Positions 1-35,389 of a stretch of DNA of 35,389 nt are shown in pieces. A program made the translations under genes and the position numbers. How positions within the stretch are numbered: the stretch's first letter is position 1; the number at the start of each line of letters is the position of its first letter. The stretch spans positions 1-35,389 of the forward strand of contig QHWJ01000350.1 of NCBI GenBank assembly GCA_003222535.1, in the 5' to 3' direction. The notes below the pieces were generated by a model. The model was not told the DNA's origin, made no database searches, and saw only the letters and a program-made list of their open reading frames with translations. The DNA is from Acidobacteriota bacterium. Lineage in GTDB: Bacteria; Acidobacteriota; Vicinamibacteria; Vicinamibacterales; CAVVIG01.

Positions 1-330
1 GGTCGCCACCAGCATGGCCGCGAACGCCAGCTCGAAGGTCGCCGGCAGACGCTCCACGATGGCCGCAGTCACCGGCTGATTCGTCCGCAACGACGATCCA
101 AGATTGCCGGTGCCGAGTCCTTTCAGAAACGCGCCGTACTGCGCGTACAACGGTCGATCCAGACCCAGCCGGCCGCGCATCTCCGCGATGTCCTGCGGCG
201 ACGCGCTCTCGCCGAGCATGGCCTGAACCGGATCGCCCGGCACGAGATGAATCAGCGAGAATACGAGGGTCGCGACGCCGAGGAGAACGGGAACGGTGAG
301 CAGCAAGCGGCGAGCCAGGAAGCGTGTCAC
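1..330 (-). CDS. Peptide-type ABC transporter permease (DppB-like), 5' part only
   Basis: This is an inner-membrane permease of a dipeptide/oligopeptide/nickel-type ABC importer. The gene reads leftwards out of the window, so only the first 110 codons are present. The start is a GTG (complement of 328-330). The protein opens with a short basic segment and a long hydrophobic helix, then a periplasmic stretch with LVPGDPVQAMLGE, MRGRLGLDRPLYAQY and GNLGSSLRTNQPV. This is the standard N-terminal layout of the DppB/OppB/GsiC family (LGLD.P...QY, G.LG.S). It starts 18 bp after the stop of the sigma-54 activator on the same strand, so the two are probably co-transcribed, and the activator may sense something linked to the imported substrate. 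The ligand cannot be told from this fragment. Confidence 0.9.
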   Translation of the reverse strand, partial: MTRFLARRLLLTVPVLLGVATLVFSLIHLVPGDPVQAMLGESASPQDIAEMRGRLGLDRPLYAQYGAFLKGLGTGNLGSSLRTNQPVTAAIVERLPATFELAFAAMLVAT

Positions 331-348
331 TGAGAAATGCCCGGCCAA

Positions 349-3300
349 TCATAGCGCGCTCGATGAGATGCCGAGCCGGGTCAGGAGCTTCGTCAGCCCC
401 TGACGCGTGACGCCGAGCTCGGCGGCGGCGCGTCCTCGATGGCCGCCCGTCCGCACGAGCGCGGCCCGCACGAACCGTTCTTCGAACGTCCGCCGCGCAT
501 CGTCCAGCCGGCAGACGTCCCAGCGCCCGCCTTCGACGAAAGGCGACGGGAGCGCAGACGGCGGGACCACCCCGCGCTTCGGGCTGCGCACGGCCAGCGC
601 GGCCAGGACATTCTGCAGCTCGCGCACGTTGCCCGGCCAGTCGTACCGCGCCAGCGCCGCCAGCGTCGCGGCGCCGAGCGTGGCCCGGCTGCCGACTCGC
701 GCCGCCGCATCGCGCCAGAAGTACTCCGCCAGCACGCCGATATCCTCCCGGCGATCGCGCAGCGCCGGCACGGTGATGTGGACGACGTCGAGGCGGTAGA
801 GGAGGTCGAGCCGGAATCTGTCGCGCTCCACTTCGCGCCGGAGGTCGCGGTTCGTCGCTGCGACGATCCGCACGTCGATCCGGCGCGACACGTTTTCACC
901 GACGCGCCGCAACTCTCCTTCCTGCACGACGCGGAGCACCTTCGCCTGCGCGCGTGTCGACAGCTCACCGATCTCGTCGAGAAAGAGCGTGCCGCCGTTC
1001 GCCTCCTCGAAGACGCCCGCGCGCTCGGCCATGGCACCGGTGAAGGCGCCGCGCGCGTGGCCGAACAGCTCCGCTTCGACCAGATCCTCGGGCAGCGCCG
1101 CGCAGTTCAACGTGCAGAACATCCGGTGACGCCGAGGGCCGCCGCGGTGAATCGCCCGGGCGACCAGTTCCTTGCCGCTGCCGCTCTCGCCGTCGATGAG
1201 CACGCTGAATGGCGCGGCCGCCGCACGCTCGACGCTCTGGCGCAGCTCGATGATCGCCGGCGCAATTCCGAGGAGCTCGCTCGCTCCGGCGGCGACTCCC
1301 TGCGCCCGCTTCGCCAGCGCCGCCGAGAGCATCGGCGCCGCCGCCGCGGCGCTCATCGTCAAGACCCAAGACGCGCGCGACGTATCGTACGTCGATCCGA
1401 GCGTCCACCTGGCGCACAGCGCGCCGATCGGAGCGCCCCCGTACTGGACCGGCGCGGCCGCCTCGATCCGTTCGTCGTGCCGATGAGGCGAGATCGTCAT
1501 GCCCGCCGTGGCGGCGCGCTCAGCGATGCTCGTGTCGAGGCGGGCGCCGTCGCCGGTGACGATCTCCGATCGGTCCCCGCGAATCGCGACAAACGCGACC
1601 GCGGCCGCGTGCAGATGTTGTCGCACGCGAGCGCAGACGTCTTTCAGGAGGACCGCCTCCTCGTCTGCCGTCTGGCACACGCGGAGAATCGCCACGACCT
1701 CGTCGGCGAACGGATCCGCCGCGCCAGAGGGCGCGGAAGCGATGCGCCGGTCTCCCGCGTAGAGCGCGAGCGCTCCCAGGCCCGTCGCGGCGACGTGCCG
1801 CGCGACCACGTCCCGCGGCTCGGCGCCTTCTGCCGCCAACGCCGTCGAGAGCTCCCATCGTGCCCGCAGGGCCGGTGGCACCGTCGACATGACGCGCCGG
1901 AGCCGGCGCAGGTGCGCGAGCGCCGCGCTCGACCGGCCGCGTCTGCCCTCCGCTTCGATTCGAAGCAGCTGCGCGCGGATCGCCCGCAGGGGATCGTGCG
2001 CCGCCCGGGCCGCCGCAATCGACGCGGGCACATCTCGCTCGACAGCGTCGAGATCGCCGACGGCCAGGTGAACGAAGGCTGCCGTGCACTCCGCCGCGGC
2101 GGTTGTGAGGGTCTCGCCGTCCGTTCTGGCCCGCTGCCCTGCCTCCATGGCCAGCGACATCGCACGGGTGAAATCGCGCCGGCCGACCGCGATGCGCGAC
2201 GCGAGCAGGACGTGCCGCACCCGCATCGCCGGCGGCGCCGCGTCCGGCAGGGAGCCCAGCGCAGCCTCGGCGTCGCCAAACTGCCCGCGCCAGTACAAAC
2301 AGCGGGCCAATGCGATCGACGAAGCGGCAACGCGCGTCGGATCGCGTTCGGCGCGGGCCGCCGCCAACGCCGTGCCCAGCACGCTTTCGGCTTCGTCGAG
2401 CCGCGCCTGGTCGATCCACGCCTCGCCGCTCAGCGTCGCGAGGTCGACGAGCATCGATTCGCGCCCGGCGCGAGTGGCGTACTGACGTCCTTCTTCGATT
2501 GTGGCCTGCGCGTCGCGCGGGCGCCCGCGTCGCAACAGCGCGCCGGCCAGGGCAAGTGCACCGTCGCCGGCCTCGATCCAATCGTTGCGCCGCGCCAGGC
2601 CGCCAATCGCCTGGCGAAGCTGACGGATCCCCGGCGCATGCCGGCCGTGCGCCAGATGCACGAGCGCGCTCTCCGTTTTTCGGCGGAGCGCGGTCAATTC
2701 GCCCGGGGCCGGCCAGGTACCTGGGGACGGTGGGGACACGAAGTCGGAGACGGGATCCTCGTGCCCATACGCCGCCGGCTGCTCCGCGACCCGTGATAAA
2801 CCGGTCAGGCGCATCGTCACGTTGGGACGGGGCTCGCTCCAGTCGCGGTCAAGGCCGCAGCCAGCCTCGCCGAGGCGGCGGAGACGCGAAGGCGGCCGCC
2901 CCGGGGCAAGCCCGCCCGTCCAGAGGATTCGCGCGAATCGGCCCGGCAGCCCCTGCGCGCGCACGGCGGCCCCCCGCACCGCCCGCTCGCGTCGGACGCT
3001 CAAGGCCCGCGGGCGAATCGCGGCCACGAGCGCATCCGCCGGCACGCGCCCGAGCGCGACACCGTCGACCGATCGACACTCGACCTCCCCCACCATGAGG
3101 AACACATGCGGCTGCGGCGCGCTTAACGCCGCATCGAGCGGCGCCGACCACGGCGTCGCGCCGCCGGCATCGTCGCCGTCGGCGATGACGAACAGGCTGC
3201 GCCCACGCAACAGCCCGGCATAACGGGAGTCGATCAGACGCGACGCGACCGGCACGAATCCGTTTGTCCGCGCGATCCGCGCCAGCTCGCGAACGACCAT

Positions 3301-3867
3301 CCCTCTGCCTGATCCTGGCGGGCCCCACACGGCGGAGATGTGCGGCCGTACGCCACCAGCCGCGTGAAACATCTCCGCGAGCGCGGAAACGGCGCGCCGA
3401 TCGATGATGCTCAGCCCGCGAATCCGCATCGGCGCCGTCTCTGCGGCGTGCTCGTCTGTGTCCTGCGAGTAGCCCGTTCCCGCGTCGGGAAGCAGCACGA
3501 CCCTCCCGTTCCGGCCTGTCCGCATGCATTCGGTTGCAGGGTCCCCAGCCGAAAGGCCGGACGCCTGCAGAAACTGCCTCGCAATCTCCCGCACCGGTCT
3601 GGCTTCCTCAGGCGAGCCTCGCCACGCAGAGCCGCACAACCACGCTTCAAATCGAGACGACTCGCCGACGATGCCCCAGTCGAGCAGGGGCGCGATCGCG
3701 TGGTGCTGAAGCGAGCCGAACGTATCGCAGCGAAGCGTCCACTGCAGTTGATCCGACACGCCTCCCGCGCTGCCGACGCACACGACGACCCGTGCGCCGG
3801 TCGCGAGGTCCACGCCGTGTTCGTCCTCTCCCTCGTCGAATGCAAATCGATCGGCCACGAGTCTCAT
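349..3867 (-). CDS. Very large sigma-54-dependent activator with degenerate N-terminal ATPase, TPR and GAF domains
   Basis: This 1172-residue transcriptional activator works with sigma-54 RNA polymerase. The order is: an unrecognised N-terminus (1-150, possibly a decayed kinase-like fold); a P-loop-like segment GPPGSGRG near 182-189, where the usual Lys is Arg; helical TPR-type repeats (about 395-690); a GAF-like sensory domain (about 730-850); a sigma-54 AAA+ domain (about 865-1105); and a Fis-type helix-turn-helix at the end. The AAA+ domain has Walker A GESGSGKE, the sigma-54 contact loop GAFTGA (about 940-945), Walker B GGTLFLDEIGE and the arginine-finger segment RFRLDLLYRL. The start is supported by GGAGG five bases before ATG. 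A GGGGAC-type repeat is embedded at about residues 377-384. The AAA+ core looks fully active, while the N-terminal P-loop is probably regulatory. The signal sensed is unknown. Confidence 0.9.
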   Translation of the reverse strand: MRLVADRFAFDEGEDEHGVDLATGARVVVCVGSAGGVSDQLQWTLRCDTFGSLQHHAIAPLLDWGIVGESSRFEAWLCGSAWRGSPEEARPVREIARQFLQASGLSAGDPATECMRTGRNGRVVLLPDAGTGYSQDTDEHAAETAPMRIRGLSIIDRRAVSALAEMFHAAGGVRPHISAVWGPPGSGRGMVVRELARIARTNGFVPVASRLIDSRYAGLLRGRSLFVIADGDDAGGATPWSAPLDAALSAPQPHVFLMVGEVECRSVDGVALGRVPADALVAAIRPRALSVRRERAVRGAAVRAQGLPGRFARILWTGGLAPGRPPSRLRRLGEAGCGLDRDWSEPRPNVTMRLTGLSRVAEQPAAYGHEDPVSDFVSPPSPGTWPAPGELTALRRKTESALVHLAHGRHAPGIRQLRQAIGGLARRNDWIEAGDGALALAGALLRRGRPRDAQATIEEGRQYATRAGRESMLVDLATLSGEAWIDQARLDEAESVLGTALAAARAERDPTRVAASSIALARCLYWRGQFGDAEAALGSLPDAAPPAMRVRHVLLASRIAVGRRDFTRAMSLAMEAGQRARTDGETLTTAAAECTAAFVHLAVGDLDAVERDVPASIAAARAAHDPLRAIRAQLLRIEAEGRRGRSSAALAHLRRLRRVMSTVPPALRARWELSTALAAEGAEPRDVVARHVAATGLGALALYAGDRRIASAPSGAADPFADEVVAILRVCQTADEEAVLLKDVCARVRQHLHAAAVAFVAIRGDRSEIVTGDGARLDTSIAERAATAGMTISPHRHDERIEAAAPVQYGGAPIGALCARWTLGSTYDTSRASWVLTMSAAAAAPMLSAALAKRAQGVAAGASELLGIAPAIIELRQSVERAAAAPFSVLIDGESGSGKELVARAIHRGGPRRHRMFCTLNCAALPEDLVEAELFGHARGAFTGAMAERAGVFEEANGGTLFLDEIGELSTRAQAKVLRVVQEGELRRVGENVSRRIDVRIVAATNRDLRREVERDRFRLDLLYRLDVVHITVPALRDRREDIGVLAEYFWRDAAARVGSRATLGAATLAALARYDWPGNVRELQNVLAALAVRSPKRGVVPPSALPSPFVEGGRWDVCRLDDARRTFEERFVRAALVRTGGHRGRAAAELGVTRQGLTKLLTRLGISSSAL
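2716..2739 (-). repeat. GGTACC/GGGGAC-type short repeat inside the activator gene
   Basis: The plus strand reads GGTACC followed by two GGGGAC units. It is translated in frame on the minus strand as part of VSPPSPGTWPAP, a proline-rich linker before the TPR region. It resembles the dispersed GGGGAC repeats elsewhere in the window and looks like a repeat tolerated in a linker. Chance similarity is possible. Confidence 0.4.
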
Positions 3868-3974
3868 CGCGTCCTCCAGTACTCATTGGCAAATCGGACC
3901 GTGCAAGAAAACGGCCCGCATCGATCACGCGGCCGATCGACGGATCGACGGCCGGACGCGGCAGTTTTTTCAGA

Positions 3975-3988
3975 TAGAATGAAATCGG
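3975..3988 (+). promoter_or_regulatory. Candidate -10 box for leaderless aroC transcript
   Basis: TAGAAT (3975-3980) fits the TANNNT -10 pattern and ends eight bases before the aroC ATG. There is no Shine-Dalgarno sequence between them. Transcription would start at or next to the A of the start codon. No clear -35 box is seen. The rest of 3868-3988 holds only the divergent upstream region of the sigma-54 activator. Confidence 0.45.
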
Positions 3989-5206
3989 ATGCTGCGATTT
4001 TTGACCGCGGGCGAATCACACGGCAGGGCGCTCGTGACCATCATCGAAGGCGTTCCCGCCGGGCTGGCGCTCGATCTCGACGCGATCACCCTCGATCTCC
4101 GCCGGCGTCAAACCGGCTACGGACGCGGCCGCCGGATGGCAATCGAATCGGACCGCGCGGAGCCGCTGAGCGGCATCCGGCACGGACTCTCGACGGGCGC
4201 GCCGATCGCGCTGCTCATTCCCAACAAGGACTGGGAGAACTGGCAGCGAACGATGTACGTGGAGGCGGCGATGCCGGCGGCGGCAACCGGCGCCGATCGG
4301 CTGCCGGTCACACGCCCGCGGCCCGGCCACGCCGATCTCGCCGGGTTCGTGAAGTACGGCCACGACGACATGCGCAACGTGCTCGAACGCGCGAGCGCGC
4401 GCGAAACGGCGGCGCGCGTGGCGGTCGGCGCGATCGCCCGCCAGCTCCTTCTCACCGTCGGGACCGAGATCGTCAGCCATGTCGTGGCGATCGGCTCCGC
4501 GGGGCTGGCCGATCGGCTGACCGTCACCTTCGATCGCGTGCGTGCGCTCTCGCCGGATTCCCCGCTGCACTGCGCCGAGCACAGCGTCGAGGAGCAGATG
4601 ATTGCGGAGATCGATCGCGCCCGCGAGGCCGGCGACACGATGGGCGGCAGCTTCGAGGTGATCGCCCACGAGGTGCCTCCGGGCCTCGGCAGCTACGTGC
4701 AGTGGGACCGCAAGCTCGACGGCCGGCTCGCGCAGGCGCTGATGTCGATTCCGGCGATCAAGGCCGTCGGCATCGGACGCGGGCCTGCGGTCGCGGACGT
4801 CCCGGGATCGCGCGTCCACGACGAGATCCTGCCAGCCCCGCCGGACCGAAACATCCGCGGCGACCGAGCGGTCGGCGTCGCGCGGCCGACCAACAACGCC
4901 GGCGGTCTCGAAGGCGGTGTCACCAATGGCGAGGATGTGCGGCTCATCGCGTACATGAAGCCGATCTCGACGCTGATGAAGCCGCTGCGGTCCGTCGATC
5001 TGGCCACGATGACCGAGAGCCCGGCGGCCATCGAGCGCAGCGACGTCTGCGCCGTGCCGGCCGCCGCCGTCGTTGGCGAAGCGATGGTCGCGTTCGTGCT
5101 CGCGGACGCCGTCATGGAAAAGTTCGGCGCCGACTCGATCGACGAGCTCGTGAGGAACTGGAAGGCCTTCCGCGATCGAACCGCCGCCCGCTTCGCCCCA
5201 CGATGA
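3989..5206 (+). CDS. aroC: Chorismate synthase
   Basis: Converts 5-enolpyruvylshikimate-3-phosphate to chorismate, the last step of the shikimate pathway, in the cytoplasm with reduced FMN as cofactor. The 405 residues begin with the family signature FLTAGESHG (His11 conserved). They continue with RRQTGYGRGRRM, a second conserved His in RPGHADLAG (about 114), and ERASARETAARVA, which belongs to the FMN/substrate site. The length is slightly above the usual 360-390. It appears to be a single-gene unit. The downstream 340 bp contain only repeat sequence before def, and a -10-like hexamer immediately upstream suggests a leaderless mRNA. Confidence 0.97.
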   Translation: MLRFLTAGESHGRALVTIIEGVPAGLALDLDAITLDLRRRQTGYGRGRRMAIESDRAEPLSGIRHGLSTGAPIALLIPNKDWENWQRTMYVEAAMPAAATGADRLPVTRPRPGHADLAGFVKYGHDDMRNVLERASARETAARVAVGAIARQLLLTVGTEIVSHVVAIGSAGLADRLTVTFDRVRALSPDSPLHCAEHSVEEQMIAEIDRAREAGDTMGGSFEVIAHEVPPGLGSYVQWDRKLDGRLAQALMSIPAIKAVGIGRGPAVADVPGSRVHDEILPAPPDRNIRGDRAVGVARPTNNAGGLEGGVTNGEDVRLIAYMKPISTLMKPLRSVDLATMTESPAAIERSDVCAVPAAAVVGEAMVAFVLADAVMEKFGADSIDELVRNWKAFRDRTAARFAPR

Positions 5207-5546
5207 AGCGGACGCGCAAGGAACGCAGAGGCCGCAGAGTTCGCAGAGTGAGATCTGTGCAACCCTCTCGGCGCCACAATGTTCACACGCGGCGCTTTTT
5301 GGCCTGTTTCCGGACACGAACCAGCTGCCCCCGCGCTTGCATCGACGGATTTGCATGCGCGAACGACTGAACGTATGTTGAAGCGCAACGTTGGCCTACT
5401 CATCAACTTCAACGTGCAGTGGCTCGTACGGGATGGGGTACGCCGAATCGTCAACGATTTCCCGGAGTGAAGATGTCCGGACATTCCGGAGTCAAGATGT
5501 TCTCTGCGTTCTCCGCGAGCTCTGCGTTCCATCCTCGTCTCGATTC
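5207..5546. repeat. Non-coding 340 bp bracketed by inverted GCAGAG repeats
   Basis: No supportable gene is seen here. The left edge (5220-5251) carries GGAACGCAGAG followed by two more CGCAGAG-like units. The right edge (5500-5530) carries the same array inverted (CTCTGCGTTCC). A direct repeat CCGGAGT.AAGATGT occurs twice near 5462-5497 around a TCCGGA palindrome. The left array starts 14 bases after the aroC stop. The inside includes a 63-codon open frame (5279-5470) with no recognisable similarity. The region reads as accumulated short repeats. Confidence 0.6.
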
Positions 5547-6056
5547 ATGATCCGACCCATCCTCAAGTATGGCGACGCCGTCCTGCACGAAAAAGCCCAG
5601 GTCGTGGAGGCCATCACTCCCGAGATCGCCCGCCTCGTCGACGACATGATCCACACGATGTATGCCGCGCCCGGGGTCGGGCTGGCCGCACCCCAGATCG
5701 GCGTGCCGCTCAGGGTGTTCGTGGTCGACATCTCGGTCGGCCTCGATGAGAAGGGGCTGCGCATCCTGATCAACCCGGAGTTCGTGGAACGCGACGGCAC
5801 GCAACTGGAAGATGAAGGCTGCCTGAGCGTACCCGGGTTCACCGCGACGGTCGTCCGTCCGTCGCGCGCGGTGGTAAAGGCGCTCGACCGGCACGGACAG
5901 GAACAGCAGCACGAAGCCACCGGGCTGCTCGCCCGCGCGTTTCAGCACGAGATGGATCATCTGGACGGCACGCTGTTCGTCGACCGCCTCCGCGGCATCA
6001 AGCGCGACCTCATCGTCCGGAAGATTCGAAAGCTCTCGCGCGCGGGTAAATGGTAG
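5547..6056 (+). CDS. def: Peptide deformylase
   Basis: Removes the N-formyl group from nascent proteins. It is a cytoplasmic metalloenzyme. All three active-site motifs are present: GVGLAAPQIG, EGCLSVPG (metal-binding Cys) and QHEMDHLDG (HExxH-type, two metal-binding His and the catalytic Glu). The start is the ATG that gives MIRPILKYGDAVLH, the normal N-terminus. An open frame continues upstream into repeat sequence but adds nothing family-like. The length of 169 residues is usual. It overlaps fmt by 7 bp, the classic def-fmt pairing for adding and removing the formyl group. Confidence 0.97.
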   Translation: MIRPILKYGDAVLHEKAQVVEAITPEIARLVDDMIHTMYAAPGVGLAAPQIGVPLRVFVVDISVGLDEKGLRILINPEFVERDGTQLEDEGCLSVPGFTATVVRPSRAVVKALDRHGQEQQHEATGLLARAFQHEMDHLDGTLFVDRLRGIKRDLIVRKIRKLSRAGKW

Positions 6057-7030
6057 ACGGGCTTCGAATCGTGTTCTTCGGCACGCCGGAGTTCGCGGTG
6101 CCGGCGCTCGACGCGCTGCTCGCCGCATCGCCACACGCCGTGGTCGGCGTCGTGACACAGCCGGATCGCCCGCGCGGCCGCGGCCACCGGGTGTCGGACG
6201 CGCCGGTGAAGGCGCGCGCGCTCGCCACCGGCCTTCCCGTGCTGCAGCCTGAACGCCTGAAGGATCAGGCGTTTCTCGACAGCCTCGCCGCGTTGCGCGC
6301 GGACCTCGGCGTCGTCGCCGCGTACGGAAAGATCCTCACCGACACCGTCCTGACGACGCCGCGGCTCGGCCTGATCAACGTCCACGCGTCGGTGCTGCCG
6401 CGCTACCGTGGCGCGGCGCCGGTTCACCGCGCGATCATCGACGGCGAGCTCGCGACGGGCGTCACGATCATGCGCGTGGTGAAGGCGCTCGATGCAGGAC
6501 CCATGCTCGCGACGGACCATCGCGCGATCGGGCAGGACGAGACGAGCGACGAGGTCGAGCGCGATCTGGCGCGCCTGGGATCGCGCCTGCTGGTGGCTGT
6601 TGTCGACCGGATCGCCCGGGGGAACGCTCAGGACAGGGCGCAGGACGATGCGGCGGCGACCTACGCGCCCCGGCTGACGAAAGCCGACGGCGTGATCGAC
6701 TGGAGCTGGCCCGCGGTCCGCGTCCACAACCTGATCCGCGGACTGCATCCGTGGCCGCACGCGTTCAGCTTTCTTCGCGGCCGTCGCCTGATCCTGATCC
6801 GATCGAGGGCCGCATCTTCCCTTCCGCGGTCGGAGGACGCGGGTCATGCCGCGACCGACCAGCCCGGGACGATTATCGAGGCGAGCGGCGAACGGCTGGT
6901 CGTCGCGACCGGCGCGGGGCCGCTTCAGTTGCTCCAGATCCAGGCGGAAGGCAAGCGTCCGATGAGCGCACGCGAATTCCTGGCCGGTCATCCTCTGACG
7001 GCCGGCGACCGCTTCGCGGCCGCGCCATGA
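6050..7030 (+). CDS. fmt: Methionyl-tRNA formyltransferase
   Basis: Formylates initiator Met-tRNA using 10-formyltetrahydrofolate. The 326 residues start with LRIVFFGTPEFAVPALDALL, the Rossmann-like N-terminus. They contain the folate/catalytic region INVHASVLPRYRGAAPVHR, with the conserved Asn and His, and a C-terminal OB-like tRNA-binding part (about 220-320). The ATG lies inside the last codons of def, and the stop overlaps the rsmB start as ATGA, so def, fmt and rsmB are translationally coupled. Confidence 0.96.
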   Translation: MVDGLRIVFFGTPEFAVPALDALLAASPHAVVGVVTQPDRPRGRGHRVSDAPVKARALATGLPVLQPERLKDQAFLDSLAALRADLGVVAAYGKILTDTVLTTPRLGLINVHASVLPRYRGAAPVHRAIIDGELATGVTIMRVVKALDAGPMLATDHRAIGQDETSDEVERDLARLGSRLLVAVVDRIARGNAQDRAQDDAAATYAPRLTKADGVIDWSWPAVRVHNLIRGLHPWPHAFSFLRGRRLILIRSRAASSLPRSEDAGHAATDQPGTIIEASGERLVVATGAGPLQLLQIQAEGKRPMSAREFLAGHPLTAGDRFAAAP

Positions 7031-8394
7031 TCGCCCCGGCGCGCGTGGCGGCGTACGAGATCCTGCGCGCGGTCTCCACCGGACACGCCGATCTGCCCAC
7101 AGCGATCGCGCTCGCGCGGGGAAGCCTGCACGACGATCGCGATCGCGCGCTGGCGGCGGAAATCGCCAGCGGCGTCCAGCGGTGGCGCGCGGCGCTCGAT
7201 CACCTGATCGTCGAGTTCTCGAAGCGCGCCATCTCGCGGCTCGACGCGGAGATCGTCGAGATCCTGAGGCTCAGCGCGTATCAACTGCTGCATCTGACGC
7301 GCGTGCCGGCTTCCGCCGTCGTCGACGATGCCGTCAATCTGGCCGGGCGGACCGGGAAACGGAGCGCGAGCGGATTCGTCAACGCCGTGTTGCGGACGAT
7401 CTCGCGCCGGCGCGACTCCCTTCCCCTTCCTCAACGCCCCGCGGATCCGTCCGAGCGCACCGCGGCGCTCGAGTATTTCAGCATCACGCTCTCGCATCCA
7501 CGCTGGCTCGCCGCCCGCTGGTACGACCGGCTTGGATTCGACACCGCCGAGACGTGGCTGCGCTTCAACAACACGCCGGGACCGGTCATGCTGCGCGCGA
7601 ACCGGCTGCGGCTGACGCCGCAGCAGCTCACCGATCGGCTCGCCGCCGACAACGTGCGGGTGCATCCGGCGCCGTTCGCGCCCGACGGCCTCATCGTCGA
7701 TGAGGGGCAACCGCTGCGAGGAGCGGGCGTCGGGGAGGGATGGTTCGTCGTCCAGGACGAGGCGTCGCAGCTGGTTCCGCTGCTGGCCGGCGAGCACCCG
7801 GCGGCGCGTGTGTTGGACGCGTGCGCTTCGCCCGGCGGCAAGACGACCGCGATGGCGGCGGCGATGGCGGGACGCGGGCTGCTGGTCGCCTGCGATCTCC
7901 GGGACCGGCGCGTGGATCTGCTGCGGCGGACGGTCGCGGCAAGCGGCGCCACCAACGTGTGCGTGGTTCAGGCGGACCTGCTCGAGCCGCTGCCCTTCGG
8001 ATCGCCGTTCGACTGCGTGCTCGTCGACGCCCCCTGCTCAGGACTCGGCACGCTGCGCCGCGATCCCGACATCCGCTGGCGCCGCCAGGAGAGCGACCTC
8101 CCGGCGCTCGCCGCCGCGGAGTTGACGATGCTGCAGCATGCGGCCGAGGCGGTGGCGAACGGCGGGCGCCTGGTCTATTCGACGTGCTCCAGCGAGCCCG
8201 AAGAGAACGAAGGGATCGTCGAAGCGTTTCTCGCGACGGCTCCGGGCTTCACCGTCGTGCACGCCAGCGAGGCGAATGCGCGGCTCGCCGGCACGCTCAT
8301 CGACGCGCGCGGCTATCTCCGGACCCAGCCCCACCTCCACGGCCTCGAAGCGTTCTTCGGCGCCGTCTTCGAGCGGAACCTGCTGCGACCCTGA
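7027..8394 (+). CDS. rsmB: 16S rRNA m5C967 methyltransferase RsmB
   Basis: SAM-dependent methyltransferase acting on cytosine 967 (E. coli numbering) of 16S rRNA. The 455 residues have an N-terminal NusB-like RNA-binding domain (about 1-140) and a Rossmann methyltransferase domain. SAM motif I is LDACASPGGKTTAMA. The two catalytic cysteines lie in DAPCSGLGTLRRDPDIRW and LVYSTCSSEPEENEG. The ATG overlaps the fmt stop (ATGA). The last codons and the TGA stop lie inside a REP palindrome (8385-8408), so the extreme C-terminus LLRP may be repeat-derived. Confidence 0.95.
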   Translation: MIAPARVAAYEILRAVSTGHADLPTAIALARGSLHDDRDRALAAEIASGVQRWRAALDHLIVEFSKRAISRLDAEIVEILRLSAYQLLHLTRVPASAVVDDAVNLAGRTGKRSASGFVNAVLRTISRRRDSLPLPQRPADPSERTAALEYFSITLSHPRWLAARWYDRLGFDTAETWLRFNNTPGPVMLRANRLRLTPQQLTDRLAADNVRVHPAPFAPDGLIVDEGQPLRGAGVGEGWFVVQDEASQLVPLLAGEHPAARVLDACASPGGKTTAMAAAMAGRGLLVACDLRDRRVDLLRRTVAASGATNVCVVQADLLEPLPFGSPFDCVLVDAPCSGLGTLRRDPDIRWRRQESDLPALAAAELTMLQHAAEAVANGGRLVYSTCSSEPEENEGIVEAFLATAPGFTVVHASEANARLAGTLIDARGYLRTQPHLHGLEAFFGAVFERNLLRP

Positions 8395-8454
8395 AAGGGT
8401 CGCCCTACACACGTCCGCAGTACAGAGACTCGTGTAGGGCGACCCTTTCGTCGC
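8385..8454. repeat. Inverted pair of GTAG-headed REP elements (REP-A) at the rsmB stop
   Basis: Two REP-A copies face each other. The minus-strand copy covers 8385-8408 and the plus-strand copy 8434-8454. Each starts with GTAG, then has arms GGCGACCC and GGGTCGC(C) around a short TTTCA loop. The right copy has lost a few bases of its second arm. Together they give an 18-bp perfect inverted repeat (8393-8410 with 8432-8449) that could fold and act as a terminator or mRNA-stabilising hairpin. A GTAG head with an adjacent palindrome is the hallmark of REPs mobilised by TnpA-REP (RAYT) transposases. Confidence 0.8.
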
Positions 8455-8498
8455 CTGACGGACCCACTACAGACTTGTAGTACGATCTAGGGTCATCA

Positions 8499-9221
8499 AT
8501 GGCCCTGAGAACGCGTGTCTGGAGCGCGGGAAAGCTCGTGCTGCTGGCCAGCGCGCTGGCGGCGACTTATCTGCTGTTCGCCGCCGCATCGATGCGCGCC
8601 GCTCTGCGTGCCCGCGAGGTTCAGGTGCCCGATCTGACCAACCGCACCGCGAACGAAGCCACCGCGATTGCCGCGAATCTCGGCTTGAACCTCAAGGTTG
8701 ACGACAGCCGGCGGCCGGATCCGAAGATCCCCGCGGGCCGCGTGCTCGCCCAGGAGCCGGCGGCCGGATCGGTCGCGCGCCGACAGCGCAGCCTCAAGGT
8801 GTGGTTGAGCGGCGGTCAGCGGGCGGCCACGGTCCCGCTGCTCATCGGTGAAACGGAGCGGACCGCGCAATTGCGGCTCGCGCAGGATGGCTTGACGCTG
8901 TCCGGCGTTTCCGAGATTCGATCGCAGACCTTTGCGCCGGACATCATCGTGGCACAGACGCCGCCGGCGAAGACCGCGGCCGCGCGTGTCGCGCTGCTGA
9001 TCAACCGCGGGGAGCGCGGGGCCAGCTATGTGATGCCGGATCTCATCGGCGTCAACGGCGACCGGGCCGCTGAGATTCTTCGAACCCGCGGCTTCCGCGT
9101 CGCGGTCGTGGGATCGAATCCGTATCCGGGCGTCGCCGCGGGCATCGTCATCCGGCAGAGTCCGCAGGCCGGCTTCCAGATCGGGCCCGGCGAGCCGATC
9201 TCCATCGAGGTGAGCCGATGA
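8499..9221 (+). CDS. Membrane-anchored protein with three PASTA domains
   Basis: A 240-residue protein with an N-terminal uncleaved hydrophobic helix (about 12-32) and then three PASTA repeats outside the membrane: about 40-105 (VQVPDLTNRTANEATAIA), 110-172 (VPLLIGETERTAQLRLAQ) and 178-240 (VMPDLIGVNGDRAAEIL). PASTA domains bind muropeptides or cell-wall fragments and usually sit on Ser/Thr kinases or penicillin-binding proteins. There is no kinase or transpeptidase domain here, so it is a free-standing sensor or adaptor. TACGAT twelve bases before the ATG may be a -10 box. The stop overlaps the rpe start (ATGA). Confidence 0.88.
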   Translation: MALRTRVWSAGKLVLLASALAATYLLFAAASMRAALRAREVQVPDLTNRTANEATAIAANLGLNLKVDDSRRPDPKIPAGRVLAQEPAAGSVARRQRSLKVWLSGGQRAATVPLLIGETERTAQLRLAQDGLTLSGVSEIRSQTFAPDIIVAQTPPAKTAAARVALLINRGERGASYVMPDLIGVNGDRAAEILRTRGFRVAVVGSNPYPGVAAGIVIRQSPQAGFQIGPGEPISIEVSR

Positions 9222-9901
9222 GCGTGCTCATCGCCGCCTCGATTCTGGCGGCCGATTTCGCGGCCCTGGGCGACGCGATCGCCGCGGCCGAGCGCGGCGG
9301 CGCCGATTTCATACACGTCGACGTGATGGACGGCCACTTCGTCCCGAACATCACGATGGGTCCGCCGGTCGTGAAATCGCTTCGGCGCGTCGCCGCCGTC
9401 CCGCTCGATGTGCACCTGATGATTGAGGAGCCGGACCGCCACATCGAGGCGTTCGCCGACGCCGGCGCCGCGATGATCTCGGTCCACGTGGAAGTGCTGC
9501 CGCATCTGCACCGCACGGTGCACGCCATCAAGGCGCTGGGCGCCAAGGCGGGAGTCGTGTTGAATCCCTCGACGCCGGTCGGCGCGATCCTCGAGATCGC
9601 CGCCGACGTCGACTATGTGCTCGTCATGTCGGTCAACCCCGGTTTCGGCGGCCAGACTTTCATTCCGCGCAGCGAGTCTAAAGTTCGGGACGTGCGCGGA
9701 CTGCTCGACGGCGCAGGCAACCACGCCCCGGTCGAGATCGACGGCGGCATCGATCGGCACAACGTGGCCAGGGTCGTGGCCGCCGGCGCACGGATCATCG
9801 TCGCGGGCTCGGCCATCTTCCAGACACCGGATCCCGAGCGCGCGACCCGCGAGCTCAAGGCGGCAGCACTCGCCGCCGTCACGTCGCCGGCCGCGCGGTG
9901 A
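9218..9901 (+). CDS. rpe: Ribulose-phosphate 3-epimerase
   Basis: Interconverts ribulose-5-phosphate and xylulose-5-phosphate in the pentose phosphate pathway, in the cytoplasm with a divalent metal. The 227 residues form a TIM barrel. The motifs are IAASILAADFAALGDAI, the metal/catalytic segment FIHVDVMDGHFVPNITMGP, VHLMI, VMSVNPGFGGQTFIP and VEIDGGIDRHN. The length is typical. It is joined by 4-bp overlaps to the PASTA gene upstream and the thioesterase downstream. Confidence 0.96.
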   Translation: MSVLIAASILAADFAALGDAIAAAERGGADFIHVDVMDGHFVPNITMGPPVVKSLRRVAAVPLDVHLMIEEPDRHIEAFADAGAAMISVHVEVLPHLHRTVHAIKALGAKAGVVLNPSTPVGAILEIAADVDYVLVMSVNPGFGGQTFIPRSESKVRDVRGLLDGAGNHAPVEIDGGIDRHNVARVVAAGARIIVAGSAIFQTPDPERATRELKAAALAAVTSPAAR

Positions 9902-10299
9902 GCTCGCCCCCGACTCTTTCCCGGGTGCGGGTGCGTTACGCCGAAACCGACAAGATGGGGGTCGTGTACTACGCGAACTACCTGGTGTGGTTCGAGGTGG
10001 GCCGCACGGATCGGCTGCGCGAGTCCGGGTGGAGTTATCGCGAGATGGAGACTGACGGATACGGGCTGCCCGTCATCGAAGCGCACTGCAGCTACCGCGA
10101 ATCCGCCCGGTACGACGACGAGCTCGAGGTGCGGACGACGGGAGCGATGCTGTCGCCGGTGCGCGTGCGGTTCGCGTACGAAATCGTTCGGGCGGCGGAC
10201 GCTGCGACGCTGGCAACCGGGACGACGGTTCATGCCACCCTCGATCGCGACGGTCGTCCCTGTCGGCTGCCCGAGCGCGTCCGGAGACTGTTTTCATGA
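9898..10299 (+). CDS. YbgC/FadM-type hotdog acyl-CoA thioesterase
   Basis: A 133-residue single hotdog domain. The 4-hydroxybenzoyl-CoA thioesterase/YbgC signature is near the start: RVRYAETDKMGVVYYANYLV, with the catalytic Asp and the downstream Tyr-x-Asn-Tyr, followed by WFEVGRTDRLRESG. It probably hydrolyses a short- or medium-chain or aromatic acyl-CoA; the substrate is unknown. The start is a GTG overlapping the rpe stop (GTGA). The stop overlaps the ATG of the decayed epimerase. Confidence 0.9.
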   Translation: MSSPPTLSRVRVRYAETDKMGVVYYANYLVWFEVGRTDRLRESGWSYREMETDGYGLPVIEAHCSYRESARYDDELEVRTTGAMLSPVRVRFAYEIVRAADAATLATGTTVHATLDRDGRPCRLPERVRRLFS

Positions 10300-10767
10300 G
10301 GGCACTCATCACAGGCGTGGCCGGCTTTATCGGATCGACGCTCGCCGAGCAGCTGTGCCACCTCTATTTCGTGAACGTCGGCGTGCCGACAGTGTCGCTG
10401 CGGTCCCTGCGCGCCACCATCCTCGGAGAACCGATCGCCGTCTTCGGCGACGGCGAGGAGACGCGCGATTTCACCTTCGTGTCCGACGCCGTGAACGCCA
10501 ACGTCCTCGCCGCGACGCGGGGCGTGACGGGGCGCGTGTACAATATTTGGAGGCGGATCGCGAGTCTCGGTGAACCAGGTGCTCGAGCTGATCGGACGCG
10601 TCGGCGGCCGCCGCCCGGTCATTACCGTCAATCCCGCGCAAGAGGGGGACATGCGGCATCCGTACGCCGATACGACCCTCGCGCGCTCGGATCCAGGCTT
10701 CACCCCCACCGTCGGACTCGAAGAGGGTCTCGTGGCCGAGCATCAGTGGCTGGCTGGAATACTGTGA
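10296..10767 (+). pseudogene. Decayed NAD-dependent sugar-nucleotide epimerase/dehydratase
   Basis: The first 20 codons are an intact extended-SDR N-terminus (MRALITGVAGFIGSTLAEQL, NAD-binding GxxGxxG). The sequence then jumps at about 10350-10360 to CHLYFVNVGVPTVSLR, which belongs far downstream in this family, so roughly 140 residues including the catalytic YxxxK are missing. A second gap follows SLR near 10400-10420: the YFTVYGPRQRPDM region is absent before LGEPIAVFGDGEETRDFTFVSD. An extra T in TTT at 10546-10548 then shifts the frame. The normal end (YNI-GGGSRVSVNQVLELIGR to WLAGIL) continues in another frame to the stop at 10765-10767. The enzyme cannot be functional. Its ends still keep operon-style overlaps with both neighbours. 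Confidence 0.9.
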
Positions 10768-10823
10768 GTGTCGAGCGACCGAGGAGTCCGTGGTGGAAGT
10801 CCGCCGTCGCACCCGGGGCGGCG

Positions 10824-11660
10824 ATGCGCCAGGCTCCCAAACGGGCTGCCAGGCATCGTTCATGGCTGGGCCTTGGGGGGGCCCTCGCCGTCGCGGCCCT
10901 GGTCACTGCCGCAGCCTGCGCGACGCGCACCCGCAGCAGCGTGCCGCCTGGCACGACCGAGCCCGACAAGTTCCTCTTCGACAAGGGCACAGACGCGCTC
11001 AATGCCAGGAAGTGGCTGACGGCGCGCGAGTTTTTCAAGCAGGTCACCGAGACGTATACGGCGAGCCCGTATCGTCCCGACGCGAAGCTCGGGATCGGCG
11101 ACACCTACATCGGCGAAGGGACGTCTGAAGCCCTCGTCCTCGCGATCAACGAGTTCACCGAATTCCTTTCTTTCTACCCGACGAACCGGCGCGCTGACTA
11201 CGCCCAGCTCAAGCTCGGCATGGCGCACTTCCGCCAGATGCGGCTGCCGCAGCGCGATCAGACGGAGACGCGGGCCGCGCTGAAGGAGTTCGAGACGTTC
11301 GTCGCCCGGTTCCCCAACAGCAGCCTGATGCCGGAAGCCAAGACAAAGCTGCGCGAGACGCGCGATCGCCTGAGCCAGGCCGACTATCAGGTCGGCTACT
11401 TTTACTTCCGCCAGAAGTGGTATCGGGGCGCCATCGACCGCTTCAAGTCTCTGCTCAAGGAGGATCCCGGGTTCACGGGCCGCGATGCCGTCTATTACTA
11501 CCTCGCCGAGTCGCTCGTCAGAAACAAGCAGGAGGCCGAGGCCCTGCCCTACTTCGAGCAGCTTGTGAAGGAATTCGAGCAGAGCGAGTATCTCGTCGAG
11601 GCGCAAAAGCGGATCACCGGGCTGAAAACCCAGGTGACGAGCAAGACATCCGGAGGCTAG
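10824..11660 (+). CDS. bamD: Outer-membrane assembly lipoprotein BamD-like
   Basis: A TPR-rich periplasmic lipoprotein of the BAM outer-membrane protein insertion complex. From the chosen ATG the protein has a basic N-terminus, a hydrophobic segment (about 14-30) and a lipobox ending AAAC (Cys about 32). It then has BamD-type TPR repeats: FDKGTDALNARKWLTAREFF, PDAKLGIGDTYI, FLSFYPTNRRADYAQLKLGM and YRGAIDRFKSLLKEDPGF. An in-frame GTG at 10764 overlaps the stop of the pseudogene (GTGA) and would add 20 residues. It may be the original coupled start. I prefer 10824 because it gives a normal-length signal peptide. The length, about 278 residues, is slightly longer than usual. Confidence 0.85.
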   Translation: MRQAPKRAARHRSWLGLGGALAVAALVTAAACATRTRSSVPPGTTEPDKFLFDKGTDALNARKWLTAREFFKQVTETYTASPYRPDAKLGIGDTYIGEGTSEALVLAINEFTEFLSFYPTNRRADYAQLKLGMAHFRQMRLPQRDQTETRAALKEFETFVARFPNSSLMPEAKTKLRETRDRLSQADYQVGYFYFRQKWYRGAIDRFKSLLKEDPGFTGRDAVYYYLAESLVRNKQEAEALPYFEQLVKEFEQSEYLVEAQKRITGLKTQVTSKTSGG

Positions 11661-12425
11661 ATGCATTCCTTCCGTCTCCCGGCCATGAGCGTCCTCGTCG
11701 CAATCGTCAGCGTCGCAGCCGGCGTGGCCGGCGCCCAGACCGATTCCACGGCGTTCTCTCCGCTCGAGCTCTCCGTGGCCTGCGCCCCGCCGCCGTCCAT
11801 CGGGGGGCCGCCGCCGAACCCCCTCCGCCTCGTCGGCTCGCAGGACACGGTGCCGCGCACGCTGTTCGGCGCGCGAGACCTGGTCGTGATCGGTGGCGGC
11901 ACGAACAATGGTGTGCTGCTCGGTCAGCAGTTCTTCGTCCGTCGCGGGAACCGCTTCGGCGTCAGCGACGCCGCGCGCGCGCACGGCGCCAGGACCCTGG
12001 GCTGGATCCGCGTCGTGGCGGTCAACGAATCGACTGCGATCGCGACCGTGGATCACGTCTGCGGCGCCATGGTGACGACGGACTATCTCGAGCCGTTTGT
12101 GGCGCCGGTGCTTCCTCCGGGCGCCGATCGGGACGAGGCGTCCGGCGAGCCCGACTTCACGTCGCTCGGACGCATCGTCGCCGGCAACGAGGATCGCGCC
12201 TCGGGGGGATCGGGCGACTTCATGCTCATCGATCGCGGGAGCGATCAGGCCGTGACCCCTGGCTCGCGATTCGCCGTGTACCGCGACATCGGCGTCGCCG
12301 GCATGCCGCTCGCCAGCGTCGGTGAAGCGATCGTGATCACGACGAGCGCGAGAATCGCGCTGGTGCGGATCACCCGCGCGCGCGACGCCGTCATCGCGGG
12401 CGACTACGTCGTACGACGCAGGTAG
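11661..12425 (+). CDS. Secreted protein of unknown function next to bamD
   Basis: A 254-residue protein starting immediately after the bamD stop. The N-terminus (MHSFRLPAMSVLVAIVSVAA) is a signal peptide with probable cleavage after AGA. The mature part has two similar halves, each with a pattern of the type G..F.VYR/VRR, then G-x-x-x-V-x-x-x-x-A-x-x-x-V (about 90-150 and 200-254). This resembles small beta-barrel domains like the C-terminal domain of flagellar FlgT-type proteins. That resemblance is weak, and I do not recognise the family. Co-transcription with bamD suggests an envelope role. Confidence 0.75.
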   Translation: MHSFRLPAMSVLVAIVSVAAGVAGAQTDSTAFSPLELSVACAPPPSIGGPPPNPLRLVGSQDTVPRTLFGARDLVVIGGGTNNGVLLGQQFFVRRGNRFGVSDAARAHGARTLGWIRVVAVNESTAIATVDHVCGAMVTTDYLEPFVAPVLPPGADRDEASGEPDFTSLGRIVAGNEDRASGGSGDFMLIDRGSDQAVTPGSRFAVYRDIGVAGMPLASVGEAIVITTSARIALVRITRARDAVIAGDYVVRRR

Positions 12426-12440
12426 GGACCGGGGACTGCG

Positions 12441-13058
12441 TCATCCCGCCTTCCTGTCCGCGCTGCGCTGGTCGCGCGCGACGTTGAAATCCGTGACGCG
12501 CGGGCTGATGACCACGCTGAAGCGGCGGAAGTAGTCCGCTGCGGACGTCAGCGCGGTGACCATCACGACCCACAGGGCGGCCTGCCCCACGCGATCCAGA
12601 TGGAACTGGCGCATCCGGCCGTGCGCCAGGATCAGCGCGAGGATCGCCACCACCTGCGCCACCATCTTGACCTTGCCGAGCGGCGAGGCGGGCACGGCGA
12701 TGCCACGCGCATAGGCGAGGCTGCGCAGTGCGGTGACCGCGAACTCGCGTCCGAGAATCACCGCGACCATCCACGCCGGCGCGAGATCCATCTGCACGAG
12801 CGAGATCAGCGCGGCCAGGATCAGCAGCTTGTCGGCGAGCGGATCGATCATCTGGCCGAGGGGCGTGATTTGCTTGCGACGCCTCGCGAGGTACCCGTCC
12901 GCCCAGTCGGTGAGCGATGCGAGCGCGAAAATCACCGCGCCGACGATCTCGTTGGGGACGCCGAGAATCTGCCGGCCCTCGAACTTCGTCAGCAGCACTA
13001 CCACGAGCAGCGGCACGAGGAAGATGCGCGTTACGGTCAGCGAGTTCGGGAGGTTCAT
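12441..13058 (-). CDS. pgsA: CDP-diacylglycerol-glycerol-3-phosphate 3-phosphatidyltransferase
   Basis: Makes phosphatidylglycerophosphate in the inner membrane, the committed step to phosphatidylglycerol and cardiolipin. The CDP-alcohol phosphatidyltransferase signature D-G-x2-A-R-x8-G-x3-D-x3-D is present as DGYLARRR...GQMIDPLADK. The 205 residues have several hydrophobic helices. The start gives MNLPNSLTVTRIFLVPLLV, the normal PgsA N-terminus; an upstream in-frame extension lacks family features. It is convergent with the secreted-protein gene (15 bp gap) and divergent from the nucleotidyltransferase gene (38 bp). Confidence 0.93.
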   Translation of the reverse strand: MNLPNSLTVTRIFLVPLLVVVLLTKFEGRQILGVPNEIVGAVIFALASLTDWADGYLARRRKQITPLGQMIDPLADKLLILAALISLVQMDLAPAWMVAVILGREFAVTALRSLAYARGIAVPASPLGKVKMVAQVVAILALILAHGRMRQFHLDRVGQAALWVVMVTALTSAADYFRRFSVVISPRVTDFNVARDQRSADRKAG

Positions 13059-13096
13059 CAGCGGCTCGCGCTCACATGATAACATCGGTGGTTGCC
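13059..13096. promoter_or_regulatory. 38-bp divergent promoter region between pgsA and the nucleotidyltransferase
   Basis: The near-symmetric string ATGATAACAT offers a TANNNT box to both strands: TATCAT on the minus strand, 17 bases before the pgsA ATG, and TAACAT on the plus strand, 11 bases before the other ATG. Symmetric -10 boxes are a known cause of divergent transcription. This is a pattern match only. Confidence 0.3.
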
Positions 13097-14170
13097 ATGA
13101 AAGCGATTCTGCTCGCCGGGGGCAAGGGCACGCGATTGCGCCCGCTGACAATTCACACACCCAAGCCGATCGTACCGATCTTCGACCGTCCGTTCCTCCA
13201 CTACCAGCTCGATCTCCTCAAGCAGGTGCCGGAGATCGACGAGGTGATCCTCAGCCTCAATTACCAGCCGCGGCGGATCGAGGAGATTTTCGGCGATGGC
13301 GCGGACTCGGGCATCGCGATTCGCTACGTGGTCGAGCCGGCGCCGCTCGGCACGGCCGGGGCCGTCCGGTATGCGGGCGAGTCGCTGCGCGAGTCGGTCG
13401 TCGTCTTCAACGGCGACGTGCTGACACAGGTCGACCTCGGCTCCGTCATCGCCCTGCACCGCGAGCGGAAGGCCAGGGCGACCATCGTGTTGACGCCGGT
13501 CGAAAACCCCAGCGCGTACGGCCTGGTCGAAGCCGACGAGCGCGCCAACATCCGCCGGTTTCTCGAGAAGCCCAACGCCGACGAAATCACTTGCGATACG
13601 ATCAACGCGGGGATCTACGTCCTCGAGCCCGACACCTTCGACCGGATCCCGAAGGACACGCCGTGGTCGATCGAGCGGAGCTTCTTCCCGTCACTGATCG
13701 ATCGCGACGAAACGTTCGTCGCCTACGTGTACCGCGGCTACTGGATCGACATCGGCACGCCGGAGAAATACATTCAGGTGCACCGGGACATCATGGACGC
13801 GAAGTACATCGGGCACCGGGGCCGACAGGCGGCGCGGTTTGCGGCCGGTCCGGCGACGGCGTTCGTCTCGCCCGAGGCGCGGGTCGAAGACGGCGCGATG
13901 CTCCAGGGCCCGTGCTTCATCGACGACGGCGTTGTCGTCAAGGCCGGCGCACGGATAGGGCCGTACAGCGTCCTCGGCCGCCAGTGCCACGTCGAAGAAC
14001 ACGCGGTCCTCGAGCACGCCATCGTGTGGGCGAACTGCCGGATCAGCCAGGAAGCGATCGTGCGCCGATCGATCATCGGGCGCCACTGCCACATCGGCCG
14101 CAGCGCCATCGTCGAGGACGGCGTGGTCCTCGGCGACAAATCCGTCGTCACCGACCATAGCCGGCTTTGA
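13097..14170 (+). CDS. Sugar-1-phosphate nucleotidyltransferase with left-handed beta-helix tail (mannose-1-P guanylyltransferase-like)
   Basis: The 357 residues start with the NTP-transferase signature MKAILLAGGKGTRLRPLT. The sugar-nucleotide pocket follows with VVFNGDVL (metal-binding Asp), EKP and NAGIYVLEPD. A C-terminal hexapeptide-repeat left-handed beta-helix starts at about 250 (AFVSPEARVEDGAMLQGPCFI, IGPYSVLGRQCHVEEHAVLE). This architecture matches GMPP-like mannose-1-phosphate guanylyltransferases and some glucose-1-phosphate enzymes, so sugar specificity is not certain. The next gene is a phosphomannomutase, which supports a GDP-mannose route. An in-frame ATG at 13076 is an alternative start. 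A GCCATCA repeat array begins directly after the stop. Confidence 0.88.
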   Translation: MKAILLAGGKGTRLRPLTIHTPKPIVPIFDRPFLHYQLDLLKQVPEIDEVILSLNYQPRRIEEIFGDGADSGIAIRYVVEPAPLGTAGAVRYAGESLRESVVVFNGDVLTQVDLGSVIALHRERKARATIVLTPVENPSAYGLVEADERANIRRFLEKPNADEITCDTINAGIYVLEPDTFDRIPKDTPWSIERSFFPSLIDRDETFVAYVYRGYWIDIGTPEKYIQVHRDIMDAKYIGHRGRQAARFAAGPATAFVSPEARVEDGAMLQGPCFIDDGVVVKAGARIGPYSVLGRQCHVEEHAVLEHAIVWANCRISQEAIVRRSIIGRHCHIGRSAIVEDGVVLGDKSVVTDHSRL

Positions 14171-14245
14171 CCATCAGTCATCGGGCCATGAACCATGAGT
14201 CATAAACCGTGAGCCATCAGCCATGAGCCATCAGCCATCAGCCAT
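14171..14245 (+). repeat. Degenerate tandem GCCATCA/GCCATGA array
   Basis: About nine to ten imperfect 7-base units (CCATCA, CCATGA, GCCATCA) fill the space from the nucleotidyltransferase stop to the phosphomannomutase. The only ATG start candidates for the downstream gene lie inside the array. Confidence 0.75.
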
Positions 14246-15535
14246 ATCTCTGTCCTTGAACGCGGACATCTTCAAAGCGTACGACGTTCGCGGAGTCTAT
14301 CCCTCCGAGATCAACGAGGACGCGGCGCGGGCCATCGGCGCTGCGTTCAGCGCCTACCTCGAGGCGAAGCGGATCGCGGTCGGCCGCGACATGCGGCTCT
14401 CGTCGCCGGCCCTCGCCGCGGCGTTCATCGATGGCGCGACCTCCCGGGGGACCGACGTCGTCGACTACGGGATGATTTCGACCGACATGCTGTACTTCGC
14501 CGTCGCCCGCGACGGCCACGACGGCGGCGTGCAGATCACGGCGTCACACAACCCGAAGCAGTACAACGGGATGAAGATGGTCCGCCAGCAGGCGTTTCCG
14601 CTCAGTGGTGAGGAAGGTCTGAAGGAAATCCGCGAGATGATCGCGGGCGGCACGCTGCCGCCCGCCGCGGGCGCTCGCGGCCAGGTGACCGCGCAGAACG
14701 TGCTCGACGTGTACGTCGAGCACGCGATGTCGTTCATCGATCCGCCGGTCATCAAGCCTTTCAACGTGGTGCTCGACGCGGGCAGCGGCATGGGAGGGCT
14801 CGTCGCGCCGAAGCTGTTCGAACGGCTTCCCTGCCGGACGACGCGACTGTGTTTCGAGATCGACGGCCGCTTTCCCAACCACGAGGCCAATCCGCTGATC
14901 GAGGAGAACCGCCGCGACATCGTCGAGCGGGTCGTTGCGGAGAAGGCCGACGTCGGGATCGCCTGGGACGGGGACGCGGACCGCTGTTTCTTCATCGACG
15001 GGACCGGCGCGTTCGTCTCCGGCGACTTCATCACGGCGCTGCTGGCCGAGGCGTTCCTGATCAAGCATCCTGGCGCGTCGATCGTCTACGACCTGCGCGC
15101 CAGCCATGCCGTGAAGGACACCGTCGCGCGCTACGGCGGCGCGGCGCTGATGAATCGGGTGGGCCACGCCTTCTTCAAGCGCCGGATGCGCGAGACCAAC
15201 GCCATCTTCGGCGGCGAAGTGACGGGCCACTACTACTTCCGCGACAACTTCTACGCCTGCTGAAGCCGCTCGCCGGGCGCTACTTCATCTCGGGCGAAAT
15301 CAACACGAAGCTGGCGAGGATGGATCTGGTGCCGGCCAGGCTGGCGACAATCGCCGCGCGGTACGCGGACGGCCACCAGTACGAGCTCGACGGGCTCTCG
15401 GTGGAATATCCCGACTGGCACTTCAACGTGCGGCCGTCGAACACGGAGCCGCTGCTGCGGCTGAATCTCGAGGCGACGACATCGCAAATGATGGAGAGGA
15501 AGCGGGACGAGGTGCTCGCACTCATCAGGACGTGA
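14223..15535 (+). pseudogene. manB: Phosphomannomutase broken by an internal deletion and frameshift
   Basis: The family isomerises mannose-6-phosphate and mannose-1-phosphate (or the glucose analogues). The first part is well conserved: ADIFKAYDVRGVYPSEIN, the phospho-serine loop TASHNPKQYNGMKM, the metal loop DGDADRCFFIDG, and the sugar-binding loop GGEVTGHYYFRDNFYA. At 15256-15263 the frame ends in Cys-TGA. The remainder resumes one frame over as LLKPLAGRYFISGEINTK through the phosphate-binding loop RPSNTEPLLRLNLE to the stop at 15535. Family members have about 25 residues (NGMIPALLVLELL-type) between the two parts, so a deletion not divisible by three has occurred. A sequencing or assembly error is possible. 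TTG at 14256 is an alternative, more family-like start. Confidence 0.88.
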
Positions 15536-15542
15536 TATAAAA

Positions 15543-15609
15543 TTGGCGAGCTGGTGATTTCGTGACTTGGTGATTCAATCACCAACTTACCAAGTCGCCA
15601 ACTCACGAA
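15543..15609. repeat. Nested inverted repeat GGTGATT/AATCACC after manB
   Basis: The core is the perfect palindrome TTGGTGATT-C-AATCACCAA (15567-15585). It is flanked by further pairs: TTGGCGA (15543-15549) with TCGCCAA (15595-15601), and TTCGTGA with TCACGAA (15603-15609). It begins seven bases after the manB stop and ends before the tRNA. It is GC-poor compared with its surroundings. It may fold as a terminator-like hairpin, though no T run follows. Confidence 0.7.
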
Positions 15610-15631
15610 CTCTCAGCGTAAGTTCGAGTCT

Positions 15632-15705
15632 GCGGGCTTAGTACAATGGTAGTACAGAGGCTTCCCAAGCCTCGGACACGGGTTCGATCCCCGTAGCCCG
15701 CTCCA
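15632..15705 (+). tRNA. tRNA-Gly (anticodon CCC)
   Basis: This is a complete cloverleaf of 74 bases with the CCA end encoded. The acceptor stem is GCGGGCT/AGCCCGC, the D stem GTAC/GTAC, the anticodon stem GAGGC/GCCTC around the loop TTCCCAA (anticodon CCC), and the T stem ACGGG/CCCGT around TTCGATC. It lies between two convergent transcription units. Confidence 0.97.
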
Positions 15706-15786
15706 GCCTTCGCGCGCCAGGGCGAGCTTCGGCTGGCAAGCCAGGCACAGGCTCTCCGCAGAAGCACCCAGGCGAAGGCGGGCTAC
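15706..15786. repeat. Inverted-repeat element between tRNA-Gly and the response regulator
   Basis: The right edge GCGAAGGCGGGCTAC (15772-15786) is the reverse complement of GTAGCCCGC plus CTTCGC. On the left, GTAGCCCGC is the 3' acceptor end of the tRNA (15693-15701), followed by GCCTTCGC at 15706-15713. The element therefore pairs with the tRNA tail and contains the stop codon of the response regulator (15783-15785). It may terminate both convergent units. Long CCTTCGC...GCGAAGG hairpins of this sort look like a dispersed repeat. Confidence 0.55.
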
Positions 15787-16484
15787 GCATTCGGATTGAA
15801 TCGATACCCGACCCAGGGCTCCGTCACCAGGTATCGCGGGTTCGACGGATCCGGCTCCAGCTTCTTGCGGAGCTGTCCCATGAACACGCGCAGATACTCC
15901 GGCTGTTCCTGGGACGCCTCGCCCCAGACCGCCTCGAGCAGCGTCCGGTGCGTGATGACGCGATTGGGATGCCGCGCCATGTAGACGAAGAGCTCGAACT
16001 CTTTCGGCGTCAGGCGCACCTCGTTGCCGCGGGCGTGCACGCGGCGGCCTTCGAGGTCCACCCGGAAGTCACCCGCCTCGAACGAGGCGACCTCCGTTTC
16101 CGCGCCGCTTCGCCGCAGCGCGGCACGGACGCGCGCGAGCAGCTCGTCGATCCCGAATGGCTTCGTGACGTAGTCGTCGGCGCCGGAATCGAGCGCTTCC
16201 ACTTTTGTCCGCTCCTCGCCTTTCACCGACAGCACGATGATCGGGACCGCCGAGAGCGCCCGGATGCGGCGGCACAATTCGACGCCGTCCATGTGCGGCA
16301 TGTACAGGTCGGTGATCACGAGCTCCGGCCGCCACTCCTTGAAGTTGGCCAGCGCCGACTCGCCCTCCGCGGCGGTCCGCACCTGATACCCCTGACTGGT
16401 GAGCACCGTCCGCAGCACGCGCGTGATCTGCGGCTCGTCGTCGACCACCAGCACACGCGATTTCTCCGTCGTGGATGTCATCAT
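15783..16484 (-). CDS. KdpE/OmpR-family response regulator
   Basis: A 233-residue two-component response regulator. The receiver domain has the acidic pair VDDE (about 15-17), phospho-acceptor Asp59 in VITDLYMPHMDG and the conserved Lys of VTKPFG (about 108). The C-terminal winged helix (about 140-230) contains LTPKEFELFVYMARHPNRVI and YLRVFMGQLRKKLEPDPSNP, close to KdpE. The kinase gene lies 9 bp upstream on the same strand, so they form one operon. No kdpFABC genes are present in the window, so a K+ role is not shown. Two adjacent ATG codons (16484 and 16481) are equally possible. Confidence 0.93.
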   Translation of the reverse strand: MMTSTTEKSRVLVVDDEPQITRVLRTVLTSQGYQVRTAAEGESALANFKEWRPELVITDLYMPHMDGVELCRRIRALSAVPIIVLSVKGEERTKVEALDSGADDYVTKPFGIDELLARVRAALRRSGAETEVASFEAGDFRVDLEGRRVHARGNEVRLTPKEFELFVYMARHPNRVITHRTLLEAVWGEASQEQPEYLRVFMGQLRKKLEPDPSNPRYLVTEPWVGYRFNPNA

Positions 16485-16493
16485 TTCAGATCC

Positions 16494-17666
16494 TCACTGC
16501 TTGCCGGCCGTCACCACCGTCACCGGGCGATCAGCGTCGGCCGGCTCGAACGCGGTCGGCAACGTCATGACCACCGCCGTGCCGATCCCTCCGGGCGGCG
16601 TCTCCATCCAGATGCGTCCGGCCTGGGTCTCGACGAGCCGCCGCGCGATCGGCAGCCCGAGGCCGATGCCGCCGCGATGCGGGTCGTGCGATTCGCGCCC
16701 CGGGACGCGGAAGAATTTCTCGAACACGCGCTCGCGCAGATCCTCCGGGATGCCGGGACCCTGGTCTGACACGGTGATCCTCACGTGCCGGTCGTCGTCC
16801 CGCGCGGCGTGGACGGTGATCGTCGTGCCCGACGGTGCGTACTTGCTCGCGTTGTCGAGCAGGATGTACATCACCTCGGAGATCGAGGACGCATCCACCG
16901 ACACGGCCGGGAGGGCGTCGCCGAGCGTCACGACGACGCGATGATCGCGCGTCACGGTGTCGGCGCGATGCAGGCCCGAGCGGACGACGTCGTCGACGCG
17001 GACCGTGCGCAGATGGATCGGCTGCACCGGCCCGGCGGGATCGCCGGTCGAGAGCCCTTCGATGAAGCGATTCAGCCGGTCCGACTCCTCGTCGATCACC
17101 TGGAGGAGCTCGCGTCGGCCCTCGCCGGAGAGCTCCGAGGTCTGACGCCAGACGCCCACACGGATCAACGCCGTGACCGCGGCCTTGATGGACGTGAGCG
17201 GTGTCCGCAGATTGTGCGTCAGCGCGTCGAGCAGCGCCGCTTTGAGCTGCTCGTTCCGGCGCGCCGCCTCCGCCTCGCTCGCGCGCTCGAATGCGCCCTG
17301 CAGTTCCTGATACAGCCGCTCGATCTCGTGCCGCCCGGCGTGAGCCTCGGCGGTGCGCCGCTCCGCCCGCGACGCGAGCTCGCCGGCAATCACCGCCGTG
17401 ACGATGAAGGTGACGAAGGCAATCCAGTCCTCCGCGTCCTCGATCCCGAACCCGGCGGGCGGGAGGACGTAATACGAATAGGCCGCGGCCCCCGAGGCCG
17501 CCGCGATCAAGGCCGGGCCGGTCCCCCACAGTCGCGCCACGACGACGACGTCGAGCAGCAGGAGCGGGGCGGCGACACCGGCGTAGCTGACCGACGCCAG
17601 GCGGAGCACGGCGACAATCGGTCCGACGGTGAGGGCCGCCCCGATGTATTTCAGCCCACGCACCAT
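16494..17666 (-). CDS. KdpD-like sensor histidine kinase without the KdpD/USP N-terminal domains
   Basis: A membrane histidine kinase of about 390 residues. It starts with a DUF4118-type four-helix transmembrane region (about 8-105, AAYSYYVLPPAGFGIED), then a coiled-coil linker. The HisKA domain has its phospho-accepting His in LDALTHNLRTPLTSIKAAV (about 151), and the HATPase domain has an N box (ILLDNASKYAP), G1 (DQGPGIP) and G2 (GGIGLGLPIA). Full KdpD is about 900 residues with an extra nucleotide-binding N-terminal half, which is absent here. TATAAT lies three bases before this ATG. If it is the -10 box, transcription would start at the next codon (GTG, 17663), making that a leaderless start. 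Confidence 0.9.
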   Translation of the reverse strand: MVRGLKYIGAALTVGPIVAVLRLASVSYAGVAAPLLLLDVVVVARLWGTGPALIAAASGAAAYSYYVLPPAGFGIEDAEDWIAFVTFIVTAVIAGELASRAERRTAEAHAGRHEIERLYQELQGAFERASEAEAARRNEQLKAALLDALTHNLRTPLTSIKAAVTALIRVGVWRQTSELSGEGRRELLQVIDEESDRLNRFIEGLSTGDPAGPVQPIHLRTVRVDDVVRSGLHRADTVTRDHRVVVTLGDALPAVSVDASSISEVMYILLDNASKYAPSGTTITVHAARDDDRHVRITVSDQGPGIPEDLRERVFEKFFRVPGRESHDPHRGGIGLGLPIARRLVETQAGRIWMETPPGGIGTAVVMTLPTAFEPADADRPVTVVTAGKQ

Positions 17667-17669
17667 CCG

Positions 17670-17675
17670 ATTATA
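17670..17675 (-). promoter_or_regulatory. Consensus -10 box TATAAT for the kdpD/kdpE-like operon
   Basis: A perfect TATAAT on the minus strand ends six bases before a GTG codon (17663) and three before the annotated ATG. No good -35 is visible. It fits the leaderless pattern seen at other genes in the window. Confidence 0.45.
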
Positions 17676-17745
17676 GGACCGGCGTGACACCGGCACGAGG
17701 CTACATATTCCTTACGGGTGCGAATGTGAGCGTGTGGGGTCGCGT

Positions 17746-17763
17746 GCAGGCCTTCAGGCCTGC
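17746..17763. repeat. Perfect palindrome GCAGGCC-TTCA-GGCCTGC
   Basis: Seven-base arms close on a TTCA loop. The same TTCA/CTTCAG loop style occurs in the REP elements of this window, but no GTAG head is present (the plus strand reads GCGT before it). It sits between the divergent kinase and tetR genes. Confidence 0.6.
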
Positions 17764-17779
17764 CCTGCCTCCGCCGGCC

Positions 17780-17807
17780 TTGACCTGGCGTCGAAAGCCG
17801 CTAGACT
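17780..17807 (+). promoter_or_regulatory. Sigma-70-type promoter of tetR
   Basis: TTGACC (-35, 17780-17785), a 16-bp spacer and TAGACT (-10, 17802-17807). The predicted start falls at about 17814, on the GTG codon of tetR and inside the palindromic operator, so repressor binding would block polymerase. Confidence 0.6.
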
Positions 17808-17841
17808 TGAACGGTGGTTCACTTTTCGAACCGCCGTTCAA
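17807..17841. promoter_or_regulatory. Palindromic operator, probably for autorepression by the TetR protein
   Basis: TTGAACGGTGGTTC (17807-17820) and GAACCGCCGTTCAA (17828-17841) are inverted copies with one mismatch across a 7-base spacer. Each half is itself a dyad of the form GAAC-N4-GTTC, with centres 19 bp apart. Its position over the predicted transcription start of tetR and its two-site architecture are typical of TetR-family operators. Confidence 0.6.
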
Positions 17842-18539
17842 TGCGGGCCGACGCCCGGCGCCTCGAAATCATGCGGGCGGCGGCGCGCGTCTTCCGTGCG
17901 CGCGGCTTCGCCGCCGCAGGCATGCGGGATATCGCCGACGCCGCCGGCCTCTCACCCGGCAACCTGTATCACTATTTCCGCGGCAAGGACGAGCTCCTCT
18001 TCTTCTGTCAGGACCGCTCGCTGGATCGCCTGCTCGAGGCGCTCGCCGCGGCGCGGACCAGCCGCCGGCCACTGGGCCCGCGGCTGCGCGACGTGGCCGT
18101 CGCGCACGTCCTCTGCCTCCTCGACGAGGTCGAGGGGTCGGGCGCGCACTTCGAGGTCGATGCCCTCCCGCCGCGCCTGCGCGCGCGCATCGTCGCCAAG
18201 CGGGATCGGTACGAGCGCGGCGTGCGCGCGCTCGTCGCCGGCGGCGTTCGGCGCGGCGCGCTGCGCGCGTCCGACCCGACCGTCGCGACCCGTGCGTTTC
18301 TCGGCGCGCTCAACTGGACCGCGCACTGGTTCCGCCCCGAGGGTCCGCAGTCACCGCAGCGGGTCGCCGAGCTGGTCGCCGACTACGCCATCGGCGGCTT
18401 GCTCCTCCGCAATCCGCAGTCCGCAACCGGCAATTCGCGAGACGCCCATGCCAAACGCACACGTCGCTCTCACGATCAACGGCGAGCCGACCGAAGTCGC
18501 GTTCGCGCCGTACAAAACGCTCCTGGAGGTGCTTCGTGA
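17814..18539 (+). CDS. TetR-family transcriptional regulator
   Basis: About 230-241 residues. The N-terminal helix-turn-helix (about 15-65) has the TetR pattern IMRAAARVFRARGFAAAGM, RDIADAAGLSPGNLYHYF and KDELLFF. The C-terminal ligand domain is not assignable. Start: GTG 17814 lies exactly at the predicted transcription start (leaderless); ATG 17841 gives a shorter protein with the whole HTH. The natural end seems to be near YAIGGLLL (about 18407). After it the frame runs through an AATCCGC-type repeat and continues 92 bases into hcrC in another frame, adding a basic tail of about 43 residues. It probably represses itself and the downstream hydroxylase genes, and the inducer may be the hydroxylase substrate. 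Confidence 0.88.
   Translation: MVHFSNRRSMRADARRLEIMRAAARVFRARGFAAAGMRDIADAAGLSPGNLYHYFRGKDELLFFCQDRSLDRLLEALAAARTSRRPLGPRLRDVAVAHVLCLLDEVEGSGAHFEVDALPPRLRARIVAKRDRYERGVRALVAGGVRRGALRASDPTVATRAFLGALNWTAHWFRPEGPQSPQRVAELVADYAIGGLLLRNPQSATGNSRDAHAKRTRRSHDQRRADRSRVRAVQNAPGGAS
18408..18440 (+). repeat. AATCCGC-type short repeat overlapping the end of tetR
   Basis: Degenerate units AATCCGCA, GTCCGCA, ACCGGCA and ATTCGCG in a row just before the hcrC start. They are read in frame as the beginning of the TetR tail (NPQSATGNSRDA). They were probably inserted at the original stop codon. Confidence 0.5.
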
Positions 18540-19032
18540 GGATCTGAACCTCTGCGGCACCAAGCACGGCTGCGAGCTCGGGGAGTGCGGCGCGTGCGCG
18601 GTGCTGCTCGACGGCCAGCCGGTGCTCTCGTGCCTGGTCATCGGGATCGACTGCGACGGGCGCATCGTCACCACGGTCGAGGGCCTGGTGACGGGGGGCC
18701 GGCTGCACCCGCTGCAGGAGACCTTTGCGGATCTGGGCGCCGCACAGTGCGGCTACTGCACGCCCGCATTTCTGGTTACGGCCAAGGCGCTGCTCGACGA
18801 GCAGGCGCACCCCACCCGCGATCAGATTCGCGAGGCGCTCTCCGGCGTGCTCTGCCGCTGCACCGGCTATCAGCAGATCTTCGAAGCCGTCGAAGCTGCG
18901 GTCGATCGCGCTGCGGCCCCGGACACCGGCACCGCTGAAGCGGTGCCCTACGGTTCTGGCGAGGTAGAGCCCCGCGAAGGTGCCGTCGTAGGGCACCGCT
19001 TCAGCGGTGCCGGTGGTGAGAAGCCGCGATGA
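18448..19032 (+). CDS. [2Fe-2S] subunit of a molybdenum hydroxylase (4-hydroxybenzoyl-CoA reductase gamma-like)
   Basis: The electron-transfer subunit with two [2Fe-2S] clusters. The plant-ferredoxin-type cluster is CGTKHGCELGECGACAVLLD. The second, alpha-helical cluster uses CGYCTP and VLCRCTGYQQI. The normal family length is about 155-165 residues. Here the protein has 194, because residues 161 onward are encoded by an inverted pair of REP elements read through in frame (tail GSGEVEPREGAVVGHRFSG and flanks). The stop overlaps the hcrA start (ATGA), so the REP insertion left the coupling intact. The neighbours give the order gamma-alpha-beta. Confidence 0.92.
   Translation: MPNAHVALTINGEPTEVAFAPYKTLLEVLREDLNLCGTKHGCELGECGACAVLLDGQPVLSCLVIGIDCDGRIVTTVEGLVTGGRLHPLQETFADLGAAQCGYCTPAFLVTAKALLDEQAHPTRDQIREALSGVLCRCTGYQQIFEAVEAAVDRAAAPDTGTAEAVPYGSGEVEPREGAVVGHRFSGAGGEKPR
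18928..19011. repeat. Inverted pair of GTAG-headed REP elements (REP-B) inside hcrC
   Basis: The minus copy is 18928-18951 and the plus copy 18988-19011. Each reads GTAG, then GGCACCGCT-TC-AGCGGTGCC, a perfect hairpin. The two copies are identical over 24 bases, suggesting recent mobility. The pair is fully translated as the C-terminal tail of the [2Fe-2S] subunit. REP-B shares the head and layout of REP-A but has a different stem sequence. Confidence 0.85.
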
Positions 19033-21521
19033 AAATCATCGGAGCTCCCCGGCGGCGCGTCGACGGGCGCGCGAAGGTCACCGGCCAGACGAGATTCGCG
19101 GACGACCTGATGCTGCCGCGCATGGTGCATTGCAAGCTGCTGCGATCCACGATCCCGCATGCGCGCGTCGTGCGCGTGGACGTCTCTCGCGCGCTCGCGC
19201 ACCCCGGCGTGCACCTCGTCCTCACCGGGAGGGACTTTCCCGTGTCCTACGGCATCCTCCCGGTCAGCCAGGACGAGCACGCGCTGGCGATCGACCGCGT
19301 CCGATTCGTCGGCGATCCGGTCGCCGCCGTGGTCGCCCGCGACGAGCTGACGGCGTTCGAGGCGCTCGATCTCATCGACGTCGAATACGAGCCGCTGCGC
19401 ACGTTCAGCGACCCCGAAGAGAGCCTTGCCTGTCCCGAGCCCCGCATCCACGAGTACGGCGATGCCGGAAACATCCACAAGCTCGTGTCGCTGCGGTTCG
19501 GCGACGTCGACCAGGCTTTTGCCGACGCCGATCGGGTGTTCGAGGACACGTTCTTCTATCAGGGCAACACCCACCTGCCCATCGAGCAGCACGCCGCGGT
19601 TGCGGCGAGGGACCCTGACGGCAAGCTGGTGCTCTGGTCGAGCACGCAGACCCCGCACTACGTGCATCGCGCGCTCGCGAAAGCGCTGGCCATGCCCGCG
19701 GCTCACATCCGCGTCATCGCGACGCCCAACGGCGGCGGGTTCGGCGGCAAGAGCGACCCCTTCAATCACGAAGTCGTCGTCGCGAAGGCGGCGCTGCTGC
19801 TCGATCGTCCCGTGAAGATCTGTCTCACGCGCGAAGAGGTCTTCCACTGCCATCGCGGGCGCCATCCGGTGCTGATGCAGTTCAAGACCGGAGTGAAACG
19901 CGACGGCACGATCACCGGCATGCACGTGATGACGCTCCTCGACGGCGGCGCGTACGGCTCCTACGGCGTCGCGAGCACCTTCTATACGGGCGCGCTGCAG
20001 ACGGTGACGTATCACATCCCGGCGTATCACTTTCAGGGCTGCCGCGTGTTCACGAACAAGCCGCCCTGCGGCCCGAAGCGCGGGCACGGGACGCCGCAGA
20101 GCCGCTTCGGTCAGGAGATACAGCTCGACAAGATCGCCGAGGGATTGTCCATCGATCCGGCCGAGCTGCGCCTCCGGATCGTCGAACAGCCCGACACGCT
20201 CACCGCGAATTACCTCCGCGTCGGCACGATCGGCCTCGCCGAGTGCATCCGGCGCGTGACGCACATCGCCGATTGGGCCAATACCTTCGGCAAGCTTCCG
20301 CTCGGCCGCGGCGTCGGTCTCGCCTGCTCCTCGTACCTCTCGGGCGCCGGGCTCGCGATTTACTGGAACGACATGCCGCACTCGGGCGTACAGCTCAAGC
20401 TCGATCGCAGCGGCGGCGTCACGGCGTTCTGCGGCGCCACCGAAATCGGCCAGGGTTCAGACGATGTGCTCGTGGGGTGCGTGGCGGAGGTGCTGGGAAT
20501 CGAGCCGATCGACATTCGCGCGGTGACCGGCGACACGGACCTGACGCCGGTCGATCTCGGCTCGTATTCGAGCCGTGTGACGCTGATGATGGGGAACGCG
20601 GCGATCCAGGCCGCCGAGCGCGCTCGCGATCTGCTCGCCGGCGCCGTGTCGCGGAAGCTGACCGTCCCGAAAGATCGGCTTGTGTTCGCCGATCGGCGCG
20701 TCTTCGACGCTGGCGATCCGGCCGCCGGCGTCAGCTTCGCCGAGGCCGTGTGCCTGGCCGAAACGATGCACGGGACGATCGGCACGACCGGCTCGTATAC
20801 GCCGCCGCGGTCCGCGGCGCGCTTCAAAGGCGGTGGCGTGGGGCCGTCGCCGACCTACTCGTACTCCGCGGCCATCGTCGAAGTCGACGTCGACGTGTCC
20901 TCCGGCTGGATCCACGTGCCTCGCGTCTGGATCGCGCACGATATCGGCCGGTCCCTCAATCCGACGCTCGTCAGAGGGCAGGTCGAAGGCAGCGTCTACA
21001 TGGCGGTCGGGGAGGCGCTGATGGAGGAACAGATCTTCCGCCGCCTTCCGGCCCGGCTGTCGCATGCGCTCGTCCACAAGTTTCCGTCGATGCTCGAGTA
21101 TAAGAGCCCGACCACGCTCGACATGCCGGAGGTGATCACCGAGCTCGTCGAGAACCCCGACCCCCGCGGTCCGTTCGGCGCGAAGGAGGTCGGCCAGGGT
21201 CCGCTGCTGCCGGTGATGCCGGCCGTCGCCAACGCCGTCTACGACGCGATTGGCGTCCGCATCGACGAAGTGCCCATCACGCCGGAAAAGATTCTGAGAG
21301 CGCTCGACGCGAAGGCCGCCGGCAAAGCGCCGCGCGTCGGTCCGGCGCGCTTCCCCGACATCAGCTGGCCCGAACCTCTCGACGTTCCGCCTCCCTGGAA
21401 AAGTGGGGACGGCAAGGCAGAAGTCAGGAGTCGGAAGTCAGAAGTTGGAAGTGAAAGGTCAGAAGTTGTAGGTACGGACGCCGGAGCGAGAAGGCTTCAG
21501 CCGAGCGGTGATCGGTCATGA
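19029..21521 (+). CDS. Molybdopterin subunit of a molybdenum hydroxylase (4-hydroxybenzoyl-CoA reductase alpha-like)
   Basis: The catalytic subunit of the xanthine oxidase family. It opens with RRVDGRAKVTGQTRFADD. It then has SYGILPVSQDEHALAIDRVR, the Mo-pterin loop NGGGFGGKSDP, CGPKRGHGTPQSRFGQE, GATEIGQGSDDVL and the active-site Glu in GPFGAKEVGQGPLLPV. The KRGHG and AKEVGQGP versions, and the cysteine pattern of the partner FAD subunit, fit 4-hydroxybenzoyl-CoA reductase better than xanthine or CO dehydrogenase. Substrate identity remains inference. At 830 residues it is longer than the usual 760-790. The last 35 or so residues (from KAEVRSRKSEVGSERSEVV) are encoded by a GAAGTC repeat and part of a duplicated junction. 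Confidence 0.92.
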   Translation: MKIIGAPRRRVDGRAKVTGQTRFADDLMLPRMVHCKLLRSTIPHARVVRVDVSRALAHPGVHLVLTGRDFPVSYGILPVSQDEHALAIDRVRFVGDPVAAVVARDELTAFEALDLIDVEYEPLRTFSDPEESLACPEPRIHEYGDAGNIHKLVSLRFGDVDQAFADADRVFEDTFFYQGNTHLPIEQHAAVAARDPDGKLVLWSSTQTPHYVHRALAKALAMPAAHIRVIATPNGGGFGGKSDPFNHEVVVAKAALLLDRPVKICLTREEVFHCHRGRHPVLMQFKTGVKRDGTITGMHVMTLLDGGAYGSYGVASTFYTGALQTVTYHIPAYHFQGCRVFTNKPPCGPKRGHGTPQSRFGQEIQLDKIAEGLSIDPAELRLRIVEQPDTLTANYLRVGTIGLAECIRRVTHIADWANTFGKLPLGRGVGLACSSYLSGAGLAIYWNDMPHSGVQLKLDRSGGVTAFCGATEIGQGSDDVLVGCVAEVLGIEPIDIRAVTGDTDLTPVDLGSYSSRVTLMMGNAAIQAAERARDLLAGAVSRKLTVPKDRLVFADRRVFDAGDPAAGVSFAEAVCLAETMHGTIGTTGSYTPPRSAARFKGGGVGPSPTYSYSAAIVEVDVDVSSGWIHVPRVWIAHDIGRSLNPTLVRGQVEGSVYMAVGEALMEEQIFRRLPARLSHALVHKFPSMLEYKSPTTLDMPEVITELVENPDPRGPFGAKEVGQGPLLPVMPAVANAVYDAIGVRIDEVPITPEKILRALDAKAAGKAPRVGPARFPDISWPEPLDVPPPWKSGDGKAEVRSRKSEVGSERSEVVGTDAGARRLQPSGDRS
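21419..21467 (+). repeat. Degenerate GAAGTC/GGAAGT tandem repeat in the hcrA 3' end
   Basis: About eight imperfect 6-7-base units (AGAAGTC, AGGAGTC, GGAAGTC, AGAAGTT, GGAAGT) are read in frame as a Glu/Val/Ser/Arg-rich tail. Low complexity and off-family composition suggest insertion before the original stop. Confidence 0.65.
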
Positions 21522-21580
21522 TGCGAAGGCTTCAGAACCGTGGCGCGAAGGCTCCAGCCGAGCGTGATCCCTCATGATGC
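21486..21580 (+). repeat. Tandem duplication of the hcrA/hcrB intercistronic junction
   Basis: Copy 1 (21486-21524) and copy 2 (21543-21580) share AAGGCT.CAGCCGAGCG, TGATC..TCATGATGCG with few differences and one indel, 56-57 bases apart. Each copy contains TCATGATGCG. In copy 1 its TGA is the hcrA stop; in copy 2 its ATG is the hcrB start. The ancestral ATGA overlap was evidently duplicated. Confidence 0.75.
21518..21577 (+). CDS. 19-codon minicistron created by the junction duplication
   Basis: ATG at 21518 overlaps the hcrA stop (ATGA). The frame runs 19 codons (MMRRLQNRGAKAPAERDPS) and its TGA (21575-21577) overlaps the hcrB ATG. It could pass terminating ribosomes from hcrA to hcrB and so preserve translational coupling. 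There is no evidence that the peptide itself has a function. Confidence 0.3.
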   Translation: MMRRLQNRGAKAPAERDPS

Positions 21581-22623
21581 GGTTGCCCTGCTTCCGCTTC
21601 CACGCGCCGCGAACCGTGCGCGAAGCGGCGGAGCTTCTCGCAAGCACGCCCGGCGCGATGCTCGTCGCGGGCGGGACCGATCTGCTGCCGAACATGAAAC
21701 GCCGTCAGCAGGTGCCGGGCACGCTGGTCGGCCTCCGGCGCGTCGCCGAGCTGCGCACGATCACGCGTGGGGCGACCCTTTCGGGGTCGCCAGCCAACGA
21801 CGATGAACTGACCATCGGTGCGGGGGTCACGCTCACCGAGCTGGTGCGCGACGGCCGCATCCGCCAGGGCTACGGCGCCCTCTGGCAAGCAGCCGCGCAA
21901 ATCGCGACGCCGCATTTGCGGAACATGGGTACGCTCGGCGGTAACCTCTGCCTCGACACGCGCTGCAATTACTACGACCAGAACTACGAGTGGCGCAAAG
22001 CGATCGATTTCTGCATGAAGAAAGACGGCGGGACCTGCTGGGTCGCGACGTCGAGCCCGACGTGCCTCGCGGTGTCGTCGACCGACACGGCGCCGGCGCT
22101 CCTGGCGCTCGGCGCCCGCGTCACGATCGTTTCCGCCGACGCGAGCCGTCAGCTCGCCGTCTCAGACCTCTATCGAAACGACGGCATCCACTACCTGACC
22201 AAACAGCCGGCGGAGGTTCTCACCGCGGTGCATCTACCGCCCCTCGACGGGTGGCGCAGCACGTATTGGAAGCTGCGCCGGCGCGGCTCGTTCGACTTCC
22301 CCGTGTTGTCAGTGGCGGCGGCGGCGAAAATTCGGGCGGACGGCACGGTGGAGGCCGCGCGAATCGTGCTGGGCGCCGTGGCGTCGCGACCAATAGAAGT
22401 GCCCGCCGCGGCCGCCGCGCTCGCCGGTCGGCGGATCACGGACGAGCTCATCGCGACCGCCGCCACACTCGCCGCCCGGCCGGCAAAGCCCATGGATAAC
22501 ACCGATTTCACTCTGTTGTGGCGCAAGCGTGTCACGAGGGATTTCGTGACGTACGCGCTGCGCGAGCTGAGGGGGGACGACGTGCGCGAGTTGCGCCACC
22601 GCGTGTCCAGAATGCTGTTGTAG
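21574..22623 (+). CDS. FAD/[4Fe-4S] subunit of a molybdenum hydroxylase (4-hydroxybenzoyl-CoA reductase beta-like)
   Basis: A 349-residue FAD-binding subunit. FAD motifs are VAGGTDLLPNMK (about 32-42) and MGTLGGNLCLDTRC. The insertion seen only in the 4-hydroxybenzoyl-CoA reductase branch is present. Cys131, Cys147, Cys155 and Cys164 have spacing 16-8-9, the spacing I recall for the [4Fe-4S] ligands of Thauera HcrB. That extra cluster allows low-potential reductive dehydroxylation. It is followed by SSTDTAPALLALGA. Residues of about 66-75 (GATLSGSPAN) come from a REP element inserted in the coding sequence. The stop codon abuts another REP pair. Two adjacent ATGs (21574, 21577) can serve as the start. 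Confidence 0.92.
   Translation: MMRLPCFRFHAPRTVREAAELLASTPGAMLVAGGTDLLPNMKRRQQVPGTLVGLRRVAELRTITRGATLSGSPANDDELTIGAGVTLTELVRDGRIRQGYGALWQAAAQIATPHLRNMGTLGGNLCLDTRCNYYDQNYEWRKAIDFCMKKDGGTCWVATSSPTCLAVSSTDTAPALLALGARVTIVSADASRQLAVSDLYRNDGIHYLTKQPAEVLTAVHLPPLDGWRSTYWKLRRRGSFDFPVLSVAAAAKIRADGTVEAARIVLGAVASRPIEVPAAAAALAGRRITDELIATAATLAARPAKPMDNTDFTLLWRKRVTRDFVTYALRELRGDDVRELRHRVSRMLL
21767..21791 (+). repeat. REP-A element inside the hcrB coding region
   Basis: GTGG (GTAG with one change), then GGCGACCC-TTTCG-GGGTCGCC, a full REP-A hairpin. It is translated as part of RGATLSGSPAN between two beta-strands of the FAD domain (LRTIT and DELTIGAGVTL), a surface-loop position that tolerates extra residues. 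Confidence 0.8.
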
Positions 22624-22689
22624 TCGACCCTAAAAGGGTCGACCTACATTTTCATTGTGTCGGTGTAGGGCGACCTTTTCAGGGTCGCC
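22623..22689. repeat. Inverted pair of REP-A elements directly after hcrB
   Basis: The minus copy is 22623-22647 (GTAG, arms GTCGACCC/GGGTCGAC) and the plus copy 22665-22689 (GTAG, arms GGCGACC/GGGTCGCC). The last base of the hcrB stop codon is the first base of the pair. The left copy has compensatory changes that keep its stem. It may act as the operon-end hairpin. Confidence 0.8.
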
Positions 22690-22695
22690 GAACTC

Positions 22696-22733
22696 ATTCC
22701 AAATTCCAAATTCCGAATTCCTAATTCTTATTT
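22696..22733 (-). repeat. AT-rich GGAATTTGGAATT repeat, half element, at an amidohydrolase stop
   Basis: On the minus strand the stop codon TAG (22721-22723) is followed by GGAATTCGGAATTTGGAATT-like units. The last codons of the gene (RNKN) already lie in the repeat. Only one arm is present, unlike the copies at 24159, 27188 and 28881. The low GC contrasts with neighbouring coding DNA. Confidence 0.65.
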
Positions 22734-24145
22734 CTCCACTCGGCTTGCCACCTGGCGCGCAACCGGGCGCGGTCCACTTCGTGTCCGCGGAGGAACACTT
22801 TATAGATTCGCCGCGAATTCGCGATGTTCTCGAGCGGATTCGCATCGAGGACAACGAAGTCAGCGTTCTTGCCTGGCGCCACCACGCCGGTATTCACTTT
22901 CGCGATTTCGGCTCCGTCGCGCGTGGCAAAGACGATCGCCTCCATCGGCGTGAATCCCATGGCCACCCAGCTTTCGAACAGCAGTTGCGGATACCAGCCC
23001 ACGAAGAACCGCGTCTGCCCTGTGTCGCTCCCCAGCACGAGCTTCATGCCGGCGGCGATGAGCTTCTTCGCCACGGCTCCGGATCTTCTGGCATTCTGCC
23101 TGGCGCGCTCGACCGCCTCCGGTGTGAGGTTCCTCAGGAACTCGCCGTAGTGCTCTTGAATCTGTGCGGCGGAAATCGTCTCCTTCAACAGCGGATCGTT
23201 CCACGCTTCACGCCCCCCGACGGCAACGCCGCCGGAGTCGTTGAACCACATGGTGGGGTGATCGTTCCTCGCCTTCCGATCCGTGATCATCGCGATGAAC
23301 TCGTCGTCCGGCTCCTCGCCTCCGCGAACCGGCGGGTGAAGCCATCCCTCGACGCCGAGCTTCATGAGTTCCTTGGCATCGGCCAGTGTGACGTTGTGGG
23401 CGGCGACCGGAATGTTCGCCTTGTGCGCTTCTTCGACAATCACCCGGTACAGCGGCGGCGTCAGCCTCTTCCTCGTGCCGTTCCTGTCGTCCACCCAGAT
23501 CTTGACGAACTCGGGCTTCATCTTGACGTAATCGCGCGTGGCCTCTCGAGCCTCCTCGACCGTTGTGACCGGATACGGCACGTCGGCTCTGGACGGGTGG
23601 CCTTGAGCACCGGAATCCGGCCAGGCGATGCCCGGGCCGGCCGTCTTGAAGAGCGCTGCACCAGGGATGATTTCGTTCCGCACCCGCAACGGCACGTCGC
23701 CCCACTTGTGCCTGCCGCCGCGGAGGTCCGAACGCTCGACCAGATCGGCAATGCTGACGACGGCGCTGATCCCGTGGTACGCGAGACGCTCCAGATGGTC
23801 GATGAGGTTCTCGCGCGTGTAGTACTCCTTGGCCATCGTCCCGTCGGAGACATGCTGGAACCCGATGTGGCCGTGGAGGTCGACTTTTGTCGGCATGACT
23901 GTCTTGCCGGTCAGATCCACTCGGGCGGCTCCGGCTGGCATCTGAAGCTCGCCCCTGCGACCAACCCGCGTGAATTGAGTATTCTCGACGATGAACGCGG
24001 AGCTCTCGATGGCCGCGCTGCCGTCGCCGGTAATGAGCCGCGCGCCTTCGAACAGCGTCGCCGTGCCCTGCGTTTTCACCGGGGAAGAGCACGCCGCGAC
24101 GACCGACAGGACAGGTACGATGAGCAGACACTTCAGTCGGAGCAT
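22721..24145 (-). CDS. Exported lipoprotein amidohydrolase
   Basis: A metal-dependent hydrolase of the amidohydrolase superfamily, about 474 residues. The start is fixed by AGGAGG six bases before the ATG. An N-terminal signal with lipobox LSVVAACSS predicts a lipid-anchored envelope protein. The fold motifs are the metal HxH VDLHGHIGF, VKIWVDD (near the position of the bridging Lys), two later His in VAAHNVTLADAK and GWLHPP, and the metal Asp in LGSDTGQ. The C-terminus GKNADFVVLDANPLENI is the typical composite-domain return. The substrate is unknown; imidazolonepropionase- or prolidase-like cyclic amides are common in this subgroup. It lies downstream of the TonB receptor gene on the same strand, separated by an AT-rich hairpin. 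Confidence 0.9.
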   Translation of the reverse strand: MLRLKCLLIVPVLSVVAACSSPVKTQGTATLFEGARLITGDGSAAIESSAFIVENTQFTRVGRRGELQMPAGAARVDLTGKTVMPTKVDLHGHIGFQHVSDGTMAKEYYTRENLIDHLERLAYHGISAVVSIADLVERSDLRGGRHKWGDVPLRVRNEIIPGAALFKTAGPGIAWPDSGAQGHPSRADVPYPVTTVEEAREATRDYVKMKPEFVKIWVDDRNGTRKRLTPPLYRVIVEEAHKANIPVAAHNVTLADAKELMKLGVEGWLHPPVRGGEEPDDEFIAMITDRKARNDHPTMWFNDSGGVAVGGREAWNDPLLKETISAAQIQEHYGEFLRNLTPEAVERARQNARRSGAVAKKLIAAGMKLVLGSDTGQTRFFVGWYPQLLFESWVAMGFTPMEAIVFATRDGAEIAKVNTGVVAPGKNADFVVLDANPLENIANSRRIYKVFLRGHEVDRARLRARWQAEWRNKN

Positions 24146-24158
24146 TCGCAACCTCCTG

Positions 24159-24235
24159 CAATTTGGAATGAAGAATCTGGAATTTGCAATGCGTGAACGA
24201 AGGCCAAATTCCAAATTCACAATTCCAAATTTCAA
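24159..24235. repeat. AT-rich hairpin element between TonB receptor and amidohydrolase
   Basis: Imperfect arms of about 28 bases built from AATTTGGAATT units face each other around the loop AATGCGTGAACGAAGG. It starts four bases after the TonB receptor stop and ends just before the Shine-Dalgarno of the amidohydrolase. The loop resembles that of the 27188 copy (AATGCTGAACGAA), so the two are related. Confidence 0.75.
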
Positions 24236-24238
24236 GCG

Positions 24239-27139
24239 TCAGAAAACATAGTGCGCACTGAACGCAACAATCCTCGGCAGCATGATCGCCGTCGCCAGGC
24301 CGAAGCTGGGTCCCGACTGCTGTGTGACAGCGGTGACGGCGTTGATGTTGAGGGAATTGAAGATATTCATTTGCAGGAGCAGCCGCTGTTTCGGTGTGAG
24401 GTTCAGCCTCTTCTCGAGCCGGAAGTCCAGGAGGTTGATGTTGGGCAGGCGCCGTGTGCCGATGGGCTCGACGTTCAACGTAATCGATGGAATGGTTGCG
24501 CCGCCTCTGAAAAGCGCCGTCCGCGCCCACGGCGTCCCGCTCCGGTGCTCGAAATTCGCCGACGTCTGCAGCCCGTACGGCAACAGGTAGCTGCCGGAGA
24601 GCCGGCCCAGCCACTCCCAACGTGTATCCGCCGCAAAGATCTCCGAGTTGGGATCCTGGGTGTTGGCGCCGAAGCTGGTGCCGCCGCCGACATTGTTGGG
24701 CAACGGGACGTTTCTCTTCGTGGCGCTGTAGGACGCCATCATCTGCCACTTGCCGACCAGCCGTCTGGACATGGCGAGCTCGATCGTCGAGTACTTCTGA
24801 TTGGCCTTGTCGTCGTTGACGATCGTGGCCACCTGGAACGCTGACGGGGACAGCGAACTGGGATACTCGAAGTACGTAAGCGTCGTCCCCGGATCGTCGG
24901 CGGTGTTGAGCGTGCCGTCCGGACCCGGATCGCGATTCGTGATCGGGATGCTGTAGGCCTCGTAAGGCCGACGGAGGTTCGCGAGCCGGTACTGATTCAG
25001 CGCGCGCGAGTGCGCCGCTGTGACGCGCATCGCGAAATTCGGAATCAGCTCCCGCTCGACCTGCACACTGTACTCGTCGGTATAGGGCTGCGACTCGTTC
25101 GGGTTCGCCACGCCGTTCGCGAGCGCCCCGCCCTGGCCCGAGAGCGTCTGCGACAGGAAATCCGGTCCGCTCAAACTGAGATTCGTTTCGCCCGGATCGT
25201 AGTTCCGGTTGCCGTTGAGGTCGCGCCAGCGGTAGAGCGTCGTCGTGATGACGTTGCGGTTCGCTGTCTGCAGTTCGTCTGTATAGCGCAGTTTGTGGTA
25301 CCGCCCCCACCCGCCCTTGATGACGGTCTTGCCGTTGCCCGACACGTCATAGGCCGCACGCAGTCGAGGCGACAACGACTTGTAGATCCTGAACTGGACC
25401 TTGTCGAAGCACTGCGCCGGATTGGGCACGTCCCCGGGCGGATCGGCGGCCTCGCGGCACCCCGCCGCGACGTACCCGTTGTCGTAGTTATAGCGCGCCC
25501 CGAAGTTCAGCGTGAGCTTGCGCGCGATGGTCCAGCTGTCCTGCACGTAGCCGCCGATCGTGCGAAGCGGCGCGTCCGGGAACACCGGAGTGTTGAACAC
25601 GGAGATCTGATCGGCCACGCCGCTCCTGAAAATCAGTTGGTAGTTCCCGGATCCTGCGGGACGCGGGAGCCGTTGCCGGTCGGCGCGGACCTTGAAGGCA
25701 TCGCCACCAACCTTGATCTCGTGATTGCCCCCGAGCCAGTCCGGCTTGTACCAGCTCAGGCTGCCGCGCACCTGAAGCCGATCCTCGAAATTGCGCTCGT
25801 TCATCGTGGTGGATGTGCCCGTGACCACTCGGGTGACGGAGTCGAGCGTCGCCGGTTTGCCCAGACCGAACTCCTCACCATACCCGCCCGAGTGATTCCA
25901 GAACCCGCCGAACATCAGGTTTGCAACGATTGCCCGGCCCCTGACGCCCTCCCACTCCGTCTTCCACGCGCCGTTGAATCCTCTTTGGTTCCGTCGCGAC
26001 TCCCAGGCGACAAGGCGCGTCATGTTCTCGATGTCAGACCGCCAGTTGAACATGGTAAAGGCCGTGAACCGGTTGGACGCGTTCATCTGGAACGTTTCCT
26101 TGTGAGTGGCGAACCACGCTTTTTGCGTCTCGACACACCCGGTGCCATCCGGCTTGAAGCACTCGAGGATGCCATTGTGGTCCCGTCGCTGGCGGCCGGC
26201 GGTATAGAACCACAGCCTGTCCCTGACGATCTTGCCGCCCAGATCTCCGCTCGTGTCGTCCCGCAGTTGGAGCGTGTTGCCTTCCGACACGCCCTGCGCC
26301 CTCAGCGTGTCGTCGATATTGCTGCTCTCGAACCTGTGGCTCGTTCCCGAGAAGAACCCGGAGCCGTGGAAGTTGTTGCTACCCGACTTGACGATGCTGT
26401 TGATCGCGATGCCTCGAGTGGGGATGGAGGCTTCGTGACCGATGGTCTGGATCGTCGCCTCCTCGAAGATGGAATAGTCCACGTAGTTGCCGCTCTGCGT
26501 ATCGGATTTCGGATTCGCCGTCACGACGCCGTCCACGGCCTGCCAGGACTGGCCCTGCTGCCCGAACGCACGGAACGCCGGCTGCGCGTTGGTCGTGCTC
26601 CCGCCCACATCGAGGTTGGCTCGGGCCCCGGGCGCCTGCTGCATCAGGCCGATATACCCGTTCCGGCTCGTGGGGACGAGCTCCAGGGTTTCCTTCGTCA
26701 ACTGTGTGGCTGTGGCGGTCGAGGACGCATCGACGAGCGGCGAGCCGCCCGAGACGGTCACGGTCTCCTCCAACTGTCCGACCTTCAGCTGGATGTCCAC
26801 TCGGGCGGTAAAGCCGGCTGTCAGTCGGATATCCTCTCGGTGAGTCGTCTGGAATCCAGAGAGCACGAACGCGACTATGTAGGTCCCGATCGGCAGAGGG
26901 GTCAGACGGTACTCTCCCTGCGCGTCGCTGACTGTCGTGACTTCCGGAACCTGCAGCGCCGTGCTTCTGGCCGAGACCGTCACGCCGGGGAGTACTCCGC
27001 CGCTTTCATCCTTCACCTGGCCGCTGATGGTCGCGGTCCCTGTCTGGGCGCTCACGATCCCGGCGAGAGAGACCAGCCCGAGAACGACGGCCGCCGTAAG
27101 ACCGAGGAGCCGACGTGCGACCTCAGATGTCGACACCAT
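24239..27139 (-). CDS. Oar-like TonB-dependent receptor with N-terminal carboxypeptidase-regulatory domain
   Basis: A 966-residue outer-membrane transporter. It has a signal peptide (1-31, ending SAQTG), a carboxypeptidase-regulatory-like beta-sandwich (about 33-115: ISGQVKDESGGVLPGVTVSA, GEYRLTPLPIGTYIVAF), a plug domain (about 118-235: SPLVDASSTATATQLTKETL, VDGVVT) and a long beta-barrel ending in the outer-membrane signature ISAHYVF with terminal Phe. This domain order is typical of the large Acidobacteriota Oar/TonB families. AAGGAG nine bases before ATG supports the start. The ligand is unknown. The flanking exported amidohydrolases suggest import of a product they release, or uptake of their substrate. 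Confidence 0.93.
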   Translation of the reverse strand: MVSTSEVARRLLGLTAAVVLGLVSLAGIVSAQTGTATISGQVKDESGGVLPGVTVSARSTALQVPEVTTVSDAQGEYRLTPLPIGTYIVAFVLSGFQTTHREDIRLTAGFTARVDIQLKVGQLEETVTVSGGSPLVDASSTATATQLTKETLELVPTSRNGYIGLMQQAPGARANLDVGGSTTNAQPAFRAFGQQGQSWQAVDGVVTANPKSDTQSGNYVDYSIFEEATIQTIGHEASIPTRGIAINSIVKSGSNNFHGSGFFSGTSHRFESSNIDDTLRAQGVSEGNTLQLRDDTSGDLGGKIVRDRLWFYTAGRQRRDHNGILECFKPDGTGCVETQKAWFATHKETFQMNASNRFTAFTMFNWRSDIENMTRLVAWESRRNQRGFNGAWKTEWEGVRGRAIVANLMFGGFWNHSGGYGEEFGLGKPATLDSVTRVVTGTSTTMNERNFEDRLQVRGSLSWYKPDWLGGNHEIKVGGDAFKVRADRQRLPRPAGSGNYQLIFRSGVADQISVFNTPVFPDAPLRTIGGYVQDSWTIARKLTLNFGARYNYDNGYVAAGCREAADPPGDVPNPAQCFDKVQFRIYKSLSPRLRAAYDVSGNGKTVIKGGWGRYHKLRYTDELQTANRNVITTTLYRWRDLNGNRNYDPGETNLSLSGPDFLSQTLSGQGGALANGVANPNESQPYTDEYSVQVERELIPNFAMRVTAAHSRALNQYRLANLRRPYEAYSIPITNRDPGPDGTLNTADDPGTTLTYFEYPSSLSPSAFQVATIVNDDKANQKYSTIELAMSRRLVGKWQMMASYSATKRNVPLPNNVGGGTSFGANTQDPNSEIFAADTRWEWLGRLSGSYLLPYGLQTSANFEHRSGTPWARTALFRGGATIPSITLNVEPIGTRRLPNINLLDFRLEKRLNLTPKQRLLLQMNIFNSLNINAVTAVTQQSGPSFGLATAIMLPRIVAFSAHYVF

Positions 27140-27160
27140 GGCACTTCTCTCCTTGAGACT

Positions 27161-27173
27161 GATTCAGTGAATC
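27161..27173. promoter_or_regulatory. Perfect 13-bp palindrome GATTCA-C-TGAATC upstream of the TonB receptor
   Basis: It lies 22-34 bases before the receptor ATG in its probable leader. It could be an operator or an mRNA hairpin just upstream of the Shine-Dalgarno. There is no further support. Confidence 0.35.
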
Positions 27174-27187
27174 GAGGTAACGAGGAA

Positions 27188-27275
27188 AATAGAATTAAGA
27201 ATTTGGAATTAAGAATTTGGAATTCGGAATGCTGAACGAATTCCAAATTCTTAATTCCAAATTCTTAATTCTATT
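27188..27275. repeat. Perfect 37-bp inverted repeat, AT-rich hairpin element
   Basis: The arms 27188-27224 and 27239-27275 are exactly complementary over 37 bases, with a 14-base loop CGGAATGCTGAACG. Each arm contains two copies of GAATTAAGAATTTGG. The right edge includes the TAG stop (27271-27273) of the amidohydrolase. It lies between that gene and the receptor, which are transcribed the same way, so it may terminate, attenuate or protect the upstream message. Confidence 0.9.
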
Positions 27276-28656
27276 GCGCGGCCGTCGATGGTGAGCGTGA
27301 TGCCAGGTCGTTCTTCATGACCACGCCGCCCTTCATCACGAACTTGATGCGCTGCATCTCCGAGACGTCCGTCAGCGGATTGCCGGCCACGGCAATGACG
27401 TCGCCGAACTTGCCCTTTTCAAGGCTTCCGACGCGATTCGCCCAGTTGTAGTTGAGCACGTTCGCCTCAGTCATGAAGGCGGTCTGGAGCGCCTGAGCGG
27501 GCGTCATGCCCCACTTGACCATCCAGGCGAACTGGTCGGCCTGGTGCCCGTGAGGAAACGCGCCGTCGCCGGCGACCGCGCCGCTGCCAAACGGAAGCGG
27601 GACGCCGGCCTTCAGGAGCTTCCTGAACGTCTGTTCGGCCATCCCGAGGCGCGTGACGGCTTTGTCGCCGGTGAACCCGAGGTTCGCGAGCAACCGCTTG
27701 TCGCCGGTATCGAGCCCCAGGAGATCATCGATCGTCATCATGATGGGCAGCTTCTTCTGCACGACGGTATTGATCAGCGCATCGTCTTTGTAGAGCTCGG
27801 TGACGTGCATGCTGAGATCGACGCCGGCGTTGATGCATGAGCGCATGCCGTCGCCGCCGTAGGTATGGCAGGCGACCTTCAGCCCCATCCGATGCGCCTC
27901 GTCGACGATCGCCTGCACTTCCTCGAACGTCAGAGACGGTGAGGCGACGAGGGAACCGTCGGGTCTGAACTCATTGAGTTCGCGGCCGACGAAATCCTGC
28001 GTCGTGTAGATCTTGATCCAATCGACGCCATGCAGCTTCGCCTCGCGCACCGCGGCGCGTGCAAGCCAGGGACCATTGATGTTCTTGCTTTCCGTGTGGC
28101 CCTCATAGAAGCCGGGGCCGGGGTTCGGATAGACAGAGCTTGCCCTCTGGTTCAGCGACTGCCCGGAGACCTGCATTCTCGGCCCCTTGATCAGCCCTTC
28201 GTTGATGGCGTCTCTCAAGTCTACCGTGCCGAAGCCGCCGCGTGAGTCCATGTCGACGACCGTCGTGAACCCGGCGTCGAGGTCGCGCGCCGCGCTCTGC
28301 ACCATGACGATCGTCTTCATCTCGACCGAGTCGCCGCGTCCGGCGTTGTGCACGTGCCCGTCGATCATGCCCGGAAGGACGGTTGCCCCGCTGAGATCGA
28401 TCACCCGTGCCTCGGGCGGGATGTGCACCGATGGACCACTATCGGCGATACGGTCGCCCTTGATCAGAATGATCTGGTTATTCAGCATGGTGCCGGCTCT
28501 GGCGTCGAACATTCGGCCGGCCCGGACCGCCACGACATTGTCCGGCGACGCCAGATAGGGCGACTGCGGCGGCCGTCGAGCCTGAGACCAGACAACGGTC
28601 TCAGACGCGGCGGCGATGGCGACGACCAGGCTCGCTGACCGAACAAGGTTGTACAT
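27271..28656 (-). CDS. Exported amidohydrolase (imidazolonepropionase-like)
   Basis: About 461 residues. The start is ATG 28656 because GGAG sits six bases upstream and a signal peptide follows (MYNLVRSASLVVAIAAASE). An upstream in-frame ATG (28668) is weaker. The motifs are VLPGMIDGHVHNAG (HxH), VDWIKIYTTQDF (bridging Lys region), VACHTYGGDGM (metal His), LSMHVTEL, and the C-terminal GSLEKGKFGDVIAVAGNPL. The metal Asp position normally seen as GTD reads FGSGAVAGDGAFPHG, so the active-site acid is not in its usual context. The stop codon is inside the perfect hairpin at 27188-27275. It is probably the first gene of the set with the TonB receptor and the second amidohydrolase. Confidence 0.88.
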   Translation of the reverse strand: MYNLVRSASLVVAIAAASETVVWSQARRPPQSPYLASPDNVVAVRAGRMFDARAGTMLNNQIILIKGDRIADSGPSVHIPPEARVIDLSGATVLPGMIDGHVHNAGRGDSVEMKTIVMVQSAARDLDAGFTTVVDMDSRGGFGTVDLRDAINEGLIKGPRMQVSGQSLNQRASSVYPNPGPGFYEGHTESKNINGPWLARAAVREAKLHGVDWIKIYTTQDFVGRELNEFRPDGSLVASPSLTFEEVQAIVDEAHRMGLKVACHTYGGDGMRSCINAGVDLSMHVTELYKDDALINTVVQKKLPIMMTIDDLLGLDTGDKRLLANLGFTGDKAVTRLGMAEQTFRKLLKAGVPLPFGSGAVAGDGAFPHGHQADQFAWMVKWGMTPAQALQTAFMTEANVLNYNWANRVGSLEKGKFGDVIAVAGNPLTDVSEMQRIKFVMKGGVVMKNDLASRSPSTAAQ

Positions 28657-28714
28657 CGAGTGCTCCATTCTCTTTACTTCAACCGCGGTCTTGCACCGCT
28701 GCATGTAGAGAGAC

Positions 28715-28743
28715 GGTATGACCGATAGAATCAGCCTTGTCAA
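28715..28743 (-). promoter_or_regulatory. Possible promoter of the amidohydrolase-TonB unit
   Basis: A perfect -35 TTGACA (28743-28738) is followed after 17 bases by CATACC (28720-28715), a poor -10. It lies about 60 bases upstream of the Shine-Dalgarno. It is the only good -35 in the 300-bp gap 28657-28957, which otherwise holds one AT-rich repeat. Confidence 0.3.
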
Positions 28744-28880
28744 GATTTAATAGAGGAGCATCTGCCGGAGGGCGAGCGTGTGCTTGACGGCCCATGGTGA
28801 GAGTTGGCGTCGCACTCGGTGCGACAGCACGTGCCGCCAGCACGGCGTTGCGGCGGCAGAACGTGTTGAAACTGCCGCGG

Positions 28881-28955
28881 CAATTTGGAATGGGGAATTT
28901 GGAAGTAGCATTTGATGCGCTAATTCCAAATTCCAAATTCCTACTTCCAGATTCC
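28881..28955. repeat. AT-rich hairpin element after the small basic protein gene
   Basis: The left arm has CAATTTGGAA and GGAATTTGGAAGTAGC; the right arm has GCTAATTCCAAATTCC and further ATTCC units. The loop is about ATTTGATGC. It begins two bases after the TAA stop of the minus-strand gene at 28958. It is the fourth copy of the family, again at a gene 3' end. Confidence 0.75.
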
Positions 28956-28957
28956 TG

Positions 28958-29212
28958 TTACTTCGCCTTCTCTTTACGACGTGCCGCCCAGTACTTCTTC
29001 ATACGCTCGGATACCGCCCTGCGCGCGGCGGCCGACATTCCCTTACGCCGCCGACGCGCCGCGCCCCTGCCAGCACCCTTCAGAACGCGGCCAGCGACCA
29101 GATCCGGAAACGCCCGGCGGATCGCAGCTTCCTCGTGACGCAGTTCCTCCAGACGCGATTTCGCGCCAAGCCGCGCCAAGCGGTGCAACTCCACTCGACT
29201 CAAATCGGCCAC
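28958..29212 (-). CDS. Small basic protein of unknown function
   Basis: 84 residues from a GTG preceded by GGAGG at four bases. An open frame continues upstream to another GTG at 29245. The N-terminus is ADLSRVELHRLARLGAKSRL, an amphipathic helical part. The C-terminal 40 residues are very basic, with GRGAARRRRKGMSAAARRAV then SERMKKYWAARRKEKAK. The MSAAAR...W-A..R pattern occurs at the C-terminus of small putative nucleic-acid-binding proteins that I associate with Acidobacteriota. The function is not known; DNA or RNA binding is inference from charge. Two dyads upstream could be regulatory. Confidence 0.6.
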   Translation of the reverse strand: MADLSRVELHRLARLGAKSRLEELRHEEAAIRRAFPDLVAGRVLKGAGRGAARRRRKGMSAAARRAVSERMKKYWAARRKEKAK

Positions 29213-29246
29213 AAACCCTCCATATTGGACAAGCGCTGGCCACACC

Positions 29247-29295
29247 GGCCAACCTGTTGGCCAGTGATACTAACTTTTACGCTAATCAGTGTAAA
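29247..29295. promoter_or_regulatory. Two dyads upstream of the small basic protein gene
   Basis: GGCCAA-CCTG-TTGGCC (29247-29262) is perfect. TTTACGCTAATCAGTGTAAA (29276-29295) is a 20-bp palindrome with two mismatched pairs. They lie 35-83 bases upstream of the GTG and could be operators. No other gene is in this gap. Confidence 0.4.
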
Positions 29296-29307
29296 GCCGG
29301 CTTACAT

Positions 29308-29423
29308 GGGGACTAGGGGACTAGGGGACTTAGGGACTTAGGGGCTGGGAGACTTAGGGACTTGGGTGAAACACTTTTGAGCCCCAGTCCCCTAGTCTCT
29401 CCAGTCCCCAGTCCCCAGTCCCC
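29308..29423. repeat. GGGGACT/AGTCCCC inverted repeat array after deoC
   Basis: The plus strand has a run of GGGGACTA and GGGACTTA units (29308-29364) and then AGTCCCC units (29384-29423), giving a long imperfect hairpin. It starts four bases after the deoC stop on the minus strand. The same family follows rpiB. Confidence 0.8.
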
Positions 29424-29427
29424 GAAG

Positions 29428-30300
29428 TTAATACCCGGTGACGGTAGTCGAGGTCTGTTCGCCGCGTGCCTGCTGGACGATCTTCACGCCGGCGCTCGCG
29501 CCGACGCGGGTGGCGCCGGCGGCGATCATCGCCTTCATCCCTTCGAGATCGCGGACGCCACCGGCTGCCTTGACGCCCATTTCCGCGCCGACGACCCGGC
29601 GCATCAGCGCGACGTCCGCCGCCGTGGCGCCGCCGGGGCCGAAGCCCGTCGACGTCTTGACGTAATCGGCGCCCGCCGCCTTCGCCAGCGTGCACGCGGT
29701 GGTTTTCTCCTCGTCGGTCAGCAACGCCGCCTCGATGATGACCTTACTCAGCGCGCCGGCATCACGGCACGGCGTGGTGACCGACTCGATGTCGCACTCT
29801 ACGACGCGCAGGGCCCCCGACTTCAGCGCCCCCACGTTGATCACCATGTCGATCTCCCGAGCGCCGTCGAAGATGGCGCGACGCGTCTCGTAGCCTTTGA
29901 CGTCCGGAGTCGTGGCGCCAAGCGGGAACCCGACGACCGAGCAGACGCGGACGCCGCTGCCCTCCAGCAGCTTCGCCGACAGCGCGACCCATGTGGGGTT
30001 TATACAGACCGTTGCGAACTTGAACTGCGCCGCCTCGCGGCACAGCTCCCCGATGTTCGCGCGCGTGGCGTCCGGTTTGAGGAGCGTGTGATCGATCATC
30101 GACGCCACGCTGTCCGGCGCGCCGCCGGCGGCGTACAGACCGACGCGCGTCGCGCCCGCGTCGAGCACGCCGCGCAGCCGATCCGGACAGCAGTCGTCCA
30201 GCACGGCATGGCACGGGCAGCGCTCTTCGGGCCGCGGCGCTGCCGCCGTCAACTCACCGACGATCACGTCGATCAGATGTTGCAGTTCCTCTCGAGTCAT
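29428..30300 (-). CDS. deoC: Deoxyribose-phosphate aldolase with a 65-residue N-terminal extension
   Basis: Cleaves 2-deoxyribose-5-phosphate to glyceraldehyde-3-phosphate and acetaldehyde. The catalytic TIM-barrel core begins at about residue 67 ([12 protein letters not shown]). It contains the Schiff-base Lys215 in [13 protein letters not shown], a second Lys about 244 in VKAAGGVRD and Asp151 in EIDMVINVG. The 290 residues exceed the usual 220-260. The extension has an amphipathic helix ([17 protein letters not shown]) that resembles encapsulation peptides of microcompartment cargo. After it comes a Cys/His cluster, [14 protein letters not shown] (Cys28, 30, 37, 38; His31), absent from ordinary DeoC. 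rpiB lies directly upstream on the same strand. Confidence 0.93.
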
Positions 30301-30330
30301 CCCAGGTAGCCCGGGCTCCCAGCTCGGTCT

Positions 30331-30450
30331 GGGGACTTCAGGACTTAGGGGACTAGGGGACTAGGGGACTAGGGGACTGGGTCCCTGGCCCTCAGTCCGT
30401 AGTCCCCAGTCCCCGAGTCCCCAGGCCCCGAGTCCCCAGTCCCCAGTCCC
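30331..30450. repeat. GGGGACT/AGTCCCC inverted repeat array at the rpiB end
   Basis: The plus strand carries GGGGACT-type units at about 30331-30380 and then many AGTCCCC units to about 30450, potentially a long hairpin. The right part is translated on the minus strand as the rpiB C-terminal tail. It lies between rpiB and deoC. Confidence 0.8.
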
Positions 30451-31072
30451 TGTCCTCGAGCGCGCGTATCTTGGCGAGCCTCCTGATATACCGCGGCTCC
30501 CGCATCGGGGTCGTGAGCCACGTGGCCACGATCGCGCGCGCCTCCTCCTGGCTCACGAGCGTGGCGCCCAACGTCAGCACGTTCGCGCCGTTATGCTCGC
30601 GGGCATAGCGCGCGATGGTCTCCGAGGTCGCCATCACCGCGCGGATGCCGTCGATTTTGTTGGCCGCAATGGCCGACCCGATGCCGGCCCCGTCGATCAC
30701 GATGCCGCCGTCCGCGTCTCCGCTCGCGACCAGATCGGCGACCGACGCGGCCACGTCAGGATAATCGACGGGCTCGGGTCCGTCGGTCCCGAGGTCCTGC
30801 ACCGAGAGTCCGCGGCCTCGAAGAAACGGGACGAGCGCCTGCCGCAGCTTCACCCCGGTATGATCGCTGGCGATCGCCACGATCCGGATGTCCGCTCGAG
30901 GAACGAGCGACGCTTCGTCCGGCGCGCGGCCTTCATGCACGACGATGACCCTGCGCTCCTTCAAGGTGTCCTGCGCGAGCGGCGTGACATGGCCGCCGCG
31001 CGCCAGCATCACCGTCTCGCCATGCGCCAGCACCCGCGCATCGGCTTCGGCAATGATCTCGAATCGTTTCAT
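30392..31072 (-). CDS. rpiB: RpiB/LacAB-family sugar-phosphate isomerase with extra N- and C-terminal segments and altered active site
   Basis: The family interconverts ribose-5-phosphate and ribulose-5-phosphate. The core starts at about residue 62 (IRIVAIASDHTGVKL; Asp70-His71 conserved) and keeps AREHNGANVLTLGA (His160, Asn161). The active-site Cys-Gly-Thr-Gly of E. coli RpiB (Cys66, Thr68) is replaced by VIDGAGIGS (Asp127, Ala129), so catalysis must differ or the substrate is unusual. Residues 1-45 (EIIAEADARVLAHGETVMLA, TPLAQDTLKE) resemble the short N-terminal domain of EutT-like microcompartment proteins. The last 18 residues, DWGLGTRGLGTRGLGTTD, are encoded by a GGGGACT repeat. It is followed by deoC. 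Confidence 0.9.
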   Translation of the reverse strand: MKRFEIIAEADARVLAHGETVMLARGGHVTPLAQDTLKERRVIVVHEGRAPDEASLVPRADIRIVAIASDHTGVKLRQALVPFLRGRGLSVQDLGTDGPEPVDYPDVAASVADLVASGDADGGIVIDGAGIGSAIAANKIDGIRAVMATSETIARYAREHNGANVLTLGATLVSQEEARAIVATWLTTPMREPRYIRRLAKIRALEDRDWGLGTRGLGTRGLGTTD

Positions 31073-31077
31073 TGCGG

Positions 31078-31083
31078 TATGAT
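31078..31083 (+). promoter_or_regulatory. Candidate -10 box TATGAT for leaderless hpt
   Basis: TATGAT ends nine bases before the hpt ATG. No Shine-Dalgarno lies in the 20-bp gap to the divergent rpiB start. Confidence 0.45.
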
Positions 31084-31092
31084 TTCGCCCCT

Positions 31093-31623
31093 ATGTCCGA
31101 GATCTCCGAGCTGCGTCCGACCGAGATCCTACTCTCCGAGGCACAAATTCAAAAGCGCGTCGCCGAGCTCGCGCTCGACATCCGCCACGACTTTCCCGAC
31201 GACCTGCACGTGATCGCCGTCCTCAAAGGCGCGTTCATCTTTCTGTCGGATCTCATACGCCATATCCCCGGCCACGTTTCCCTCGACTTCATGGCGGTCT
31301 CGAGCTACGCCAAGGGCACGACGACGTCGGGAGAAGTGCGGCTGCTCAAGGACCTCGACACGGCGCTGAGCGGCCGCAACGTCGTCATCGTCGAGGACAT
31401 CGTCGATACGGGGCTGACGCTCACCTACCTGCAGGACATCCTCCTCAACCGCAACCCGAAAGTGCTCCGGACGGCGTGTCTCCTCAGCAAGCCGTCGCGG
31501 CGCCAGATAGATGTCAAGGTCGAATACGTCGGCTTCACGATCGAAGACCGGTTCGTCGTGGGATACGGCCTCGATTACGCCGAGCGATACCGCAACCTCG
31601 CCCACATCGCCGTGCTCGGATGA
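31093..31623 (+). CDS. hpt: Hypoxanthine-guanine phosphoribosyltransferase
   Basis: Salvages hypoxanthine and guanine with PRPP to IMP and GMP. The 176 residues contain the PRPP loop VVIVEDIVDTGLTL, an N-terminal VIAVLKGAFIFLSDLIRHI, the flexible-loop region MAVSSYAKGTTTSGEV, and VEYVGFTIEDRFVVGYGLDY for base recognition. ATG 31093 is chosen over an in-frame ATG 21 bases upstream because it fits the family length and the -10 position. It is divergent from rpiB. Confidence 0.95.
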   Translation: MSEISELRPTEILLSEAQIQKRVAELALDIRHDFPDDLHVIAVLKGAFIFLSDLIRHIPGHVSLDFMAVSSYAKGTTTSGEVRLLKDLDTALSGRNVVIVEDIVDTGLTLTYLQDILLNRNPKVLRTACLLSKPSRRQIDVKVEYVGFTIEDRFVVGYGLDYAERYRNLAHIAVLG

Positions 31624-31667
31624 CAGAGCGTTGAATGGAATCAATCCGCGATCGGCCATCAGCAATC

Positions 31668-33068
31668 TCATCGCGCGACCGCAACCGCGTCCCGGACGCG
31701 CGCGGCGAGCCGGTTCGCGTCGGCGATCACCACCGCGCGATCCAACGTGCGCACCTGACGGTCCTTCATCAGGATCCTGCCGTTCACGATCGTGGTGCGC
31801 ACGTCGTCTCCGCGGGTGACGTAGACCAGGTGTGACGTCGGGTCGTACGACGGCGTCTGGCGTGTGGCGCGCATCGCGACCGTAATCAGATCCGCGCGCT
31901 TGCCGGCCTCGAGCGAGCCGATCAGGCGCTCCATCCCCATCGCCCGCGCGCCGCCGATGGTGGCCAGATCGAGCGCGGCCCGTGCGGGCAACGCGGTCGG
32001 ATCGTGGCTGGCATGCTTGGCCAGGAACGACGCCTGGCGCATCGCCTCGAACATGTCGAGATCGTTGTTGCTCGCGGCACCGTCCGTGCCGAGGCCCAGC
32101 GCGATGCCGGCGGTCAGGTACTTCGTCACCGGTGCGGTGCCGCTCGCCAGTTTCATGTTGCTCTCGGGGTTGTGCGACACGCCAATACGGCGCCGCTTCA
32201 GGATCTGGATGTCGTCGTCGTTCACCCAGACACCGTGCGCGGCCAGCGTGCGCGGCCCCCAGAATCCAATCGACTCGAGGTACGCGGTGGGCGTCATCCT
32301 GTACTGCTCGCGCGCGATGCGGACTTCGTCTTCCGTCTCCGCGAGGTGGATGATCACGGGAACGTCATGGCGGCGTCCGAGCTCCGCGCACGCCAGGAGC
32401 GTCGGCTTGTCGTTCGTGTACAGCGCGTGCGGCGCCACCGCCGGCACGATCAGCGTGTCGTCCTTGAATGCGTTGATGAAGCGCTCCGCGCGCGCCAGCG
32501 CCTCGGCGGGCGTCTTCGCATCGGCCACCGGAAACTGGATCACCGTCTGGCCCAGCACGCCGCGCAACCCCGCCTCGCGCGTCGCCCTGGCGATCTCTTC
32601 CTCGAAGTAATACATGTCCGCGTAGGTCGTCGTCCCCGATTCAATCATCTCGAGCGCGGCCAGGCGCGTGCCGGTGCGGACGAACTCCGGCGAGACCGTC
32701 TTCGCTTCGGCCGGAAAAATGTAATTCTGCAGCCACTCCATCAGGGCCAGATCGTCGGCCAGGCCCCGGTACATGACCATCGGCGCGTGCGTGTGCGTGT
32801 TGATCAGTCCCGGCAGGACGATCTGGTCGCCTGCGTCGAGGGTTTCCGCCGGCTGGTACTTCGCGGCGATCGCGTCAGGCGTGCCGACCTCGACGATATC
32901 GATGCCGTCGATGGCGACCGCGCCGGGCGACAGAATCGCGCGCGCCGCGTTCTCCGTGATGACCGTCCCGCCGACCACGACCAGCGCGACGGCGCGCCGG
33001 GCCGGCTGGACGGAGACCACCGCCACCGGCGCCGCGATGAACATCAGCAACGCATAAAACCGTTTCAT
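31668..33068 (-). CDS. Exported MTA/SAH deaminase-like amidohydrolase
   Basis: 466 residues of the cytosine deaminase/5-methylthioadenosine-S-adenosylhomocysteine deaminase branch. Metal sites are LINTHTHAPM (HxH), a later His in VIIHLAETEDEV, AAHGVWV and the Asp in GLGTDGAASNNDLDMF. The substrate loop VMYRGLADDLALMEWLQNYI is typical of MtaD. It carries a signal peptide (MKRFYALLMFIAAPVAVVSV), unlike cytoplasmic MtaD, so it probably works in the periplasm on released nucleosides or a related heterocycle. The start is supported by TACAAT nine bases upstream (leaderless type). A longer open frame upstream has no family similarity. Confidence 0.9.
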   Translation of the reverse strand: MKRFYALLMFIAAPVAVVSVQPARRAVALVVVGGTVITENAARAILSPGAVAIDGIDIVEVGTPDAIAAKYQPAETLDAGDQIVLPGLINTHTHAPMVMYRGLADDLALMEWLQNYIFPAEAKTVSPEFVRTGTRLAALEMIESGTTTYADMYYFEEEIARATREAGLRGVLGQTVIQFPVADAKTPAEALARAERFINAFKDDTLIVPAVAPHALYTNDKPTLLACAELGRRHDVPVIIHLAETEDEVRIAREQYRMTPTAYLESIGFWGPRTLAAHGVWVNDDDIQILKRRRIGVSHNPESNMKLASGTAPVTKYLTAGIALGLGTDGAASNNDLDMFEAMRQASFLAKHASHDPTALPARAALDLATIGGARAMGMERLIGSLEAGKRADLITVAMRATRQTPSYDPTSHLVYVTRGDDVRTTIVNGRILMKDRQVRTLDRAVVIADANRLAARVRDAVAVAR

Positions 33069-33077
33069 CCGCGGGGA

Positions 33078-33083
33078 ATTGTA
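33078..33083 (-). promoter_or_regulatory. Candidate -10 box TACAAT for leaderless amidohydrolase mRNA
   Basis: TACAAT on the minus strand ends nine bases before the ATG, with no Shine-Dalgarno in between and no clear -35. A short GGTCCCCAGCCCC repeat lies further right (about 33161-33186), between this and upp. Confidence 0.45.
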
Positions 33084-33192
33084 CTTCACAGATCGCGAGA
33101 GCCACCTCTCACGGATGTGCGGGGGACGCGACGAGCGTGGGGAGAGCGTTTCCGACGGCTGGTCCCCAGCCCCCGGTCCCCAGCCGCCGATG

Positions 33193-33198
33193 TATAGT
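33193..33198 (+). promoter_or_regulatory. Candidate -10 box TATAGT for leaderless upp
   Basis: TATAGT ends six bases before the GTG at 33205, putting the expected transcription start on the G of that codon. The alternative ATG at 33190 would lie upstream of the transcript. Confidence 0.5.
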
Positions 33199-33204
33199 GA
33201 CGGC

Positions 33205-33828
33205 GTGTCCGTCCACATCGTCGACCATCCGCTGGTGCACGATGCGCTCGTCTCGCTGCGAGACAAGCAGACGACGGCGGAGCATTTCCGGCGGGCGGCG
33301 ACGCGCATCAGCGTGCTGCTGGCGGCCCAGGCGCTCAGCGACGTGCCGACGAGCGCCGTGACCGTCGAAACGCCGCTCGGTCCGGCGCCGGGCCGGCGCA
33401 TCCGCGGCAACGTCGTCGTCGTGCCGGTGCTGCGCGCGGGGCTCGGCATGCTGGACGCGGTGCTGGAGCTCGTGCCGGGCGCACGGGTGGGCCACATCGG
33501 GCTGCAGCGCGACGAGATGACCGCGATCGCGTCGCAGTACTACTCGAAGCTGCCGGCGCGGCTCGATTCGAGCTACGTGCTGATGATCGACCCGATGCTG
33601 GCCACCGGTGGCAGCGCGGTGGCGGCGCTCGATTTGCTCCAGCACGCCGGCGCGAAGGTCATCCGGATGATCTGCATCGTCGCCGCGCCCGAAGGCGTGG
33701 CGCTCGTCGATCGGTATCACCCCGATGTCGCGATCTACACGCCGGTCGTCGATCGGGAGCTCAACGACCACAAGTACATCGTTCCGGGTCTTGGTGACTT
33801 CGGCGATCGCCTCTACGGCACGATTTGA
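33205..33828 (+). CDS. upp: Uracil phosphoribosyltransferase
   Basis: Converts uracil and PRPP to UMP. The 207 residues match the usual length of 208 when started at GTG 33205, which gives SVHIVDHPLVHDALVSLRDK, the standard N-terminus. The motifs are VVVPVLRAGLGMLDAVLELV, the PRPP loop MIDPMLATGGSAVAAL, and the uracil-binding C-terminus YIVPGLGDFGDRLYGT. ATG 33190 is in frame but adds five residues and lies before the predicted -10 end. Together with hpt and deoC it suggests a nucleobase/deoxynucleoside salvage neighbourhood. Confidence 0.95.
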   Translation: MSVHIVDHPLVHDALVSLRDKQTTAEHFRRAATRISVLLAAQALSDVPTSAVTVETPLGPAPGRRIRGNVVVVPVLRAGLGMLDAVLELVPGARVGHIGLQRDEMTAIASQYYSKLPARLDSSYVLMIDPMLATGGSAVAALDLLQHAGAKVIRMICIVAAPEGVALVDRYHPDVAIYTPVVDRELNDHKYIVPGLGDFGDRLYGTI

Positions 33829-33866
33829 AGAGTCTGAAGTCCGGGCAACCGCAGTGTCCGGCTTTA

Positions 33867-33911
33867 GAGTGTGTGAAAAAATCGAGTCTCTACCGATTCT
33901 TTCACACGCTC
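33867..33911. terminator. 18-bp hairpin after upp
   Basis: The arms 33867-33884 (GAGTGTGTGAAAAAATCG) and 33894-33911 (CGATTCTTTCACACGCTC) pair with one wobble and one mismatch around a 9-base loop. It lies 38 bases after the upp stop and 30 before the next gene. There is no long T tail, so it could instead be a leader hairpin of the downstream gene. Confidence 0.5.
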
Positions 33912-33941
33912 ATTAGCCGGCCGTCAGTCGAGAGTTGACAT

Positions 33942-34790
33942 ATGACACACCGAAACAGCGGCTCCGCGACTGAACGTCGGACACAGGAACGCTCGCCGTC
34001 GGAGCGCTGGCGGTCGTCGCTCACCGAGATCGCCCCGAACACGATCCTGATTCGGGGCTATCCGCTCGACGAGGCGATGGGGCGCCTGGGCTTTGCCGAG
34101 GCCGTCTATTTGTTGCTGATGGGGGAACTGCCGACGCCGGCGATCGGGCGCATGCTGAACGCCGTGCTCGTGTCGTCGATCGATCATGGCGTGACGCCGC
34201 CGTCGACGCTGGCCGCGCGCAACGTCGCCACCTCGGGGGCGCCGCTCAAGGACTGCGTGGCGGCGGGCATCCTCGCGTTCGGTCCGCATCACGGCGGCGA
34301 CATCGAGTCGTGCATGCGGTTCCTCGACAGCGGGCTGACGAAGATGCGCGGCGGCCTGACCGTGCAGCAGGCCGCCGACGCGATCGTCGGCGAGTGCGTC
34401 GCGGAGAACGAGGTGCCGCCCGGGTTCGGGCACCGGCTCCACACGCGCGATCCGCGCGCCGCACGGCTGTTCCAGATGGCGCTGGAGCTCGAGGTCGAAG
34501 GCGAGCACGTCCGGCTGATTCGCGTCACCGAGCGATCGCTCGACGCGTACAAGGATCATTTCGGTCGGGCGCTGCCGGTGAACGTCGACGGTGCGATCGC
34601 GGCCATCTGCGCGGATCTCGGGTTTGCGTACGAACTGGGCAACGCGATCTTCCTGATCTCGCGGCTGCCGGGCCTGATCGCGCACGCACACGAAGAGCGG
34701 ACGCGCCAATCGCCGATGCGGCAGATCGATCCGAAGGATCACGATTACGACGGCGCGGGCCGGCGCCGCTTGCCGGAAGGCAGGAAATAG
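33942..34790 (+). CDS. Citrate-synthase-family protein, citryl-CoA lyase-like
   Basis: 282 residues, shorter than citrate synthase (about 370-430), as in free-standing citryl-CoA lyases, which split citryl-CoA to acetyl-CoA and oxaloacetate. The conserved catalytic landmarks are GPHHGGDIESCM (first His), VPPGFGHRLHTRDPRAARL (second His and CoA-binding Arg) and PVNVDGAIAAICADLGF (Asp). N-terminal TEIAPNTILIRGYPLDEAMG and the C-terminal RLPGLIAHAHEERTR also fit the superfamily. The first 25 residues are polar and unrelated. Its partner genes are not visible, so the direction of the reaction and the pathway are uncertain. Confidence 0.87.
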   Translation: MTHRNSGSATERRTQERSPSERWRSSLTEIAPNTILIRGYPLDEAMGRLGFAEAVYLLLMGELPTPAIGRMLNAVLVSSIDHGVTPPSTLAARNVATSGAPLKDCVAAGILAFGPHHGGDIESCMRFLDSGLTKMRGGLTVQQAADAIVGECVAENEVPPGFGHRLHTRDPRAARLFQMALELEVEGEHVRLIRVTERSLDAYKDHFGRALPVNVDGAIAAICADLGFAYELGNAIFLISRLPGLIAHAHEERTRQSPMRQIDPKDHDYDGAGRRRLPEGRK

Positions 34791-34815
34791 GAAAGGGCCC
34801 GGCGGCGTCCAACGA

Positions 34816-34834
34816 TTCACCAATCGCTGGTGAA
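34816..34834. terminator. Small hairpin TTCACCA-ATCGC-TGGTGAA after the citryl-CoA lyase-like gene
   Basis: A perfect 7-bp stem with a 5-base loop, 25 bases after the stop, without a T run. It is a weak terminator candidate. Confidence 0.35.
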
Positions 34835-34920
34835 GTCGATCTGCGAGCGACCTGCCAAAGCGGTTGATCCTGAACAGTGCGAAGGAATTGCAAGGTTGAA
34901 AAGTCACTATGGCCGCGAGC

Positions 34921-35386
34921 GGACTCCAGCTTTCAGATTGGAGTCCTGGGAACGGGTGGGTCGGGAGGCCATCATTCGCCTCCCGCCTTGGTGGTGAGGT
35001 GTGTGCTCGTTCCACGGACGCGGAACGAAGGAGGTTGTCCGGGGGCCAAGCAAGGCGAATGCCACGTGCGTCAAAAGACTTTGAAGGCGCAGCAAGTGGC
35101 GCATATGACGTGGCATTCTGGGCCCCAAGCCCGGCTGCAGCGGGGACCCCGTTCAACGGGCGCCCCATCCCGCCCCGCGGCGTTGTCTGTCGTCCGCGAA
35201 CCAAACACCTGTTGCAAATCACGACATTTGGTCGATGGACGCTAACGCCGGGTGCTGAACGACTTCACAGGCGATTCCGATTCGCTCCCTGCGGAAAAGG
35301 CAGGCTTCGCCCGCCTGCGTATATGACGCGCGTCTGTCAGGCCGCGCCAGGTGCCTCCGGCCAAGGATATTCCTGAGGACCCTTGG
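34921..35386. other. Gene-free region rich in inverted repeats, possible structured RNA
   Basis: No recognisable protein is seen on either strand between 34791 and the window end. The region contains many clean dyads: GGACTCCA/TGGAGTCC (34921-34946); ATTCGCCT plus CTTGG (34974-34991) with CCAAG plus AAGGCGAAT (35046-35060), enclosing CGTTCC/GGAACG (35008-35027); AATGCCACGT/ACGTGGCATT (35058-35117), enclosing TCAAA/TTTGA; GCAGGC/GCCTGC (35299-35317); and CCAAGG/CCTTGG (35361-35386). Together they could form a multi-branched RNA. A fragment of a mobile element or its flank is an equal possibility. The strand is not determined. Confidence 0.3.
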
Positions 35387-35389
35387 AAA

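Follow-up and report, generated by a model that had tools for sequence, protein, structure and literature searches.

Among the described bacterial microcompartments, three types come close to the locus reported here. SPU loci encode a DeoC-type enzyme (pfam01791) and an RpiB-type enzyme (pfam02502) in one locus with the shell genes, and their AldDh belongs to the EUT-like acetaldehyde branch. (AldDh stands for the acylating aldehyde dehydrogenase throughout.) The ACI type has 125 members, is found exclusively in Acidobacteria, carries its AldDh on a satellite locus and is counted, in the passages of the survey that describe it, among the types having no obvious signature enzyme for making the aldehyde (Sutter et al. 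2021, PMC8217296). The same passages name no DeoC or RpiB cargo for ACI. They report that some HO genomes (Haliangium) have a remote DeoC-type pfam01791 enzyme, in some cases with an N-terminal extension resembling an encapsulation peptide (EP), which is described as an amphipathic helix of 15-20 residues on a flexible linker. HO is a different shell type, for which neither an RpiB partner nor a docking domain is mentioned in these passages (PMC8217296). SPU-like loci of Latescibacteria are described, in the relevant part of an earlier survey, as holding an RpiB-like protein, a class II aldolase, AldDh, PduL and PduS (Axen et al. 2014, PMC4207490). For Salmonella EutQ, binding to the shell is assigned to residues 9-41 and binding of cargo peptides to residues 62-99, and residues 1-99 suffice for targeting GFP, according to the sections of the report concerned (PMC12487888). 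Judged by titles and abstract openings, none of the literature found assigns DeoC or RpiB to ACI shells or names, on RpiB or AldDh, the module described below.

The window analysed here is a whole contig of 35,389 nucleotides from a draft genome of 8.06 Mb (450 contigs, 95.5% complete, 1.4% contamination). Acidobacteria MAGs give the best named matches of its DeoC, and two of these MAGs bear the label gp6; this points to an acidobacterial host, as expected for ACI. On the minus strand rpiB lies upstream of deoC with a gap of 91 bases (Table 1). A sequence-only reading of the same DNA had described the two genes as adjacent on one strand, had found no shell gene in the window and had taken the pair for cargo of an SPU-type microcompartment, encoded in a satellite locus or left as a remnant. 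The adjacency is confirmed, and the window is indeed without a shell gene; the BMC-H and BMC-P matches of the genome lie on other contigs. The satellite part of the claim is well supported by comparison, as the genome has shell genes, the N-terminal segments of both enzymes track shell genes throughout the phylum, and DeoCs in shell loci of other phyla carry extensions of similar build. The SPU part has to be given up. We consider it probable that rpiB-deoC is a remote cargo operon of an ACI-type microcompartment, which would be fed acetaldehyde from nucleoside sugars. What is shown directly is the gene content, the homology of the domains, the co-occurrence and the linkage seen in relatives.

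Table 1. Genes and protein segments of the rpiB-deoC region, in window positions.
Feature	Position	Strand	Basis or remark
Two-gene unit rpiB-deoC	29428-31072	-	
deoC, deoxyribose-5-phosphate aldolase with N-terminal extension of about 64 residues	29428..30300	-	290 aa; TIGR00126, model
DeoC catalytic domain, residues 65-276	29473..30108	-	TIGR00126, alignment, model
DeoC Cys/His cluster CPCH...CCPDR, residues 28-41	30178..30219	-	alignment of 22 DeoCs
DeoC encapsulation-peptide-like N-terminal helix, residues 1-19	30244..30300	-	AF2 model, comparison
rpiB, sugar-phosphate isomerase of the RpiB/LacAB family with N-terminal mini-domain	30392..31072	-	226 aa; family match, model
RpiB C-terminal repeat, last 19 residues	30395-30451	-	
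RpiB catalytic core, residues 65-207	30452..30880	-	RpiB/LacAB family match, alignment
RpiB D127	30692-30694	-	
RpiB EutT/EutQ-like mini-domain with HVTPLA motif, residues 1-46	30935..31072	-	profile comparisons, structure model, distribution
Phosphoribosyltransferase, divergent neighbour (named hpt by look)	31072..31623	+	Pfam Pribosyltran, 99.9 bits
Amidohydrolase, perhaps a nucleobase or nucleoside deaminase	31668..33497	-	Amidohydro_1, 259.5 bits
upp, uracil phosphoribosyltransferase, start uncertain	33079..33828	+	UPRTase, 231.6 bits

Three BMC-H and three BMC-P genes are present in the genome, so a genome free of any shell is ruled out. The only BMC-P matches form a triplet on contig C264, which encodes a TPR protein, a class II aldolase, a BMC-H, the three BMC-P, an 83-residue protein and a 2-hydroxyacid dehydrogenase. 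The aldolase ends in LTYRELSALIEDAIRSLR, a helix-like tail as judged from the sequence alone. A pfam00596 aldolase with a C-terminal EP, a pfam00389/02826 dehydrogenase, the BMC-P triplet and a BMC-H stand in one locus, as in the published ACI gene set. Contig C294 carries a further BMC-H together with AldDh, in agreement with the satellite locus of ACI; this BMC-H lies at the contig edge. Against the acetaldehyde dehydrogenase model TIGR02518 the AldDh scores 600.3 bits, below the cut-off of 620.1. A search of the genome for PduL found none, and the usual acyl-phosphate step is therefore missing.

The shell gene set of this genome is the ACI type of Acidobacteria and not SPU. An SPU-type shell is ruled out for this genome by the position of the sole BMC-P genes inside the ACI gene set. 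The likeness to SPU lies in the enzymes: the pfam01791 and pfam02502 pair, the long DeoC leader and the placing of rpiB ahead of deoC, both also seen in the shell loci of other phyla, and an AldDh in the genome that may be of the acetaldehyde type. The difference lies in the setting, since the pair is encoded outside the shell locus, the BMC-P genes belong to an ACI-type locus and PduL was not found in the genome. With ACI the genome has in common the class II aldolase with its helix-like C-terminal tail, the 2-hydroxyacid dehydrogenase, the BMC-P triplet, the BMC-H and the satellite AldDh.

Two further observations concern the shell contigs. The 83-residue protein of the ACI locus (L007:6469-6720) starts with an EP-like helix and ends with a Cys cluster, CNHCGYC, much as in the leader of DeoC, and it may act as a linker. 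On contig C449 (L009:10600-12266) a BMC-H adjoins an Ala_racemase_N/D-ser_dehydrat enzyme, which scores 140 bits against the 3-hydroxy-D-aspartate aldolase BhcC (cut-off 690) and might be a further source of aldehyde for the shell. A 259-aa frame beside this BMC-H matched no family and was discarded as a probable chance frame.

The catalytic part of DeoC belongs to its expected family. Residues 65-276 match TIGR00126 with 271 bits (cut-off 117.3), and D151, K215 and K244, which we take to be the catalytic residues, are invariant in the aligned DeoCs. The roughly 64 residues in front of it hold the helix, linker and Cys/His cluster that had been read from the sequence. In the AF2 model residues 3-19 form a single helix, residues 20-29 and 33-36 have a pLDDT under 50, and a short helix at 39-47 leads to the barrel. 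The helix together with the low-confidence stretches has the form of an encapsulation peptide, with the amphipathicity assessed by eye, and the helix may be a putative targeting signal directing the enzyme into the shell. The cluster consists of C28, C30, H31, C37 and C38; C28 and C30 are invariant and C38 and P39 at least 90% conserved among 22 aligned DeoCs, and metal binding by these conserved residues is possible. No significant Pfam family was found in the first 63 residues (best E 0.2), and residues 1-58 are not covered by any solved chain among the matches listed (E up to 1e-10).

A profile made from 21 C-terminal tails of ACI aldolases was used for scanning the window. The DeoC N-terminus ranked second of 10,121 window positions with a score of 10.0; the 29 window frames scanned include 3 containing stops, whose borders are wrong. 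As the maxima that the same profile reached on 200 shuffled proteomes averaged 9.9 and went up to 15.0, the match falls within the shuffled range. It was rejected as a decisive test and counts only as support, for a position fixed beforehand.

The RpiB of the window has two parts. AF2 folds residues 1-46 into a compact beta-alpha-beta-alpha-beta mini-domain (mean pLDDT 91-96 for residues 1-40 and 79 for 41-50), which the RpiB fold follows. In the first 63 residues no Pfam family is significant, the best being PDU_like with an E of 0.032, and residues 1-48 are not reached by any solved chain among the matches listed (E up to 1e-10). A sequence search for a solved relative of the mini-domain found none (best E 0.38). 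TPLA is invariant in RpiB over the aligned set. In the core, D127 stands at the position that Cys occupies in three solved RpiBs (IDGAGIG versus ICGTGLG). Two alignments, one of 25 and one of 14 sequences, each with the RpiB of the window among them, show this Asp as invariant. The reaction is therefore uncertain and may differ from that of the solved enzymes. To our knowledge, 2-deoxyribose-phosphate is no substrate of RpiB in the usual sense. The last 19 residues contain a short repeat, GLGTRGLGTRGLGTTD, that is absent from the other 24 rows of the alignment and is perhaps an intergenic repeat read through. A plasmid search with RpiB returned no record covering 80% of the query.

At its C-terminus AldDh has a helix-like stretch and a linker, followed by a segment of about 46 residues that resembles the start of RpiB. 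In a single hhalign comparison the RpiB N-domain and the AldDh C-domain matched with 95.4% (E 1.7e-8), and 50 column-shuffled controls of this comparison reached at most 4.1%. By these profile scores the two domains are homologous. The RpiB start had been likened to EutT, correctly, for RpiB alone gives 83.9% with EutT; the likeness extends to the AldDh of ACI and to EutQ. RpiB alone gives 0.7% with EutQ, and it is AldDh (78.3% with EutQ, 54.0% with EutT) and a joint profile of RpiB and AldDh that provide the connection to EutQ. Among 18 E. coli eut-region proteins this joint profile picks EutT (E 1.6e-9) and EutQ (2.1e-5), with the next best at 0.93, and hhalign gives 94.4% and 53.4%, respectively. 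By profile comparison, then, both RpiB 1-46 and the C-domain of AldDh are homologous to the start of EutQ and EutT. Scanned against the genome (150 of 358 candidates scored), the joint profile has two strong matches, AldDh and RpiB, with the next at E 0.05; as both are rows of the profile, the informative part is the absence of other matches.

The module on RpiB and AldDh corresponds to the shell-binding part of EutQ, the protein for which shell binding is published. EutQ differs in carrying a part that binds cargo peptides (62-99) and a cupin domain, whereas here the module is fused directly to enzymes; furthermore, the EutQ report describes helices H1 and H2, whereas the AF2 model of the RpiB module has three strands and two helices.

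The distribution of both N-terminal segments was examined in 247 genomes drawn evenly from the phylum. DeoC was found in 161 of these, BMC-P in 106, RpiB in 213, the class II aldolase in 130, AldDh in 93 and the module in 90. A DeoC was called extended if its alignment began at residue 41 or earlier; 149 of the 161 genomes were classified by alignment rows and the other 12 were counted as short. BMC-P is present in 64 of the 68 genomes with extended DeoC versus 23 of the 93 with short DeoC. Likewise, it is present in 84 of the 90 genomes with the mini-domain versus 22 of the 157 in which no mini-domain was found, where absence is a soft call as at most 28 candidates were scored per genome. These co-occurrence counts ignore phylogeny; three families (f33, f34 and f37) contain both states.

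The exceptions are few. Two of the four extended DeoCs without a BMC-P match come from genomes in 450 and 800 contigs (G080 and G188) in which an ACI-like aldolase is present; in the other two the leader is Arg-rich (G236) or unrelated (G112). The mini-domain occurs without a BMC-P match in 6 of 90 genomes (G058, G080, G127, G136, G148 and G188), among which G058, being 98% complete, is a real counter-case. In the family of the window, G088 has an extended DeoC, but neither the mini-domain nor an AldDh match was found in it. The claim of microcompartment cargo had been staked on shell genes in the genome and on segments not shared with organisms that lack shells, and with 4 of 68 extended DeoCs lacking a BMC-P match it survives on both counts.

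These counts bear on the idea that the N-termini are assembly or metal-binding modules, by which DeoC, RpiB and AldDh would be joined in a soluble metabolon and not be encapsulated. Such a role would suit the Cys/His cluster that follows the helix of DeoC, as we know of no such cluster in encapsulation peptides, and the module common to RpiB and AldDh could be a homotypic contact. However, the presence of the modules follows that of shell genes from one genome to the next, modules are also encoded within shell loci, and the EutQ counterpart binds the shell according to the sections of the report on its N-terminus (PMC12487888); we therefore regard a soluble metabolon as highly unlikely.

The linkage of DeoC to shell genes was determined in the same sample. 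A genome was called ACI-like if a class II aldolase lies no more than 8 kb from BMC-P, and SPU-like if DeoC lies no more than 8 kb from BMC-P; both counts are lower bounds, since they cover part of the BMC-P rows and part of the aldolase rows, with those of families without BMC-P mostly left out. At least 69 genomes are ACI-like, and they comprise 43 with extended DeoC, 11 with short DeoC and 15 with no DeoC match. DeoC is missing or short in 26 of the 69 genomes of this lower-bound set, and it is therefore not an obligatory ACI enzyme. In none of the 43 genomes with extended DeoC is DeoC within 8 kb of a typed BMC-P. DeoC lies within 8 kb of BMC-P in at least 11 genomes, one of them of the order of the window, and the ACI-like and SPU-like sets do not overlap in the sample. 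In two genomes, G176 and G245, the latter of the window's order, RpiB and DeoC form a single fused protein inside the shell locus.

This pattern would fit a relic, in which the pair derives from an SPU locus that lost its shell, the tagged DeoC and RpiB are now cytosolic, and the ACI shell does other work with its class II aldolase. The fusions in shell loci of the same order (G245, L268), the separation of the at least 69 ACI-like from the at least 11 SPU-like genomes and the 15 ACI-like genomes with no DeoC match all speak for such an origin. Yet the extended DeoC is kept in 43 of the at least 69 ACI-like genomes, the aligned sets show invariant Cys in DeoC and invariant TPLA in RpiB, both the extension and the mini-domain are rare where BMC-P is absent, and the module of RpiB is also found on the AldDh of the ACI satellite. 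On balance a relic seems unlikely to us.

Use of the module is not confined to RpiB and AldDh. G171 and G242 have the mini-domain on the class II aldolase frame of the shell locus, and in G156 and G164 the shell locus encodes, besides a class II aldolase and AldDh, a protein that has the module and a partial RpiB match (61.6 and 50.8 bits). The latter two resemble the Latescibacteria loci, described in part of the earlier survey, in that a single locus combines an RpiB-like protein with a class II aldolase and AldDh (PMC4207490). In the two RpiB-DeoC fusions (L267 and L268, from G176 and G245) a helix-like stretch is seen between the two enzymes. G125 is assembled as one contig of 7.5 Mb, with the ACI locus at about 0.72 Mb and the other two loci, rpiB-deoC (3.97 Mb) and AldDh (4.20 Mb), in a distant part of it. 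Because these loci are far apart on a single contig, their scatter is not just an artefact of binning.

Outside the phylum, the best 80 DeoC loci of a scan of named genomes were inspected, with shell genes called by our own small profiles; where none is seen in a locus, one may be encoded beyond the contig end. In Chloroflexi, Bacteroidetes, Actinobacteria, Planctomycetota and others, the DeoCs encoded next to shell genes carry long leaders that look helix-like by eye, and of the 26 DeoCs from loci that hold shell genes, 16 have four or more Cys within the 75 residues preceding the core. Sorting the leaders by motif proved too narrow (22 of 40 'extended' loci and 4 of 38 'other' loci held shell genes, all four of the latter with long leaders) and was replaced by open-frame length. 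With 78 of the 80 loci scored, 2 not callable and locus lengths differing, shell genes were found in 26 of 46 loci with at least 60 open residues before the DeoC core and in 0 of 32 with fewer.

The gene neighbourhood of the pair in the window looks like one of nucleoside metabolism. The label hpt for the divergent neighbour is given by look, the domain tested being Pribosyltran alone, and the amidohydrolase probably has its real start inside the called frame. In the phylum search a homologue of the phosphoribosyltransferase lies within 1.5 kb of deoC in 20 of 30 DeoC loci, and the amidohydrolase is a neighbour in many of the same loci. The window DeoC is the sole DeoC match of the genome, which also encodes deoB and four PNP-family matches. 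These neighbours, deoB and the PNP-family matches fit a breakdown of (deoxy)nucleosides.

Such a setting, with the phosphoribosyltransferase, amidohydrolase and upp nearby and a single DeoC match in the genome, would also be expected of housekeeping nucleoside catabolism beside base salvage, the extensions then being a lineage-specific decoration with no role in a microcompartment. Long leaders, however, recur in the shell-adjacent DeoCs of Chloroflexi, Bacteroidetes, Actinobacteria and others, and none of the 32 DeoCs with fewer than 60 open residues, many of them from Bacilli, had a shell gene nearby. We find it very hard to credit a pure housekeeping role.

In the remote cargo operon that we favour, DeoC would enter the shell by means of its encapsulation-peptide-like helix and RpiB by means of the mini-domain homologous to the shell-binding start of EutQ, which AldDh carries at its C-terminus. 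DeoC would cut nucleoside sugar phosphates to acetaldehyde, which would then be made into acetyl-CoA, and RpiB may act on ribose-5-phosphate or on another sugar phosphate related to it. Bases released from the same nucleosides would be salvaged by the phosphoribosyltransferase, the amidohydrolase and upp next door. Encapsulation of the pair, the substrate and the use of one shell for several cargo modules are what we infer from these results.

A wider proposal, to which we give about even chances, is that the EutT/EutQ-like module of about 45 residues is a general docking plug-in, found on RpiB, AldDh and the class II aldolase and usable at either end, which along with helix peptides loads the ACI shell from scattered operons. 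In that case ACI would act as a hub for acetaldehyde, which DeoC would supply from deoxynucleosides and for which other aldolases would offer alternative inputs; the shell would no longer lack a known source of aldehyde.

The tagged remote RpiB-DeoC operon provides a concrete candidate substrate for ACI, namely nucleoside sugar phosphates, and if the reading is true it would give a purpose to a shell type so far without a clear function. Microcompartment cargo can be missed if reading stops at the genes adjoining the shell genes. Finally, the comparisons point to a small portable docking module that may be common to the ethanolamine, sugar-phosphate and ACI systems.
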